Shown here piece after piece: positions 1 through 64,000 of a stretch of 64,000 bases of DNA (within the stretch, counting starts at the first letter, position 1; every line of letters begins with the position of its first letter). Both the position numbers and the translations under genes were made by a program. The notes beneath the pieces were generated by a model that did no database searches, was not told where the DNA came from, and saw nothing but the letters and a program-made list of their open reading frames with translations. Source of the stretch: Gemmata massiliana (GTDB taxonomy: Bacteria; Planctomycetota; Planctomycetia; Gemmatales; Gemmataceae); assembly GCF_901538265.1 (NCBI RefSeq), contig NZ_LR593886.1, positions 1,612,001-1,676,000 of the forward strand, in the 5' to 3' direction.

Positions 1-105
1 GGGGTTCTAGTGGGCGTAGTGTTTCCATTCGATGTCCGTGCGGGACTGATTGCATTGGGTATCTGGATTGTCTTTACAATTGTCTTGTTTAGTAGATGTA
101 GATGA
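1..105 (+). CDS. C-terminal end of a membrane protein (partial)
   Basis: Frame 1 is open from the first base of the window to a TGA at 103-105 and encodes 34 residues. The last ~20 residues are strongly hydrophobic (ALGIWIVFTIVLF followed by SRCR), which looks like a terminal transmembrane helix with a short basic cytoplasmic tail. The start and the rest of the gene lie outside the window, so no family can be assigned. It could be chance openness, but the hydrophobic periodicity and the basic end argue for a real gene. Confidence 0.5.
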   Translation, partial: GVLVGVVFPFDVRAGLIALGIWIVFTIVLFSRCR

Positions 106-287
106 CTGTTTGGATTTTAAGGCGTGCGTGGTTCCGGTGCTTAGTGGAACAGGGGCACTGGTTTAGCGTTTTTCATGTCTGCTCGGGACTCCGAATCACC
201 TCACACCATTATCATTTGCACGCGGTTCAGCGCGACGGATATCTTGGGTGTGGTTACGCGCTTCTCACAACTTTGAGGATCGCACTC

Positions 288-1004
288 ATGCGGAAGCTCC
301 TCCCCCTCGCGGCCGTTCTGATTGCACTGACGAGCACGCGGGCCGACGAAAAGATCAGCGCGCCCGTTCCCAAGGCCCCGCCACCGCCCTCGATCGAGGG
401 CAAGTACACGCTCGTGGCGACGTACAACGGGGCCGTTGCTGTGAGAGAGAAGGGCGGGTTCGGTGGCGGCCCTGGCGGTGGTGGCCCCGGCGGTGTCGCC
501 GAAGTCGGCGGTTTCGCGCCCTCCCGGACGACTCTCGTGCGTGGGGAAACGGTCATTTCCCGAACCGAGATCGTGATTGAGCCGCGCACAGTGACCGGCA
601 TGCCCACCACGATGGAATACACGCTCGATCCGACGAAGTCGCCCATCGCGATCGACGTCGAAATCGTTCCCGTGCGCGGGAAGAAAACGCGGGGGCTGGG
701 CGTCGTTGAGATCACCAACAACCGGGTCGTGATCGCGCTGGCCAAGGAAGGGGCCGACCGGCCCAAGTCAGTGGAAGAAGCCGAAGGCGTGACGGTGTAC
801 TACTTCCAGAAGGCGCCGCCCCCGCCGCGAACCGAATTCCGGATCGTCGCGCTGACCGTCGGGAAGGAAGAGGAGGCCGAGAAAGAACTGAACCGCCTCG
901 CGAAAGAGGGGTACGAACTCGTGTCCACGACAAACCCGACCGCTCCCGACGCCAAGGCGTCCGTCACGACGGTTCACTTCATTCTCAAGCGCGTCGTGAA
1001 GTAA
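288..1004 (+). CDS. secreted TIGR03067-like domain protein
   Basis: A 238-residue exported protein. An upstream in-frame start at 102 exists, but the ATG at 288 is chosen because it begins a clean signal peptide (MRKLL, hydrophobic core, cleavage near TRA-D). The stretch from about residue 36 (IEGKYTLVATYNG) through the DPTKSPIAIDVEIV motif to VTVYYFQK resembles the planctomycete TIGR03067 domain, a small beta-rich domain of unknown function. A Gly-rich loop (GGFGGGPGGGGPGG) near residues 53-66 is inserted early in it. The last ~55 residues (EFRIVALTVGKEEEAEKELNRL and onward) look like a DUF4177-type alpha/beta module. Function unknown; a cell-envelope role is an inference from export only. 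Confidence 0.75.
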   Translation: MRKLLPLAAVLIALTSTRADEKISAPVPKAPPPPSIEGKYTLVATYNGAVAVREKGGFGGGPGGGGPGGVAEVGGFAPSRTTLVRGETVISRTEIVIEPRTVTGMPTTMEYTLDPTKSPIAIDVEIVPVRGKKTRGLGVVEITNNRVVIALAKEGADRPKSVEEAEGVTVYYFQKAPPPPRTEFRIVALTVGKEEEAEKELNRLAKEGYELVSTTNPTAPDAKASVTTVHFILKRVVK

Positions 1005-1050
1005 CGGGGGCAACCGTCCCACTGCGCTCGCGCCGCGAACGGAGCGGGCG

Positions 1051-1290
1051 CTACTCGTCTCGGTCGCCTTTCTTGTCTTCGTTGTCCGCGCCCTTCTTCT
1101 TCCGCGTGCTGTCGTTATCGAGTTTGTTCAGCGTGTCGGAGCGGTAGCGCCCGAGGTTTTCTTCGGCGTGCGCGGCCTCGTCCGGGTTGTCCGCGAGGTT
1201 CTTCTTCAGCTCCGCGCGGCGGTGCTTGTTCCCGCGCTTCTTGAGTGCCCGCTTGAGGTCGCGGAGCATCCGTTTATCGGGATCTGGCAC
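1051..1290 (-). CDS. small highly charged protein
   Basis: A 79-residue, Lys/Arg/Asp/Glu-rich soluble protein (VPDPDKRMLRDLKRALKKRG at the start, ending in a KKGDRDE tail). The GTG at 1290 is preferred over the ATG at 1269 because a GGAGG sequence lies about 8 bases upstream of the GTG and none lies before the ATG. It resembles small conserved planctomycete proteins of unknown function that I recall beginning with a similar PDPDKR motif. Nothing suggests a membrane or catalytic role. It faces the preceding gene convergently with about 45 bases between them. Confidence 0.65.
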   Translation of the reverse strand: MPDPDKRMLRDLKRALKKRGNKHRRAELKKNLADNPDEAAHAEENLGRYRSDTLNKLDNDSTRKKKGADNEDKKGDRDE

Positions 1291-1412
1291 GGCACCAACC
1301 TCCGGTTCGCAAGGGGACAACCCGCTCAACCCAAACACGCGCACTCAACACTTCACGTGACCCACATGTGGAGGAACTTGAAACTCGCGGCCCGAAGCGC
1401 GAAACTTGCCGC

Positions 1413-2420
1413 ATGGCACGAATCCTCATCGCGACCGATGCGTGGCACCCGCAAGTGAGCGGCGTCGTGCGGACGCTCGACACCACCGCCCGTCTGCTCC
1501 GCCAGCAGGGGCACGCGGTCGAGGTCATCGAGCCGACCGGGTTCCCGCAATTCCCGGTGCTGTTTTATCCGGAAATTCCGCTCTGCGTGATGCGCACCGG
1601 GCGCGTCTACGAACGGATCGGCAAATTCCGGCCCGATCACGTCCACATCTCTACAGAGGGGCCGCTGGGCTTCTGGGTTCGCAGGTTCTGTCGGCGAATG
1701 GGGTGGCGGTTCAGTTCGTCGTACCACACGCGGTTCCCGGAATACCTCAAGCGCCTCGCCCGCGTGCCCGAAGGCATCACCTACCAGTTCCTCAAGTGGT
1801 TCCACGGCGGTTCGTCGTGCATGATGGTCGCGACACCGAGTTTGGAGAAGGAACTCATCGGCCGCGGGTTCCGGGCGCCCATACGCAGGTGGTCGCGCGG
1901 GGTCGATCTCGGCACGTTTCGCCCGCGCCCGAAAGTGGAAACGAGCTACCCGCGCCCCATCCTACTTTACGTCGGTCGCGTTTCGCACGAGAAGGGCATC
2001 GACGACTTTCTGAAGCTCGAAACGGCCGGCACGAAACTCGTGGTCGGCGACGGCCCCGCTCGCGCCGAGCTGGAGCGCCAGCACCCCGAAGCGGTGTTCC
2101 TCGGTTACCGGAAGGGCGAATCGCTCGGTGAGGTGTACGCGGCGGCGGACGTGTTCGTCTTTCCGAGTCGCACGGACACGTTCGGCATTGTGCTCATTGA
2201 GGCACTAGCGAGCGGGGTGCCGGTCGCGGCGTACCCGGTCACCGGTCCCGTGGACATCGTGACGCGGGACGAGTTGGGGGCACTCGATGACGACTTGGGG
2301 TGTGCGGTTTCGCGCGCGCTGGTGAGCGGAAATCCCGCGGCGTGTGCGGAAGAGGGCGCGCGGTACACCTGGGAGAACTGCACCTCGCAGTTCGTGAACA
2401 ACTTGGTGCCGATCAAGTGA
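1413..2420 (+). CDS. GT4-family glycosyltransferase
   Basis: A 335-residue cytoplasmic or membrane-associated glycosyltransferase of GT-B fold. The N-terminal acceptor domain starts MARILIATDAWHPQVSGVVR, the usual 'GGVxR'-type loop of GT4 enzymes. The C-terminal nucleotide-sugar domain contains ILLYVGRVSHEKGID and the donor-site segment PSRTDTFGIVLIEALASG, where the first Glu of the classical EX7E motif is replaced, as is common in the alpha-mannosyltransferase or SqdX-like subgroup. It probably transfers a sugar from a nucleotide-sugar donor to a lipid or glycan; donor and acceptor cannot be read from sequence. The start at 1413 matches the family N-terminus; an upstream in-frame start at 1368 would only add unconserved residues. 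Confidence 0.88.
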   Translation: MARILIATDAWHPQVSGVVRTLDTTARLLRQQGHAVEVIEPTGFPQFPVLFYPEIPLCVMRTGRVYERIGKFRPDHVHISTEGPLGFWVRRFCRRMGWRFSSSYHTRFPEYLKRLARVPEGITYQFLKWFHGGSSCMMVATPSLEKELIGRGFRAPIRRWSRGVDLGTFRPRPKVETSYPRPILLYVGRVSHEKGIDDFLKLETAGTKLVVGDGPARAELERQHPEAVFLGYRKGESLGEVYAAADVFVFPSRTDTFGIVLIEALASGVPVAAYPVTGPVDIVTRDELGALDDDLGCAVSRALVSGNPAACAEEGARYTWENCTSQFVNNLVPIK

Positions 2421-2498
2421 AGTCAGCGGGCGTTTCGGCCGCTTTTGTAGTCCGCACGGACACAACAGCTCCGTCACCAAGTTCGCACGGGAGCACCT

Positions 2499-2924
2499 GT
2501 GATCGATCATCGCCTGGGATTCGGCCTCTTGTTCTTCGCCGGTGGTTTGCTCGGCGTCGCGGGTGGGATCGAGCAGCGGCGCAAAAAGCAACAACTGCTT
2601 CGCCGCGCGGTTCGCGTCAAAGCGCGGGTCGTATCCGTTCGCACCGAGTCCTCGAACGACGATGGAGGTATCGACTTCCACTACCCGACGATCGAATTCC
2701 GTGTTGGTGGAAAGGCTGTACGTACCGAGGTGATTGTTGGTCGGAGCCGCGGTGAAGAAGTGATGGCGGGGTACGAGGTGACGGCGTACTACGACCCGCT
2801 CGCCCCGTCGCGTGCCGTACTCGCGCCCGGTGATTGGCCGGGCGGTGGTTGTGTGACGCTCCTCGGGTTCGCGAGCGCGCTTCTCGGGGGCATGCTCCTG
2901 TGGGACTCACTGTTCCAGAAGTGA
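2499..2924 (+). CDS. DUF3592 membrane protein
   Basis: A 141-residue protein with a GTG start. It has a hydrophobic N-terminal helix (residues ~8-23, GFGLLFFAGGLLGVAGG), a basic segment, a soluble beta-rich domain with YPTIEFRVGGKAV and VTAYYDPLAPSRAVL, and a C-terminal helix (~120-135). This is the DUF3592 layout: two membrane helices flanking a domain whose function is unknown. It stands between the glycosyltransferase gene and a convergent gene; the stem-loop at 2963-2992 may end its transcript. Confidence 0.8.
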   Translation: MIDHRLGFGLLFFAGGLLGVAGGIEQRRKKQQLLRRAVRVKARVVSVRTESSNDDGGIDFHYPTIEFRVGGKAVRTEVIVGRSRGEEVMAGYEVTAYYDPLAPSRAVLAPGDWPGGGCVTLLGFASALLGGMLLWDSLFQK

Positions 2925-2962
2925 CCGTCCGGAGTTTCGGTTGGAAAGGCTTAAATCCGACT

Positions 2963-2992
2963 CTTACAGGGATTCATTTGAGCCCCTGTAAG
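2963..2992. terminator. stem-loop between convergent genes
   Basis: A perfect 9-bp inverted repeat (CTTACAGGG at 2963-2971 and CCCTGTAAG at 2984-2992) with a 12-base loop. It sits 38 bases after the DUF3592 gene and 35 bases after the stop of the opposite-strand von Willebrand gene. It is placed as a bidirectional terminator would be, although neither side has a clear T-run. Confidence 0.5.
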
Positions 2993-3026
2993 GGTCAGGC
3001 ATTCAAGACGAGCCACTTCGCCACAT

Positions 3027-4622
3027 TTACTCTCGCACGGCGTGCGAACTCAGGTCTCGGGCCTTCTGAACCAGTTCGATGAACTCCTTGCGGTGCCCGT
3101 TCGGGTCGAAGTTTGCCGCGCCACGGGCTCGTTCGAGCACGCGATCGAAGTTCGAGTCGCCCTTAAACTTGGAGTCGCGGAGAATTAGCCCGAACTCGAT
3201 CACCGCGCTCGCGAACCGGAAGTCTTCGCTACCCGAAGTCGCACCCGCGCCCTTCAGCACTGCGGCGAGTTCCTTGCTCTGTTCGTTGTCGGGGTGCTTG
3301 TAACGCATTTTCACGGTCAGCCACTCGCTCGCGTTGCCCTTCGTTTGTGCGGGCTTCTGGTACTTCAGCGGTTCCACTTCGGGCAGATCGATCTTCACGC
3401 CGACCGGGACGATCTCGTACAGCGCCGTCACCGTGTGTCCGCTGCCGATGTCGCCGGCGTCTTTCGCGTCGTTCTTGAAGTCTTCCTGTTTCAGAATGCG
3501 GTTCTCGTAACCGATCAGCCGGTAGGCGTTTACCTTAGCCGGGTTGAAGTCCACCTGGAACTTCACGTCCTTCGCGACGCACACCAGCCCGCCGCCCTGC
3601 TCAACGAACACCTTGCGCCCCTCTGCGATGGTGTCGATGTAGGCGTGCTGGCCGTTGCCGTAGTTCGCAAGTTCCTTGAGCCGGTCGTCCTTGTAGTTGC
3701 CCATCCCGAAACCGAGAACCGACAGGAAGACCCCGCTCGCCCGTTCCCTTTCGATGAGCTGGCGCAAATCGCTCTGGTTCGACACACCAACGTTGAAATC
3801 GCCATCAGTACAGAGGATGACGCGGTTCGCCCCGCCCTCGACGAAGCCGCGACGGGCCATCTCGTAAGCGAGCTTGATTCCGCCTTCGCCGTAGGTGCCG
3901 CCGCCCGCGTTCAGGCCGCTTACCACGTCGCGGATCGCTTGTTTGCGGCTGCCCGGCGTGGGCGGGAGCCTCAAGCCCGCTTCGCCCGCGTAGGTCACGA
4001 TGGTGACGCGGTCCTTGTCGGTCAGCCGGTTGACGAGGAGTGTGAGCGATTCCTTCACGAGTGGGAGCCGATTGGAGTCGGCCATCGATCCCGATGTGTC
4101 AATAAGGAACACGAGGTTCCGCGCGGGTATGTCTTCCAGTGAGAGGTCTTTCGCGTGAACGCCGATCCGCGCGAGCTTGTGTTCGGTGTTCCACGGGCAC
4201 GGTGCGATGTCCAGTGTGAGTGACACCGGATCGTTGCCCACGGGCGCCGGGTACTGGTACGGGAAGTAGTTCACGAACTCTGCGAGCAGCACCGCGTCTT
4301 TTGGCGGGAGCTTGCCCTCGTTGATGAACCGGCGCACGTTCGAGTACGAGGCCGTATTCACGTCGGCGGAAAACGTCGAGCGTGGCTCGACGAGCGGTGA
4401 CCGGTACTCGTTTTCGACGATCGCACTGTAGCTTTCGGCGTTCTGCTTGTTGAACGAGTCCGGCGCGGACTGAGCGACCATTCCGTCCGCGCGCATCTCC
4501 GACCCGCGCGGCGCTTGGCCGCCTCCACAACCGGTGAAACCGAGGCCCGCGCTCGCGATGAGCGCGAACGCGAACGCGTGTACGTACCGCTTCCGCAACC
4601 CGTTCGGGTTCGTCTGGGACAT
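3027..4622 (-). CDS. YfbK-like von Willebrand factor A lipoprotein
   Basis: A 531-residue lipoprotein. The signal peptide ends in a lipobox with Cys32 (GLGFTGC). A conserved N-terminal segment (SADVNTASYSNVRRFINEGKLPP, ~85-107) matches the domain that precedes the vWA domain in YfbK-type proteins. The vWA domain starts near residue 169 with a complete MIDAS motif DTSGS (175-179) and a later TDGDFNVG segment. The C-terminal part (VNAYRLIGYENRIL onward) matches the YfbK C-terminal domain. These proteins are envelope-located and of unclear function, probably binding a ligand or partner through a metal. No BatA/B or MoxR partner genes lie beside it. Confidence 0.88.
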   Translation of the reverse strand: MSQTNPNGLRKRYVHAFAFALIASAGLGFTGCGGGQAPRGSEMRADGMVAQSAPDSFNKQNAESYSAIVENEYRSPLVEPRSTFSADVNTASYSNVRRFINEGKLPPKDAVLLAEFVNYFPYQYPAPVGNDPVSLTLDIAPCPWNTEHKLARIGVHAKDLSLEDIPARNLVFLIDTSGSMADSNRLPLVKESLTLLVNRLTDKDRVTIVTYAGEAGLRLPPTPGSRKQAIRDVVSGLNAGGGTYGEGGIKLAYEMARRGFVEGGANRVILCTDGDFNVGVSNQSDLRQLIERERASGVFLSVLGFGMGNYKDDRLKELANYGNGQHAYIDTIAEGRKVFVEQGGGLVCVAKDVKFQVDFNPAKVNAYRLIGYENRILKQEDFKNDAKDAGDIGSGHTVTALYEIVPVGVKIDLPEVEPLKYQKPAQTKGNASEWLTVKMRYKHPDNEQSKELAAVLKGAGATSGSEDFRFASAVIEFGLILRDSKFKGDSNFDRVLERARGAANFDPNGHRKEFIELVQKARDLSSHAVRE

Positions 4623-4735
4623 GACGTGCTCCGTACCCGGTGATTGGGATGACCGCTGACTTGCTTGCTGGAAACCTGACGCCGCGCGGGGCGGTTTATT
4701 CCCAAACTTCGGTACGAAGCCCGATCAGTCACTGT

Positions 4736-4999
4736 TCACGACGGCAGCGTGCTTTCATCGGCGAGGGGCTGATTCTCACTCTCGAACTGTTTGATGGAAG
4801 CCAGCGCTTTCTCTGTATCTTCGCTCTTAACCATCAGTTCCACCGAGTTCGGCACCGCGCTTCCGAAACTCGCACTCAATTCCAGTCCAACAACGGTGCT
4901 CTCGATCCCGTCTTCCTTGAGCGCTTGCTGGTACAGCTCGGCCGTGACCAGTGACCCGGAATAGACCTTCACCACGTCGTTTTGTGTCTCGGTTGCCAT
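4736..4999 (-). CDS. DUF2007-type putative signal-transducing protein
   Basis: An 87-residue soluble protein. The N-terminal half reads DVVKVYSGSLVTAELYQQALKEDGI, the typical start of the DUF2007 family ('V-x-vysg-x2-eA-x2-a-x-L-x2-~GI'), followed by a valine-rich strand and VELMVKSEDTEKALASI. The family folds like a small ferredoxin-like domain, sometimes labelled 'putative signal transducing protein' with no demonstrated function. It is 113 bases upstream of the vWA lipoprotein gene on the same strand. Confidence 0.75.
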   Translation of the reverse strand: MATETQNDVVKVYSGSLVTAELYQQALKEDGIESTVVGLELSASFGSAVPNSVELMVKSEDTEKALASIKQFESENQPLADESTLPS

Positions 5000-5558
5000 C
5001 GCACTGCCCTCGGGCGAAAGGTTGTTTGATCTGCCACTGTGCTCGCAATCCGCGTACCGATGTGACCCGATTCCGACGAAGGCGGTTCAAAATGCGTTAC
5101 TGACTGTGCGCGAGGCGACTGCGGGATCTTTGATCCGATTCGGATGTGAAGCCGTGACTCGCGCGTGGAGCGCCAGTGTCCTTTCTGGCTAACGGGCGCA
5201 TTGTACCCCATCGATTTCCGCGCCCATAGATCCCGCACGCGAACCCGAAGGAAATTTAACTGGATTTTAGTTCACTATGTGCGTAGAATTGCGTTGAGGG
5301 GCGGATGTGAACGCGATACCGGCTCTGTTCTGAATACGAAGAAGTGGGGCCGGCTAACAATTGCTGCCATTTGTTAGCCGAATTTGGTACTCTCCGGAGG
5401 GCGCAGAAGCGGAAATGTGCTGAAAATCACAGCGATTCGTGCGAAATCGGCAGAAGCGACGCTCGCCCGGGCCGAAACGTTAGCAAATGTGACTGCCCGC
5501 ACGGATCACACCCGCGAAGCCGCCTTCACTGCCTCAAAGGGACAATGGAGTCTCCAAA
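5000..5558. other. 559-base intergenic region
   Basis: No convincing gene; the short frames here lack ribosome binding sites and family resemblance. It separates two divergently transcribed genes (DUF2007 and ThuA) and is AT-richer than the neighbouring genes around 5240-5480, as expected for promoters. It contains the perfect palindrome at 5351-5380 and, at about 5475-5490, the string CGTTAGCAAATGT that recurs near 43339 in another intergenic region. Confidence 0.5.
5351..5380. promoter_or_regulatory. perfect 10-bp inverted repeat (possible operator)
   Basis: CGGCTAACAA at 5351-5360 is mirrored exactly by TTGTTAGCCG at 5371-5380 with a 10-base spacer. It lies in the divergent region upstream of the ThuA gene. 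Arm length and spacing suit a dimeric regulator or a stem-loop; there is no gene end close by for it to terminate. The role is inferred. Confidence 0.4.
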
Positions 5559-6509
5559 ATGCGATCCCTCGCTGCGTTGTTGTTCACCGCGTGCGTTGCG
5601 TTGCACGCGCACGGTGCCGACCCGAAGATCAAAACCCTCATCATTGACGGCCAGAACAATCACAACTGGCAACAAACGACGCCGATTCTGAAGAAGATCC
5701 TCGAAGACTCGGGGCGCTTCACGGTAGATGTGGCGACCAGTCCCCCGGCCCTGAAGCTGCCGGCACTCGCGAAGGACGCCACGCCCGAACAGAAGAAGGC
5801 CCACGAGACACAAGTGGCCGATCTGCGGAAGAAGCACAAGGCCGCGTTCGACGAGTTCCGCCCCAAACTGAGTAACTATCAGGTCGTTGTGAGTAACTAC
5901 AACGGCGAGTCGTGGGGCAGGGGATTGAACGATGATTTCGAGATACTTTTGAAGGCTGGAGACATCGGCTTCGTTGTGGTCCACGCCGCGAACAACTCCT
6001 TCACAGGGTGGAAGGAGTACAACCAGATGATCGGCATGGGCTGGCGCGATGCGAAGTTCGGCAAACGGTTGAAATACAGCGACGAGGGGAACGAAGTCAT
6101 TGTTGACGCCGGGCAAGACAAAAACTCGAACCACGCCTACGTCGGGCCGTTCACGGTCAAGGTCCGCGATCCCGAGCACCCGGTGACGAAGGGGATGCCG
6201 AAGGAGTGGGCACACGTTCGCGACGAGTTGTACGACAACATGCGCGGCCCGGTTGAGAACGTCAAAGTGCTGGCGACCGCGTACTCCAGCGGTACGAAGA
6301 CGCACGAACCGATGATCTGGACCGTGAGCTACGGGAAGGGCCGCGTGTTCCACACCCCGCTGGGCCACGACGCGAACGCGATGCGCTGTTGGGGGTTCGC
6401 GGGCACGATCACCCGGGGAACCGAGTGGGCCGCGACCGGTCAGGTGACGCTCGCGCTGCCGAAGGCGTTCCCGACCGCTGAAAAGGCGAGCCCGATCCCG
6501 GAAAAGTGA
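5559..6509 (+). CDS. ThuA-domain secreted protein
   Basis: A 316-residue exported protein with a signal peptide (MRSLAALLFTACVALHAHG-A). Mature sequence starts KIKTLIIDGQNNHNWQQTTP, a ThuA signature, and ends with MIWTVSYGKGRVFHTPLGHD, the typical second ThuA motif. ThuA proteins have a class I glutamine-amidotransferase-like fold and are linked to trehalose or other sugar utilisation; in planctomycetes many are exported and paralogous. A ribosome binding site GGAG is about 8 bases before the ATG. An insert of charged residues (LAKDATPEQKKAHETQVADL, ~67-86) lies within the fold. Confidence 0.85.
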   Translation: MRSLAALLFTACVALHAHGADPKIKTLIIDGQNNHNWQQTTPILKKILEDSGRFTVDVATSPPALKLPALAKDATPEQKKAHETQVADLRKKHKAAFDEFRPKLSNYQVVVSNYNGESWGRGLNDDFEILLKAGDIGFVVVHAANNSFTGWKEYNQMIGMGWRDAKFGKRLKYSDEGNEVIVDAGQDKNSNHAYVGPFTVKVRDPEHPVTKGMPKEWAHVRDELYDNMRGPVENVKVLATAYSSGTKTHEPMIWTVSYGKGRVFHTPLGHDANAMRCWGFAGTITRGTEWAATGQVTLALPKAFPTAEKASPIPEK

Positions 6510-6646
6510 GTTTTTGGCGTGCCTCGTGCATTGCTGCTCATGTGGGCGGCACTCGACGGCGGGCTCGCGAAGCAAGTCCCCTGTTCACGCGGTTTCTTTC
6601 GCATTACGCTATCAACGTTGAGAACCGCGCCGCCCGAGGAGTGGGC

Positions 6647-7105
6647 ATGACCGAGCCGACCAGCGTACAACCGTCCCCGCCGCCGGCTCCCGTGACCGCG
6701 GAACCGGTGGCACCGATGATTCCCCCTGCGATTTTGCCGCTCATGCGGTTGCTCCCGCCCCCGCCGGTCGGAACCATCCTCGCACCGCCGGAGCCACCAG
6801 AACTGGCCCGCCGCGGGTGGTTCGTTGCGCAAATGTGGGCCGAAGTGCGGCTCGCGATGCGGATGTATTTCGACCCGCGGTACCGGATCAGCCGCACGGC
6901 GCAGGTCGCGTTCCCGCTCGTCGCCGCGCTGCTCGCGCTGAACTACTTCCTGTTCTCGGTGTGGTTCTCGATCGCGTTCGTCAGCCCGATTGCGGAACGG
7001 CTCCTCGACGCACTGGTTGTGTTGTTGGGGTACCGCATACTGATCCGCGAACTCGACCGTTACCGCGCCGTGCTCGACTACCTCAGCCGCTTCAACACCC
7101 GCTGA
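6647..7105 (+). CDS. proline-rich protein with two membrane helices
   Basis: A 152-residue protein of unknown family. The first ~55 residues are Pro/Ala-rich and low complexity (PSPPPAPVTAEPVAP), then a soluble linker (RRGWFVAQMWAEVRLAMRMYFDPRYRIS), and a hydrophobic region (~88-130) that fits two membrane helices, ending in a basic tail LDRYRAVLDYLSRFNTR. The start ATG at 6647 follows GAGGAG; an upstream in-frame ATG at 6506 would overlap the ThuA stop and adds unconserved residues. Planctomycete proteins with this Pro-rich head and helical tail are recalled as conserved but uncharacterised. Confidence 0.65.
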   Translation: MTEPTSVQPSPPPAPVTAEPVAPMIPPAILPLMRLLPPPPVGTILAPPEPPELARRGWFVAQMWAEVRLAMRMYFDPRYRISRTAQVAFPLVAALLALNYFLFSVWFSIAFVSPIAERLLDALVVLLGYRILIRELDRYRAVLDYLSRFNTR

Positions 7106-7120
7106 AACGCGGGCGGACGC

Positions 7121-7227
7121 AAAGGCAAAAGGAATAAGAAAAAAGGTAAAACAGAACGGCGATCGGGTGACTGAATCTGGTGTCTTTTGATTCTCCTTTT
7201 TGCCTTTTATCTTTTTCCTTTTACCTT
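7121..7227. repeat. purine-rich imperfect inverted repeat, AT-rich
   Basis: A purine-rich arm at 7121-7151 (AAAGGCAAAAGGAATAAGAA, then AAAAGGTAAAA) is matched by a pyrimidine-rich arm at about 7194-7226 whose complement has almost the same AAAGG-N-AAAAGG pattern. Composition is sharply unlike the GC-rich surroundings. It fills the gap between the Pro-rich protein gene and pdxJ. It may be a terminator for the first gene, a low-complexity dispersed element, or both. Confidence 0.5.
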
Positions 7228-7266
7228 CCAACTTTGCCTTCCAACATCCTTTTGCCTTGAGAGAAA

Positions 7267-8010
7267 ATGATTCGCCTCGGTGTGAATATTGACCACGTCG
7301 CGACGGTACGGCAAGCGCGGCGGGCGAACGAGCCGGACCCGGTTGCGGCGGCCGTGCTCGCGACGCTCGGTGGCGCGGACGGGATCACGATCCACTTGCG
7401 CGAGGACCGCCGGCACATCCAGGACCGGGACGTGTACCTCCTGCGCGAAACCGTCACCACGCGGCTGAACCTGGAGATGGCCGCCTACGACGAGATCATC
7501 GCGATCGCGCTCAAGGTGAAACCGGACGAAGCCACGCTCGTACCCGAGAAGCGCCAGGAGCTGACCACCGAGGGCGGGCTGGACGTGATCGCCAACGCCG
7601 CGAGCGTTCAGGGCGCGATCGAGAAACTGAAGTCCGCGAACATTCACGTGTCGCTGTTCATCGACCCCGACTCAGCGCAGGTCGACGCGAGCGCGCGCCT
7701 CGGCGCGGACGCCATCGAGTTCCAGACTGCCAGCTATTCCGAAGCGAAAGGGGCTGCGGCCGTTCAGCACGAACTGGAGAAGCTCCGGACCGCGACCGCA
7801 CAGGCGGTGGGGCTGGGGCTTCACGTTCACGTGGGGCACGGGCTGAACTACTGGAACGTGCAGCCGATCGTGCGCATCCCGGGCGTGGAAGAGTTGAACA
7901 TCGGGCACAGCATCGTGTCGCGTGCGGTGCTCGTGGGCATGGAACGTGCGGTCCGCGAGATGAAACACGTCATGCAGGAGCACCACCCGAACCCGCGGAA
8001 GAGTGGGTAA
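7267..8010 (+). CDS. pdxJ: pyridoxine 5'-phosphate synthase
   Basis: A 247-residue cytoplasmic enzyme that condenses 1-deoxy-D-xylulose 5-phosphate with 3-amino-1-hydroxyacetone 1-phosphate to form pyridoxine 5'-phosphate, the ring-closing step of the DXP-dependent vitamin B6 pathway. The diagnostic N-terminus [17 protein letters not shown], the [17 protein letters not shown] segment, [17 protein letters not shown] and the C-terminal GHGLNYWNV and [11 protein letters not shown] motifs are all present, and the length is normal for the family. It begins after a GAGAG sequence directly downstream of an AT-rich tract. No pdxA is in the window. Several PLP enzymes occur further along (23408, 34506). 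Confidence 0.96.
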
Positions 8011-8027
8011 ACACATACGGGGTGTGT

Positions 8028-8294
8028 ATGGCAACAAACACCGAAATCGAAATGCGGTGGATCGATGCGTGGAACGACTTGTACGATCTCGTCCTTCCAC
8101 GTCACGGGGTGAAGTGTCAGCTCGCTGACTTCACTGTGGTCGACGTTGAGGCGTGTAAGATCTGGCTCCGGGATTCGGTCTACGAAGGCTATCACGTCCG
8201 GGTCGAGACCGGGTGGGTGCTCGGCAGACCCGGAGTGATCGCGTCGCGTTCGCGCGACCAGGACGCCGATGCCGGTGCCGGCGAAAAGCGCTGA
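8028..8294 (+). CDS. small unknown protein
   Basis: An 88-residue soluble protein starting MATNTEIEMRWIDAWNDLYD, rich in Trp and acidic residues, with a charged low-complexity end (SRDQDADAGAGEKR). The ATG at 8028 is preferred to the GTG at 8022 because ACGGGG precedes it at suitable distance. It follows pdxJ by 17 bases and may be cotranscribed, but no link to vitamin B6 is visible. It ends 6 bases from the convergent gene. I do not recognise the family. Confidence 0.6.
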   Translation: MATNTEIEMRWIDAWNDLYDLVLPRHGVKCQLADFTVVDVEACKIWLRDSVYEGYHVRVETGWVLGRPGVIASRSRDQDADAGAGEKR

Positions 8295-8300
8295 CCCGCA

Positions 8301-9638
8301 TCAGTCCGGGAAGATGCGGACGCTGTTCTTGCGCCACAGGTCATCGACCAGCTTCTTGTACTCGGCGTCCATGATGGTCTTGGTCAGCTTCTCGCGAATC
8401 TTGTTTTGGACGGCCGAATCGAACGGCTGCACCCCGGCGTAGTCGCGCTCGACCACCTTCACGATGTGGTACCCGGTCGGGGTCTGGATCAGCCCGCTGG
8501 TCTGGCCCGGTTTCAGGGACCATACCGTTGACTCGACGTCGATGGGCTGGATCTCATTGCGCTTCTCCCCAGTGCCGAACCCCTTTTGCTGTTTCGCGAT
8601 CCCCTCGTCGAACTTCATCGCGAGCTGGCCGAAGTCGGCCCCGTTCGACGCCTGCTGCCACAGCGCGGTGGCCTGCTTTTGTGCGTCCTCGGGGGTCTTG
8701 TAGTTCTTCATGGCGACGAACAGGTGCTGCCACTTCACGCGGTCCGGGGCCTGAAACTGGTCGGGGTACCGATCGTAGTAGTCGCGGATCTCGCCCAGAC
8801 CGGCCCGGTGGACCTTCTCCCGCAGCGCGCTGCTGATGTACTGCTCGGCCATCATCTGGCGCTCCAGCTGGCGCCGGATCACCTCGACGGTCAGCCCCTG
8901 GGCGCGCAGGACCGCGGCGAACTCCTCGTCCGACTTGGCTCCGGTCTCGGTCCGGATCGCGCGCATCTGGCGGTTCGTCGTTTGCGTCGCGGCCTCCTTG
9001 ATCTCGTCGATGACGTTCATCTTGTTGGCTTTTTTCAGCTTCGCGTACATCTCGTCGAGCACCAGTTCGCGCTCGATCGTCTTGCGGAGCACCTGTTCGT
9101 ACATCTGCTTCTGCTTCGCGGTCCGCGCGGTCCCTTCGAGGGCGGCCAGTTCGCGATATTGCTGGTACACGGCCTCAATGATTTCCTGGTCGGTGATGAC
9201 GTTGTTCGCACCGATGATGGCCACGATCTTGATGCGCGGGTCGCTCGTCCGGAGCAGGTCGGGCACGCCGCCCTTCGTGCCGCCGACCGCGGCCGTTTTC
9301 TGGATGTCGCCCTTCGCGCCCGCGGGCACCGGGCTACCCATGATCGGTCCCCCACTGACCGCGGGAACCACGATCGGGAGGTCGGCCGGTCGGGTCGGGG
9401 CGATCGGCCCGAGCGGGTCTGCGGTTGCGGGCACACCTGGCGAGACGGGCGTGCCCGCAACCGGCGTTATTGGGGCCGGCGGGGTAATCGGGGCAGGGGG
9501 CGCGACAGGCGCGACCGGGTCGGCGGTTTGTGGGAACTGGCCGCGTGCGACCTGTGTGCCCTTGTCCGACTGACAACCGATTACGGCGAGTCCGGCGACC
9601 AGCAGCAAACAGCGGCACAGCGGGTTCGCGGCGTCCAT
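8301..9638 (-). CDS. PpiC-type peptidyl-prolyl isomerase lipoprotein
   Basis: A 445-residue lipoprotein (lipobox AVIGC, Cys22) followed by a Pro/Ala/Thr-rich linker (~35-100), a SurA-like helical region (~130-275) and a parvulin (rotamase) domain in the C-terminal third. The latter contains the order FQAPDRVKWQHLFVAMKN, ADFGQLAMKFDEG and GLIQTPTGYHIVKVVERD, which are classic PpiC motifs. It probably helps folding of exported proteins at the membrane surface. The ATG at 9638 gives the signal peptide; a longer in-frame start to 9860 is rejected because it would run across the stem-loop and into the DUF4340 gene. Confidence 0.88.
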   Translation of the reverse strand: MDAANPLCRCLLLVAGLAVIGCQSDKGTQVARGQFPQTADPVAPVAPPAPITPPAPITPVAGTPVSPGVPATADPLGPIAPTRPADLPIVVPAVSGGPIMGSPVPAGAKGDIQKTAAVGGTKGGVPDLLRTSDPRIKIVAIIGANNVITDQEIIEAVYQQYRELAALEGTARTAKQKQMYEQVLRKTIERELVLDEMYAKLKKANKMNVIDEIKEAATQTTNRQMRAIRTETGAKSDEEFAAVLRAQGLTVEVIRRQLERQMMAEQYISSALREKVHRAGLGEIRDYYDRYPDQFQAPDRVKWQHLFVAMKNYKTPEDAQKQATALWQQASNGADFGQLAMKFDEGIAKQQKGFGTGEKRNEIQPIDVESTVWSLKPGQTSGLIQTPTGYHIVKVVERDYAGVQPFDSAVQNKIREKLTKTIMDAEYKKLVDDLWRKNSVRIFPD

Positions 9639-9710
9639 GCCAGCCCTCAGCGCGTAGATACGAGTGTTGCGACTCGCGGATATAGCGTGGAATGGTGGAA
9701 GTGCAAGTGA

Positions 9711-9742
9711 GAAGCGCCCGACACAAGAGTGCCGGGCGCTTC
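9711..9742 (-). terminator. stem-loop after the DUF4340 gene
   Basis: Perfect 10-bp GC-rich arms (GAAGCGCCCG at 9711-9720, CGGGCGCTTC at 9733-9742) with a 12-base loop, 44 bases downstream of the DUF4340 stop on the minus strand. Only a weak T-content follows, so termination is probable but not certain. It separates the ABC/GldG operon from the PpiC gene. Confidence 0.55.
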
Positions 9743-9786
9743 GTATTGGTCGACCAGTTGCGCGAGAATCGCGGCGCCTATCTTGC

Positions 9787-12700
9787 CTATTTCTTCTGGA
9801 TGTACGTCGCGCGGTCGCGTGTGAGGCGTGCGGTATCCGCCGCGGAGAGAACGAACACATCGGAGCGGTTCTTATCGACCACGCGCGCGTAGCGCTGTTT
9901 GTCGCTCGTGCCGCCGACCACGCCGCCGACTTCGAGCACGCGCTTGCTGCCGTCCTTGAACGTGACCGTGAGTGCCACTTCCGGCTTGTCCAGCCCGAAG
10001 AGTTTCGGGTCGCCTTTCTCGTCCACCGCGAAGCGCTCCACCTGAAGTGCGGTCAGGCTGCCGAGCAGTTCCGCGATCGCGGGCGCGCTGACCACGTCGG
10101 TCGGGGCCGCGGGATCGGCCCACGCGGTCCCGTTCTTCTGGAGTGTGAAGGTCTTGTTGCCGCGGGTGATTTCGATCGTTTCCGCCTGGAACGCATCGAT
10201 CGTCCACGGTTTCCGCGTGCGGTATTCTGCGAGCACCTTCCCGGTTTGCGCCACACCCAACAGGGCTACTATGCCGTCTTTGTTGGACCGCACGTGAACG
10301 CGGCCGTCCGGGGCCATCTTGCCGACCAGGAGCGTGAGCACGGTCTTGTCACCGTTGGTGACGGTCCACGTCGCTTCCGGCTTGTCGAGGCCGAACGGTT
10401 TCAGGTCCGTGGGTTTCTCGGCCACCCAGTCGCTCGCGCGCAGTTTGCCGAGTTCGTTCACCAGATCGTCGAGCGCGGCCTGTTCCGCATCGGCCGCGAT
10501 GGGGGCCGTGACCTTCCAGGTGCCGTTCACTTTGGAGAAGGTGATCTTCCGATCGCCGCGCTCGAGCTGGAGCTTGTCCGCGTCCACGAACTTGACGAGC
10601 GTCCGGTCGCGGAAGGACACCGGCGCGGCGAGCAGTTTTTGCGCGATCGCGCCATTCAGAACACCCACGGTCGCGTCGGCACCTGCGGCCTCGATAGTGA
10701 CGTAACGGTCGCCGTCGGGTTTGGCAGCGTCCACGGGGCGGCCCACACGCAGTATCTTCTGTTCGGCCTTCTCGCCCACGGTCAGGGCGATTGTCGCTTC
10801 AGGCGGTTCGAGGCCGTACTGCTTGAGAACGTCGTCCTTCTTGCCGAACGCCGCGACCTTTTCGGCCCGCAACCGGCCGAACGCCTCGGCGAGTTCGTCC
10901 ATCAGCGGTTGATCGGCCTTCTGCTTGGCGGGCTTCACGACGTCCCACCCCACGGTCGCGCTCGGAGCGAGTTCGAGTTCTTCCTTGCCCTTCGTCCGCA
11001 GTAAACCGTTCAGCGTGGCCGGGTCGAACGCGAGAAGGGTACGATCAGCAAACTCCAATTTGGTCCGCGCGAGTTGCGCGACCGCGGCCCCAGGAAGTAC
11101 GCCAACCGCCTTGCCGTCGTCCACGCGCACGAACCGCCCGCCGAGCACGTCGAGCTTCCCGAACTGAATTTTGTGCGTGGTGGGCTTGTCGCCGCCGAGT
11201 GTGACGGTGAGCGTGAATGCGGGCTTGTCCAGTCCGAAGTCGGCCCACTTCACCGCGTCGCCGTAGGCCGCGAGGCGCTCGACCGGGAGCGGTGCGAGGA
11301 GCGTTACCAACTGTCCCGCTGCGACCGTGTCGACGGTGAACGCAGCGCCCTCGGCCTTCCACACGCCCTTATCGTCTTTCGCCAGGGTGACGGCGTTTTC
11401 GGGCTTTTCACCGCTAATTTGGACCTTCGTGACCTTCGCCGTATCGAGGAACAGCAGGTTCCGATCGAGCAGCGCGAGCGGCGACATTTGGACCGCGAAC
11501 AGGTACCCGGGCGGGATCACGAACACGGGAGCGTTCGGCTCGTCGAGCTTCGCGTAGCGGTCGAAACCGCCGGGCGTGACGCCGCCGATGACGACGGTCT
11601 TCGTTACGTTGCGTTCCGTATCGCCGGTCTTTTCGGTGTAGGCGAACTTCACCTTTGCGAGCGGCTTGTCGAAGCCGAACTTCGCCGGGTCGGTCGCGGA
11701 GAGGGCTTCGTACTTGGCCGCGTTCAATACGCCCAAACCGGTGAGCGCGGGTTGAGCGGTGACGAACGGGACCGGGGCCGTGAACGGACCGGAGAGTTTC
11801 CAGTTCGTGCCGTCCTTCGCGAGCGCGAACGAATCGCCCGGCGTGTCGAAGCGGGTGATCTCCGCGCTGGCGACCTTGTCCACCGGCACGTTCCACACTT
11901 GCAGCGGTAGTAACCCGAGCGGACCGGCCGCGAGGCTCTCCGTGGTGGTCGCGGCGAGGCCGAACACGTTTCCGCCGTCGAGCCGCGCGAACACCTCGGT
12001 CGACTTACCCGGGCGCGGGCCGCCGACTTCGAGCTTGTACGTGCGGTCGTTACCGAACGTGAGCTGAACCGTGAGTTTCGGCTTATCGAGTCCGTATTCG
12101 GCCGGGTTCGTGGCGCTTTCGGCGATGAACTCCGTGGCCTGAAGCCCGTTGAGTTGCCCGAGCAAGTTCGCCACGTTCGCCGGGTCCGTGTCGGACGCGA
12201 CCGGAGCTGTAAGTTTCCAGGCGTCGCCCGCCGACCCCTTCTCTTGTTTCAGCGTGAACCCGAGCGGCCCGTCCACGCTCAGCGCGACGAGTTTCGCGTC
12301 CGCGGTGTCGAGCAGTTTACGTCCGCGATAGGCGATGGCCGGGCGCGTGAAGGTCGCGGAGACGCGCTCCGGGAACAGCTTGGGCGCGAGCCAGCCCGTC
12401 GCTTCGGGCGCGCCCGCGATGCGATCGTCCGTGAGTGTGATGCGCGACCAACCGGCGAGTTGGAGTGGGAGTTTCCCTTTCGCGAAGTCGGGCGCGCCGA
12501 CGAGCAGCTTGTACTCCCGGGCGGGCGCTTCCGGCTCGCCCTCGGGACGCTTCTCGCGGGCTACAACGGTGATTGTCGTCGTGGTCGCGGGTGTGAAACC
12601 GCGCTTTTGGGGCTCGGCCCGATAGAGGTCGGTTAAGGAATCGCCGCGGAAGCCCGCGAGCCGGTTGACGAGTTCCTCGACGCGGGGCGTGTCCGCGAGC

Positions 12701-14193
12701 AGCGGGTTCGGTTTCTGATCGATGAGCCAGCGGTCCTGCTTCTCGTCGTCCTTGGTCGCCTTCGGGTTCCCCGCCTTCTTGGTCAGCGCGATCGGCGGTT
12801 TGCCGGGGGCCGCGATCGTGACCGCTTGAACGTCTTCCGTGGCGAACCGTGCGACGGTCGAATCGGCCAGCTCACCGGCTTTCGCGAACAGTCCGTCCAG
12901 CTTGTCGGCGGCGACGGTGAAGAGCTGCGAGTTGCCCTCGATTTGCGCGTACCGAGACGTGGTTTGGACCTTGCGCGGAATGGTGCGCGGGGGCGTCCCC
13001 ATCGGGCCGGGGATCGTCACCATTTCTTCGCGCTCGGTGACTTTCGCGGTGCCACCGAACTTCACCGTGACCGTGCTCCCGTCCTTCAACCGCACGCTGA
13101 CGGACTGTTTGGACTTTTTCAGGTCTTCGAGCGGGTTCGGAACGACTTCGGGGTGGAGCCGCGTGACCGCGACCAGGAACGATTCCGCCGGCACCGCGAA
13201 CTGGCGCGCGAGGGCGAACGGCTGATCGACCGTGTGTCCGCCCTGTCCGGCGGGCACGAAGTTTTCGACCCACAGTTCCGGGATCGCGGTGAGGATCTGC
13301 TGGAGTTTCGCGGGATCAACCCGATCACGCACGGGGGCTTCGAGTGCCCAGGCGTCTGCAAGGCGGTCGGGTTGGACGGTTGCTTCTGCTCCCCGGGTTG
13401 TGACGGTGGGGGCCGGGGTCGGTCCGGTGCGCTTCAGGGTGAAGTTACCGGTGGAGGGCCACGGCGTCAGGCCGAAGATCGTCGCGTTCTTGTTGGTGAC
13501 CCGGATCTCCTCGACCGCGGCGCCGGGGAGCGTGACGGTGGTGGGGAGGCTCGGTTCCGGGGGCGCGCCGGGTTGCATGAGCGACGGGCCGCCCGCGATC
13601 TTGACGCGCTCCACGTCCGAGAAGAGTTGCCGGCGGCGGTACGCTTCGGCCGGTCGGCGCAGCACCGGCATTACGTCCGGACCGAGCTTGAGCACCTCGT
13701 TGGCGCCGTTCACGCGGACGAACGCGGCTCGCGTGAACGCGGTCTCGCCGGCGCTCGGTTTGGGTTCGCCGCACTTGAGGACGTACTCTTTGCTGTTCGC
13801 GGTCACCTTAACGGTGAGTGGTTTCTGGTCGTCCGCCAGTCCGTAAGCGGCGAGGTTCGAGGTGTCGGGAAGGGCGATCGGCTGGAACCGGGTGCGCAGG
13901 TTCGCGAGCGCGCCGACGAGTTCGTCCACCTCGACGGAGCGGAGCGGCCAGTTGCCCGGCTGCGTCCACCCCTTGGCGCCCTTTTCGAGCACGAACTGTT
14001 CGCCGCCCGCCGGTTGGACCTCGATGCGGGTCACAGTCGCGGGGGTGAAGTCGGTTTCGATCGCGGTGAGTGCGGACGGGTCCGTGGGGGCGGACTTCCG
14101 GCCGACGTTCGGCGCCCACGTGTCGCCCTTCCACAGCCACACGCCGGCGCCGGCCGCGAGGATCACGAGGACGAAGGTCGATTTCCAGTTCAT
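9787..14193 (-). CDS. giant repetitive DUF4340 protein
   Basis: A 1468-residue membrane-anchored protein with one N-terminal helix (~residues 6-20) and a large extracytoplasmic part. DUF4340 modules recur: a motif of the form [YF]G[LF][DAE]xxP followed by a beta strand appears at about residues 117, 700, 839, 986, 1126, 1267 and 1399, giving a period of roughly 140 residues in the C-terminal half; a further degenerate copy may lie near 531. Each unit includes DxxTW/WK, 'LVxxLxxLRA' and LEVGG-like segments. DUF4340 proteins normally have one or two modules of 300-500 residues, so this is very long. It is the last gene of an operon with a GldG-like protein, ABC-2 permease and ATPase. The ATG at 14193 is preferred to an in-frame TTG at 14205. 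Function is unknown; a role in an envelope ABC machine is inferred from context. Confidence 0.85.
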   Translation of the reverse strand: MNWKSTFVLVILAAGAGVWLWKGDTWAPNVGRKSAPTDPSALTAIETDFTPATVTRIEVQPAGGEQFVLEKGAKGWTQPGNWPLRSVEVDELVGALANLRTRFQPIALPDTSNLAAYGLADDQKPLTVKVTANSKEYVLKCGEPKPSAGETAFTRAAFVRVNGANEVLKLGPDVMPVLRRPAEAYRRRQLFSDVERVKIAGGPSLMQPGAPPEPSLPTTVTLPGAAVEEIRVTNKNATIFGLTPWPSTGNFTLKRTGPTPAPTVTTRGAEATVQPDRLADAWALEAPVRDRVDPAKLQQILTAIPELWVENFVPAGQGGHTVDQPFALARQFAVPAESFLVAVTRLHPEVVPNPLEDLKKSKQSVSVRLKDGSTVTVKFGGTAKVTEREEMVTIPGPMGTPPRTIPRKVQTTSRYAQIEGNSQLFTVAADKLDGLFAKAGELADSTVARFATEDVQAVTIAAPGKPPIALTKKAGNPKATKDDEKQDRWLIDQKPNPLLADTPRVEELVNRLAGFRGDSLTDLYRAEPQKRGFTPATTTTITVVAREKRPEGEPEAPAREYKLLVGAPDFAKGKLPLQLAGWSRITLTDDRIAGAPEATGWLAPKLFPERVSATFTRPAIAYRGRKLLDTADAKLVALSVDGPLGFTLKQEKGSAGDAWKLTAPVASDTDPANVANLLGQLNGLQATEFIAESATNPAEYGLDKPKLTVQLTFGNDRTYKLEVGGPRPGKSTEVFARLDGGNVFGLAATTTESLAAGPLGLLPLQVWNVPVDKVASAEITRFDTPGDSFALAKDGTNWKLSGPFTAPVPFVTAQPALTGLGVLNAAKYEALSATDPAKFGFDKPLAKVKFAYTEKTGDTERNVTKTVVIGGVTPGGFDRYAKLDEPNAPVFVIPPGYLFAVQMSPLALLDRNLLFLDTAKVTKVQISGEKPENAVTLAKDDKGVWKAEGAAFTVDTVAAGQLVTLLAPLPVERLAAYGDAVKWADFGLDKPAFTLTVTLGGDKPTTHKIQFGKLDVLGGRFVRVDDGKAVGVLPGAAVAQLARTKLEFADRTLLAFDPATLNGLLRTKGKEELELAPSATVGWDVVKPAKQKADQPLMDELAEAFGRLRAEKVAAFGKKDDVLKQYGLEPPEATIALTVGEKAEQKILRVGRPVDAAKPDGDRYVTIEAAGADATVGVLNGAIAQKLLAAPVSFRDRTLVKFVDADKLQLERGDRKITFSKVNGTWKVTAPIAADAEQAALDDLVNELGKLRASDWVAEKPTDLKPFGLDKPEATWTVTNGDKTVLTLLVGKMAPDGRVHVRSNKDGIVALLGVAQTGKVLAEYRTRKPWTIDAFQAETIEITRGNKTFTLQKNGTAWADPAAPTDVVSAPAIAELLGSLTALQVERFAVDEKGDPKLFGLDKPEVALTVTFKDGSKRVLEVGGVVGGTSDKQRYARVVDKNRSDVFVLSAADTARLTRDRATYIQKK

Positions 14194-14264
14194 CTCGGTT
14201 ACCAACAGGTGCCGGTGTTACGGCCCGGTGCGGGGCCAAGAAGACAGCACTCGCTAACTCACGT

Positions 14265-16883
14265 TTACCGCATCCGTCGGCGCATCATCGCGAGCAGTCC
14301 CGCGTAGGCCGCCACGAGGGGCAATCCGACGGCGGCCCCGAGCTGCCACAAGTTCTTCGCGCGGTCGTCGAGTTCGACGCGCGGGTACTGCCACGCCGGT
14401 TGGTCCGACTTGGGCAGCCGGTCCTCGCGCGCGGTCAGCCAGTTGACCGTGTGGAGCAGCAATTTTTCCTGCGCGGGCTTCAACTCTTGGCCGCTGAACA
14501 GGTGCCCGCTGCCGAACACGACCGTGCGCTGCGTGGGGCGCTCGATCTTGGTGGCCGCGACCGAGAGGCCGACCGCCAGCATACTGTCCACCGGGGCGAG
14601 TAGTGCGGCAGCAGCCTCCTGGCGCTCGTAGTCCTCGTCCACCCACGACGCGGGGATCTTGTTCTCGATCGCCACACCAATCGAGAACGGGCCGCGTTTT
14701 TCTTCGTCGCGCCCGCCCTTTTTCGGGTCGTCGAGGGTGGTCGGTTCGTACTTGGGAGCGTACACGAGTGCCCGGCTCCCGTCCGGGCGTCGACCGACCC
14801 GCGGATACGGTTGCAGTTCGCTCCAACTGTCGGCCGCGGTGAACGCGATCTCCCCGGTAAATGGTTGGAAGCGCTGCCAATCGGTGATGACCGAAACCGG
14901 GCGCACGGCTCGCAGTTGAATCCCGAATTTTTGGTTGGGCGCGTCCTGGGTAGTGTGGTCGTCGGTCCGCGCTGCGGTGCGCTCGGTGAGTCGGTACGCG
15001 GCGGCGATCGGGTTGAGCTTGAGTTGCGATTCGGAACCCGCGCTCCCGATTGTCAGCCGGGGCACGCTGGCCGCCCCGCCGCCGAACTGGTCGCCGCGGG
15101 TGAGTGCCTTCGGTTCGCCGTCGAACAGGATCACCGAGCGCCCCAAATCGATCCCGCGCTCGGCGAGCATTTTTTCGAGATCATCGGTCGCGTTCGCGAT
15201 TTCCTTTGTGAACTCTTTGTCGAACTCCTCTGCGGGTGCGCTCGGGGCGGTGGCCACTTGTGGGGTGATCGGCCCAAGGCACGCGAGTACTGGCTTACCC
15301 TGCTTCATGAACGCCTTCACCACTTTCGCCTGTTCTTTGCTGAGCGCGTGCAAGTTTGCTTCCACGCCCGGTCCCTTCATCGCGTCCTCGGTCGTGTAGC
15401 GCGGGACGATGAGCAGGTCCACGTCGGCGAGTTGCTTCGTGAACTTCGCGCTCACGTCGGTCATGCGCCGGTCCTGGAGCGGGCGCTCGTCCTTCATCGC
15501 CTCGGCGAGCCGCTTTTCCGCTTCCTGTTTTTTCTTGCTCGCTTCTTCGAGTTCGTCCTGGGCGCGCTTCAGTCTCTTGGCGAGGAGGGCGAGCAGCTCC
15601 GGTTCGCTGCCCTCGGTGATGGCCCCGCGCACGAATCGCTGGTAGAATGCTTTGCGCTCCTCCCAGGGGCGTCCCTTGATCTTTTCGACCAGTCCGCGGA
15701 TGGCCTCGAATTGAGCCACCTCCGCGCGGGCGGAAACGGCTTCGGCCTCGGCGTCCTCGAATTCCCCCTCCAGGCGCTCCAGAGTGCTCTCTTCGCGCGT
15801 GTCCGCGGCCGGCTTGAGGTCCGTAAGCGCGCGGGCACTGGCCCACCCCTTTTTCAGCACGATGTCGACGACGTCGAACCCCTGCGTGGTGAGCGACTGT
15901 TTCAGACCGGCGAGAGTGAATCGTGTGTCGTCGGACCCGGTGGTGAGTAGTTCGTGAACGACGCACACCGCGACCTTGGGCCGGCGCTCTTGTACCGTAA
16001 CGATGCGCCGGGCGAACGTCTCGATTCCCTGCGGGAGCAGCACGAGGTTGGCCCGCCCGCCGTTGGCTTCCTCGCTGGCGGTCTTGTCCAGTTGCATGAA
16101 CTCGTTGAACGAGAGCCGCTGAACGCGCTTGTTCGCGTGGAAGAAGATGCTGTTTTCGGGGGCCGCGTTGAGGGCCGTGAGCAGTTCGGGAGCGTCTTTG
16201 GTGAGTGCGTCGCGCTCGCGCTGGTACCCGAACGCTTCGGTGTCCAGCACCACCACTTTGAACTGCGGGCCGAGCGCGCGGAACTGGTCCACGAGGTCGC
16301 GCACCTTTTCCGTCACCTTCTCCTCGGCGGCCTTCGTGTACGAGTCGCGTTGAGGGGCGACCCGGCCGAAGTTGTGTGTTTGGTGGACGACGATCGTGGT
16401 CGGTGAAGACGCTCGGAGTTGACTCAATTCGTTCGTGATTTCCGCCGGCAGCGTGAACCGCTGATCGCGGGTGCTGTCGATCCGGCCGTAGTGCGAGAAC
16501 GAGTAGATGTTCACGCACACGAGTAGCGCGACGGCTGCAACCGCGCCGATAGTGGCCGTCGTGCTCGCGGCCGCGCGTCGCGTGGCGCCGAAGAGCAGCC
16601 CGAGTGCTTCGACCACCAGCGCGAGCGCCACTGCACCCAACCCGCCGACGATCGCCCAGGACGCGAATTTCGCGAGTTCGCCGTGGGCGCCGGTGGTTCC
16701 GGCCTTGAGCACATCGGGCACGGACAGCCAGCCGCTCCACGACGTGAGGTTGACTGGCGGGAGCGAGATCGAGGCGAGCGGCAACCCGACCACGACCGCC
16801 ATGAAGCCGGTGGCCCCGAGCGCGCGGATCAGGAACCGGAACCGGCTGCCCCAAGTCGTGCGTTGGCGTGAATCAGTAGCCAT
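14265..16883 (-). CDS. GldG-like ABC-associated membrane protein
   Basis: An 872-residue protein. Three N-terminal membrane helices (~21-40, 76-98, 108-127) precede a large extracytoplasmic domain of the GldG / ABC-type uncharacterised transport family (DQRFTLPAEITNELSQL at ~140, IVVHQTHNFGRV, FKVVVLDTEAFGY), and a single C-terminal helix (~845-865) ends in a short RRRMR tail. Around residues 363-470 a charged, coiled-coil-like stretch (ERLEGEFEDAEAEAVSARAE and LKRAQDELEEASKKKQEAEK) is inserted before the DVDLLIVPRYTTEDAM segment; this makes the protein longer than common GldG homologues. It lies 51 bases after the permease and 71 bases before the DUF4340 gene. GldG partners are needed for gliding in Bacteroidota, but here the role is unknown. 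Confidence 0.85.
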   Translation of the reverse strand: MATDSRQRTTWGSRFRFLIRALGATGFMAVVVGLPLASISLPPVNLTSWSGWLSVPDVLKAGTTGAHGELAKFASWAIVGGLGAVALALVVEALGLLFGATRRAAASTTATIGAVAAVALLVCVNIYSFSHYGRIDSTRDQRFTLPAEITNELSQLRASSPTTIVVHQTHNFGRVAPQRDSYTKAAEEKVTEKVRDLVDQFRALGPQFKVVVLDTEAFGYQRERDALTKDAPELLTALNAAPENSIFFHANKRVQRLSFNEFMQLDKTASEEANGGRANLVLLPQGIETFARRIVTVQERRPKVAVCVVHELLTTGSDDTRFTLAGLKQSLTTQGFDVVDIVLKKGWASARALTDLKPAADTREESTLERLEGEFEDAEAEAVSARAEVAQFEAIRGLVEKIKGRPWEERKAFYQRFVRGAITEGSEPELLALLAKRLKRAQDELEEASKKKQEAEKRLAEAMKDERPLQDRRMTDVSAKFTKQLADVDLLIVPRYTTEDAMKGPGVEANLHALSKEQAKVVKAFMKQGKPVLACLGPITPQVATAPSAPAEEFDKEFTKEIANATDDLEKMLAERGIDLGRSVILFDGEPKALTRGDQFGGGAASVPRLTIGSAGSESQLKLNPIAAAYRLTERTAARTDDHTTQDAPNQKFGIQLRAVRPVSVITDWQRFQPFTGEIAFTAADSWSELQPYPRVGRRPDGSRALVYAPKYEPTTLDDPKKGGRDEEKRGPFSIGVAIENKIPASWVDEDYERQEAAAALLAPVDSMLAVGLSVAATKIERPTQRTVVFGSGHLFSGQELKPAQEKLLLHTVNWLTAREDRLPKSDQPAWQYPRVELDDRAKNLWQLGAAVGLPLVAAYAGLLAMMRRRMR

Positions 16884-16934
16884 GACGGTTTCGCGTTGTG
16901 TGTTTCGTGTTTCCCGGTGCCGCCAGCGGACCAC

Positions 16935-17918
16935 TTAACGGAGCCGGCGAGCTTCGAGCGCGCGCACGGTCAGGTAGAGGCAACACAGTGTCGCGGTGAC
17001 GTAGAGCACGAGCGGGCGGGTGTCGATCACCCCGCGGGTGAAGTCGCGGCGGAAGTGCTCTGGCACGCTGACGTAGTACAGGAGCGCGTCCCACTGGCTG
17101 CCCGAATCGACTTGCCACCTCAGTGCGGCCGGCAGGACGAACCCCAAGCCGAGTAGGAGCGAGAGCATCCACGCGACCAACTGACTCTTCACCCAGCTCG
17201 AAACGAGCAGCCCCAGAGCGAGGAACATTGCACCAGCCAGGACCACGCCGAGGTACGACGTGAGCACCGGCATCGGGTCGATGTTCGCGGTGATGTGGAC
17301 GAGGTGCCGGGCGTCCTTCGTGGCGTGCAAGTACCCGCCGGCGCCGGCCAACCCCAACCCGAGCAACCCGAACAGCAGCACGAGCCACCCGTTCGACTCG
17401 AACCAGAACCCGAGCTTGGCCGAAACGAGCAGGAAGATCCCTACGAGCAGCATCACGGAATAAAGCGTGAAATTCCCCTGCCACTCCGCGCGGAGGTCGG
17501 CGAGGACGGGCACGTAGACCAGCGTCGTGGCCCACAGGAGCAAGTAGAAGGCGAAGCACGCGACGAACTTGGCCAGTACGACCTGCCAGTCGCGGATCGG
17601 GGCCGTGAGGAGTGATTCGAGCGTGCCGCTGCCGCGCTCTTCGGCGATCAGGCGCGACGTGATGATGCCGGTGACGGCCGGGAACAGCCCCCAGAACAGC
17701 ACCCCCGCGACCAGCGCGCCGGGCGGGTTCTCGGCCCCGCCGAGCATCACCTGCATCGGGTACTCGACGCCCTGCGGCCCCTTCTCGGTGAGCAACCCGA
17801 CGACGAGCCAGAACAGCAACCCGTTCAGCACGAGGAAGCCGAACAGCGCGACGTACCCGATCGGCCCTGTGAAGTACGCGGCGAACTCGCGGCGGATCAG
17901 ACTGCACGTTGCTCGCAT
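16935..17918 (-). CDS. ABC-2 type permease (GldF-like)
   Basis: A 327-residue integral membrane protein with about six helices: an N-terminal helix after IRREFAAYFTGPIGYVALFG, then clusters at ~60-85, 105-135, 145-165, 180-200, 215-245 and ~285-310. The sequence ERGSGTLESLLTAPIRDWQVVLAKF is the hallmark cytoplasmic loop of ABC-2 permeases, as in GldF and NosY. It pairs with the ATPase encoded 75 bases upstream. The transported substrate is unknown. Confidence 0.9.
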   Translation of the reverse strand: MRATCSLIRREFAAYFTGPIGYVALFGFLVLNGLLFWLVVGLLTEKGPQGVEYPMQVMLGGAENPPGALVAGVLFWGLFPAVTGIITSRLIAEERGSGTLESLLTAPIRDWQVVLAKFVACFAFYLLLWATTLVYVPVLADLRAEWQGNFTLYSVMLLVGIFLLVSAKLGFWFESNGWLVLLFGLLGLGLAGAGGYLHATKDARHLVHITANIDPMPVLTSYLGVVLAGAMFLALGLLVSSWVKSQLVAWMLSLLLGLGFVLPAALRWQVDSGSQWDALLYYVSVPEHFRRDFTRGVIDTRPLVLYVTATLCCLYLTVRALEARRLR

Positions 17919-17993
17919 TCGCTCGTTCCTCGCGACCGTCAGTGCTTGCTCAGTAGTTCGCCGTATGACCCCGAACGCGGCCCCGGGCGCCGA

Positions 17994-18716
17994 CTAGATC
18001 CCTTCTTGCCCCGTGAGCTGCACGAAGATGTCTTCGAGCGGCTTGTTTCGGTGCCGCTTGCGCACCGCGGCGAGCGACCCGTCCTCGACCACCTGGCCCT
18101 GGTAGATCACGATCACCGAGTCGCACGTCGCCTCGACCTCGCTCAGGATGTGCGTGGACAGCAGCATCGTGTGGACCTCGCCGAGTTCGCGCATCAGCTT
18201 GCGGGTCTCGCGGATCTGCGTCGGGTCGAGGCCCGCGGTCGGTTCGTCGAGGATGAGCACGGGCGGGTCGGCGAGGAGCGCGTCGGCCAGCCCAACGCGC
18301 TGTCGGTACCCCTTCGAGAGCGTGCCGATGATTTGCCGGCTCACGTCCTTGAGCCAGCAGCGTTCGAGGACGAACCCGAGGCGCGCCTTGCACTCTTTCC
18401 GGCTCAGGCCCTTCAGCCCGCCGCGGAAGCGGAGGTACTCGTCGACGCGCATGTCGGTGTAGAGCGGGCAGCTTTCGGGCATGTACCCGATGCGCCGCCG
18501 GGCCGCGATCGGGTCCCAGAACACGTCCTTGCCGTCGATGGTGGCCTTGCCCGAACTGGCGGTGAGGAACCCGGCCAGAATCCGCATCGTGGTGGATTTG
18601 CCGGCCCCGTTGGGGCCGAGGAACCCGACCACCTGACCCTTCTCGACCTGGAACGACACGTCCCGCACGGCGTGGTACTCGCCGTAATACTTCGTCAGGT
18701 GTTCGACGACGATCAT
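17994..18716 (-). CDS. ABC transporter ATP-binding protein (GldA-like)
   Basis: A 240-residue ABC ATPase. Walker A GPNGAGKS (~36-43), Q-loop around RRIGYMPESCPLYTDM, signature LSKGYRQRVGLADAL, Walker B ILILDEPTAGLDP (as VLILDEP) and H-loop STHI are all intact. The 'LSKGYRQRVGLAxAL' signature is typical of the GldA / CcmA-like subclass that works with ABC-2 permeases. The start at 18716 matches the family N-terminus (MIVVEHLTKYYG); a longer in-frame start at 18785 is not supported. It is the first gene of the four-gene operon running to 9787. Confidence 0.93.
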   Translation of the reverse strand: MIVVEHLTKYYGEYHAVRDVSFQVEKGQVVGFLGPNGAGKSTTMRILAGFLTASSGKATIDGKDVFWDPIAARRRIGYMPESCPLYTDMRVDEYLRFRGGLKGLSRKECKARLGFVLERCWLKDVSRQIIGTLSKGYRQRVGLADALLADPPVLILDEPTAGLDPTQIRETRKLMRELGEVHTMLLSTHILSEVEATCDSVIVIYQGQVVEDGSLAAVRKRHRNKPLEDIFVQLTGQEGI

Positions 18717-18849
18717 GTCGTGCCCTTCGTCTACTCGCGTGCGGCCGTCTGCTACACGGTTAAGGCGCGACACGAAACGCGGCAAGGGCGCGGGGCCGAG
18801 AGGTTACGGTGAAATGCTCGTGGGACAGAAATCGAGCGGTGAAATTGGA

Positions 18850-18892
18850 GCACCGCCCGGGCACAATCCGATGGGGTGAACCCGGGCGGTGC
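18850..18892 (-). terminator. stem-loop after the Tat-exported protein gene
   Basis: Perfect 12-bp arms, GCACCGCCCGGG at 18850-18861 and CCCGGGCGGTGC at 18881-18892, with a 19-base loop. It begins 8 bases after the stop of the minus-strand gene at 18901, and the DNA beyond reads CTCCAATTTC, a weak T-tract. It separates that gene from the ABC operon. Confidence 0.6.
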
Positions 18893-18900
18893 GGGCTGAA

Positions 18901-20112
18901 TCAAGCCGCCGCCCACCGTACTTGCCACTCCCACTTACCGCCGTTCCCGGACACCCAGAACGAGTGTGCCGGTCCGTGGGTCGCGCCGTTGGCCCAGATC
19001 GGCGGCTGTTTGATGTGGAACTTCAGCCACACCGGGACCGGGAACACGTCGTCTTTCAGCCACTTCGCGATCAGGTCGCCCAGTTTGCCCAGCAGCCAGC
19101 CGAGCACCTTGCCCAGAATTTGCCCGAGGATCGCACCGAACTCCGGCATGCTGATGAGCGTTCCCAGGGCCACGCCGGCCTTCGCCGCCGCCGCGGGTAA
19201 CTCCTTCGCCAGCCATTCTTTCACTTTCTTCACGGCCTTATCGATCACGTCCGCGTACCCGCCCCCGACGTCGTGCTCGAACGGGATGAAGCAGAACCCG
19301 CCGGACTTGGGGAGCGTGTGGGTCAGGGTTAGGTCGAAGGTCGTGAGCGTCTTCGGCGGCGAGTACGTCTTCTTTTGCCCCTTCTTGAAATCGCCCAGCG
19401 AAATGGCGCTGATCTTCTGGGCGGTACCGTTGGTGCTCAGCCGAATCCCCGACATTCGGACCTCGTCCTTACCGATCGGGTCTTGAGTGTTGGGCACCTT
19501 GAAGTTGAGTAACTGGAGGGCCATCTTGTTCACGGCGCCGGCCGCGGCCGGCGCGGGTGCCGCTTTCATCTTCCCCGCGGCTTCGAGAGCCTTCACCTGT
19601 TTTGCCAGATCCCCGTCGAACACGTCCTCCAGCATCGCCTTCGACACGAGTGGCGCGCGGGTCCGGAGGTGCTTCGCGTATTGGGCTTCGACGGACACGT
19701 CTCCGTGCGGGTCGATGTCGGGGAGCCGGGAGAACCGTGCCTTCCGCGCGGGTGCGAGTTCGGCCGATGCACGAGCGGCCGAGTCGAACGCGACCTTCCG
19801 CAGTTCGGGCTTCAGGTTGTCGGCCCAGGTAAAGACGGCCTTCTGGAACTCGCTCGCTCCCGCGAGCGCGAACTTCTTCTCGTCCGCCCGGTGAGCCAGT
19901 GCTGCTTGGGCTTCCAGTTGGAGCGCCTGCGCCAGTTCCTCTGCTAACGGCTTCCAGGCGTCTTCGAGCGCCCGGGGATCGACTGCTACCACCTCTGGCT
20001 CGACGGCCAAGAGCCACGACCCGCACGACAGAGCCGCGGTACCGGCGACCGCCCCACCGAGGAACCGGCGCCGATCGAACCCCGAACTATTTCCAGTTGT
20101 TGAGTGACTCAC
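18901..20112 (-). CDS. Tat-exported protein with hydrophobic amphipathic C-terminal region
   Basis: A 403-residue protein of unknown family. A GTG start at 20112 gives VSHSTTGNSS followed by a Tat motif FDRRRFLGG and a hydrophobic core (~16-35). The mature N-terminal half is Ala/Lys/Glu-rich and helical (~40-190). A beta-rich middle part contains MALQLLNFKVPNTQDPIG and a region speaking of a folded domain (FDLTLTHTLPKSGGFCF). Near residues 300-370 there is a run of amphipathic and hydrophobic helices (ELPAAAAKAGVALGTLISMP then ILGQILGKVLGWLLGKLGDL), unusual in an exported protein, followed by a Trp-rich end. No catalytic motif is visible. It is transcribed after pnp but behind a strong terminator. 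Confidence 0.75.
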   Translation of the reverse strand: MSHSTTGNSSGFDRRRFLGGAVAGTAALSCGSWLLAVEPEVVAVDPRALEDAWKPLAEELAQALQLEAQAALAHRADEKKFALAGASEFQKAVFTWADNLKPELRKVAFDSAARASAELAPARKARFSRLPDIDPHGDVSVEAQYAKHLRTRAPLVSKAMLEDVFDGDLAKQVKALEAAGKMKAAPAPAAAGAVNKMALQLLNFKVPNTQDPIGKDEVRMSGIRLSTNGTAQKISAISLGDFKKGQKKTYSPPKTLTTFDLTLTHTLPKSGGFCFIPFEHDVGGGYADVIDKAVKKVKEWLAKELPAAAAKAGVALGTLISMPEFGAILGQILGKVLGWLLGKLGDLIAKWLKDDVFPVPVWLKFHIKQPPIWANGATHGPAHSFWVSGNGGKWEWQVRWAAA

Positions 20113-20419
20113 GATGTTGTTCCGAAACGGGCATGGAAGAGGTGCCGGCTGCTTGCCCGCGTTGCGGGCCGGCAGAGCTGGGCTTTTGTTACCGCTCGGA
20201 AAGTAGAATGGGCGGATTTGTCCGAACTTGCCCAAAATAGCGGATTTTATCAATTGCTCGGTTGAGCCATTTAAGGTGGCGAATGCTCGCGTGAGCGCGA
20301 GTTCTATTGAGCGGTGGGTCGGGCAAGAGAAGTGTGTCCGGGCCAACCGACCGGGTTGTGGCGTGGCTCGCGAAGTAAACGAAACTGGGGGCCGAAGCCC
20401 CCAGTGCGTCGCTCACACT
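20113..20419. other. 307-base region between pnp and the Tat protein gene
   Basis: Contains the pnp terminator (20375-20404). The stretch 20200-20300 is AT-richer than the genes around it and probably holds the promoter for the minus-strand gene starting at 20112. A short palindrome GCCCGC-GTT-GCGGGC lies near 20154. No gene seen. Confidence 0.45.
20375..20404 (-). terminator. intrinsic terminator of the rpsO-pnp operon
   Basis: On the minus strand, 16 bases after the pnp stop, the sequence reads CTGGGGGC-TTCG-GCCCCCAG, an 8-bp GC-rich stem closed by a TTCG tetraloop, then TTTCGTTTACTT. Stem, stable tetraloop and T-rich tail are the textbook form of a Rho-independent terminator. Confidence 0.9.
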
Positions 20420-22687
<2,268 letters not shown>

Positions 22688-22849
22688 GGATGTGACCCTT
22701 TCCGTTTTGCCGGCAGGAGCGTCTCTTGGGTCGAAATACGTAGAATCGAGGAGTCGTAAAATCGAATCCGTGCGGCTGACGACGCGACCGTGATTGCGAT
22801 TTTACGACTTTCGACTGTACGACATTCAACGCACCGCTGTAAGGCGGAG

Positions 22850-23119
22850 CTATTTGCGGAGCCCGAGCTTACCGATAACCGCCAGGTAGCGGTTGCGATC
22901 GGTCTGGCGCAGATACTTGAGCAGATCGGCACGTTGGCTGACCTGCTTCAACAGCCCGCGCCGGCTGGAGAAGTCCTTCTTGTGCGCCCGCATGTGCTCG
23001 GTAAGGGAGGTGATCCGCTTGGTGAGCAAAGCGATTTGCACTTCGGGCGACCCGGTATCCGTATCGTCCCGCCGGAACTGGGTAATGAGTCCGGACTTCT
23101 CTTCCTTCGTGATCGACAT
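22850..23119 (-). CDS. rpsO: 30S ribosomal protein S15
   Basis: An 89-residue ribosomal protein that binds 16S rRNA helices near the central domain and helps form the small subunit platform. The full length and the motifs [37 protein letters not shown] and [20 protein letters not shown] are exactly those of S15. It is the first gene of the rpsO-pnp pair. In other bacteria S15 autoregulates its own translation through its mRNA leader; such a structure is not evident by eye here. Confidence 0.98.
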
Positions 23120-23407
23120 CGTCCCGGTCTCCGCTTCCTCCGCCGCGTCGCACTCCTGCCATCAGTTACGAAACGACGTTTACGTTACACACTCTTTCTG
23201 GATTTATGCAATGTACCGGCACCCGACTAGGTGACAAGAGGGGAAAAAGCGCCGCGGACCCGGTACTCCCCCTCACCTCCCGCTTGTTTCCTAAAAAGAG
23301 AGGGAGAATAAGACCTCAGACGAATTTCCCCCGGCCCGGTGCTTCCCAGAGAGCCGGGACTGCTTTGGTACCCTCCCCGACGCCCCTCAAAACGAGGCCG
23401 ACCCGCG

Positions 23408-24529
23408 ATGCACCCCGCTTACACCCTTTCTGACGCCGCGACCGTGTTCAGCCCGGCGCTGGTGTTCTTCCCGGAACTGATCCGCCAGAACATCGCGCGC
23501 GTGACCGAAATGGCCGGCGGCCCTGCACGCCTCAGGCCGCACGTGAAGACACACAAGACGATCGAGATCGCGAAAATGCTCCTCGACGCGGGCGTGACCA
23601 AGCACAAGTGCGCCACCATCGCCGAAGCCGAGATGCTCGCGAGCGCCGGTGCGCCCGATGTGCTGATCGCGTACCCGCTGGTGGGGCCGAACATCGAGCG
23701 GGCGGGCGCCCTGATTCGCAAATTCCCCGGCACGCGGTTCTCCGCGCTCATCGATGACCCGGACATGACCCGCGCGCTTTCTTCCGCCATAAAAGCGGCC
23801 GGATTGGAAATCGGGGTCGTGCTCGACCTGGACGTGGGGCAGCATCGCACGGGAATCGCGATCGGGGACGGAGCGCTTTCTCTGTATGAACTAGCCGGTT
23901 CGCTCCCCGGTTTGCGCCCGGAAGGGTTTCAGCTTTACGACGGGCACAACAACCAACCCGACCGGGCCGAGCGCGAGAAGGCCGTGCGCGAGTTCATTCA
24001 GCCGGTGCTGGAGTTGCGCGCGAAAGCGGAGGGGAAGGGGATTCCGGTTCCGCGGCTCGTGTGTGGCGGGACGCCGAGTTTCCCGGTTTACGCCGCCATA
24101 ACCGATGTGCCGGGGATCGAGTGCTCGCCGGGCACGTTCGTGCTGCACGACGCGGGGTACGGGCCGAAGTACGCGGACCTCGCCGGCATCACCCCGGCCG
24201 CGGTGCTCGTGACCCGCGTAGTCAGCCGGCCGACCGCGAACCGCGTGACGCTCGATCTGGGGAATAAGGCGGTCGCGGCCGACCCGGTGCTGGAGAAGCG
24301 CGTGACGCTGCTCGATTTCCCGGAGTACAAGACCGTCGGCCACAACGAGGAGCACCTCATCGTCGAAACGGCGGGGGCGTCCGCGTACAAGCCGGGCGAC
24401 GTGGTTTACGCGCTTCCCGGGCACATCTGCCCGACGGTCGCACTGCACAACCACGTCCTCATTGCGGATGGGGGGAAGGTCGTGGGCCGGTGGGACGTGG
24501 CCTCGCGTGTCCGCGTGCTGACCGTGTGA
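23408..24529 (+). CDS. DSD1-family PLP enzyme (D-threonine aldolase / D-serine dehydratase-like)
   Basis: A 373-residue fold-type III PLP enzyme. The alanine-racemase-like N-terminal barrel carries the PLP lysine in RLRPHVKTHKTIEIAKM; downstream GVVLDLDVGQHRTGI and EGFQLYDGHNN line the cofactor site. The C-terminal domain ends with the metal-binding pattern HNEEHLIVE ... GHICPTVALHNHVLI, with His and Cys ligands as in DSD1 (D-serine dehydratase) and D-threonine aldolase. It acts on a D-amino acid or a beta-hydroxy D-amino acid; the exact reaction is not readable. Alone on the plus strand, ended by the stem-loop at 24555. Confidence 0.88.
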   Translation: MHPAYTLSDAATVFSPALVFFPELIRQNIARVTEMAGGPARLRPHVKTHKTIEIAKMLLDAGVTKHKCATIAEAEMLASAGAPDVLIAYPLVGPNIERAGALIRKFPGTRFSALIDDPDMTRALSSAIKAAGLEIGVVLDLDVGQHRTGIAIGDGALSLYELAGSLPGLRPEGFQLYDGHNNQPDRAEREKAVREFIQPVLELRAKAEGKGIPVPRLVCGGTPSFPVYAAITDVPGIECSPGTFVLHDAGYGPKYADLAGITPAAVLVTRVVSRPTANRVTLDLGNKAVAADPVLEKRVTLLDFPEYKTVGHNEEHLIVETAGASAYKPGDVVYALPGHICPTVALHNHVLIADGGKVVGRWDVASRVRVLTV

Positions 24530-24554
24530 GGTGCCGGGGGAATGGCTGTGTGTG

Positions 24555-24580
24555 CCCGCGCGTTATCAGAAACGCGCGGG
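24555..24580. terminator. stem-loop between convergent genes
   Basis: A perfect 10-bp GC-rich stem (CCCGCGCGTT at 24555-24564, AACGCGCGGG at 24571-24580) with a 6-base loop, in the 61-base gap between the DSD1 gene and the convergent DUF1080 gene. Likely shared terminator; no T-run is visible on either side. Confidence 0.65.
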
Positions 24581-24590
24581 GCGACGGGCT

Positions 24591-25223
24591 TCACTTCTTC
24601 GCGGGCAGTTCTTCGATCGTGATGTTCTTGTAGAAGGCCTTCGCTTTTGCGCCGCCGTGGATCTGGAGCCCGATCACGCCACCGCGCTCGATTTTGTCGT
24701 CGGCTTCCGTGTAGTCTACGGTGAGCGTGCCGTTGAGCCACAGCTTGATGTGCGGCCCTTCGCACCGGATCACGTACTCGTTCCAGTCGTCGTGCTTCAC
24801 CAGTTTCTCGATCACGTCCTTCGCGGGCTTCGCGAGGATCTTGTTTCGGCGGCTCTCGTCGTACAGCGCACCCCAATAGTCCTGACCCGCATCCGCCTGA
24901 TAGCCGCTCACTTCGTGGTCGTTCGGGATGCGCTTGGTGCGGAACTGCACGCCCGCGTTGGCCTTGGCCTTCTCCCCGGCGAGCTTGAACGTGACCTTCA
25001 GCTCGAAGTCCGTGTAGGTCTTCTTCGTGCAGAGGAACTCGTTTCGCGGAACAACGGTATCGAGTGTTCCGCCGGTGATGCACCCGTCCTCGACCTTCCA
25101 GGTCTTCGCGGTATCGCCCTCCCAGCCGGTGAGGTCTTTGCCGTTAAAGAGAGTAACTGGCTTCTCGGCAGCAACAGCCGTGATCGGGAGCATCAAAAAC
25201 AGCGCGGAGAGGGTGAACTTCAT
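24591..25223 (-). CDS. DUF1080 (3-keto-disaccharide hydrolase-like) secreted protein
   Basis: A 210-residue exported protein with a signal peptide (MKFTLSALFLMLPITAVAA-E). It begins VTLFNGKDLTGWEGD and contains DWNEYVIRCEGPHIKLWLNG and GGVIGLQIHGG, the standard DUF1080 (concanavalin-like lectin/glucanase fold) motifs. Relatives are abundant in planctomycetes and some hydrolyse 3-keto-glycosides; substrate here is unknown. A short remnant of a related gene sits at 25968-26021. The ATG at 25223 gives the signal peptide; a start at 25250 would add an unlikely prefix. Confidence 0.87.
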   Translation of the reverse strand: MKFTLSALFLMLPITAVAAEKPVTLFNGKDLTGWEGDTAKTWKVEDGCITGGTLDTVVPRNEFLCTKKTYTDFELKVTFKLAGEKAKANAGVQFRTKRIPNDHEVSGYQADAGQDYWGALYDESRRNKILAKPAKDVIEKLVKHDDWNEYVIRCEGPHIKLWLNGTLTVDYTEADDKIERGGVIGLQIHGGAKAKAFYKNITIEELPAKK

Positions 25224-25282
25224 GTGATCTCCTACGACGAAAAATGGCATTCGCGGGGAACGTCAGGGCGGTGAACCGCACT

Positions 25283-25864
25283 TTACGCTTTGCCCAAGAT
25301 CGTATCAACCACCCAACAGCCGCGCACATGCTCGCCCGGTCGTCGGCAGTGGTTCAGCACATCTTCATTGTTGCAACCGGCATCCTGTAGAGCGTCGGCC
25401 AATATCGGCATCCGGTCAAAGGAACGCTCTTGGTAGATTCTCTCTGCGAGTTGCGTGACTGTGGACGTGAGCCAAGACGGGTCGAACGCGACGGGGCGGA
25501 AAGGGTTGCTGAACACTTCACGGACGAGTTTACACAGGGCAACTTCATCACGCTCTTCGCCCGCAACCCGAGCGCATTCGACTGCCTCCCAATATCCCTC
25601 CACGAGCGGTGCCCACCCGACCCGACTACCACGCTCGTTCGCATTCTCTGCAGCGAATAAGATTTCATCATCAGTCGCTCGCCCGTCAGCAGACCGTTCA
25701 ACGATGAGCAGTATTTCTTCCTCCCGTAGAGAGAGCGGTGGGTCACAACGGCGTAGAGCGGCACAGGCAAACAATTGGGCTTTTCGCTTGGAAGCCTTTT
25801 CTCCAAGGTGGTTGAGTAATCCATAGGGGTTCTTTTGCTCAGAAAGCCATTTCTTTTCGGTCAT
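25283..25864 (-). CDS. Gemmata paralogous-family protein of unknown function
   Basis: A 193-residue soluble protein. Its layout (MTEKKWLSEQKNPYGLLNHL at the start; RKAQLFACAALRRC; a variable Ala/Glu-rich middle; VFSNPFRPVAFDPSWL; MPILADALQDAGCNNEDVL; and a final HVRGCWVVDTILGKA) is one I recall from a large paralogous family in Gemmata genomes. The function is not known. Compared with common members the variable middle seems short. Solitary gene with 59 bases to the DUF1080 gene downstream on the same strand. Confidence 0.75.
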   Translation of the reverse strand: MTEKKWLSEQKNPYGLLNHLGEKASKRKAQLFACAALRRCDPPLSLREEEILLIVERSADGRATDDEILFAAENANERGSRVGWAPLVEGYWEAVECARVAGEERDEVALCKLVREVFSNPFRPVAFDPSWLTSTVTQLAERIYQERSFDRMPILADALQDAGCNNEDVLNHCRRPGEHVRGCWVVDTILGKA

Positions 25865-26242
25865 GGTTGTCCTCTACATGCCGTCGTGTACGCCGTTTTG
25901 GAATGGGCGGGAAGTATGAACTGAGAGTACCCAGCAGGGTTGGGCGGTAACATTTTTCCGATCTGGCTCACAGGAACTCGTTTCGCGGTGCGACGCTGTC
26001 GAGTACCCCGCCTCTGATTCACGGAGAATTATTTCGCTGAACAAGCTGCGCGAACGCTTCGCCGGTGACGCGCCATCACCCTTTGAGAAATTAATCGTTT
26101 GTGCTGAGATCGCACGTGAATACAGGCGCTGTTACGACAGGCGGGCTTGGTGCGAAAATTGATCGGTGATGAGTCGGTGGCTTTCGTGGCTGCGTCCGCA
26201 GTCATCGTCACTCAGACTGCGGACGCGATCCGTGGACCGATA
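25865..26242. other. 378-base intergenic region with gene debris
   Basis: No intact gene is supported. The segment 25968-26021 is a remnant of a DUF1080-like gene (listed separately). A 60-codon minus-strand frame at 26029-26211 has no ribosome binding site or family resemblance. The region separates the paralogous-family gene from the end of the liv operon. Confidence 0.5.
25968..26021 (-). pseudogene. fragment of a DUF1080-like gene
   Basis: Sixteen codons on the minus strand read IRGGVLDSVAPRNEFL and are bounded by stop codons at both ends. The intact DUF1080 protein encoded at 24591-25223 contains ITGGTLDTVVPRNEFL in the corresponding place, and the nucleotide sequences match closely over about 50 bases (for example AGGAACTCGTTTCGCGG in plus-strand view is identical). 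This looks like debris of a duplicated or recombined copy about 950 bases from the intact gene. Confidence 0.55.
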
Positions 26243-26959
26243 CTACTCGCCCAGGTAGGCTTCTCGGATGCGCGGGTCGTGCAGCAGCACGTCGGCCCGG
26301 TCGGTACAGGTGATGCGGCCGGTTTCCAAAACGTACCCGCGGTGCGCAACTTTTAGCGCCATGCGCGCGTTCTGTTCGACCAACAGTACCGACATGCCCT
26401 GCTTGTTCAGTTCGCGGATCACGTCGAAGATCTGAACTACGATTTGCGGAGCTAGCCCGAGCGAGGGTTCGTCGAGCAGGAGCAGTTTGGGTCGTGCCAT
26501 GAGCGCGCGGGCGATCGCGAGCATCTGCTGTTCGCCGCCGGAGAGTAGCCCGCCAGCTTGTGCCTGACGCTTCTCCAGAATCGGGAACATCTTGTACGCT
26601 TTTTGGATGTCCTCGCGCACGCCCTCGGGGTCGGATCGCGTGAACGCGCCCATCTCCAGGTTCTCGCGCACCGTGAGCCGCGCGAAGATCTTGCGGCCCT
26701 CCGGCGACTGCGCGAGCCCCAGGCGCACGATGTTGTGCGCGGGGATACCGGCGAGGGACTTGCCGTCGAACGTGATGCCCCCGGCGCGCGTCTTCACGAC
26801 CCCGGAGATGCACATCAGCGTCGTCGTTTTGCCGGCCCCGTTCGCCCCGATGATGGTGACGATCTCGCCCGGGTTCACCGTGAGCGAGAGCCGGTGCAGC
26901 ACGTTGATCGGGCCGTACCCGGCCTCCAGGTTGTCGACGACCAGCAGGGGGGCACTCAC
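26243..26959 (-). CDS. livF: branched-chain-type amino acid ABC transporter ATPase LivF
   Basis: A 238-residue ABC ATPase: Walker A GANGAGKT, Q-loop SPEGRKIFARLTV, signature LSGGEQQMLAIARALM, Walker B LLLLDEPSLGLAP and H-region VEQNARMAL. The 'EGRxIFxxLTVxENLxxGA' and 'SLGLAP' patterns are specific to the LivF/UrtE class of hydrophobic-amino-acid/urea transporters. The GTG start at 26959 overlaps the livG stop by 4 bases (GTGA) and follows GGAGGAA, so the two are translationally coupled. A longer in-frame open stretch to 27577 lies inside livG and is discarded. Confidence 0.93.
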   Translation of the reverse strand: MSAPLLVVDNLEAGYGPINVLHRLSLTVNPGEIVTIIGANGAGKTTTLMCISGVVKTRAGGITFDGKSLAGIPAHNIVRLGLAQSPEGRKIFARLTVRENLEMGAFTRSDPEGVREDIQKAYKMFPILEKRQAQAGGLLSGGEQQMLAIARALMARPKLLLLDEPSLGLAPQIVVQIFDVIRELNKQGMSVLLVEQNARMALKVAHRGYVLETGRITCTDRADVLLHDPRIREAYLGE

Positions 26960-28287
26960 GACACTTCCTCCTGCCCCAAGTACGCCTCGATCACCTTCGG
27001 GTCGCGGCTGATTTCGGCCGGCGTGCCCTCCGCGAGCTTCGTGCCGAAGTTCAGCACCGCTATGCGGTCGGAAATGCCCATCACGAGGTTCATGTGGTGT
27101 TCGATCAGCAGTACGGTGATGCCGCGGTCGCGGATGCGGCGGATCAGTTCCATCAGGTCCACGGTTTCGCTGGGGTTCATCCCGGCGGCTGGTTCGTCGA
27201 GCAGCAGGAGCTTCGGCTTCGTGGCGAGCGCGCGGGCGATTTCGAGTCGGCGCTGGTCGCCGTAGGGTAGGTTCTTCGCGAGGTCGTTGTGCTTGCCCGC
27301 CAGCCCGACGAACGCGAGCAGCTCGGCGGCCTGCTTTTCGGCTTCGGCCTCCTGGCGCCGGTGCCCCGGGGCGCCCAGGGCCATCAGTAACGGGTGCGAG
27401 GTCAGGGACCGGTCCAGCCCGATCAACACGTTTTCCAGAACGGTCATCGCCTGGAAGAGACGGATGTTCTGGAACGTTCGGGCAATTCCCTGCTTCGAGA
27501 TACCGTCCGGGGACCGGCGCGAGCGCCGCCAGACGACGAACGCGCCTAGTGTGCCGATCGCGAGGCCGCCCAGACACGCGAAGAGCGACACCTTTTGGTT
27601 GAACGCGATCGCGGTCCGGATGCTCGCGAGTTTGGCCGCGTCGGTTTCGTACTCGGCTTTGGTCTCGTAGTTGATGAGCACGCGCCGCGAGTCCGTGGCG
27701 AGCACAGTCACCGCGCCGGTCGGGTCGGGTTCGGCGACGGCCGTCCCGTTGGCCAGTCCGAGGTAACCGTCACGCCGGAGTTCGGCATCGGATTGGGACC
27801 GCACCCGGGCGAGAATCCGGGACTCGTCGCCGGTCGGTTTCCCGTCGGCCGTGAGCACCACCCACATCGACCCGCGCGGCATCTTCTCAACGACCAAGTC
27901 GCCGCGGATGTATCCTAGTCCGGCGGCCCACGCCTTGTTCGGGGACCACTTACCGGCGACGGCCGGGCGCTTCACCGAAGCGTACCAGAGCGATTCGACC
28001 CCGACGGCCGCCAGGAACGCGATCGCGGCCGTCACGACCCCGGCCAGCAGGCACCCCACGACGACCTTCCACGTGAACGGGCGCTCGGCAGAGTGCTCCT
28101 CGAACTGCACTCTCCCCTCGGTCGGGTGGTACAGACCGGTGATCGTGTTGAACACCGTGGTCTTACCGGCCCCGTTCGGGCCGATCAGGGAGAAAATCTG
28201 TCCGGGCTGAACCTCCAGATCCAGCGCGTTCACGGCGGTGATTCCACCGAACCGCATCGTCAAATTCGATAGCCGGAGGATGGCCAC
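26956..28287 (-). CDS. livG: LivG-type ABC ATPase with a membrane-spanning insertion
   Basis: A 443-residue protein, against ~255 for LivG. Residues 1-64 give a normal start with Walker A GPNGAGKT (36-43) and the motif TGLYHPTEGRVQF. Residues ~259-443 resume with SKQGIARTFQNIRLFQAMTV (Q-loop), signature LPYGDQRRLEIARAL (340-354), Walker B LLLLDEPAAGMNP and H-loop IEHHMN. Between them lie ~190 extra residues: a hydrophobic helix (~73-97), a ~134-residue soluble segment, and a second hydrophobic helix (~232-253) ending in RRSRR. The reading frame is continuous and coding-like, so this is not a frameshift. Both ATPase halves must be cytoplasmic, so the soluble segment is predicted to be outside the membrane. 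The catalytic motifs are all intact. It overlaps livF and follows livM by 31 bases. Confidence 0.9.
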   Translation of the reverse strand: MAILRLSNLTMRFGGITAVNALDLEVQPGQIFSLIGPNGAGKTTVFNTITGLYHPTEGRVQFEEHSAERPFTWKVVVGCLLAGVVTAAIAFLAAVGVESLWYASVKRPAVAGKWSPNKAWAAGLGYIRGDLVVEKMPRGSMWVVLTADGKPTGDESRILARVRSQSDAELRRDGYLGLANGTAVAEPDPTGAVTVLATDSRRVLINYETKAEYETDAAKLASIRTAIAFNQKVSLFACLGGLAIGTLGAFVVWRRSRRSPDGISKQGIARTFQNIRLFQAMTVLENVLIGLDRSLTSHPLLMALGAPGHRRQEAEAEKQAAELLAFVGLAGKHNDLAKNLPYGDQRRLEIARALATKPKLLLLDEPAAGMNPSETVDLMELIRRIRDRGITVLLIEHHMNLVMGISDRIAVLNFGTKLAEGTPAEISRDPKVIEAYLGQEEVS

Positions 28288-28318
28288 GGTGGCAGGTCTC
28301 GTGTCGTGGGTGGTCGGT

Positions 28319-29437
28319 TTAGTGGGTGGGTGTAGCCGGTGCGGGTGCGGCCGGCGCGGGCGGGTCGCAGGCGTGCAGTTCGGCCTTCACGCGCGAGGAC
28401 GGCAGCAACCCTTCCGGGCGGAACCGCATGATCAGGATCAGGGCGAAGCCGAACACCATCAGCCGGTAGCTGGAGAACGTCAGGAACGGGCTACCGGAGG
28501 GGTTCAACTTGAACTGCTGGATGTATCGGTCGGCAGCGGGGGCAAAAATCCCGTCGAACCCGTACACGAGGATCACGCCCAGCACGACCCCGGCGCGGTT
28601 CCCCAATCCACCGAGGATCAGACAGCACAGCACCGTAATCGAGCGCTGGAACGAGTACGTATCTGGGTCGGCCGTGTTCCCGAGTCGGAGGGCGTAGAGC
28701 GCGCCAGCGAGTCCCGCGATCCCGGCCCCGAGCGCGAACGCCGCGAGCTTCAGGCGGGCCGTGTTTAGCCCCATGCACACGGCCGCGAGTTCGTCCTCGC
28801 GTAGCGCCACCCATGCCCGGCCCAGGCGCGAGCGCTCGACGTTCCGCAGCAACAGCAGGACCAGGCCCAGCGCCAGCAGGCAGAGGTAGTAGTAATACCG
28901 GTAGTCGGCGGACCAGTCGCCCTTGAGTCCGGGCACGTCCGGTTGCGGGATCGGGTTCAGGCCCTTCGTACCGTTGGTGATTTCTTCCAGGTTCCGCAGC
29001 GCGAACCGCGCGACCTCGCCGAACCCGAGCGTCACGAGCGCGAGGTAGTCACCGCGGAGCCGGAGGATCGGGGCGCTGGTCACAATGCTTACCAGCGCGG
29101 CCACGGCGAACGCGACCACGACCGCGACCAGTACACCCGTTCCGGCCGGGAGTTGCGAGCCGAGTTTGAACGGGTACGCCGGGACCAGGAGGATGCCGAC
29201 GACGTAGGCGCCGAGCCCGAAGAACGCGGCGACCCCGAGGTGCAGTTGGCCGGCGTAACCGACCACGACGTGCAGCCCCAGCGCGAGAACCGCAATGATG
29301 AACAGCGTGGTGAATTCCGCCCCGACGGTGGCTTTGAACAGCGCGTCGGCCTGTGCGCCCAGCCCCGGAATCAGCGGGTACAGGGCGAACAGGGCGATCG
29401 CTACGAGGTCGAGGGGGATCTGCCGGAGCCGGGTCAT
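28319..29437 (-). CDS. livM: branched-chain-type amino acid ABC transporter permease LivM
   Basis: A 372-residue integral membrane permease with about eight to nine helices. LHVVVGYAGQLHLGVAAFFG and APILRLRGDYLALVTLGFGE, followed by NGTKGLNPIP and ILGGLGNRAGVVLGV, are diagnostic LivM segments. The C-terminus (CDPPAPAAPAPATPTH) is a short Pro/Ala tail. ATG at 29437 overlaps the livH stop by 4 bases (ATGA), implying coupled translation. It forms the channel with LivH. Confidence 0.93.
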   Translation of the reverse strand: MTRLRQIPLDLVAIALFALYPLIPGLGAQADALFKATVGAEFTTLFIIAVLALGLHVVVGYAGQLHLGVAAFFGLGAYVVGILLVPAYPFKLGSQLPAGTGVLVAVVVAFAVAALVSIVTSAPILRLRGDYLALVTLGFGEVARFALRNLEEITNGTKGLNPIPQPDVPGLKGDWSADYRYYYYLCLLALGLVLLLLRNVERSRLGRAWVALREDELAAVCMGLNTARLKLAAFALGAGIAGLAGALYALRLGNTADPDTYSFQRSITVLCCLILGGLGNRAGVVLGVILVYGFDGIFAPAADRYIQQFKLNPSGSPFLTFSSYRLMVFGFALILIMRFRPEGLLPSSRVKAELHACDPPAPAAPAPATPTH

Positions 29438-30441
29438 ACCTTCTCCCGCGTGCGCGACCCGAGCAACCCGGTGGGCCGGAACACCAAAATGACGATCAGG
29501 ATCACGAACACCAGCGCGCTGGTCCACTTCTCCCCGATCAGGGCGCTGCCGAAGGACCGCGTCAGCCCGATGAGGATGCCACCCAGGACCGCGCCCGGAA
29601 TGTTGCCGATCCCGCCCAGAACGGCCGCGGTGAATGCGTACAGCCCGTTTTGGAACCCGATCTGGAAGCTGATGGTGCGCACCGAGAGCGCGTATATCAC
29701 GCTCGCGACCCCACCGAGCGCGCCGCCGATCATGAACGTGGCGCCGATGACCCGGTCCACGTCGATCCCCATGAGCCGGGCGGCCGTCGGGTTCTGGGCC
29801 GTGGCCCGCATCGCCTTACCCAGCGGCGCGTACTTCACGAACAGTGTCAGCGCGATCATGATGGGCACGGTGACGCCGATAATCATCGCGTCCTTGACCG
29901 TGAACCGGAGGGTCGAGTCCGCGCCCAACAGATTACGGCTGGGGTCGAGTTGAGCCTCGAACCCGGGGAAGTTGCGGTCGGCCGGGGCCGGGACCGACTG
30001 CCCGTTTTCCGGCACCAGGGCGTTCCAGAACATGCCCAGGTTCATGAAAACGAAGCTGACCCCGATCGCGGACACGAGCGGGGCCAGTTTGGGGGCGCTC
30101 CGGAGCGGTTTGTAGACGACCCGGTCGACCGACCAGTTCAGTGCCGCACAAAAGAGCGGGACGACGATCAGCATCGTCCCGCACCCGAGCAGGACCATCC
30201 CCAGTCCGGCGCCGGAGGCGGCGTTCCCGGTCAGCCCGAGCGCGGCGAGCACGGTCAGCCCGCAGAACGTGCCGAGCATGAACAGGTCGCCGTGGGCGAA
30301 GTTAATGAGTTCGATGATGCCGTACACCATCGTGTAGCCGAGGGCGACGAGTGCGAACAGCGCGCCCATCGCCAGCCCGTCGAGGACGGCTTGCAGGTAC
30401 GGCTGAAAGGCAGCGTCGGCGAGCAGAACCGAAAACCCCAT
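29434..30441 (-). CDS. livH: branched-chain-type amino acid ABC transporter permease LivH
   Basis: A 335-residue integral membrane permease. GLAMGALFALVALGYTMVYG and IELINFAHGDLFMLG at the N-terminus, MRATAQNPTAARLMGIDVDR, and GGIGNIPGAVLGGILIGLT are classical LivH motifs. An extracytoplasmic stretch around residues 125-165 (ENGQSVPAPADRNFPGFEAQ and following) is longer than in E. coli LivH. Start at 30441 is preceded by GGGGGAC. It is separated from the upstream binding-protein gene by a strong terminator. Confidence 0.93.
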   Translation of the reverse strand: MGFSVLLADAAFQPYLQAVLDGLAMGALFALVALGYTMVYGIIELINFAHGDLFMLGTFCGLTVLAALGLTGNAASGAGLGMVLLGCGTMLIVVPLFCAALNWSVDRVVYKPLRSAPKLAPLVSAIGVSFVFMNLGMFWNALVPENGQSVPAPADRNFPGFEAQLDPSRNLLGADSTLRFTVKDAMIIGVTVPIMIALTLFVKYAPLGKAMRATAQNPTAARLMGIDVDRVIGATFMIGGALGGVASVIYALSVRTISFQIGFQNGLYAFTAAVLGGIGNIPGAVLGGILIGLTRSFGSALIGEKWTSALVFVILIVILVFRPTGLLGSRTREKV

Positions 30442-30468
30442 TCGTCCCCCGGGCGGGTGCTGTGGCAG

Positions 30469-30511
30469 GAGCAAAAATAAGGGCCGCGGGCGGTTCGTGC
30501 CGCCCGCGGCC
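30469..30511 (-). terminator. intrinsic terminator between binding-protein gene and livH
   Basis: Reading the minus strand, 7 bases after the stop of the binding-protein gene, there is a perfect 12-bp GC-rich stem (30482-30493 with 30500-30511) with a 6-base loop, followed directly by CTTATTTTTGC. This is a strong Rho-independent signature located inside an otherwise continuous operon, so it likely lowers permease/ATPase transcription relative to the binding proteins. Confidence 0.8.
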
Positions 30512-30518
30512 ATCGGAA

Positions 30519-31790
30519 TCAACCCAGTTGCTTGACGAACTTGAAGTCGCCGCCCTCGATGGTGCTCCCGCTCATGGTCCGCGAGGTGGTGTCCCCGTTC
30601 TCGTCGAATGACCACTTACCGAGGGCGCCGTCGAAGTCTTTGATTTTCAGGCACTCGGCCAGCACCGCGGCCCGGTCCTTTTTCCCGGCCCGTTTGATCG
30701 CTTCCACGGCGACCTTCCCGGCCTCGTAACCGTAGATCGCGTACCCCTCGGGGTCTTTGCCGTACTTCGCCTTGTACTTGTCCACGAATTCTTTGCCCCG
30801 GCCCGTCAACTTGTCGGGCGGGCTGCCCCCGAACGTGATGAAGCACTTGAGCGTCTTGAACAGTTCCGCCCCGGCCGACTGAATGAAGGCCAGTTCGTAG
30901 CACCCGTCCGGGACCATCAGCTTTACGCCCCCGAACCCGACCGCGACCATGTCCTTCGCGATCTGCCCGGCCTTCGTTTGCGACGTGCCCCCGAAGTACA
31001 ACAGGTCCGGCGTGCCGAGGGTCTTGAGCTTTCGCAACACCCCGCTGAACTCGTTCTGCTTAACGTCGATGCTTTCCTGCTGGCCGAGCACCTTGATCCC
31101 GGCTTCAAGGCACCGCTCTTTGAACAGCGTCGCGATGCCCTTGCCGTAGACCTCGTTGTCGTCGAGAACGGCGACCGTTTTCACGCCCATCGACTTCGCC
31201 CAGTCCGCCCCGAGCGGCCCTTGAAGATCGTCCGCCGGGACGACGCGGGTGAAGTTCACTTTGCCGGTCGGCTTGTAGATGTCCGGTTCGCCGGGGTCGC
31301 CCTTACCCGGCTTGGTCAGCCCGGGCCAGGTCACGGCGGGGCTAATCATCAGCACGCCGGCCTTGTTCAGAATGGGCATGGACACTTTTGCGGCGCCCGA
31401 GTTGTACGGCCCGATGAAGGCCATCACGTCCGTGTCCTTCACGGCCTGGTCCGCGTTGGCGGTTTCGCGCTCCGGGGTCCACTTGCCCTCGGCCGGGGTC
31501 GCGTCGTCCAGGTCGAGGTACTCGATGGTGAACTCGCCGGCCTTGTTGTCGACCTCGTCGAACGCCATCTTGATGCCGTTCACGATGGTGTCCGTTTGCC
31601 CCTTCGCGCTGCCGGTGCGCGGAAGGCTGGAGATGATCTTGACGGCGTTACTGTTGCCGGACGTGTTCGACCCGCCCCCGCCGGTCCCGAGCAGGATGCC
31701 CGTCGTCGTGATCCCGCCGAGCGCGAGGAACTTGCGGCGATCGACCGGGCGCGCCTGAGCCTTGTTTTGTTCGGCTTCGCGATTCTTCAT
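30519..31790 (-). CDS. Liv-type periplasmic substrate-binding protein 1
   Basis: A 423-residue type-I periplasmic binding protein (Peripla_BP_6 fold). The N-terminus has a Tat motif VDRRKFLALGG with a hydrophobic core and a Gly/Ser/Asn-rich linker (GGGGSNTSGNSN) where a lipobox Cys would normally be; there is no Cys there, so it should be a soluble exported protein. Mature domains: [20 protein letters not shown], then [20 protein letters not shown] and LLYFGGTSQTKAGQIAKDM. It probably delivers a hydrophobic amino acid, urea or a related amide to LivHMGF. It closely resembles the upstream binding protein (31938-33143). Confidence 0.9.
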   Translation of the reverse strand: MKNREAEQNKAQARPVDRRKFLALGGITTTGILLGTGGGGSNTSGNSNAVKIISSLPRTGSAKGQTDTIVNGIKMAFDEVDNKAGEFTIEYLDLDDATPAEGKWTPERETANADQAVKDTDVMAFIGPYNSGAAKVSMPILNKAGVLMISPAVTWPGLTKPGKGDPGEPDIYKPTGKVNFTRVVPADDLQGPLGADWAKSMGVKTVAVLDDNEVYGKGIATLFKERCLEAGIKVLGQQESIDVKQNEFSGVLRKLKTLGTPDLLYFGGTSQTKAGQIAKDMVAVGFGGVKLMVPDGCYELAFIQSAGAELFKTLKCFITFGGSPPDKLTGRGKEFVDKYKAKYGKDPEGYAIYGYEAGKVAVEAIKRAGKKDRAAVLAECLKIKDFDGALGKWSFDENGDTTSRTMSGSTIEGGDFKFVKQLG

Positions 31791-31871
31791 GACGAACCCC
31801 TCGTTGGTGTCAGAGTGTCGATCAAGCCAGAATGTAGGCCCGGACCCCGAACTCGTCTAGCTAACCACTTG

Positions 31872-31927
31872 CGCCGGTTGGTTCTTCGGGGCGCGGGCCG
31901 CCGAAGATTCAGAGCCCCCAACCGGCG
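31872..31927 (-). terminator. nested stem-loop between the two binding-protein genes
   Basis: Outer 10-bp arms CGCCGGTTGG (31872-31881) and CCAACCGGCG (31918-31927) enclose inner 7-bp arms TCTTCGG (31883-31889) and CCGAAGA (31901-31907). It begins 10 bases after the stop of the first binding-protein gene on the minus strand. No T-run follows, so it could be a partial terminator or an mRNA 3'-end stabiliser. Confidence 0.45.
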
Positions 31928-31937
31928 GCGTATTCCC

Positions 31938-33143
31938 TTACTTCGTGCCCATCACCTTGACCGCGCGGAACTTCCCCTTCTCGATACGCGCAACGGTCAG
32001 CGGTTGCAGCGTCGTGTCGCCGTCGGCGTCGAAGCTCCACTTGCCGAGCACGCCCTTCTCGAAGTCTTTCGTTGATACGACCGCCTTGCGCACGGCTTCG
32101 CGGTCCTTCTTGCCGACGGCGCGGAACGCCTCTAGCACCACGGCCGCGGCCTCGTAGCCGTACACCGCGTAGGGTTCTGGATCTGTCTTGTACTTTTCCT
32201 TGTAGCGTTTCACGAAATCGGCCCCCGCGCCCTTCAATCGCGCCGGGTCGATTCCGCCGACGGTCACGAAGCACTTCATCGCGTCCAGCGTTTCGACCCC
32301 GACTCCGTTCACGAAGTCCAACGCGTAACAGGCGTCGGGTGCCAGGAACGGGCAGTTCACCTCTTCGGCGTGCATCGTTTTTGCGATGGCCGCCCCGCCG
32401 CTGATTGTCGTGCCGCCGAAGTACACGAGGTCCGGGGCGGCCGCCTTGATCTTCTTCACCAATGGTTGGAAGTCGCGCTGAGTCGGTGCGACGCTTTCGT
32501 GCCCCAGCACTTTCACTTTCAACTCTTCGCACCGCGACTTGAAAGCCGTCGCGATACCCAGACCGTAAAGTTGCTTATCGTCGATCACGTACACGCTCTT
32601 GATCTTCAATTCCTCGACCGCGAAATCGGCGGACAGCGGACCCTGGCTGCCGTCCTGCGGGCACACGCGGCAGAACGTGATCTTCTTGCCGGGGCGGTAC
32701 TTGTCCGGTTCGTCCGCGTCGGATGCGGGGCCGCTCTTGGTCAGCCCCGGCATCGTTGCGGCCGGCGTAACCTGTACCAACCCGGCCCGGTTCAAAATGG
32801 GGGCCGAGATCCGCGCGGCCCCCGAGTTGTACGGCCCGATCACGGCCATCACGTCTTTGTCTTCGACCGCTTCTTCGGCAATCCCCTCTTCCTTTTCCGT
32901 CGCCCACGTGCCGGTTCGCGGCGTTGCGTCGTCACGGTCCAGGTACGTCACCTCGAACGGCAACACCTTCTCGAAGTCCGCGATCGCCAGCTTGATCGCG
33001 TTCACGATGCCGTCGGTTTGTCCTTTTGCGCTGCCGGTTCGGGGCAGGCTCGAAACGATTTTCACCTTCTCTTTGGGCGCGGCTACGAGCGTGCCCGAGC
33101 TACCGACCGCGAGCGCCGTGGAGAGAAACGTGCGCCGATTCAC
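31938..33143 (-). CDS. Liv-type periplasmic substrate-binding protein 2
   Basis: A 401-residue paralogue of the neighbouring binding protein. It has a short Tat-like leader [20 protein letters not shown] with no lipobox Cys, then [40 protein letters not shown] and [19 protein letters not shown], aligning closely with its neighbour. The difference in loop regions suggests distinct or overlapping ligands served by one transporter. The GTG start at 33143 overlaps the dtd stop by 4 bases (GTGA). Confidence 0.9.
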
Positions 33144-33601
33144 GATTGGGCCTCCATTTGCGCGGGCGAATCCAGCACAAACGTCACCGGGCCGTCGTTG
33201 ACCAGTTCGACCTGCATATCGGCCCCGAAGCGCCCTGTCGCGACGGGCACGCCGAGCAGTTTCAGCGCTGTAACGAACGCCTCGTACAGCGTTTCCGCCA
33301 CGGTCGGCTGTGCCGCGCCGATGAAGCTCGGGCGCCGGCCCTTCGCGCAGTCGCCGTACAGCGTGAACTGGCTCACGACCAGCACCGAGCCGTTGACGTC
33401 TTGCACCGACAGGTTCATTTTGCCGTTGGCGTCGTCGAACGCACGCAAGTTCGCAACTTTTTCTGCGAGCCAGTCCACGGCCTTCTGCGTGTCGTTGGGG
33501 CCGACGCCGAGGAGCACGAGCCAGCCGTGGGCGATTTCGCCGACGGTCGATTCGGTCACTACGACTTTAGCCCGACGGACTCGTTGAAGTACGGCGCGCA
33601 T
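33140..33601 (-). CDS. dtd: D-aminoacyl-tRNA deacylase
   Basis: A 153-residue cytoplasmic enzyme that hydrolyses D-aminoacyl-tRNA and glycine mischarged on tRNA-Ala, preventing D-amino acids entering protein. It starts [13 protein letters not shown], has the catalytic SQFTLYGD motif and the [12 protein letters not shown] (Gly-cisPro class) motif. Length is normal for DTD1. It is the first gene of the transport unit, overlapping the next gene by 4 bases, which is unusual for dtd. An in-frame extension to 33718 is not supported. Confidence 0.94.
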
Positions 33602-33717
33602 CGGTGGGGGGCGAAGTTTGTGTGCGGAGAGGTGGATGTGATTGAGGGTATCAGTCCGGGGCGGGGGCCGCCAGCACCCGCGCCGATTTCCGTCGTATTT
33701 TGTGTGCCCTGAACGCA

Positions 33718-34359
33718 CTAACCGTTCGCGCTTGCCGCGCCCGATTGCTGGCGCTTGCGCTCCTCGCGTTCTTGTGAGACCGCGTCAACCTGACAACGTT
33801 CATCTTCTTTCCGCAGAGTTTCGGCACTCGGGCGCCCGAGCCAGTATTGTCGCGGCGCGAGATCGTTTTCGCGCCGGATGACGCCGAGGTCGATGGCAAT
33901 ACAGTGCCCCATTTGGGCGTGCTCGCGCGCGACGGTGATCGTGTCGCAGTAATGGACGCTCTCGCGGCAGTCGTTGCAGAACCGCACGTTCGTGTTTTCG
34001 GCCGGAGCCATTTCGTCCCAACGCTTATCGCAAACGAACTCGAACAGTGGTTGGTAGAGCCAAAGTGAACCAACCGGGGCGCGCTTCGCAGGACATCCCT
34101 CGATCTTCATCCAGCTCACAACCGCGAGCCAGTCGGTCGGTAGTTGTGCGGCCAGCGGTTGGAGTTCTTTCTGTCGCGCTTCGATTTCGTCTGTGGTGTT
34201 GCCGGTGGTTTTGAATTGGACTGTTGCACGCAGAAATTGCGCCTTGAGTTTGCTTTCGGCATCGTCTCGCTCATCGAGCCAGTCGGCGAACACGAGCCGG
34301 ATCGTATCGTCGGCCGGGGTTTCGAGCACTTTGGCCAGAAAACTCTCTTCATCAGACAT
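33718..34359 (-). CDS. TIGR02996-domain protein
   Basis: A 213-residue protein. The first ~45 residues ([20 protein letters not shown] then [13 protein letters not shown]) are the TIGR02996 domain, a Gemmata paralogous domain of unknown function. The remainder contains Cys pairs ([15 protein letters not shown]) that could bind zinc and a charged tail. The ATG at 34359 is chosen over 34395 because AGGAGG precedes it with ideal spacing. The role is unknown. Confidence 0.85.
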
Positions 34360-34505
34360 GGGCGCCTCCTGATTCTGTTGAAACGACTCGGACATGGAAA
34401 AGTGCGTCTCTCGCCGCGGGGCGTTTCACCTCTTCGGCTGGCCGCGTCGTGTGCGTTCGCGGTAGGTTGGTGGTGCCGACACCATCACGCTTGAGGAGCG
34501 TTTTC

Positions 34506-35666
34506 ATGTCCACCGATCACGCGCAGGGGTTCAGCACGCGGGCCATTCACGCGGGGCAGGACGCGGACCCCGCGACCGGGGCGACCGTCGTGCCGATCTA
34601 CGCGACGAGCACCTACACGCAGGCCGCGCCGGGGCAGCACAAGGGCTACGAGTACAGCCGCAGCGGGAACCCCACGCGCACGGCGCTCGAAACGGCCCTC
34701 GCGTCTCTTGAAGAGGGCGAGCGTGGCCTCGCGTTCGCGTCGGGCCTGGCCGCTACGACCGCGGTGTTCGGCGCGCTCCTGCGACCCGGGGACGAAGTCG
34801 TCGCGTCCGCGGACCTCTACGGCGGCACGTTCCGGCTGCTCGACAAGGTGTTCAAGCCCTGGGGACTGGTCGCGAAGTACACCGATGATTCTTCGGCCGC
34901 GGGCTTCGAGAAACTCATCACACCGAAGACGAAGCTCGTCTGGATCGAAACGCCGACCAACCCGCTCCTGCAAATCCTCGATATCGCAGCGCTCGCCGAA
35001 GTGAGCCGCAAGCACGGGGCCAAGCTCGCGGTCGATAACACGTTCGCATCGCCGTACTTGCAGCGCCCGCTCCGGCTCGGGGCGGACCTCGTGATCCACA
35101 GCACAACCAAGTACCTCGGCGGGCACTCGGACGTGGTGGGCGGGTGCGTGGTGGGCGCGAAAGACCTGCTCGACCCGATCAAATTCTACCAGAACGCGGC
35201 CGGCGGGGTGCCGGGGCCGTTCGACTCGTACCTCGTGCTCCGCGGGCTGAAGACGTTGAGTGTTCGCATGGACCGCCACTGCGCGAACGCGATGGAACTC
35301 GCTCCGTGGCTGAAGGCGCACCCGGCCGTCGCCAAAGTCTACTACCCGGGGCTTGCCGATCACCCCGGGCACGCGGTCGCGGCGAAACAGATGAAGTCGT
35401 TCGGTGGAATGATCTCGCTGAAGTTGCACGGCGGCATCCCCGCAGCGCAGCAGTTCCTGACGCGCACGAAACTCTTCAGTTTGGCAGAGAGCTTGGGCGG
35501 TGTGGAATCGCTCGTGTGTCACCCCACGACGATGACGCACGCGAGCATCCCGAAGGACGTGCGCGAGGCCCGCGGCGTCGACGACGGGCTGATCCGGCTG
35601 AGTGTGGGGATCGAGGACGTGGCCGACCTGCGTGCCGACCTCGATCGCGCTCTCGCCACGGCGTAA
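34506..35666 (+). CDS. Cys/Met-metabolism PLP enzyme (cystathionine gamma-synthase/lyase type)
   Basis: A 386-residue fold-type I PLP enzyme. STRAIHAGQDADPATGATVV opens the family; YEYSRSGNPTRTALE, VWIETPTNPLLQI, and the PLP lysine K202 in HSTTKYLGGHSDV are all present, as is the VESLVCHPTTMTHASIP segment near the end. It catalyses gamma- or beta-elimination/replacement in transsulfuration (cystathionine gamma-synthase, gamma-lyase or beta-lyase); which one cannot be decided by eye. A GAGGAG sequence precedes the ATG. No riboswitch was recognised upstream. Confidence 0.93.
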   Translation: MSTDHAQGFSTRAIHAGQDADPATGATVVPIYATSTYTQAAPGQHKGYEYSRSGNPTRTALETALASLEEGERGLAFASGLAATTAVFGALLRPGDEVVASADLYGGTFRLLDKVFKPWGLVAKYTDDSSAAGFEKLITPKTKLVWIETPTNPLLQILDIAALAEVSRKHGAKLAVDNTFASPYLQRPLRLGADLVIHSTTKYLGGHSDVVGGCVVGAKDLLDPIKFYQNAAGGVPGPFDSYLVLRGLKTLSVRMDRHCANAMELAPWLKAHPAVAKVYYPGLADHPGHAVAAKQMKSFGGMISLKLHGGIPAAQQFLTRTKLFSLAESLGGVESLVCHPTTMTHASIPKDVREARGVDDGLIRLSVGIEDVADLRADLDRALATA

Positions 35667-35739
35667 TTTTTGGCCGGCGCCGGACGGTTCGCGGATTAGC
35701 TCTCGGAACCCGCGAACCCAATCTCCCTTGGAGAACCGG

Positions 35740-36813
35740 ATGTCGACCGCGCCCGACGCCGACAAGATAAAGATTTTTGCCGAGAAGATGATCGGTGTGC
35801 TGAACCACTCCGTGCTCGCGCTGATGACCTCGCTCGGGCACCGCACCGGGCTGTTCGACGCGATGGGGCGCCTGACCGCGCACGCGACGTCGGCCCAGAT
35901 CGCGCTCGAAGCCAAACTCAACGAGCGCTACGTGCGCGAGTGGCTCGGTTCGATGGTAACGGGCGGGGTGGTCGAGTACGACGTCGACGCTCACACGTAC
36001 CGGCTCCCGCCCGAACACGCGGCGCTCCTCACGCGGGCCGGAACGCCGAGCAACATGGCCACGTCCGCTCAGTGGATGGCGGTGCTCGGTTCGGCCGAGG
36101 ACGCACTGGTGGAAGCGTTCGCGCACGGGCGCGGTGTGGAGTACGGCGCGTACCACCGGTTCCACGAAGTAATGGCCGAAGAGAGCGCGCAGACGGTCGT
36201 TGCCGCCCTCCACGAGCACATTTTGCCGCTCGTTCCCGGGCTCACCACGCGCCTCGCGGCCGGTATTCACGTGCTCGACATCGGGTGCGGGTCCGGACGG
36301 GCCGTGATCGCGCTGGCGCGGGCGTTTCCGAACAGTTGGTTCACCGGGTACGACCTCTCGCCCGAGGCGATTCGCGTGGCCCGCGGGGAGGCCGCGCGCC
36401 AGGGGCTGAAGAACGTGCGGTTCGAGGACCGCGACCTGTCCGCGCTCGGCGAGGTCGCAGCTTACGATTTGGTGACCTCGTTCGACGCGATCCACGATCA
36501 ATCGCAGCCCGCCCGCGTGCTGGAGAACGTTCGCGCCGCGCTCCGCCGGGGCGGGGTGTTCCTGATGCAGGAGATCGCCGGATCGAGCCACCTCGCCGGC
36601 GACATGAAGCACCCGCTCGCGCCGTTCCTCTATGGCATCTCGTGCATGCACTGCATGTCAGTGTCGCTGGCCTACGGCGGTCCCGGACTGGGGGCGATGT
36701 GGGGCAAGGAGCGCGCACAAGCGATGCTCCGCGAGGCCGGGTTCGACCGGATCACAGTGAAGGAACTGCCGCACGACTTGATTAACTACTACTACGTCGC
36801 CCCGGTTGCTTGA
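35740..36813 (+). CDS. class I SAM-dependent methyltransferase
   Basis: A 357-residue protein. An N-terminal winged-helix-like dimerisation part (FAEKMIGVLNHSVLALMTSL to VVEYDVDAHTYRLP) is followed by a Rossmann domain with motif I VLDIGCGSGRAV (~residue 180), then WFTGYDLSP and YDLVTSFDAIHDQ. This architecture resembles O-methyltransferase or UbiE-like enzymes of the 'methyltransf_25' type that fuse a winged helix. The substrate is unknown. Its 3' end overlaps the convergent GNAT gene by 22 bases. Confidence 0.88.
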   Translation: MSTAPDADKIKIFAEKMIGVLNHSVLALMTSLGHRTGLFDAMGRLTAHATSAQIALEAKLNERYVREWLGSMVTGGVVEYDVDAHTYRLPPEHAALLTRAGTPSNMATSAQWMAVLGSAEDALVEAFAHGRGVEYGAYHRFHEVMAEESAQTVVAALHEHILPLVPGLTTRLAAGIHVLDIGCGSGRAVIALARAFPNSWFTGYDLSPEAIRVARGEAARQGLKNVRFEDRDLSALGEVAAYDLVTSFDAIHDQSQPARVLENVRAALRRGGVFLMQEIAGSSHLAGDMKHPLAPFLYGISCMHCMSVSLAYGGPGLGAMWGKERAQAMLREAGFDRITVKELPHDLINYYYVAPVA

Positions 36814-37439
36814 GTGGCGAGGGACTTGCTCGGTTCGCGGAGCAGTTCCCAGTTCGGTAGGCCGCCCGGGAGTTCGGTGCGGCCGACCAGCGCGAACCCG
36901 AGCTTCTTGTAGATCGCGACGTTCGCTTCCGGCATGGTCTCCAGGTAGATCGGTGTTCCGGTGCGGTCGGCGGACTCGAAGATGGGGCGCATCACGGCGC
37001 GGCTCAACCCCCGGCCCTGGGCTTCCGGCCGCACGCCGAGCAGGTGGACGTACCAGTGCGGTCGGTCACCCACGTGCTTTTCGCGCGTGGAGTCGAACCA
37101 CGGGCCGAGGCGCATGAACCTCAGCCCCGAGCGCCACCGGAGCCGCACCGCGAGCGACAGCACGCCGCACCGCACGTACTCCCATTCGCTCGGCCACTCG
37201 CTCCCGGGCGGCAGCGCGCAGACGACCGCGGCGCGGTCGCGCGTGGCGAACACGATGCCCGTCCGCACCGCGATGCGGAACAGGAACCGCGCGAACGCTT
37301 CGGCGGCCCACCGGCGCCGCGCGACGTCCGGGCACAGCGCGGTGAGCAGGTCGTAGTTCGCGAACGCCGCGCTCAGCGACGCCACCGCGACCCGTTCGTC
37401 GCGCCGGGTGAGTTGGTCGATATCGTTGGGTGTCGTCAT
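36792..37439 (-). CDS. GNAT-family N-acetyltransferase
   Basis: A 215-residue soluble enzyme. The acetyl-CoA site motif appears as HLLGVRPEAQGRGLSRAVM (~140-158) and the following DRTGTPIYLETMPEANVAIY with YKKLGFALVGRTEL completes the fold. This order is the standard GNAT pattern 'V-x-P-x-x-Q-G-R/K-G-x-G/A'. The substrate is unknown. It is translated from an ATG that overlaps the stop of the upstream gene by 4 bases (ATGA), and its own end overlaps the convergent methyltransferase gene. Confidence 0.9.
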   Translation of the reverse strand: MTTPNDIDQLTRRDERVAVASLSAAFANYDLLTALCPDVARRRWAAEAFARFLFRIAVRTGIVFATRDRAAVVCALPPGSEWPSEWEYVRCGVLSLAVRLRWRSGLRFMRLGPWFDSTREKHVGDRPHWYVHLLGVRPEAQGRGLSRAVMRPIFESADRTGTPIYLETMPEANVAIYKKLGFALVGRTELPGGLPNWELLREPSKSLATQATGAT

Positions 37440-39199
37440 TTCGTTGGTCGCGCGAGTTCGCGCTCGGCTAATTCGCGCACGTGGCTTCGCACGCGGGATC
37501 GTTCTCGGGGACTTTGCGGCAGTTCGATCGCGTCACTCCGTCCCAGGGCGTCGATGAGTTGAGCCATCGCCGCATCACGAACGGTAACTTGCTGTCTCTC
37601 CAGCATTGCTACCGATGTATCGTCCAAGAAGCTCAGGAGGTATCGAACGCACTCCTGTTGGCCCTGTTTCTTCTGGCCTCGTTCTTCCGAGCTAATTCGG
37701 CGGATGAATTCCAGGCGATTATCGGCTGAAGTGCGCCGCGTTGCCGCCACCAGAGCGCCCCAGCACTTCCGGTCATTCGTTCGGCACACCAAAACTACGA
37801 CCGCGAATTCTGAAGGGAATTTCTCCGGATCTCCGATCCCATTCGGTAGATCCTCAATTGTTTTGAGCAAGTGTTTGTGGAACGCCGCACGATCGACCTC
37901 GAACAACGCGCCTAGGGCGTGAAATCGGTGCGGGTATTCTTTGTGTACCGCTCCCGCCGACAGGAGTGTGCCCTTGCGCTCTTGTGGCAGCTTGCTCGAC
38001 GCGAGTGCGGCAACGAGGCTCGCGCTATCGACCTTCGGACGCTTCTGCAAAACGGTCTGATAAAGTGACGGGAGCCGGTCTGGGTACTTAGCCTTGAGTA
38101 CCTGTAGGAGCGCTTGGTTCACGATCGCTGGGCCATCCTCGAAATCCTTTTCGCGCAGGACGTGGTCGAGTACCCAACGCTCTTCGCCGACCCGCTTGGC
38201 TTTCACCCACCATTTGCGTGCCGCGCCGGGGTTAGCAAACACCCCGTGGAACCACCAAGCACCATCATCGGTCAGTGCTCTGTCCGATAGGGCATCGAGC
38301 AGACCACTTACGAGATCACCGACTTGGACAAAGGATACCTGCGTGTCCAAAACCGTTTTGCGAGCTGCCACCCGTGTCAATCGCACGTCTTCTAAGTGCT
38401 CAATGAGCGCTGGAACAGCATCGAATCCGAGTTCGACGAGTTTGTGATAAGCTGCGTGGCCGGTTTCGTTATCAAGGTCTTCGGGGTCGTCCCAGTGGTT
38501 CGTTAAGTCGTCAATCAATGCTTCGGGAGCGTTCGGCTTGGAGGTGCGTGGGGCGACGGTTAATTTGAGGCGATCGAGCGTGAACCAGTCCTCCGCGGTC
38601 AGCAGATCCGGACCTTCGTCCGCCAGTGCCTTGAGTCGATTCCAGATTTCTTTGCGATCCGAAGCTCGTTCGGTCAATTTCTGTTCCCAGTACGCCCACG
38701 CGATCCGAGCCAGTTCCTGAGTGACCGAGAGTTCGTGCGGTTCGTTCAGTAGTGCGGGGACTGGCTGAGGGGCTCGGGTGGCATAAAGTGCGCGGGCAAG
38801 GTCGTTCCAGCCTCGAATTTTGCATTGTGCGGAGAGGCAGAGCCAATTTCGTTTCTGTACGTCCACTTGTCGCATTGCATCCGGGTCGGGCGTTACGCAC
38901 GAAACCCTTTTCGGGCTGACGAATGCCAGCCCCGAATGCCCCACCATGTAACGCGTACCGGATTTCGGGGTGGAGTAGCGGAACCCGAGAACGTAGGGCG
39001 TTTCGTCCGAATTGAACCACTCGATGCGAACCAGCTCCGCTTCAGGTGGAGGAACAGGAAGGCCCAATCGCTGATATTCCTTGACCAACTCGTCGAGTGA
39101 AATGTGCGGTGCTGGAGCTATCGGCCGTTGTGCCAGAGCGGTACTGTGAGCGAGCAGTATCGCCGCGAACGCTGCGACGAGTGGAACCGGGCGCGTCAT
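37436..39199 (-). CDS. large secreted protein with helical repeats, unknown
   Basis: A 587-residue exported protein with signal peptide (MTRPVPLVAAFAAILLAHSTALA-Q). The N-terminal ~100 residues form a beta-rich part (LVRIEWFNSDETPYVLGFRY, including a WFNSDETPYV stretch); the rest is mainly helical and Leu/Ala-rich with spaced VPALLEHL-like units that suggest HEAT-like repeats (for example KLVELGFDAVPALIEHLEDV and AMAQLIDALGRSDAIELP). GGAGG lies just before the ATG. No enzyme motif. Overlaps the GNAT gene by 4 bases. Confidence 0.75.
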   Translation of the reverse strand: MTRPVPLVAAFAAILLAHSTALAQRPIAPAPHISLDELVKEYQRLGLPVPPPEAELVRIEWFNSDETPYVLGFRYSTPKSGTRYMVGHSGLAFVSPKRVSCVTPDPDAMRQVDVQKRNWLCLSAQCKIRGWNDLARALYATRAPQPVPALLNEPHELSVTQELARIAWAYWEQKLTERASDRKEIWNRLKALADEGPDLLTAEDWFTLDRLKLTVAPRTSKPNAPEALIDDLTNHWDDPEDLDNETGHAAYHKLVELGFDAVPALIEHLEDVRLTRVAARKTVLDTQVSFVQVGDLVSGLLDALSDRALTDDGAWWFHGVFANPGAARKWWVKAKRVGEERWVLDHVLREKDFEDGPAIVNQALLQVLKAKYPDRLPSLYQTVLQKRPKVDSASLVAALASSKLPQERKGTLLSAGAVHKEYPHRFHALGALFEVDRAAFHKHLLKTIEDLPNGIGDPEKFPSEFAVVVLVCRTNDRKCWGALVAATRRTSADNRLEFIRRISSEERGQKKQGQQECVRYLLSFLDDTSVAMLERQQVTVRDAAMAQLIDALGRSDAIELPQSPRERSRVRSHVRELAERELARPTK

Positions 39200-39251
39200 C
39201 GTGGCCTCCACACGAAGGGTATACACCCTCAACGCGCCGGTGTTGCGTTTG

Positions 39252-41372
39252 TTAGAGCGCGGTCACTTCCACGAGGTTGTCGAAGAACGTGGCCCCGCCG
39301 CCGAAGTCGGTGGTCGCGGTGCTCGTGGTCGAGTTGCAGTTCGCCCCGTCGTCGGTGAACTTGCGCCACCACAAACCCAGAGACACCACCACGCCGGGTT
39401 TGACGCTTTCTGCGATGATTGCACGGGCACGGAAGCGACCGCGGCCGTTGAACACGCGCACCATTTGGCCGTTGGCGATGTTGCGCCGGGCCGCGTCGGT
39501 GGGGTGGATCTCCAGCGTGCGCTCGCCCGCGGACTTGCGGAGCGTGTTCACGTTCACGAACGTCGAGTTGAGGAACGACGACGCGGGCGGTGTGAGCAGT
39601 TGCAGCGGGTACTTCGCGGCCAGGTCGGGCTTCGTTTGCGGATCTTCGTGCGGCGGAGCGTAGTACGGGAGCGGGTCGCGCCCGGCGCGGGCTTCGCGCT
39701 CGGAATAGAGTTCGCACTTCCCTGAAAGTGTCGGGAACTCGCCCGTCGCGAACGGCGCCCAGTTGGTGGGGAGGTTCAACCGCACGGGGCCGGCTTTTGT
39801 GTCGTCGAGGGTAATGCCGGTCATTGCCGTGGGTTCGGCGGGCGTATCGCCCTCTCGAAGAGAACGGCGGGCGATTTCTTCGTCACTTTCCTCGAACAAC
39901 TCCGGCTCGAAGCCCATCGCCCGCGCGAGCAGCCGGAACACTTCCGTGTTCGGCTTCGCTTCACCGAGCGGCGCGATTGCAGGGTTGTTCGCCTGGACGT
40001 ACAGGTGCCCGTAACTGTTGTGAATGTCGAAGTGTTCGAGCTGCGTGGTCGCGGGGAGCACGATGTCGGCGAAGTCCGCGGTGTCGGTCTGGAACTGGTC
40101 GTGGACGACTGTGAAGAGGTCTTCGCGGGTCAGCCCCGAAAGCACGCGCGACTGGTCCGGGTTCACCGCGGCCGGGTTCGAGTTGTACACGAACAGTGCT
40201 TGAACTGACGGGCCGGGAAGTTCACCGTGCAGGGCTTCAGCGAGGTTCACCATGTTGATGGTGCGCGTGCCCTTTGGCACCAAGTCGGGGCGCATCAAAT
40301 AGTTGTCGTCGAACGGGTACGCCTTGCTCGTGCTGAGGAGCGCCCCCGCGCCCGGGTGGCGCCAGTCGCCGGTCAGCGCCGGGAGGCAGACGATGGTGCG
40401 CACGGCCATTCCGCCGCCGCCGTGCCGCTGAAGCCCGTAGTTCAGGCGGATGAGGGCCGGGCCGCCGAACAACTCCTGCGATCGTGCGTATTCGCGTGCG
40501 AACCGCTCGATCTCTTCGACCGACAGCCCGGTGATGTACGCGACCTTCTCCGGCGGGTACTCGTTCAGCGCCCGGGCACGCAGTTGCTCTGCCCCGACGC
40601 AGTGATCGCTCAGGTACGCATCGTCCTGCCACCCCTCGCGGAAGATGATGTGCATTACCCCCAGCGCGAGTGCCGCGTCGGTGCCCGGACGAACCGGAAT
40701 CCACCAGTCGGATTTTGCGGCGGTGGGGGACTTGTACGGGTCGATGGTGACGATCTTCGCGCCGCGCTTCCGCGCCTCGTGCTCGATCTTCCAGAAGTGA
40801 ATGTTCGTGACTGCGGTGTTCGACCCCCAGTTCACGATGTACCGGCTGTTCACCGCGGCTTCCGGGTCGGTTGCCGCGCGCGTGCCGAGCGTCACGTCGC
40901 ACCCCACCGCGCCCGCGGTCGCGCAGATGGTGCGGTCCAGCAAACTCGCACCCAGCCGGTGGAAGAAGCGCCGGTCCAGGCTCGAATACATCAGTTTGCC
41001 CATCGTGCCGGCGTAGCTGTAGGGCAGAATCGCTTGTGGCCCGTCTTCTGATGCCGCGATCGCACGGAACTTCTCCGCGGTGGTGCGAATGGCCTCGTCC
41101 CACGAGATCCGCGTGAACTTCCCCTCACCCTTCGGGCCGACGCGCTTCATCGGGTAGAGGAGGCGGTCCGGGTGGTACACCCGTTCGAGGTAGTTGGACA
41201 CCTTCTGGCACAGGAACCCCTTCGTAAACGGGTGCTCCTTGTCGCCGCGGAGGTCGACCGCGCGCCCGGTTTCCTGGTCCACGGTTACCACGATGCCGCA
41301 CGTGTCGGGGCAGTCGTGCGGGCAGACCGCTTTCACGGTGCGGACCAGACCGAGTTCGCGCTTTGTGCTCAT
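39252..41372 (-). CDS. molybdopterin-dependent oxidoreductase
   Basis: A 706-residue Mo/W-bis-MGD enzyme. The N-terminal [4Fe-4S] ligands are C17, C21, C25 and C55 (CPHDCPDTC ... FLCQK); the molybdopterin domain follows (RISWDEAIRTTAEKFRAI, NWGSNTAVTNIH, IVTIDPYKSPTAAKSDWWIPVRPGTD), and the C-terminal dinucleotide-binding domain ends near EIHPTDAARRNIANGQMVRVFNGRGRFRA. Family: formate dehydrogenase / DMSO reductase superfamily, catalytic subunit; subtype and substrate not readable. No signal peptide, so cytoplasmic. No Fe-S electron-transfer or membrane subunit genes and no moa/mob genes lie next to it. Confidence 0.9.
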   Translation of the reverse strand: MSTKRELGLVRTVKAVCPHDCPDTCGIVVTVDQETGRAVDLRGDKEHPFTKGFLCQKVSNYLERVYHPDRLLYPMKRVGPKGEGKFTRISWDEAIRTTAEKFRAIAASEDGPQAILPYSYAGTMGKLMYSSLDRRFFHRLGASLLDRTICATAGAVGCDVTLGTRAATDPEAAVNSRYIVNWGSNTAVTNIHFWKIEHEARKRGAKIVTIDPYKSPTAAKSDWWIPVRPGTDAALALGVMHIIFREGWQDDAYLSDHCVGAEQLRARALNEYPPEKVAYITGLSVEEIERFAREYARSQELFGGPALIRLNYGLQRHGGGGMAVRTIVCLPALTGDWRHPGAGALLSTSKAYPFDDNYLMRPDLVPKGTRTINMVNLAEALHGELPGPSVQALFVYNSNPAAVNPDQSRVLSGLTREDLFTVVHDQFQTDTADFADIVLPATTQLEHFDIHNSYGHLYVQANNPAIAPLGEAKPNTEVFRLLARAMGFEPELFEESDEEIARRSLREGDTPAEPTAMTGITLDDTKAGPVRLNLPTNWAPFATGEFPTLSGKCELYSEREARAGRDPLPYYAPPHEDPQTKPDLAAKYPLQLLTPPASSFLNSTFVNVNTLRKSAGERTLEIHPTDAARRNIANGQMVRVFNGRGRFRARAIIAESVKPGVVVSLGLWWRKFTDDGANCNSTTSTATTDFGGGATFFDNLVEVTAL

Positions 41373-41619
41373 GGGATTCCGTTGGGCCGGTGGTACCGTG
41401 TTTTGTATTCGGGACACCGGCCCGAATGGTCGAGTTCACGAATTCCGCGCGGCGCAAGGTCGGAATACCGTATGCCCGCTTCATCCTCTGGGTTACATGG
41501 CCTGACGGTTCAGTGGGATACAGCCGTTTGTTGGTGGGCTGCGGCCCTGAGAGGCACGGACACGATTTGTATTCTAGACTTGCTACCGTTGCGTTTTGCG
41601 CTTCTGGAGGAATTCTCCT

Positions 41620-41805
41620 ATGACCATCGGCGCTCAGTATTCGCCCGTGTTGGCACTGCTCCAGTCGGTAGCGGGCTCCGCGTCGCCGGTACTTGCTCAG
41701 GCGGCGGCCGCGCCGCCCGTAAGCCCGGAAATGGCCATCCTCTTGGGTGCTGCCGCGGCCGGCATCGACACGCACCTGGGGCAGACTATCGACGCGCTGG
41801 CGTAA
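41620..41805 (+). CDS. 61-residue Ala-rich hydrophobic peptide
   Basis: A short frame starting MTIGAQYSPVLALLQSVAGS and ending GIDTHLGQTIDALA. Its ATG follows GGAGG with 9 bases spacing, one of the best ribosome binding sites in the region, while the surrounding DNA has no other gene. The peptide is Ala-rich with two moderately hydrophobic stretches and no basic N-terminus, so it could be membrane-associated or amphipathic. No family recognised; could be chance. Confidence 0.45.
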   Translation: MTIGAQYSPVLALLQSVAGSASPVLAQAAAAPPVSPEMAILLGAAAAGIDTHLGQTIDALA

Positions 41806-42198
41806 CCGTCCGACAGATGCACAGACAGAGCAACCGAATAGCCGTGGTGCTCGCGTTTCTCGATCAGCAGGTGCCGCCCAGGTAACGAGCCGCGACCGCA
41901 AGGGAGCGGGAGACGCACCCCGTTTATCGTCGCGGTGCCACACGCGGGAAGCCCCGCTCCCTTGCGGTCGCGGCTCGTTCGGTCGCTACGTGGATCTCGA
42001 AACGAGACTAACGCCAACTCACCGAATTGGCCTCTCTTCTTTGAGGCCGTCACTTCTTTTCGATACCAACCCAGTACAAGGGAAGCGATCGACTTCGGGC
42101 GCCGGCTTACTCATTACGTCCACGAAACCCTCGTTCTCCAAGTGATTATTGGGGTTTCGTAGACGCAGACGAGGCAAGCGCCTGGAACCACTCGTGCG
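41806..42198. other. 393-base intergenic region carrying a palindrome
   Basis: Contains the 27-bp inverted repeat at 41884-41979. The remainder has no supported gene; open frames through the palindrome encode Arg/Gly/Pro-rich peptides typical of GC-rich repeats translated by chance. The preceding short gene and the convergent DUF1275 gene flank it. Confidence 0.5.
41884..41979. repeat. perfect 27-bp inverted repeat (REP/MITE-like)
   Basis: The 27 bases at 41884-41910 (AACGAGCCGCGACCGCAAGG...) are the exact reverse complement of 41953-41979, with a 42-base loop. Stem is very GC-rich. The core AGCCGCGACCG / CGGTCGCGGCT resembles a dispersed palindromic repeat that I recall as frequent in Gemmata-type genomes between genes. 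It could be a REP-like or miniature transposable unit, or a bidirectional terminator between the 41620 gene and the convergent DUF1275 gene. Confidence 0.8.
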
Positions 42199-43008
42199 TC
42201 ACCGAACCGCCTGAGCACCCGCCATCACCGGTTCGGCCGCAGGTGGCGGATCGGCTTGGACGCTTTCCTCGTGGTCCGGAAAGTCGCTCGGCCCCCACGC
42301 GGGGATGAAGCTCAGCCCGGCTGCCATCAGGACACCAACAGCCGGGACGAAGAACGCGAGGTACCCCGTGGCCCCGGCGAGCGGTAGAGCGAGGCCGGCT
42401 CCGGCGACGAACGCGAACACTTTCCCGCTGCGGAGGAGCACCCCTCTCAGGGCCGCTCGGCGATCGTCCCCTTTGGTGAAATAGGCGACGCCGAGGTGAA
42501 TCCCGAGGTCCGTTGCCGGTCCCGTCAGGTGCGTGGTTCGCACGGCCAGCCCGGTACTGGTCGCCACGGCCGCGTTCTGAAGCCCGGACGCGAACGCTAG
42601 GAGCGAGAGCAGAACGAACGGTGGCTCGGTTGTGACCGCGCCGCCGAACGGACCGAATACCCCAGTGAGACCGGTCAGGGCGACCCCGGTTAATGTCAGG
42701 GCGACGATCACGAGCGGCGTCGCCCAGCGCGGGGGCTTACCCCGAGTGACCCGGGCCTGGAGCGCGAGGACCGAAGCCATCGCGCCGAAGATGAAACTCA
42801 GTACGACCACCGCATATTCCAGTGCGATCCCGGCGTGGGGCCATTCCAGTCCGAGCCGGGTGGCGGTACCGGTCACGTGGGTCACGTACTGTTCGCACGC
42901 CAGAAACGCCAGCCCGTTCACCATTCCGGAGGCTCCCGCGAGGAGCAGCCAGCTCGGGGTGTGGCGCGCGGAGAAAATCGTGTCGGGCGTATGGAGGACG
43001 TAGGGCAT
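42199..43008 (-). CDS. DUF1275 (YoaK-like) membrane protein
   Basis: A 269-residue integral membrane protein with six predicted helices. SARHTPSWLLLAGASGMVNGLAFLA and VTHVTGTATRLG open the family, and GLQNAAVATSTGLAVRTTHLTG with ATDLGIHLG completes the signature. DUF1275 / YoaK proteins are of unknown function. The C-terminus is a soluble charged tail (DFPDHEESVQADPPPAAEPV). Start at 43008 matches the family N-terminus; the longer frame to 43260 is not supported. Confidence 0.87.
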   Translation of the reverse strand: MPYVLHTPDTIFSARHTPSWLLLAGASGMVNGLAFLACEQYVTHVTGTATRLGLEWPHAGIALEYAVVVLSFIFGAMASVLALQARVTRGKPPRWATPLVIVALTLTGVALTGLTGVFGPFGGAVTTEPPFVLLSLLAFASGLQNAAVATSTGLAVRTTHLTGPATDLGIHLGVAYFTKGDDRRAALRGVLLRSGKVFAFVAGAGLALPLAGATGYLAFFVPAVGVLMAAGLSFIPAWGPSDFPDHEESVQADPPPAAEPVMAGAQAVR

Positions 43009-43361
43009 CAGTGCATCTCGCGAGTAAGCGTTATGGGTTGACCGCCGGGGGCAGGTGTGGCACCTGGTGAGAACGGTGCAGTGCGTTCCCAGTGGACCGG
43101 CAGGGAGAGTTTTCTTGTATTTTTGTTCACTGATTGTGTATAATGGCTCGTTGCCACCCGGGATCACGGTTCCGTGCCCCGTGCCGATCGGTATGGGTGA
43201 ACCAAACGGGGAGAGAATGTGAGCCAATGTCAGCCAAATGCGCCCACCGTGAACCGGCAACCGAAACGCGGATTTGCTTGAAATACTGGCAGTTGGTGAA
43301 CATTGCGTAGCCCCGAATTTGTTCCCGCGTCCGAAAACGTTAGCAAATGTTAGCGGTGCCC
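43009..43361. other. 353-base intergenic region
   Basis: Holds the promoter region for the DUF1275 gene (lower GC around 43100-43160 and 43240-43345) and the downstream end of the universal stress protein gene. It contains CGTTAGCAAATGT at about 43338-43350, the same string as near 5478 in the region upstream of the ThuA gene, here followed by a second TTAGC. No gene is seen. Confidence 0.5.
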
Positions 43362-43862
43362 CTACACCAGCGCCGGCGGCGTTACGCGGACGACTTTGAC
43401 CGGCGTCGCGCGGGCGAGCCGATCGGCCGAACTGCGCCCGAATCCGCGAAACAGGCCCGGGCGCGCGCCGCCCATCACGATCAGGTCCACCGCCGATTCA
43501 TTCGCGTACCGGGCGATCTCCGTGACCACGTCTCCGGTGCGGACTTCGAGTCGGAGTTCGATCGGCCCGATCCACTCCGGGTGGATCTCGGCCCGAAGGC
43601 GTTCCAGTTGCATCGCGCGCGCGGCGGCCGGGTTCGCGGGGGGCAACGGCTTCCCGCTACTCACGTGCTCGGCGGCGCGGTGCAGCAAGCGGATCGCGTC
43701 CAATCCCTGGTACTCGTCCTCGCTCTCCGCGGGCAGTACATGGAGCAGGGAAACCGTGGCCCCGGACCCGAGTGCGGCGGCGAAAGCAACGCGGTACGCG
43801 GCCCGGCACTCGGCGCGGAAATCCGTTGGCACCAACACGTGCGAATACAGGTGCTCGGTCAT
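43362..43862 (-). CDS. universal stress protein
   Basis: A 166-residue UspA-fold protein. It begins HLYSHVLVPTDFRAECRAAY, the usual first strand with DxS/T-like site, has VDLIVMGGARPGLFRGF near the end where the ATP-binding G-2x-G-9x-G motif sits in this family, and closes TPVKVVRVTP. The glycine spacing differs from the canonical motif, so ATP binding is uncertain. Single-domain; role in stress physiology inferred from the family. The ATG at 43862 follows GGGG; ATG 12 bases upstream is equally possible. Confidence 0.85.
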   Translation of the reverse strand: MTEHLYSHVLVPTDFRAECRAAYRVAFAAALGSGATVSLLHVLPAESEDEYQGLDAIRLLHRAAEHVSSGKPLPPANPAAARAMQLERLRAEIHPEWIGPIELRLEVRTGDVVTEIARYANESAVDLIVMGGARPGLFRGFGRSSADRLARATPVKVVRVTPPALV

Positions 43863-44064
43863 ACGCGGCCCCAATGAATGATTGAGTGAAACGAAAATGC
43901 TCCCGCGCCGACCGAGAGCGGTCGGTGCTGCGACGATCAGCGCCGGAGCGCGGTGGTAGGGGAGAGTGGTGAGACGGCGCGAGCGCAGAATGACACACCG
44001 GATCGGTTACGCTTACTGCGCAAAACCGGTCCGTGAAACTGCTAGGCGCGTGGGTGCGAAGGGA

Positions 44065-44430
44065 TTAACAGCGCAGCGGAGCGCGGAGACCGTTAGGGAG
44101 TGAGTGATTGGAGTGGTGGGGGAGAGAGCCGGAGGTGTTCGGTCGGGGGAGGGGAGTTACTGCGAGCGGTGATCCGGTCCACGTCGCTCGACCCGTGCTC
44201 GGGTGATTCGGTGCGACCGGGGCCGAACAGACTACGGCCTCTTTGAGTACCTCGGCCGCTTCGCTCGAAACGTCTTCGGGCGCCCCACCGTTGGCACTTG
44301 CCCCTGCCAACACCAGAACCAGAGCGATCTTGTAAGCAACGAATCTGACGGCGGCGATGAGATGTTGGAGGCGGGGGGCGAAACCCGGGTCGCGTGGCGG
44401 TCGGAAGTAGGTTCGGGCGGTGAACGCCAT
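44065..44430 (-). CDS. small protein with one membrane helix
   Basis: A 121-residue frame starting MAFTARTYFRPPRDPGFAPR, followed by a single hydrophobic helix (~25-45, LIAAVRFVAYKIALVLVLAGA) and a Ser/Pro/Thr-rich tail without recognisable motifs. The C-terminal ~70 residues look like a low-complexity extracytoplasmic region. Weak support for the ribosome binding site; I do not recognise it. The larger frame to 44649 adds an Arg/Ser-rich part that seems non-coding. Confidence 0.4.
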   Translation of the reverse strand: MAFTARTYFRPPRDPGFAPRLQHLIAAVRFVAYKIALVLVLAGASANGGAPEDVSSEAAEVLKEAVVCSAPVAPNHPSTGRATWTGSPLAVTPLPRPNTSGSLPHHSNHSLPNGLRAPLRC

Positions 44431-44927
44431 GCGCGTCTCAGTTCGGTTCCGAGTTCCAGAAGCGACCCCGGTCGCCGCTTTTACATTCTTAGCGCCGCAC
44501 CGTCGTATGTCAACCCGGAGAGCAGAACAGCGTGCGCGGGATCGATCGCAGGAACTCGATATCGTCCGGGCACGGGGTGCGAGTTCACGCCAAGTGTCCG
44601 ACTTCCCCCGCGGGAACTGTCCGTTCGCGCCGGAGCTTACTGCGAACATTCATTGCGCTCGCGCGTGGCGCTCAACCGGTCTTCACGACCCGTTAGAGGA
44701 GTTCCCCCACGATCCAACGATTCGGGTATGATAACCTATGCGTCGTACTAACAGCGCGGTGGGGGATAGCGAGAAGACAGTTCCGATCGGCCCCGCCGGG
44801 CCGAATTCGTGGTAAAAATTACGAACTGCTCTCTTGCTCTCGTCGATTGCGCCGACCAGATTATCACGCATGACCCCGCCGCGTTGCCGCGCCAGCGGGT
44901 GCCGTACCGGGCCGAAGGACACCATCA
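44431..44927. other. 497-base intergenic region before the kinase pair
   Basis: No supported gene. Divergent promoter space between the minus-strand frame at 44430 and the plus-strand kinase at 44928. An AT-richer patch (GGTAAAAATTACGAACTGCT around 44811-44831) about 100 bases before the kinase start and AAGGA directly before its ATG fit a promoter and ribosome binding site. Confidence 0.45.
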
Positions 44928-46517
44928 ATGCCGGCACCCGCCACCGTGCCCGACTTTCTGGAACTGGTCCGCAAGGGCGGACTCGTGCCGGACAAGAAAC
45001 TCGACGACCTGCTCGGTCGGCACCGGGCCACGGGTACGCCACAAACGATCGACCAGGCGGCAGCGGCTCTCGTGCGCGACGCGCAACTCACGTTCTTTCA
45101 GGCCAAGCAGCTCAAACTCGGGCGCTACAAGCGGTTCACCATCGGTAGCAAGTACCGGCTCCTCGAACTCATCGGGGCTGGCGGCATGGGGGCGGTGTAC
45201 CTGTGCGAGCACACACTCATGAAGCGCCTCGTGGCGCTCAAGGTGCTGCCCGTTGAGAAGCTCGAAGACCCCTCGAACCTGGACCGGTTCTACCGCGAGG
45301 CCCGGGCGGTCGCGGCGCTCGACCACCCGAACATCGTGCGCGCCTACGACATCGACCAGTACGAGAAACTCCATTTCCTCGTCATGGAGTACGTGGACGG
45401 CGCGAGCCTTCAGGAGATCATCGCGCGCCACGCGACCGAGAAGAAATTGTTCGACCCGGTCCGCGCCGCGCACTACATCGCGCAGGCCGCGGTGGGGATG
45501 CAGCACGCGCACGAACTGGGGATGGTTCACCGCGACATCAAGCCGGGGAACCTGCTGCTCGACCGCACCGGCGTCATCAAAGTCCTCGACATGGGGCTGG
45601 CGCGGTTCTTCAACAAGCAGCAGGACAGCGTGACCGAGAAGTACGACGACAAGTGCGTGCTCGGCACCGCGGATTACCTCGCGCCGGAACAGGCCGTGAG
45701 CAACATCGTGGACGTGCGCGCGGACATTTACTCGCTCGGCGGCACGCTCTACTTCATGCTGACCGGGCAGACCCCGTTCCCGGACGGGACTATCGCGGCG
45801 AAGCTGGTCGCCCACCAGACGAGCGAGCCGCGCGCGGTGGAGGAGTTCCGGTCCGACGTGCCGGCCGGGGTACTGGCCGTTCTGCGGAAAATGATGGCGA
45901 AAGACCCGATCGATCGGTACCAGGAACCGATCGAAGTGGCCGAGGCGCTGGCGGAATGGGCCGAAGCCCCGCTCGGTCTGCCGCCGGAAGTGGAAATGCC
46001 GGTGCTGTGTCCCCTCGTGCGGGAGTTGGCCGGCCCGCCGGCACCGGACCGTTCTGGGGCGTCCCCACCACTGGCGCGCGTGTTATTCGGCCCTGGGAGG
46101 GGAGTGTTCGCGCGGTCAGGGGAGAGTTCGATCCGGAGTCGGTCGCGCGCCCCCGGTTCTGGCGGGACGGCGAGTGCGGCCGCTCTCCCTCCAACCCCAA
46201 CGGCTGCAAACGCGCGGTTCCGATCAGGGGCGGACACACCCGTGAACGGGCCGATTTCTACCGGGCGCGCGAGTGCATCACCGACGGCCCCGATCCCGGG
46301 GCGCCCGAAACCGGCTTCGAGTACCGCAAAAAAACGCCCGGCGCCGACGATCGAAGCTGCGACTGTCGCGGTCCCGGCGCGTTCGCGCGTCTGGTTGATT
46401 ATCGCGATCGCACTTGTGGTCGCGGTCCTTTTCGTGGTCGGTATGGTCGTTGCTTATCAGGTCGGCAAGGGCGCTAAAGAAGCTAATGTGCCCGCGGACT
46501 CGGTTCGGCCGATGTGA
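44928..46517 (+). CDS. transmembrane Ser/Thr protein kinase
   Basis: A 529-residue kinase. Residues 1-70 are a planctomycete N-terminal module (FLELVRKGGLVPDKKLDDLL ... ALVRDAQLTFFQAKQL). The kinase domain (~75-345) has the glycine loop GAGGMGAV (83-90), Lys105 (ALKVL), HRDIKPGN (201-208), DMG at 221-223 in place of DFG, and APE (252-254), so it should be active. A Pro/Ser/Ala-rich juxtamembrane linker (~350-485) and one helix (~488-509) precede a 20-residue extracytoplasmic tail. It phosphorylates Ser/Thr of unknown targets. 160 bases from the next kinase gene, which it resembles over the first ~340 residues. Confidence 0.92.
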   Translation: MPAPATVPDFLELVRKGGLVPDKKLDDLLGRHRATGTPQTIDQAAAALVRDAQLTFFQAKQLKLGRYKRFTIGSKYRLLELIGAGGMGAVYLCEHTLMKRLVALKVLPVEKLEDPSNLDRFYREARAVAALDHPNIVRAYDIDQYEKLHFLVMEYVDGASLQEIIARHATEKKLFDPVRAAHYIAQAAVGMQHAHELGMVHRDIKPGNLLLDRTGVIKVLDMGLARFFNKQQDSVTEKYDDKCVLGTADYLAPEQAVSNIVDVRADIYSLGGTLYFMLTGQTPFPDGTIAAKLVAHQTSEPRAVEEFRSDVPAGVLAVLRKMMAKDPIDRYQEPIEVAEALAEWAEAPLGLPPEVEMPVLCPLVRELAGPPAPDRSGASPPLARVLFGPGRGVFARSGESSIRSRSRAPGSGGTASAAALPPTPTAANARFRSGADTPVNGPISTGRASASPTAPIPGRPKPASSTAKKRPAPTIEAATVAVPARSRVWLIIAIALVVAVLFVVGMVVAYQVGKGAKEANVPADSVRPM

Positions 46518-46677
46518 CCGGTCCCGTCAAATCTGGTTCCGCTCGGTGCGATTCGGGAATCCGTAACCCTGGAGTGCCGCCGTACACTATACTTATGGCG
46601 GTCCTGCGCCCAGATTCTGGTTATTCCGGCGCCGGACGCTTGGTTCGCCCCGCCCGGTTTCGCGCCGGAGATGTTCC

Positions 46678-49185
46678 ATGCCCGCACCGACAACCGCGGA
46701 CGAGATCCTGGACCTCGTCCAGAAAAGCGGCCTCGTTGACGAGGTTCGGCTCCGCAACTACGTCCAGAAGTTGCGCGAATCCGACTCGCTCCCCGCCGAT
46801 CCGACCAAAATCGCGCAGATCCTCGTCCGCGACGCGGTGCTGACCTATTTTCAGGCCGAGCAACTCCTGCAGGGCAAATACAAGCGGTTCAGCCTCGGCA
46901 AGTACAAGGTGCTGGAGAAGTTGGGCTCCGGTGGTATGGGGACGGTGTTCCTGTGTGAACACAAATTGATGCGCCGCCGGGTCGCGGTGAAGGTGCTGCC
47001 GATCTCCAAGGGAAGCGACAAAGCGAGTTTGGACCGGTTCTACCGCGAGGCCCGCGCGATCGCGGCCGTGGACCACCCGAATATCGTTCGGGCCTATGAC
47101 ATCGATCAGGACGAGAACCTCCACTTCCTCGTCATGGAGTGGGTGGACGGCGTCAACCTTCAGGATCTGGTCAAGAAGTTCGGGCCGCTCGACCCGACCC
47201 GTGCGTGCCACTATGCATACGGCGCCGCGATCGGACTGCAGCATGCCCATGAGATGGGGCTGATTCACCGCGACATTAAGCCGGGAAACGTCCTGGTGGA
47301 CCGGTTCGGTGTGGTGAAAGTGCTGGACCTCGGTCTGGCGCGCCTGACGCACGACACAGAAGATAACCTGACGCGGCAGAACGACGAAAACGTACTCGGG
47401 ACCGCCGATTATCTGGCGCCCGAGCAGGCGATGGACAGCCACACGGTAGACATCCGGGCCGACATCTACTCGCTCGGCGCGACGATGTACTTCCTGCTTA
47501 GTGGCAGCCCTCCGTTCCCCGAGGGGTCGGTGGCCCAAAAGCTGATCTGGCACCAGAACCGCACCCCGCGCCCGCTCCGGTTGCTCCGCTCCGACGCCCC
47601 CGACGAACTTGTTGCGGTCGTCGAACGCATGATGGCGAAAGACCCCGCCCGGCGCTACCAGACCCCGGCCGAGGTGATGGCGGCACTGGCCGGTTGGGTG
47701 ACCGCGCCGATCCCGCCCCCCGCCGATCGCGAAATGCCCACACTGTCACCGGCCGTGGCCAACGCCGCGGGCGGGCGCGGAACCGGTGTTTCACCGGCAC
47801 TGACAAGTTCCACGTCGACGGGCGGCTTTAACCGCCCGCCCCTGACCCCCAGCCCGCCCACGTTCACCACCGCCGCGACCGTCATCACGGGATCGACCCC
47901 GCGCCCGGCGCCGGCGCAGAACCGCCCCGAACCGGCAGTGTGGGCCAACCTCGAACAAGAAACGCAAGACCGGGCTCGTAGCGACACTGAAAAACCGGAG
48001 CCGATCGAACTCCCGATCCCCGACGAGGAGGAGCGCCCGTCCCGCGTCAACCGTAAGAAGCCCGCGGGGGCCAATACCGGGAAGGTCGTACTACTGGCCT
48101 GTATCAGCGCGCTCGTTTTCGTCGCGGTTGTTGCGGCCGTGTACTTCGCATTCTTCAACCGCTCGACTCAACCCACGACGCCCACAACGGGACCGGGGAC
48201 CGGTCCCAAAAGGATCACGGTCTCGAAAGCGGGCGGCGAAAACGCGGTCGGCTCGCTCCGCGAAGCGCTCCAGAAGGCCGGCCCCGGCGACACTATCGTG
48301 ATCGCCGAGCCGAAGCTCGTCGAACCCGCGCTCCGACTCGACAGCAAGAAACACAAGGATCTCACCATCGAGTCCGCGATCGAGAGTCGGCCCGCCGTGA
48401 TCGAGTTCGCGTCGAAGGGCGGGACGATGTTCGACGCGAGCAACATTGAGGGCTGTCGACTGCGCAACTTGGAGTTCGACGGGAAGGGGCAGGCCGAGAT
48501 CGGACTCCAGGTGAACGGTACCTCGCCCGGGACAACGGTTGAAAACGTAACCCTGCGCAACGTACTGAAAACGGGCATTCACCTGTGGCACGTCACGGGT
48601 GCCCCCGGGCGCCCGGTGACACTCGATCGGGTGCGCATTGTTCTCGCGTCCGACAGCGAGGCCGGGGTGATGTTGTACGCCACCGCCGTAGACAACAAAT
48701 TCCTCACGATCAAGAACGGCCGTTTCGAGGGACCGGGGCGGGCGGGGATTCGTATCGACGGGCCGGTCCTCGACTTCGAGGTCACCAACAACCGTTTTTA
48801 CAACTTGGTCGGTGCCGGGGTCGTGTTCGTCCGCCCGCTCGGGCGCCCGTCGCGAGGCACGTTCGCGAACAACACGTTCTACCAGATGCCCATCGGGTTC
48901 CTGTTCGAGTGCCCCGCGGCCGAATCTGGGGTGTACGACCTCAAGGTATCGCTGAGCTATTTCGCGCGCATTCCGGAACTACTTAGGGCGCACGGACCCG
49001 TTGCCAAGCTCGAGGCCCCCAACAACTTCTACGACTCGAACTCGGGCCCCGGGAACCCGCCACTTCCTTCGACCAAACTCGATGCGCCGAAGTTGCCGGA
49101 CCCGAACCCGAACGACGACGCGGCGTTCCTTCGGTTCCACACGAACCCACCGATGGCGGGGGCGAGTCGCGTCGGTGCGCATTAG
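46678..49185 (+). CDS. Ser/Thr protein kinase with extracytoplasmic beta-helix-like domain
   Basis: An 835-residue transmembrane kinase. N-terminal module (1-70) and kinase domain (~75-340; glycine loop GSGGMGTV, Lys105, HRDIKPGN at 197-204, DLG for DFG, APE at 247-249) match the preceding kinase. A Pro/Thr linker (340-465) leads to a single helix (~469-492). The extracytoplasmic part (~505-775) is built of short beta-strand turns (GCRLRNLEFDGKGQAEIGLQ, TVENVTLRNVLKTGIHLW, FLTIKNGRFEGPGRAGIRID, DFEVTNNRFYNLVGAGVVFV), as in right-handed parallel beta-helix or pectate-lyase-like domains, which often bind polysaccharide. It may be a sensor kinase for an envelope or extracellular glycan; this is inference. 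Confidence 0.92.
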   Translation: MPAPTTADEILDLVQKSGLVDEVRLRNYVQKLRESDSLPADPTKIAQILVRDAVLTYFQAEQLLQGKYKRFSLGKYKVLEKLGSGGMGTVFLCEHKLMRRRVAVKVLPISKGSDKASLDRFYREARAIAAVDHPNIVRAYDIDQDENLHFLVMEWVDGVNLQDLVKKFGPLDPTRACHYAYGAAIGLQHAHEMGLIHRDIKPGNVLVDRFGVVKVLDLGLARLTHDTEDNLTRQNDENVLGTADYLAPEQAMDSHTVDIRADIYSLGATMYFLLSGSPPFPEGSVAQKLIWHQNRTPRPLRLLRSDAPDELVAVVERMMAKDPARRYQTPAEVMAALAGWVTAPIPPPADREMPTLSPAVANAAGGRGTGVSPALTSSTSTGGFNRPPLTPSPPTFTTAATVITGSTPRPAPAQNRPEPAVWANLEQETQDRARSDTEKPEPIELPIPDEEERPSRVNRKKPAGANTGKVVLLACISALVFVAVVAAVYFAFFNRSTQPTTPTTGPGTGPKRITVSKAGGENAVGSLREALQKAGPGDTIVIAEPKLVEPALRLDSKKHKDLTIESAIESRPAVIEFASKGGTMFDASNIEGCRLRNLEFDGKGQAEIGLQVNGTSPGTTVENVTLRNVLKTGIHLWHVTGAPGRPVTLDRVRIVLASDSEAGVMLYATAVDNKFLTIKNGRFEGPGRAGIRIDGPVLDFEVTNNRFYNLVGAGVVFVRPLGRPSRGTFANNTFYQMPIGFLFECPAAESGVYDLKVSLSYFARIPELLRAHGPVAKLEAPNNFYDSNSGPGNPPLPSTKLDAPKLPDPNPNDDAAFLRFHTNPPMAGASRVGAH

Positions 49186-49468
49186 GCCAATACCGAGGGC
49201 GAGCCTCAAGGCGAGGTGCACAGTGCCCTCTGCTCGCGCCCTCCACGTCAACGGCACGGCCCGGGGCGACGAACTGCAACAGCACAGGTCTATCGGCTAC
49301 AGGGCGGCTTCGGCGGCCTTATCGGGAGCCTCGAGTAGCCACGCGCCGCGCTCAATAGCCTCAGCCGTCACAATCAATTGCTGCCCCTGATACTCACAGG
49401 TTTCACTTGCCTCCGGCACCCGTTCGTGGAGAATTTCTTTCTCGTCCCGCCAGCCGAGGAGCTGCACT

Positions 49469-50317
49469 ATGAGCGATAAATTGCCGATCAGCCGCCGCGA
49501 GTTCGCGATGACGACACTCGCCGCCGGGTTCGCCCTTTCGACCCAGCCCGTTGCCGCCGACACGATCACCACCGACACCAAGGGCCTCACCGCCGGGGAA
49601 GTGAAGATCCCGGTCAAGGACGGCGACATCCCGGCGTACCGGGCCGCGCCGGACAAGGGCGGGCCGTTCCCGGTCGTGCTGGTGGTGCAGGAGATCTTCG
49701 GGGTTCACGAGCACATCAAGGACGTGTGCCGCCGGCTTGCCAAGCTCGGGTACCTGGCCATCGCCCCTGAACTGTACGCCCGCCAGGGCGACGTGTCGAA
49801 GCTCACGGACATTCAGGAAATCTTCAGCAAGGTGGTCTCGAAGGTTCCAGACAGTCAGGTGATGAACGACCTGGACGCGGCGGTCGCGTGGGCCAAGAAA
49901 ACGGGCAACGGGGACACCGCGAAGTTGGGCATCACCGGGTTCTGCTGGGGCGGGCGGATCACGTGGCTGTACGCGGCCCACAACAAGGATCTCAAGGCCG
50001 GGGTCGCGTGGTACGGGCGCCTGTCCGGGGCCGGGAAGTCGACCGAGTTGCAACCGAAGTACCCGATCGACTTGGCGGGTGACCTCAAGGCCCCGGTGCT
50101 CGGGCTGTACGGGGAGAAGGACACGGGCATCCCGGTCAAGGACGTCGAGGCGATGCGGGAGGCGCTAAAGAAAGCGGACAAACTGGGTGAGATCGTCCTC
50201 TATCCGGAAGCCCCGCACGCATTCTACGCCGACTACCGCCCGAGCTATCGGAAGGAGGCGGCCGAGGACGGGTGGAAGCGCCTGCAGGCGTGGTTCAAGA
50301 AGAACGGCGTAGCGTGA
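49469..50317 (+). CDS. dienelactone hydrolase family protein, Tat-exported
   Basis: A 282-residue alpha/beta hydrolase with a Tat leader ([20 protein letters not shown]). The catalytic nucleophile Cys sits in [15 protein letters not shown], with GEKDTGIPV (Asp) and the His in [13 protein letters not shown] completing the Cys-His-Asp triad that typifies dienelactone hydrolase. It hydrolyses a lactone or ester; substrate unknown. Export of this class is uncommon elsewhere but frequent in planctomycetes. 131 bases before the aldo/keto reductase gene. Confidence 0.9.
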
Positions 50318-50448
50318 CGTACCTACAAGCCTTCTGAGCCCAATTCGTCGCGGGGTGGCTTGATCGATTGCGTGGCCACAGCCGCCTGTAAGAATCGTCC
50401 GTCAACGGGGATAGTCCTGGTGTCGCCCCACGCCACCAGGACGCACCC

Positions 50449-51438
50449 ATGAACAAGGTCAAGCTCGGGTCACAGGGCGCGGTCGTTTCCCGTATGGGGC
50501 TCGGCTGCATGGGGATGAGCGAGTTTTACGGCCAGCGGGACGACACCGAATCTGTTGCTACCCTCCTGCGGGCGCTCGACCTCGGCGTCACGTTCCTCGA
50601 CACGGCCGACACCTACGGGTTCGGTGACAACGAGGAGCTGGTCGGGAAGGCCATCAAGTCTCGTCGAAACGAAGTGTTCCTCGCCACCAAGTTCGCCAAC
50701 GTTCGCGCGAGAGATAACCCGAAGTCGTGGAGCATCAACGGGAAGCCCGAGTACGTTCGGCAGGCCTGCGATGCGTCTCTCAAGCGCCTGGGTGTGGATC
50801 ACATCGATCTGTACTACCAGCACCGAGTGGACCCGAACACGCCCATTGAGGACACGGTTGGGGCAATGGCCGAATTAGTAAAGGCCGGGAAGGTCCGGTA
50901 TCTCGGGCTGTCCGAGGCGTCCCCGCGGACGATCCGCCGGGCGCACAAGATCCACCCGATCACCGCGCTACAGTCCGAGTATTCACTGTGGACCCGCGAC
51001 GTCGAAGCGGAGATCCTGCCGACGCTCCGGGAACTCGGGATCGGGTTCGTGCCGTTCAGCCCGCTCGGGCGCGGGTTCTTTACCGGCACCATCAAGCGCG
51101 AGGAACTGGCCAGCACCGACTCGCGTGCCACTGTGTACCCCCGCTTCGCGGACGGGGCGTTCGACAAGAACCTTGTGCTCGTGGACCGGCTCAGGGCCAT
51201 TGCCGACAAGAAGGGCGTAACGGCCGGTCAACTCGCGCTGGCATGGGTGCTGGCACAAGGCGAGGATGTGGTTCCGATCCCTGGTACGAAGCGGCGGAAG
51301 TATCTGGAGGAGAACGCGGCGGCCGCAGAGATCAAACTTACGCCCACTGACGTGGCGGAAATCGAAGCCGCGGTGCCCAAGAGTGATATCGTTGGCGAAC
51401 GGTACACGGAAGCGATGATGAAATCAGTCGACAAGTAA
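50449..51438 (+). CDS. aldo/keto reductase
   Basis: A 329-residue cytoplasmic NADPH-dependent reductase with (beta/alpha)8 barrel. [20 protein letters not shown], the catalytic Asp/Tyr ([17 protein letters not shown]), Lys (EVFLATKF), His ([14 protein letters not shown]) and the cofactor segments [13 protein letters not shown] and [16 protein letters not shown] are all present. It belongs to the AKR11/13-like group. Substrate unknown. Confidence 0.93.
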
Positions 51439-51732
51439 TTGGCCCGGCTGATGATTCCATCAGGTGGCGTAGTACCGCGCTCTTATCCCCGACCAAACAG
51501 GCACATCCACCGCCGCGTTTCTTTTAAGCCTCACTCGGGTTGCCCCAATTCGAGTGAGAGTTGCTCATCTCTGCTGTGTGCCGAGTAAACGGTTGCACTC
51601 GACACGCGAATCGGGTCGAATACGCGACGCCGGCCTTCTACCAAGCCCGCCACGACTGTTCGCCTGTTGCCCGCGAAGCACTGCGTGAGGTGCTTCTGAC
51701 CTGCCCGTTGTGCCGCGTAACGTGAGACGTCC

Positions 51733-52815
51733 ATGCCAACCCCCACGCGCCGCCACGCGCTCGCACAGTTCGGTGCCGCTATCACTCTCGGTGAATCGGC
51801 GCATTCGCGCGCGGGCGATCCGAAAACCGCAGTGCCGCGGATCAAGATCGGGCAGATCGGCGTGGGGCACGCGCACGCCAGCAAGCTAGCCGTGTACCGG
51901 GCCTCGCCCGATTACGAGGTGGTCGGGGTCGTCGAGCCGGACGCGGAACTCCGCAAGCAAGCCGAGAACTCGCCGACGTATCGCGACGTCAAGTGGCTCA
52001 CGCGCGAGCAACTCCTCGCGGCCCCGGGACTTCAGGCCGTGCTCGTGGAGACCCGCGTGCGCGACCTCCTCGACAACGCCGAGGCGTGCGTATCTGCCGG
52101 GCTACACGTCCACATCGACAAGCCCGCTGGTGAATCGCTTCCGCAGTTCCGGCGCATTCTCGCCACAGCGGAGAAGAAGAAGCTACTGGTGCAGATGGGC
52201 TACATGTACCGCTACAACCCGGCCGTAGTGCTGCTCCGCGAGTTCCTCAAGAAGGGCTGGCTCGGCGAGGTGTTCGAGGTCCACACCGTGATGAGCAAGG
52301 TGGTCGCGCCGCCGGAGCGGACGCGCCTAGCCGAGTACCGCGGTGGGATCATGTTCGAGTTGGGGTGCCACGTCCTCGATTTGGTGATCGGTGTGCTGGG
52401 GAAGCCGAAGGACGTCACGGCGTTCCCGCTCCACTCTTCGGCGCTCGACGACAAACTCCTGGACAACACGCTCGCGGTGCTGAGCTACCCGCGTGCGACC
52501 GCGAGCGTGAAATCGAGCGCGATCGAGGTCGAGGGCGGCGACCGGCGGCACCTCGTGGTGTGCGGGACCGAGGGCACGTTCCACATTCAGCCGCTCGACA
52601 ACCCGGCCGCGCGCGTCTCGCTCTCGAAGGCCCGCGGAGAGTACAAGAAGGGCACGCAGGACATCACGTTTCCGAAATACACGCGGTACGTCGGCGACGC
52701 CGCAGACATGGCCCGCGTTATTCGCGGAGAGAAGGGAACGGATTTCTCTTCCGAGCACGATTTGATCGTTCAGGAGACACTCTTGCGCGCGAGCGGGCTT
52801 CCGCTGAAGGATTAG
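51733..52815 (+). CDS. Gfo/Idh/MocA-family oxidoreductase, Tat-like leader
   Basis: A 360-residue protein with a leader containing PTRRHALAQFGAAITLGES and no clear cleavage cysteine. The Rossmann NAD(P) domain starts IKIGQIGVGHAHASKLAVYR and includes VVGVVEPDAELR; the catalytic EKP motif appears as DKP in HVHIDKPAGES. The second domain has MGYMYRYNPAVVLLREFLKK and FELGCHVLDLVIGVLG. These enzymes act on sugars, inositol or related polyols. Planctomycetes have many exported members; its substrate is unknown. Confidence 0.9.
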   Translation: MPTPTRRHALAQFGAAITLGESAHSRAGDPKTAVPRIKIGQIGVGHAHASKLAVYRASPDYEVVGVVEPDAELRKQAENSPTYRDVKWLTREQLLAAPGLQAVLVETRVRDLLDNAEACVSAGLHVHIDKPAGESLPQFRRILATAEKKKLLVQMGYMYRYNPAVVLLREFLKKGWLGEVFEVHTVMSKVVAPPERTRLAEYRGGIMFELGCHVLDLVIGVLGKPKDVTAFPLHSSALDDKLLDNTLAVLSYPRATASVKSSAIEVEGGDRRHLVVCGTEGTFHIQPLDNPAARVSLSKARGEYKKGTQDITFPKYTRYVGDAADMARVIRGEKGTDFSSEHDLIVQETLLRASGLPLKD

Positions 52816-52881
52816 CCGGCGCACAAAGATCGGGCGCGGTCGATCACATCGGCTCATGGGCCATCAATTATGGGGGCAATC

Positions 52882-54441
52882 ATGGTGCGTCCGGTTCTGC
52901 TCCTGGGCTTCGCTCTCGGGTTGCTCGGGTGCGGGGAACTGAAACCGTTGGCGAACACTCCGGCTCCTAATACGTCCCCGTCCGTGCTACCAGAACCGGT
53001 TCAACCCGGAGAACTCTTGGCCGGGGTCGCGAAAGTCGAGATCACCAACAAGACCATCCTCCCGCTCAACGATCCGTTATTCGTGAAGGCGCTGGTTCTC
53101 AAGAACGGTGCGACGATCGCGGTGCTCATCACGGTCGATGCCGTCGCCATCGGCGAGATCGGTCACATTGGCAACGACTACCTCGACAAAGTGCGCGGGC
53201 GGGTCCAGAAAGAACTGAAGATCGCGCCCGAAAACGTCACGATCAACGCGAGCCACTGCCACGGCATCGTATGTACCGACGTGGCTGAGAAAACGTTCGA
53301 GGCCGTGAAAGCCGCGGCTGAGAACATGGTGCCGGTAAACGCCGGTGTGGGAGTCGGGCACGAGTCCCGCGTCTCGGAGAACCGTCGGCTCAAACTGAAG
53401 AGCGGCCGGGAGGCCGATGTTCGCCACGCTTACGCGCTGCCCCCGGACGAGGAGGTCGCGGGCGTCGGTCCCATTGATCCGCAAATCGGCGTCTTGCGCC
53501 TGGACAAGAAAGACGGACAGACGCTCGCGGTCGTGTATACCTTCGCATGCCACCCGATCATGGGCGTACTGGGCGACGGGAACACCGCGGACATCGCCGG
53601 GTTCGCGTCGAAGGTGATCGAGGACAATCTGAGTGCCGGGACAGTCGCACTGTTCGTCCAGGGGTGCGGCGGGGATATTAACCCGGTTCGATACAAGGAC
53701 GTTCATCACCCGCGCCACGCCGAGCCGCTGGGCAACATGCTCGGCCTCAATACGCTTCAAGCGGTTCGGAAGATCAGGTGCAGCGCGGATGCGGTCGTAA
53801 AAGTACACAACGAAACGATCCAACTTCCCCGTGCGGACCATTCCGAACGCATCGAGGCTCTGATTGCGGAACAATCGCGCCTGGTGAAGTTGCTCCAGGG
53901 AACGAGCTTGAACTTCAAGACGTTCCTCGAACTGGCGGGGAAGTACAACCTGTCGAAAGAGTTCCCGTCGTACTCGTCGCACCTCTACCTCACCGAACAG
54001 GCCCAGGGGCGCTCCGACCTGCTCAAACTCGACGACGCGAACCGGAAGAACCTGCGTGCGTACCTCAGCAACATCGAAACGATGGAGCAGATCACGCGCG
54101 TACAAGCCAACCTCGCGCTCCTTCAGAAGCACCAGGCCGCGAACCTGGCGGCCGGGCGCAAACCCCTCGAAGCCGAACTCACGGGCCTGCGTGTCGGCGA
54201 TTTTGTACTCGTGACGTTCCCCGGCGAGCTAACGGTCGAGATCGGGCTGAACGTGAAGAAGACTTCGCCACACAAGTCGACGTTCGTGGCCGGGTACACG
54301 AACGGGTACATCTACTACACCCCCACGGCCCAACAACTCCGGAACCGCGGTGGTGCCCAGGAGGACAGCGACTGCCGGCTCGCTCCCGAGTGGGAGCAGA
54401 TCTTTTACGAGAAGGTCGCCGTTCTGCTGAAGAAGCTTTGA
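52882..54441 (+). CDS. neutral/alkaline ceramidase-like lipoprotein
   Basis: A 519-residue lipoprotein (lipobox LGLLGC). Mature sequence contains LLAGVAKVEITNK, VTINASHCHGIVCTD (zinc-site His residues), HPIMGVLGDGNTADIAGFAS and VQGCGGDINPVRY, which are motifs of the neutral ceramidase N-terminal domain. Family members deacylate ceramides; in planctomycetes the substrate could be another N-acyl lipid. The ATG at 52882 is preferred as GGGGG precedes it; an upstream ATG at 52870 gives four extra residues. Confidence 0.88.
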   Translation: MVRPVLLLGFALGLLGCGELKPLANTPAPNTSPSVLPEPVQPGELLAGVAKVEITNKTILPLNDPLFVKALVLKNGATIAVLITVDAVAIGEIGHIGNDYLDKVRGRVQKELKIAPENVTINASHCHGIVCTDVAEKTFEAVKAAAENMVPVNAGVGVGHESRVSENRRLKLKSGREADVRHAYALPPDEEVAGVGPIDPQIGVLRLDKKDGQTLAVVYTFACHPIMGVLGDGNTADIAGFASKVIEDNLSAGTVALFVQGCGGDINPVRYKDVHHPRHAEPLGNMLGLNTLQAVRKIRCSADAVVKVHNETIQLPRADHSERIEALIAEQSRLVKLLQGTSLNFKTFLELAGKYNLSKEFPSYSSHLYLTEQAQGRSDLLKLDDANRKNLRAYLSNIETMEQITRVQANLALLQKHQAANLAAGRKPLEAELTGLRVGDFVLVTFPGELTVEIGLNVKKTSPHKSTFVAGYTNGYIYYTPTAQQLRNRGGAQEDSDCRLAPEWEQIFYEKVAVLLKKL

Positions 54442-54455
54442 GGCCCGGACCGCGC

Positions 54456-55367
54456 TCACTCTCCGGTCACCACTTCACCACCGGCGCGGCTGGCCATATC
54501 CGCGGGCCCCCGGGGATCAGCGGCGTCCCGGATCAGTCGTACCGAGCCGTCGCCCAGAAGTACCTCGACACCACCCGGATGGGGGCTACAAAATCCCCAC
54601 TTGTCCGGACCGTTGAGCCGCAGCGGTCCTTCGTCGATTGCCCAGTAGCACCCGCTGATCCACAGCCCGTCCTGGTCCTTCCGGTTCGCACCGGCCCAGA
54701 TCCCGCCCCACTTGTCCCGGCTTTGATCCAGGCACACCTCCGCGACGAACAGAGTACCCGACAACCCGTCGGTCACGTCCCCGATCCGGATGCGACTGTT
54801 CCGGAACAGAACCCCGTTCGGGTTGTTGATGTTCGTAATCATGAGTCCCTTTGGCCCGGGTGCGGTTTGAGGACGCCCCCACCCGATCCCACGGTAGCTG
54901 GCTGTGGCGTGGCCGTCGTAGTTGGCGTTAGTTGGCGGACCCGGATCAACCGGGCAGCGGAAGACCGCGAGTGCGGTGAGCGTCTGTGGTGTGGGCGCAG
55001 TGAGGTTCGATCCGGCACCGAAGATAGTGTGCTCGGGATCGATCTGGTCGTGCAGTGCCGACTGCTCCAGGAACGGTAGGAGGAACACGGGCCAACCCCA
55101 GCCCGGTCCCGGTTGCGTGTCCGGGCGCTGGTCGCGGTACCCGGGCGGGAACTGACCGTGCACGCCCTCGTAGCCGTGGAGGGCCAACCCGATTTGCTTG
55201 AGGTTGTTGGCACACTTCATTCGGGCCGCGGCTTCGCGGACTTTCTGGACCGCGGGCAGGAGCAAGCCGATGAGAACCGCGACGATCGCGATTACGACCA
55301 GCAATTCGATCAGCGTGAAGCCGCTCGTGGGTCGGGGGCACGGAGTAGCGGGGGATGAGCGGGACAT
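54456..55367 (-). CDS. DUF1559 prepilin-like protein
   Basis: A 303-residue type-II-secretion/pilin-like protein. After a short leader comes the prepilin cleavage motif and helix GFTLIELLVVIAIVAVLIGL, then LLPAVQKVREAAARMKCANN and LKQIGLALHGYE, the universal start of DUF1559 proteins. The mature part ends with VLLGDGSVRLIRDAA, also diagnostic. Hundreds of paralogues occur per planctomycete genome; they are exported and assembled or displayed by a pseudopilus-type system, function unknown. Convergent with the ceramidase gene with 14 bases between the stops. Confidence 0.93.
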   Translation of the reverse strand: MSRSSPATPCPRPTSGFTLIELLVVIAIVAVLIGLLLPAVQKVREAAARMKCANNLKQIGLALHGYEGVHGQFPPGYRDQRPDTQPGPGWGWPVFLLPFLEQSALHDQIDPEHTIFGAGSNLTAPTPQTLTALAVFRCPVDPGPPTNANYDGHATASYRGIGWGRPQTAPGPKGLMITNINNPNGVLFRNSRIRIGDVTDGLSGTLFVAEVCLDQSRDKWGGIWAGANRKDQDGLWISGCYWAIDEGPLRLNGPDKWGFCSPHPGGVEVLLGDGSVRLIRDAADPRGPADMASRAGGEVVTGE

Positions 55368-55614
55368 GGTCGATCTCGCTTCGGGCGACCACTCCCTTGT
55401 ACCTCGCGGTGGCGCCACCTCCAAGGCGCGAGCGTTGGACTCTGAGGCACCCGACGCGCGGGGCGAACTAGTAGGAACCGGTGGCCGGGGCCGCGGTTAC
55501 GAGGTACATCACCGGGACGGAACCGGGCGTCGGTATTGTTTTCGCGCCAGACGCGGCATTCTTCTACAACCCCGAAGACGGCACCGCGTTCCGGTACGAA
55601 AGGACAACCGATCC

Positions 55615-56280
55615 GTGTTGCATGACTTCACGTCCACTGTTTTGCTGCTCGTCGCGGGGCTGTTCCCCATCATCAATCCACCGGGCGCCGGGTTCATCAT
55701 TCTGAGCCTGGTCCCGGGCGGCACATCCGCCCAGCGCGCGGAACTGGCCCGGCGGGTGGCACTCAACAGCTTCGTCATCTTGCTGGCTTCACTCTCGGTA
55801 GGCGCTTACGTGCTGGCCTTCTTCGGCATCTCGATTCCCGTGCTCCGGATCGCGGGCGGGATCGTGATCGGGAGTGCCGGGTGGAAGCTCCTGCACTCTC
55901 CCCACGACGACAAGAAGGGGCACGAGCCGCCTCAAGTGGAAGGGTCGGACCGCGAGGCGCTCCGCGTGCAGGCGTTCTACCCGCTGACTCTACCCATCAC
56001 GGTTGGTCCCGGGTCCATCGCGGTCGCGATCGCGCTGGCGACGGGGTTCCCGCGCGAAGGCCCGACGCTCGTTCACGCCTCCGCGGTGAGCACCGCGCTG
56101 TTGATCCTCTGCGTCAGCATTTACTTGTGCGTGCGGTTCGCCGCCAACGTGGAGCGGCTCCTCGGAGCCGTCGGCTCCCAGGTCGCCATGCGCCTGTTCG
56201 CGTTCATCCTGTTCTGCATCGGCGTGCAGATCTTCTGGCTTGGGCTCTCGGAGTTGATCGGCGCACTCAACGCGAAGTGA
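55615..56280 (+). CDS. MarC-family (UPF0056) membrane protein
   Basis: A 221-residue integral membrane protein with six helices. FTSTVLLLVAGLFPIINPPG starts the family, then ILRIAGGIVIGSAGWKLL (as VLRIAGG...), YPLTLPITVGPGSIAVAIA and VAMRLFAFILFCIGVQIFW. The GTG at 55615 is preferred: AAGGA lies 11 bases upstream and it matches the family N-terminus. MarC was once linked to antibiotic resistance, but its function is unknown. Confidence 0.88.
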   Translation: MLHDFTSTVLLLVAGLFPIINPPGAGFIILSLVPGGTSAQRAELARRVALNSFVILLASLSVGAYVLAFFGISIPVLRIAGGIVIGSAGWKLLHSPHDDKKGHEPPQVEGSDREALRVQAFYPLTLPITVGPGSIAVAIALATGFPREGPTLVHASAVSTALLILCVSIYLCVRFAANVERLLGAVGSQVAMRLFAFILFCIGVQIFWLGLSELIGALNAK

Positions 56281-56399
56281 CGCCCGCGATGAGAGAACCC
56301 ACGCCACGGGAGAAATTTCCGGATAAGTGCGTCGGCGGCGGGAAAATTGTATGTAGTCGGCGTCGGAAACTCGCGCCGCTCACTCCGAGAGATCTGTTC

Positions 56400-57950
56400 G
56401 TGGTACGAAAGCACGACGCGCCCGATACGCTCCCCGCACTGGTCCGCGCCACACTGTCCTCCGTTCGGCTGGCCGAACTCTCGGACGGCGAACTGCTTGT
56501 GCGCTTCGTAGTGACGCGCGATAACGAACTCTTCGCCGAACTCGTGCGCCGGCTCGGACCGACCGTCCTCGGCGTGTGTCGGCGGCTCCTCGGAACCGGG
56601 CCGGACGCCGAGGACGCCTTCCAAGTGGCGTTCATGGTGCTGGTCCGCCGGGCCGGTTCTGTTAGACCGCCCGGTCGGGTCGCCGCGTGGCTTCACGGCG
56701 TCGCACTTCTTACCGCTCGGAAGGCGCGTCATGTTCGCAATCGCCGCGCGGCCCGCGAGTCGAGGCCCGATGCACCGGTCGAACGGGCCGGACCGTGTCG
56801 CGAGTGGGAACCGGATCTGGCGGAAGTGCTGGACGCGGAACTGGACCGGCTCCCCGCGAAGTACCGCCTGCCGGTGGTGCTCTGCGAGGTTCGCGAGTTG
56901 ACGGTCGCGCAGGCGGCCGCGGAACTCGGCTGGCCGGTTGGGACGGTTGCCAGTCGGTTGAGTCGGGGGCGAGCCGCGCTCGCGAACCGGTTGAGGCGCC
57001 GCGGGGTAACCGTTGGTTCGGTCCTATTCGCGACGGGGGGCATACGGGCAGCGACAGCACAAGTGCCGGCGCACTTCATCGGCGCCGCGGTGAGAGCGGC
57101 CGACACCGGTGGAACGGTTTCCTCGGCGGTCACATTACCCCTATTGAACGAGGTACTTCGAACCATGACTCTGAGCCAAGTACGGATGGTGGGTGCGTGC
57201 GTGCTGGTGACGGCCGCGGTGCTGGGCGGCTTCGGCCTGTTGCGCACCACGGTCGGTGCCGCAGCACCCTCTCTGGAGAACCCGGCTGTGGCGAAAAAGG
57301 AACCACTCAACCGGGCGATCGATGAGGACGATGACCGGCGCGCCGCGGCCGAGTTAGTCCTGACGATTCAGGTCGTGTCGGTAAAGGAAGTCGTCAACGG
57401 GGCGAACAAGGACGTGACCGTCATCGCAAAGGTGCTGGGGGTCGAGAAGTCGGCGTTCGGTACCAGGAAGGGCGAGGAGATCGCCATCACCTACACCGAT
57501 TCGGCGAAACTAATTCCCGGTTCCGAATCGATGCCGGCTCTGGAGAAGGGCGGGGTGTACCCGGCGTTCTTGAACCGCAACGATAAGGAGTACCAGCCGG
57601 CGGCGTGGGCCGCGAGCTTCCGGATGACGCCCGGGGGCGGACGGGTGAAGGAAAACAAGAACGCGGCCGAGCGGTTCGGCGCGGCCATGCACACGGTCGA
57701 CACGTTCCTGAAAGCGAAGACCACCGACCCGAAGCGGGACGAACTGCAAAAGGCGGTAATCGCGATCGGTCAATCGGGTGAGCACAACGGGTACGTGTGG
57801 GTTCATGCCCGGCTCAGTTGGGAGTGCGGGTTCCTGGAGGCACGGAAGGCCGAACTGGGCAACAATCTCACCAAGGAGCAGGTGAAGGAGATCGACGATC
57901 AGGTCGCGCACCTGAAGCGGACTCAGATTCTGATCGACGCACCGAAATAG
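56400..57950 (+). CDS. ECF sigma factor fused to a transmembrane helix and extracytoplasmic domain
   Basis: A 516-residue protein. Residues ~41-107 form sigma region 2 (ELFAELVRRLGPTVLGVCRR, DAEDAFQVAFMVLVRRAGSV) and ~143-198 region 4 (LDAELDRLPAKYRLPVVLCE, WPVGTVASRLSRGRAALANR). A hydrophobic helix at ~262-282 (RMVGACVLVTAAVLGGFGLL) follows, then ~230 residues outside, beta-rich, with VLGVEKSAFGTRKGEEIAIT and VYPAFLNRN segments and no recognised domain. Such C-terminal extensions with predicted membrane segments are known for planctomycete ECF groups and may replace a separate anti-sigma factor. The GTG at 56400 is chosen because the upstream 100 bases look intergenic; an ATG at 56289 is the alternative. 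Confidence 0.85.
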   Translation: MVRKHDAPDTLPALVRATLSSVRLAELSDGELLVRFVVTRDNELFAELVRRLGPTVLGVCRRLLGTGPDAEDAFQVAFMVLVRRAGSVRPPGRVAAWLHGVALLTARKARHVRNRRAARESRPDAPVERAGPCREWEPDLAEVLDAELDRLPAKYRLPVVLCEVRELTVAQAAAELGWPVGTVASRLSRGRAALANRLRRRGVTVGSVLFATGGIRAATAQVPAHFIGAAVRAADTGGTVSSAVTLPLLNEVLRTMTLSQVRMVGACVLVTAAVLGGFGLLRTTVGAAAPSLENPAVAKKEPLNRAIDEDDDRRAAAELVLTIQVVSVKEVVNGANKDVTVIAKVLGVEKSAFGTRKGEEIAITYTDSAKLIPGSESMPALEKGGVYPAFLNRNDKEYQPAAWAASFRMTPGGGRVKENKNAAERFGAAMHTVDTFLKAKTTDPKRDELQKAVIAIGQSGEHNGYVWVHARLSWECGFLEARKAELGNNLTKEQVKEIDDQVAHLKRTQILIDAPK

Positions 57951-57958
57951 GGGCGGGT

Positions 57959-58786
57959 ATGCTGCCGACAACGGATCACGTGATCGATGGCGTCCGGTGC
58001 GCGGTCTACGATAGCGCACCCGGGAAATGCGATGCCGTGGTGTTCGTCCACGGCAACCCAGGTCCGATGGACGACTGGGAAGAGCTGATTCCCGCCGTTA
58101 CGCCGTTTGCTCGCGCTGTCGCGATGGACATGCCCGGGTACGGGAGGGCCGAGCACCCCCGGAAGTTCGATTACACCATTGACGGGTATGCTCGGTACCT
58201 CGGGGCGCTGTTCGACCAATTATCCGTCGAACGTGCCCACCTCGTACTACACGACTTCGGCGGACCGTGGGGGTTGCGGTGGGCGCTGGCGAACCCGGGC
58301 CGCGTTGCGAGCATCGCACTGATTAATTGCGGCGTACTCGAAGGGTACAAGTGGCACGGTTTCGCGCGCGTGTGGCAGACGCCGATCCTGGGCGAACTGT
58401 CACAACTCACCACGACGAAGTGGGGGATGAAGCGGGCGATCAACGGGATGAGCCCCAAGCCGATGCCCGATGCCTTTTTCGACCGGGTGATGAAGTTTGC
58501 CGACTGGGGGCACAAGCGGGCCGTGCTGAAACTATACCGGGCGTCGAAGCAGGTCGGGACGCGCCCCCTGGAAATGCCCGAATTCGCGAAGACGCTGCCG
58601 GTGTGCGTGATCTGGGGTGCGGGCGATCCGTTCATCCAGGTCGAATTCGCCGAGAAGCAGAAGCGGTACTTCCCAATGGCCGAAGTCCACGTCCTCCAGG
58701 GACTCGGCCACTGGCCGTTCATCGACGACATTGATGCAGTAAGGGTGCCGCTGGTGGAGTTCCTGAAGCGGCAGGTCCGGGGGTAG
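57959..58786 (+). CDS. alpha/beta hydrolase
   Basis: A 275-residue cytoplasmic alpha/beta hydrolase. Oxyanion segment VVFVHGNPGPMDDW, nucleophile elbow with Asp in LVLHDFGGPWGLRW (HDFGG replaces GxSxG), GAGDPFIQVEFAEKQ and GLGHWPFIDD. The Asp nucleophile and HGNP motif are those of haloalkane dehalogenase and epoxide hydrolase relatives, so it may act on an epoxide or halide; that is inference. Starts 8 bases after the sigma gene stop, after GGGGCGGG. Confidence 0.9.
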   Translation: MLPTTDHVIDGVRCAVYDSAPGKCDAVVFVHGNPGPMDDWEELIPAVTPFARAVAMDMPGYGRAEHPRKFDYTIDGYARYLGALFDQLSVERAHLVLHDFGGPWGLRWALANPGRVASIALINCGVLEGYKWHGFARVWQTPILGELSQLTTTKWGMKRAINGMSPKPMPDAFFDRVMKFADWGHKRAVLKLYRASKQVGTRPLEMPEFAKTLPVCVIWGAGDPFIQVEFAEKQKRYFPMAEVHVLQGLGHWPFIDDIDAVRVPLVEFLKRQVRG

Positions 58787-58814
58787 GGCGCTTCGGCGAA
58801 AGTGCCCGCAGTCG

Positions 58815-59261
58815 TCACTTAACCGACGTGCCAGCGAGCACCCCGCCTGCGACGATCAGCGCCGTACCCGCGAGCAACCGCCAGACGTTCACGCCCTGCC
58901 ACTCTCCGAGCAGGACCAGGCCGATCCCCACCGCGACCAGCGTGTTCATGTTGTAGAGCGGGACAATCACGCTCACCTGGCCCTCGTACTTCCCCAACCC
59001 GAGCATGATTCCGAAGATGCCCGCGGACCAAAGCGCGGCGAACCCCGCGGTCTGAACGGCCCCGGACACGGTGACCGAAACGTCGCGCTGGGCGAGCGCG
59101 ACGGCTCCACCAATGGCGGCAACGACCAGCCCGATGATGAGAATGTACGGTCCCGGTGCGATGCCGGTCCGCGATGCGGTCTTCTGGAGAACGCCCGAGA
59201 CCCCCAGGAAGAACGCGGGTAACAACCCGCCGATCAGAATCGCCAGCCACTGCTTCGACAT
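58815..59261 (-). CDS. EamA-like (drug/metabolite transporter superfamily) membrane protein
   Basis: A 148-residue integral membrane protein with five predicted helices: QWLAILIGGLLPAFFLGVSG, GPYILIIGLVVAAIGGAVAL, FAALWSAGIFGIMLGLG, VSVIVPLYNMNTLVAVGIGL and WRLLAGTALIVAGGVLAG. One EamA-type unit; such half-size proteins may pair to form a transporter. Substrate unknown. GGGGGC precedes the ATG at 59261. Confidence 0.8.
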   Translation of the reverse strand: MSKQWLAILIGGLLPAFFLGVSGVLQKTASRTGIAPGPYILIIGLVVAAIGGAVALAQRDVSVTVSGAVQTAGFAALWSAGIFGIMLGLGKYEGQVSVIVPLYNMNTLVAVGIGLVLLGEWQGVNVWRLLAGTALIVAGGVLAGTSVK

Positions 59262-59347
59262 CGCTGCCCCCTTTGTGCTCAGGGGGGCAATATACGCACC
59301 CAACGAACAATCCCGCGTGAAGAGGATGCGCCACGGCACCGGGTGGC

Positions 59348-59932
59348 TCACCCGGACGATTTCTTCCACGTAAACTGTGGCGCCCGCTCAGCGCGAGCCG
59401 AGTGTGCAATCAGTGCGACCAGCCGCTTCTGCCGCGTTTCGTCCTTCTTGGCGCTCGCGACCCACCAACTGACCGCTTTCCGATACGACGCGGGTTGCTT
59501 CTGGAAGAATGACCACGCGGCAGCGTTCTCTTGCAAGAGCTTCCGATATGCCTCGGGTAGGTCCACGTTCCCCTGCTCGTGGGAGTAGATACCCGATCGG
59601 TTCTCCTTGCGGGCCTGGAACGCGGCCAAGCCGGTGGGCCGCATGCGGCCGAGCTCGGTCAATACCCGGACGCGATTGATGTTCACGTTGCTCCACACGC
59701 TGCCCGTCTTTCGTGGCGTGAAGCGGATCATGTAGCTCTCGGCGTCGATGCCCTTGCGGACGCCGTCGATCCACCCGTAGCACAGCCCCTCGTCGACCGC
59801 TTCGGGCCAGGTGATGCTCGGGCGCTTCGACCCCTTCTTGTAGAACCCCACCCACAGGGCGTCGCTGGTGGCGTGGTTCTCGGCCAGCCACTCTCCGAAG
59901 GCGACCTGGGTCTCGAAGAACGTGGGAGTCAT
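59348..59932 (-). CDS. YdeI/OmpD-associated family protein
   Basis: A 194-residue soluble protein. PTFFETQVAFGEWLAENHAT, ITWPEAVDEGLCYGWIDGVR, SYMIRFTPRKTGSVWSNVNI and the C-terminal WWVASAKKDETRQKRLVALI are standard for the YdeI family (bacteriocin-protection/OmpD-associated). The enzymatic role is unknown. Solitary gene with ~86 bases to its downstream neighbour. Confidence 0.9.
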   Translation of the reverse strand: MTPTFFETQVAFGEWLAENHATSDALWVGFYKKGSKRPSITWPEAVDEGLCYGWIDGVRKGIDAESYMIRFTPRKTGSVWSNVNINRVRVLTELGRMRPTGLAAFQARKENRSGIYSHEQGNVDLPEAYRKLLQENAAAWSFFQKQPASYRKAVSWWVASAKKDETRQKRLVALIAHSARAERAPQFTWKKSSG

Positions 59933-60045
59933 GGCGTCCTTGCGGGTGGAAGAATCCGGAGCCGGACATCGTACCCGTTACCGCCTCAACGGGTTCGAGA
60001 ACAAGTTCACTTCCGCCGGGTGAACGAACGGCACGAGCGGTTCGC

Positions 60046-60591
60046 TCATCCGGCCGCCTTCTTTGCCAACTCCAGCAGCTTGAGTACCGTGTTCCAGTTC
60101 CGCGCGGTGTTGGGCACCCCGATTCCCTTATCGAACTTTTCGCCCAGCTTGGATGTGCCCAGTCCGTGCGGGGTGTACAGGTAAGCGACTCGCCCGACGA
60201 CCTCGATCTTCTCGCCCTCGACCGCGAACGATCGAAGCCCCTCGATCGCTTCCTTGGTCGGATCGCTCGCGAGAACTACGGCGTGCAGGTATTTTCCGGC
60301 CTCGAAGTTGGGAAACGGGTTGTTCTGAACCAGGACATCCCATTCCCCCAGCGTCGGGGCGTAGATCGCCTTGGTGAACCCGAACTTGTCTTCGCAGATC
60401 TTCGCGACGCTGGCGATCACTTTCTCGCGGGGGAGGTGGCTGCGGAGCACCGCGTTGCCGCTGTTGATGTACGTAGCGACGTTCTCGAAACCCGCTTGGG
60501 TCAGTGCCGCGCGAAGGGAGGCTGTGGGGAGTTGAGTCGCGCCACCGACGCCGCGGAACAGCAGGATATACGCAGTTCTGGTTTTTGGCAT
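60046..60591 (-). CDS. DUF1697 protein
   Basis: A 181-residue soluble protein. TAYILLFRGVGGATQLPTAS (usually 'YIALLRGINVGG'), AGFENVATYINSGNAVL and DVLVQNNPFPNFEAGKYLHA match DUF1697, with LYTPHGLGTSKLGEKFDKGI and TARNWNTVLKLLEL at the C-terminus. Function unknown. The start at 60591 is consistent with the family. Confidence 0.92.
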   Translation of the reverse strand: MPKTRTAYILLFRGVGGATQLPTASLRAALTQAGFENVATYINSGNAVLRSHLPREKVIASVAKICEDKFGFTKAIYAPTLGEWDVLVQNNPFPNFEAGKYLHAVVLASDPTKEAIEGLRSFAVEGEKIEVVGRVAYLYTPHGLGTSKLGEKFDKGIGVPNTARNWNTVLKLLELAKKAAG

Positions 60592-60701
60592 GAAGCCGTT
60601 TTACAGAAGCACGCGGGCAGTGCTGACGAACAAAAACGAGCAGGACGCCGGCCACAACTCATGGGCCGACGTCCCGCTGTGATCGAAACTCGTTGGGTGG
60701 T

Positions 60702-60920
60702 TCAAACGGTACCGGTCCGGCGGCCAGCGAATATCATCGCAATGCCAGCGACCGCGGCCACGACGCCGACGATCGGGTTGAGCACGATCGTGTGGGGCTT
60801 CTGATAGTCAATTTGCAAGAACCCGGTGTCCACCGCTCGCTCGGTGGTCATGAAGGTGATGCTCGGTACGGCCAGAGCCAGGATGCCGAGGAGCACAAGC
60901 ATAATGCCGATGACGCGCAT
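60702..60920 (-). CDS. DUF3185-family small membrane protein
   Basis: A 72-residue protein with two membrane helices (MRVIGIMLVLLGILALAVPS and NPIVGVVAAVAGIAMIFAGR) separated by a short loop. Spacing and sequence agree with the DUF3185 family. Unknown function. Confidence 0.85.
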   Translation of the reverse strand: MRVIGIMLVLLGILALAVPSITFMTTERAVDTGFLQIDYQKPHTIVLNPIVGVVAAVAGIAMIFAGRRTGTV

Positions 60921-61160
60921 GGCTGTTCTTCCGTGTTGGTGCTGAGGACGGGGTCCAGCTCCGACCCACCCGGGTCAGTGGCCCCGACATATGTGGAAGT
61001 ATTGCAAACGCGGTGCCACGAGCTGTTGGTCGAAATGCCAGAGCAGATCCGGGTTCACCACACGTTTCACGACCCGCGATCGGAACAGTGAGCGCGGGCC
61101 ACTGCTCGTCACTACCGGGGTCGGAACCAGGTAGACAACCGGCTCTCTCCGGGCTTGAGT

Positions 61161-61421
61161 ATGGGCATGAGCAGCACGTTCTTTCGATTGATGGCGGGGT
61201 TGATTGGGGCTTTCGGGTTGTTCGTTACGATCATGATGGCCAGGGAGGGGCTAAAGGCAGACCTCCTGTTGGGTGTTCTATTCGCACTGTTCTTCTTGTC
61301 GTATGCGGTCCTGGGAGAGTACAAGCTTCGTTGGCTTCTCATGCTTCTCGGCGCGAAAGATCAATCATCAAAACGGAGCGGCCGGGGGAACTTTAGATCC
61401 ACTGACAAAACCTCCGATTAA
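61161..61421 (+). CDS. small membrane protein with two helices
   Basis: An 86-residue protein: MGMSSTFFRLMAGLIGAFGL begins a first helix, and LLLGVLFALFFLSYAVLGEY is the second, followed by a charged tail. The last residues are read from the left arm of the inverted repeat at 61400-61457, so the native end may have been altered. No family recognised. ATG at 61161 is used; TTG at 61155 and ATG at 61167 are alternatives. Confidence 0.6.
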   Translation: MGMSSTFFRLMAGLIGAFGLFVTIMMAREGLKADLLLGVLFALFFLSYAVLGEYKLRWLLMLLGAKDQSSKRSGRGNFRSTDKTSD

Positions 61422-61457
61422 GACCGTTTTCAAGGCATTCTCGAGGTTTTGTCAGTG
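61400..61457. repeat. perfect 15-bp inverted repeat beside the insertion sequence
   Basis: CACTGACAAAACCTC at 61400-61414 is the exact reverse complement of 61443-61457, with a 28-base loop. It begins inside the end of the 61161 gene and ends 8 bases before the insertion sequence boundary. It may be a terminator or the end of a non-autonomous element. Confidence 0.6.
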
Positions 61458-61464
61458 ATTCTTA

Positions 61465-62912
61465 TCTCGACTGGTGCCGATTCTGGGCGCCGTCCGTGGT
61501 GAGGTAACATGAGGGTCGCTGAAACTCTCGTGGCCCTCGCCCACGGACGGCTGCCATGATTCTACCCGCTGAAGCGCACCCGCTGGTTCAAGTTCTGGCT
61601 CTTCACTTCACCCGCCCCACGTACCAGCGGTTCTCGGCACTCTTGGTCGGCGCCCTGGTGACGACCGGTCGGCGCACCGTGGCCAACGTGTTGCGCACCC
61701 TTCGGCACTTGGCGCCCGGGCACCCCAGCGGGTACCGACGGGTTCTGTCCCGGGCACCGTGGTCCGCCGTGGCACTGGGGTGCGCGATGGCCCGGTTCCT
61801 CCTGGATCATGTGGTACCCGAGGGCCCCGTCGCATTGGTCGGCGATGACGCGGTCGATGGACACAAGGGGCCACATGTGTACGGTAAGGCCCGGCACCGG
61901 GACCCGGTCCGCTCGACCCATTCGTACACCGCGTTCCGGTACGGGCACACGTGGGTGGTGCTCGCGGTCCTGGTGAAGTTCCCGTTCGCCACCCGCCCGT
62001 GGGCCCTGCCGGTACTCATCGACCTATACCGGTCTGCAGAAGATGACCGGAACCGGCGGCATCGCACACCGGCCCGAATCATGTGCGTGCTCTTGCGGGT
62101 GGTGCTGGCCCGGTTCCCCGAGCGGGCCGTCGTGTTCGCTGGGGATTCGGGGTACGGTACCCACGAGGTCGCGCGGTTCTGTTACCGCCACCGAGACCGG
62201 TTGACGTTGGTCCGCAAGGCCCACCCGGACGCCAACGTGTTCGACCCGCCCCCACCCTACACCGGTAAGGGGCGCCCCCGGGTCAAGGGCCAACGCCGGC
62301 TCAAGCCGCGCCAGGCCGTCGGTGCCGTCACGACCTTCACCCGGTTGGAGGTCGGGTGGTACGGAGGAGGGAAACGGACCGTCGAGACCCTTGAGGGCAC
62401 CGGGCTCTGGTACAAGGGCGGATGCGGGTTGGTTCCGGTTCGTTGGGTGTTCGTCCGTGACACGAGCGGCACACACCGGGACGAGTACTTCTTCACCACC
62501 GACCCGAACTTGACACCGACGGCGGTGATCGCCGCCTATTGCGGCCGGTGGAACATCGAGACCACGTTCCAGGAGGTGCGCGCGGAGTTCGGCCCGGAAA
62601 CGACCCGTGGGTGGCGCGAGAAGACCGTGTTGCGCGCGGCCCCGTGCCTGTTCGGGTTGCACACCGTCGTCGCGCTCCTGTTCCACGCGCTCCCGTCAGC
62701 CAAGCGGGTTGGTGCGGTGTCGTGGCCGGGCAAAGCGACCGTCACGTTCTCCGATGCCCTGTGCGCCGTGCGCCGGTGGCTCTGGGACGAACCCATTTTG
62801 CCACAGGCCGGTGCGGACGCGGCTCTCGATAAACTACCCGCCGCCGTGCGGGAGCTGCTACTCACCACGCTCGCACCGGCCGCCTGAACACCCAGAATCG
62901 GCACCAGTCGAG
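61465..62912 (+). mobile_element. insertion sequence with 22-bp perfect terminal inverted repeats
   Basis: Terminal inverted repeats: 61466-61487 (CTCGACTGGTGCCGATTCTG, then GG) and its exact reverse complement at 62891-62912. They enclose a single transposase gene (61556-62887). The tetranucleotide CTTA occurs directly outside on both sides (61461-61464 and 62913-62916), with one unpaired T at the left, a candidate 4-bp target duplication. About 1.45 kb. Both ends are perfect and the gene is intact, so it could be recently active. Confidence 0.85.
61556..62887 (+). CDS. DDE transposase (PF13546/IS701-like)
   Basis: A 443-residue transposase. The first Asp of the catalytic triad lies in VALVGDDAVDGHKGPHVYGK, the second in VVFAGDSGYGTHEV, and the Glu in WNIETTFQEVRAEFG; the order fits the DDE_5 (PF13546) group found in IS701-type elements. 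The coding frame is undisturbed. It begins about 68 bases inside the left repeat and ends just before the right repeat. Confidence 0.88.
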   Translation: MILPAEAHPLVQVLALHFTRPTYQRFSALLVGALVTTGRRTVANVLRTLRHLAPGHPSGYRRVLSRAPWSAVALGCAMARFLLDHVVPEGPVALVGDDAVDGHKGPHVYGKARHRDPVRSTHSYTAFRYGHTWVVLAVLVKFPFATRPWALPVLIDLYRSAEDDRNRRHRTPARIMCVLLRVVLARFPERAVVFAGDSGYGTHEVARFCYRHRDRLTLVRKAHPDANVFDPPPPYTGKGRPRVKGQRRLKPRQAVGAVTTFTRLEVGWYGGGKRTVETLEGTGLWYKGGCGLVPVRWVFVRDTSGTHRDEYFFTTDPNLTPTAVIAAYCGRWNIETTFQEVRAEFGPETTRGWREKTVLRAAPCLFGLHTVVALLFHALPSAKRVGAVSWPGKATVTFSDALCAVRRWLWDEPILPQAGADAALDKLPAAVRELLLTTLAPAA

Positions 62913-63008
62913 CTTAGACAGTGACGTCTGATCCTTCTGCTCTTGGGGCGAGTCCTTCGACGGCTCTTGTTTACCGGTGAGGCATCGTGTTGGGCAGGGT
63001 ACAAGCCC

Positions 63009-63197
63009 CTACTCGTCGGTGGAGCGGAAGTCGTTTAGTGTCGCGCCGAGAATGCCTGCCAGGGTACACAGTTCGGTGAAGGTCGGTTCCGTTTCCCCGC
63101 GCTCCCAGCGCATGTACGTCTGGATGTGAACGCCCACGGCTTTCGCGGTGCGCGCCTGAGATAGTCCGGCCGCGTTGCGCAGTTCCCGGAGCCGCAT
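63009..63197 (-). CDS. XRE-family helix-turn-helix protein
   Basis: A 62-residue DNA-binding protein. MRLRELRNAAGLSQARTAKA then VGVHIQTYMRWERGETEPTF and LAGILGATLNDFRS match the Cro/C1-type helix-turn-helix domain, with the recognition helix around VHIQTYMRWERG. The protein is almost only the domain, so it may act as a small repressor. The ATG at 63197 has no obvious ribosome binding site; a GTG at 63257 would add 20 residues. It follows the insertion sequence and faces it. Confidence 0.8.
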   Translation of the reverse strand: MRLRELRNAAGLSQARTAKAVGVHIQTYMRWERGETEPTFTELCTLAGILGATLNDFRSTDE

Positions 63198-63651
63198 CTT
63201 GAACGTGGGGGATTGCTGCTTGGCCACGGTTCGCTTGTGTTCTTTCGCGCGAGACACCAACGCACGAGCGTTCCGTTGGTCTCGTGCTTTTAGTGAGCGG
63301 GGCGCGGTGTGATTCGGTTGTGTTCGGGACCGGGCGGAGAGAGGCGCGGATCGGTCCGTCCCGACGAACTTGGTCCATGAAGTTCGTGTGTGAAGTCTAC
63401 CATTTCTGCACTCGGCTGCAAGATCGGGGACAGAAGTCGAAGCACGCTTCTGTTCACATTGAGCCGTTCGAGGGGCATGGAACAGGAGCGGTGCGCGGCG
63501 AGTCATTCACTCAGTCCGGCGTGTTCAACTGTGTTGCGCATGGGTGCCGGGCGCGACCAACATTTGGTCGCAGTCTGGACTCGGCTTTTGTGGTGTGGTA
63601 CGCTTCCATCCTCTGCTACGTTCGCCCGCCCCGCCTGCACTGGCCTGTCTC
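63198..63651. other. 454-base intergenic region
   Basis: No supported gene. Frames that read across it (for example 63284-63757 on the plus strand) overlap the start of the cytochrome gene in another frame and lack motifs. The region contains the divergent promoters of the XRE gene and of the PSCyt1 gene. No repeat was noticed. Confidence 0.45.
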
Positions 63652-64000
63652 ATGTACTACTGCTCGCTTCCCACCATTGTGGTCGCGTTGTGGGTTTCCG
63701 CGCCCGCACGCGCGGCCGAACCGATCACGTTCGAGCAGCACGTGCGCCCCATCTTGAAGGCGTACTGCCTCGATTGTCACGGCGCCGAGGAGAAGGTATC
63801 TGGCAAACTCGACCTGCGCTTGAAGCGGTTTGCTGTGGCGGGCGGTAAGAACGGTCCGGCCGTCGTTCCGAAGGAACCAGACAAGAGCCTGCTGATCGAA
63901 CGGATGAAATCCGGTGACATGCCGCCGGTGGGGAAGAAGGTGCCGGCCGACCAGATCGCGATCATCGAGAAGTGGATCGCGGCCGGCGCGCCCGCACTCC
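63652..64000 (+). CDS. planctomycete cytochrome c (PSCyt1) protein, 5' part
   Basis: The first 116 codons of a gene that runs off the window. The start ATG at 63652 gives a signal peptide (MYYCSLPTIVVALWVSAPAR-AA) and then ITFEQHVRPILKAYCLDCHG with heme-binding CLDCH, the PSCyt1 signature, followed by GKLDLRLKRFAVAGGKNGPA and GDMPPVGKKVPADQIAIIEK with the KWIAAGAP ending. In complete relatives DUF1549 and DUF1553 domains usually follow. An exported heme protein of unknown electron partner. Confidence 0.9.
   Translation, partial: MYYCSLPTIVVALWVSAPARAAEPITFEQHVRPILKAYCLDCHGAEEKVSGKLDLRLKRFAVAGGKNGPAVVPKEPDKSLLIERMKSGDMPPVGKKVPADQIAIIEKWIAAGAPAL

Follow-up and report, generated by a model that had tools for sequence, protein, structure and literature searches.

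How an ECF sigma factor is held in check when no anti-sigma gene lies beside it is the question raised by a gene of Gemmata massiliana. ECF sigma factors that lack an anti-sigma partner are numerous in planctomycetes of this group. The gene occupies 56400..57950 of the window, the 64,000-nucleotide stretch of DNA analysed here, in a genome of 10.1 Mb on a single contig; it and all its features lie on the forward strand (+). It encodes 516 residues, with a GTG start at 56400 and a stop codon at 57948-57950. According to Pfam, it is flanked by genes for a MarC-family membrane protein on the upstream side and for an alpha/beta hydrolase on the downstream side. The same gene order is found in a second Gemmata genome, whose orthologue (L003) is 90% identical at the DNA and the protein level alike. 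The orthologue carries indels of one and two bases just upstream of the position equivalent to 56400 and keeps the frame intact from there, which supports the GTG as the start codon.

The protein begins with two sigma domains. Sigma region 2 (residues 48-108; 56541..56723) matches Sigma70_r2 (PF04542) with 38.2 bits against a cut-off of 24, and sigma region 4 (residues 143-194; 56826..56981) matches Sigma70_r4_2 (PF08281) with 48.4 bits against a cut-off of 25.7. With sigma2 and sigma4 present and the other sigma regions unmatched in Pfam, the protein belongs to the ECF class (group 4). The residues after 194 have no Pfam match at E values up to 1. They contain a single strongly hydrophobic segment at residues 263-281 (57186..57242), where the 19-residue Kyte-Doolittle mean peaks at 2.23; elsewhere, residues 1-240 reach 1.15 at most and residues 291-516 reach 1.23. 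Membrane helices and signal peptides were assessed throughout by hydropathy and by eye. The hydrophobic helix is also present in the orthologue and in four near relatives. An earlier note on this DNA had described sigma regions 2 and 4 followed by a membrane helix and about 230 outer residues. The Pfam scores and the hydropathy bear this architecture out, and its boundaries shift: the helix lies at about 263-281 and the outer part at about 284-516 rather than 290-516.

The same arrangement recurs across the genome, which contains at least 150 Sigma70_r2 places (the best 150 of 224 candidates). All 150 sequences were examined, with paralogue frames taken from stop to stop. At least 100 residues follow region 4 in 105 of them, and a hydrophobic helix is located 25-110 residues after region 4 in 101 of these 105 long-tailed proteins and in 1 of the 45 short-tailed ones; the combination of sigma and helix is thus not a product of chance. 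Sigma4 and the helix are separated by a median of 55 residues. The four long-tailed proteins without a helix include 940223, which has a weaker hydrophobic stretch, and one that we take to be of the SnoaL type; in the other two, sigma was probably taken to end too early. The sigma factor singled out by the earlier note belongs to a set of roughly a hundred paralogues that differ in their outer parts.

The outer part of the 516-residue protein matches nothing among NCBIfam, Pfam and PDB sequences, and a scoring of all 26 candidates in its own genome gives no second match at E values up to 10. Its structure was predicted with AlphaFold from an alignment of seven sequences (pLDDT of the five models, 63.2 to 79.2). 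The model shows five strands and a helical tail, with a mean pLDDT of 79.2 and a pTM of 0.54. Among the best 50 of 994 Foldseek matches, 49 are NTR-type or NTR-containing entries, namely complement C3/C4/C5, agrin NtA, PCOLCE, TIMP, and meteorin. The best E value is 2.3e-4, and 4 of the 994 matches have E values up to 0.001. TM-scores by target are mostly 0.3-0.6 for single-domain targets, with 0.52 for agrin NtA and 0.58 for N-TIMP-3. VIA-align gives the best Z of 9.2 to agrin NtA (1pxu; 4.0 Å over 115 positions) and the same Z to meteorin (3.9 Å over 101); the match to complement C3 covers its C-terminal segment 1518-1663. Other OB proteins (PriB, RecO, and SSB) reach Z scores of 6.9-7.3, and a best Z of 7-8 is common by the tool's own warning. 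The NTR reading therefore relies on the rank and number of the matches more than on the gap in score.

On these predictions, residues 304-411 (57309..57632) resemble a netrin/TIMP-type OB fold, followed by a C-terminal helical region at residues 422-514 (57663..57941). The outer domain had been called unrecognised and a domain and structure search proposed for it; at the level of sequence families the search came back empty, but Foldseek and VIA-align both led to NTR-type structures, so that the description no longer applies to the predicted fold. The domain shares its predicted OB barrel with the NTR domains of agrin NtA, PCOLCE, complement C345C, and TIMP. It differs from them in having no detected sequence similarity to them and no barrel disulphide cysteines, and in being bacterial and fused to a sigma factor. 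The Pfam NTR and TIMP profiles are matched neither by the 516-residue protein nor by six outer-domain relatives, which give a single SHD1 match below the cut-off (14 bits against 23.7). NTR and TIMP domains contain conserved disulphides, and the inhibitors among them an N-terminal cysteine. Cys476, in the helical tail, is the only cysteine of the outer part, and the barrel has none. The outer domain is therefore not filed as a member of the NTR/TIMP family. A TIMP-like inhibitor role was considered and dropped, as the required cysteines are absent.

Relatives of the outer domain are scattered. A single-protein query found them in 7 of 95 family genomes, its own included, and an alignment query in 9 of the 95, two of them weakly (G031 and G050); in a few genomes, the alignment query scored the best 30 candidates. 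In a sample of the phylum, they occur in at least 3 of 392 genomes (its own included; best 7 candidates per genome). The domain is fused to a sigma factor in only 2 of the 95 genomes, that of the gene described here and that of its orthologue, leaving out the two weakest matches, L188 and L189. Seven relatives stand alone as short proteins with a signal-peptide-like start, which in L040 and L041 is obtained only from an internal ATG. The stand-alone relatives L004 and L005 contain the helical region, L006 and L008 are without it, and L007 is cut by a contig end. In G055, the outer-domain match continues past an in-frame TGA.

Since the seven stand-alone relatives begin like secreted precursors, the outer domain is probably an exported one. 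The charge distribution of the tethered family points the same way. From the N-terminal to the C-terminal side of the helix, net charge falls in 75 of the 101 membrane-tailed proteins, stays equal in 14, and rises in 12. The positive-inside rule over the family, together with the signal-peptide-like starts, thus supports a topology in which sigma is cytoplasmic and the C terminus lies outside, and agrees with the earlier proposal that sigma is tethered by a helix with its C terminus outside.

The stand-alone relatives and their leader-like starts also fit another reading, in which the helix is itself a signal peptide, signal peptidase frees an exported outer domain, and sigma is freed or constitutively active. 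A V-x-A sequence lies behind the helix of the 516-residue protein, and the strict motif [AV]xA[QDE] is somewhat over-represented in the family, at 14 of 101 against 8.9 ± 2.8 in shuffles. However, the general motif [AVST]xA is found behind the helix in 87 of 101 proteins against a shuffle mean of 87.0, showing no enrichment, and we regard cleavage by signal peptidase as highly improbable.

Comparison with close relatives suggests that the outer part is exchangeable. A tree built from sigma and 75 residues of the tail joins the gene and its orthologue to L011 and L012 (support 0.99), and 880286 (L131) and L028 come next (0.97); within the group, L011 is placed with a support of only 0.78. The chassis of sigma and helix is 55% identical in L011 over residues 10-333 and 60% identical in L012 over residues 10-306 (best 79 candidates per genome). 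The outer parts of L011, L012, 880286, and L028 are similar to one another in each pair (E 6.6e-25 or better), but are unlike those of the 516-residue protein and its orthologue (best E 2.6). They are helical by eye and contain repeated LTxEQ-like words, which in our view recall the periplasmic proteins Spy and CpxP; 880286 has no Pfam match over the cut-off. The simplest reading of these sequences is that the outer part was replaced on the lineage leading to the gene described here; the joint would fall after residue 281, where the helix ends, and no later than about residue 306-333. The short sequences flanking L011 and L012 show neither the MarC nor the hydrolase gene, and the same genomic place is thus not implied. 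With chassis 55-60% identical and outer parts different, such relatives would be expected to share promoters and respond to different signals. A second swap possibly separates 3653593 (L079) and 6433963 (L111) of the same genome, whose sigma tree distance is 0.25 and whose outer parts are dissimilar. The outer part of L079 has HEAT and T2SSG matches in Pfam, and that of L111 has none.

Over the whole family, the 101 outer parts fall into 52 groups, 44 of them single and the largest with 36 members; the groups, defined by BLASTP at E 1e-4 over at least 50 residues with single linkage, may still be distantly related to one another. The commonest WD40-type profile matches 31 of the 101 outer parts, other WD40-type profiles being outside this count. 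Another tethered sigma factor, at L061:2171-3529 (-), has a Secretin_N domain in its outer part. The nearest sigma relative in the same genome carries a similar outer part in 30 of 101 cases, against 386 of 5050 random pairs. Random pairs thus share an outer part less often, and the outer parts partly follow sigma descent.

The many single groups, the mere 30 of 101 nearest relatives with a similar outer part, and a fused form confined to two family genomes (without L188 and L189) are what would be seen if the chassis multiplied and caught exported domains at random, the outer domain being a mere anchor that senses nothing. Such neutral accretion is set against the lower sharing among random pairs and against the selection acting on the outer barrel. 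Between the orthologues, dN/dS values are.051/.269 for the whole gene,.032/.351 for sigma, and.061/.355 for the outer barrel, so that both ends of the gene appear to be maintained by purifying selection. The ratios of the linker (.085/.17) and of the helix (.064/.116) are both above that of sigma. We consider neutral accretion improbable, and take the outer domain as a candidate sensor.

The means of inhibition is less apparent. No anti-sigma gene is recognisable beside the sigma gene in either Gemmata genome, by a Pfam scan of the neighbours and a genome search for zf-HC2, in line with what had been noted from the sequence; anti-sigma families other than zf-HC2 were covered by the Pfam scan of the neighbours alone. 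The genome search found at least three zf-HC2 anti-sigma domains (best 150 of 190 candidates), at 6886557, 5283143, and 1404301, and all three adjoin other, short sigma genes.

Between sigma4 and the membrane helix lies a linker (residues 205-258; 57012..57173) that matches no Pfam family. A full-length model was calculated from an alignment with 95 of the other 100 membrane-tailed sigma proteins of the genome; L114, L123, L158, and one place each in L113 and L128 were left out by hand. In this alignment, five outer-domain relatives were wrongly placed against sigma, and the outer part of the model was not used. The pTM is 0.56. The sigma blocks have pLDDT values of 92-97, and residues 121-140 between the two domains 62-74. 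The linker comprises helices at 205-217, 224-235, and the start of 245-283, the last of which continues into the membrane helix; pLDDT is 65-81 over residues 201-220, including the first helix, and 90-95 over residues 221-280, including the other two.

In the model, sigma2 and sigma4 are folded together. Their arrangement deviates from that in ECF factors bound to an anti-sigma factor by 6.6 Å over 151 positions for CnrH-CnrY, 8.3 Å over 156 for SigW-RsiW, 8.6 Å over 149 for RpoE-NepR, and 13.6 Å over 130 for BldN-RsbN, versus 22.9-28.5 Å over 128-147 for polymerase-bound ECF factors; comparisons that align one sigma domain alone carry no weight on the arrangement. SigG1, free of an anti-sigma factor, fits equally well (8.3 Å over 156). 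The compact model need not mean inhibition, because free SigG1 fits as well as most of the complexes. AlphaFold also tends towards compact single chains. As a single-chain prediction without interdomain error estimates, the model gives a hint that the linker may do the job of the missing anti-sigma factor. An assignment of the linker as an anti-sigma domain proper, for which only its secondary structure and the compact arrangement of sigma speak, was not adopted.

Two cysteines may contribute to the compact state. Cys60 of sigma2 (56577..56579) lies in a column that is cysteine in 91 of the 101 membrane-tailed proteins, the present one included, and in 4 of the 45 short-tailed ones. For Cys162 of sigma4 (56883..56885), the numbers are 96 of 101 and 1 of 45. 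Both columns are cysteine in 87 of the 101. According to section 3.5 of PMC8999054, the ECF57 group has a conserved cysteine in each sigma domain, possibly linking sigma2 and sigma4, and control by protein contact and conformational change is proposed for some members. The 516-residue protein resembles ECF57 as described in that text in its C-terminal extension, the lack of an associated anti-sigma factor, and a cysteine in each sigma domain; Cys60 and Cys162 are compared with those of ECF57 by pattern and not by exact position. The extension printed there is WD40-like, whereas that of the present protein is netrin-like by predicted fold. WD40-like repeats, prevalent and not universal in ECF57, are absent from residues 298-516 in Pfam at E values up to 1. 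We therefore call the protein ECF57-like, a likeness by description and not by group profile or tree, and do not call it a member of ECF57.

The cysteine pattern, which belongs to the ECF57 proposal of control by contact (PMC8999054), and the compact sigma with its partly confident linker would suit a tethered sigma factor in which a conformational change or a protein contact, rather than proteolysis, is the switch. The signal would then need to cross a single membrane helix, and residues 289-319, modelled with low confidence and probably flexible, would make a poor rigid coupler. A purely conformational switch therefore seems rather unlikely to us.

We favour, with modest confidence, a transmembrane receptor and transcription factor in one protein, in which sigma is kept at the membrane until a signal sets it free. 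A cytoplasmic ECF sigma would be connected through the helical linker and the single membrane helix to an exported domain of netrin/TIMP-like fold that ends in a helical tail. In the resting state, sigma would be compact at the membrane, with regions 2 and 4 folded together via the linker helices, and the Cys60/Cys162 pair, as a disulphide or a metal site, perhaps helping to hold it. The outer domain would have a ligand or a partner protein that triggers release or opening. Release, most simply, would proceed by a juxtamembrane and then an intramembrane cut, after which sigma would direct RNA polymerase to its own promoters. Ligand sensing, inhibition by the linker, and release of sigma are proposed steps; the outer fold and the compact sigma are model predictions, and sequence data establish the architecture, the family, and the differing outer parts of close relatives. 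Points against this reading are the higher dN/dS of linker and helix, the lack of a Pfam match for the linker, and the failure to detect a common promoter word pair before the 101 genes. The Ala/Pro-containing stretch behind the helix (residues 284-303; 57249..57308), modelled with low confidence, is a possible protease-accessible site. M50 site-2-type proteases match five open frames of the genome; these matches prove nothing about release, because the same search is positive in 14 of 14 control genomes.

Related systems lend the proposal some precedent. In PMC8999054, proteolytic release is reported for the membrane-tethered ECF factor IutY, and proteolysis is also proposed for ECF48/52/53. 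IutY (ECF243, Pseudomonas putida) likewise comprises sigma, a membrane helix, and an outer part in one chain, with an inhibitory tether, but it carries a fused cell-surface-signalling anti-sigma domain, whereas the present protein has no Pfam domain after sigma. The fused domain of IutY is of the FecR type. No fused anti-sigma domain like that of ECF243 is found after residue 194 in Pfam at E values up to 1. SCO4117 and ECF48/52/53 of actinobacteria also have sigma fused to a membrane helix and an outer domain, and differ by a zinc-finger anti-sigma segment; zf-HC2, the trait of ECF48/52/53, is matched neither in the 516-residue protein nor at its place in the genome search. In the proteome of the related Tuwongella, as reported in PMC8567305, two ECF sigma factors appear in the Triton fraction only, and three others appear in the Triton or SDS fraction in a single experiment.

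Tethered ECF sigma factors, and planctomycete ECF factors with C-terminal extensions, are already known. A search of titles and abstracts found no mention of a netrin-like domain joined to a sigma factor; the membrane-helix architecture may already be described in key papers on the ECF groups of planctomycetes. New, as far as searched, are the predicted outer fold, its exported stand-alone relatives, the swap, and the number of chassis copies counted in a single genome. Possible, though doubtful, is a wider reading in which sigma, linker, and helix form a general single-chain receptor chassis, a bacterial analogue of tethered transcription factors such as Notch, with about a hundred copies per cell, exchangeable sensors, a clamp, and a netrin-fold sensor. 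If so, outer sensors would be exchanged by recombination behind the membrane helix, the linker helices and the two-cysteine lock would form a built-in anti-sigma clamp, and the sensor fold would resemble animal domains that bind matrix and inhibit proteases. Such a chassis could serve as a base for the construction of single-gene receptors.

A promoter motif controlled by the factor, which the earlier note had proposed to look for, did not emerge from the family: in the upstream regions of the 101 membrane-tailed genes, no pair of words is clear of a simulated control. Two single words are over-represented, CGCACT in 38 of 101 upstream regions against 15.8 expected and AAAAAT in 27 against 9.9; CGCACT is tentatively taken for conserved coding sequence.

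The wider surroundings of the gene in the window contain three further frames. A frame at 58818-59369 (-) lacks a Pfam match and shows, by eye, a number of hydrophobic stretches, and a transposase with a DDE_5 domain is encoded at 61556-62887 (+), about 3.6 kb downstream of the sigma gene. At 54456-55424 (-) lies a gene for a DUF1559 protein with an N-terminal methylation motif, a family common in planctomycetes.
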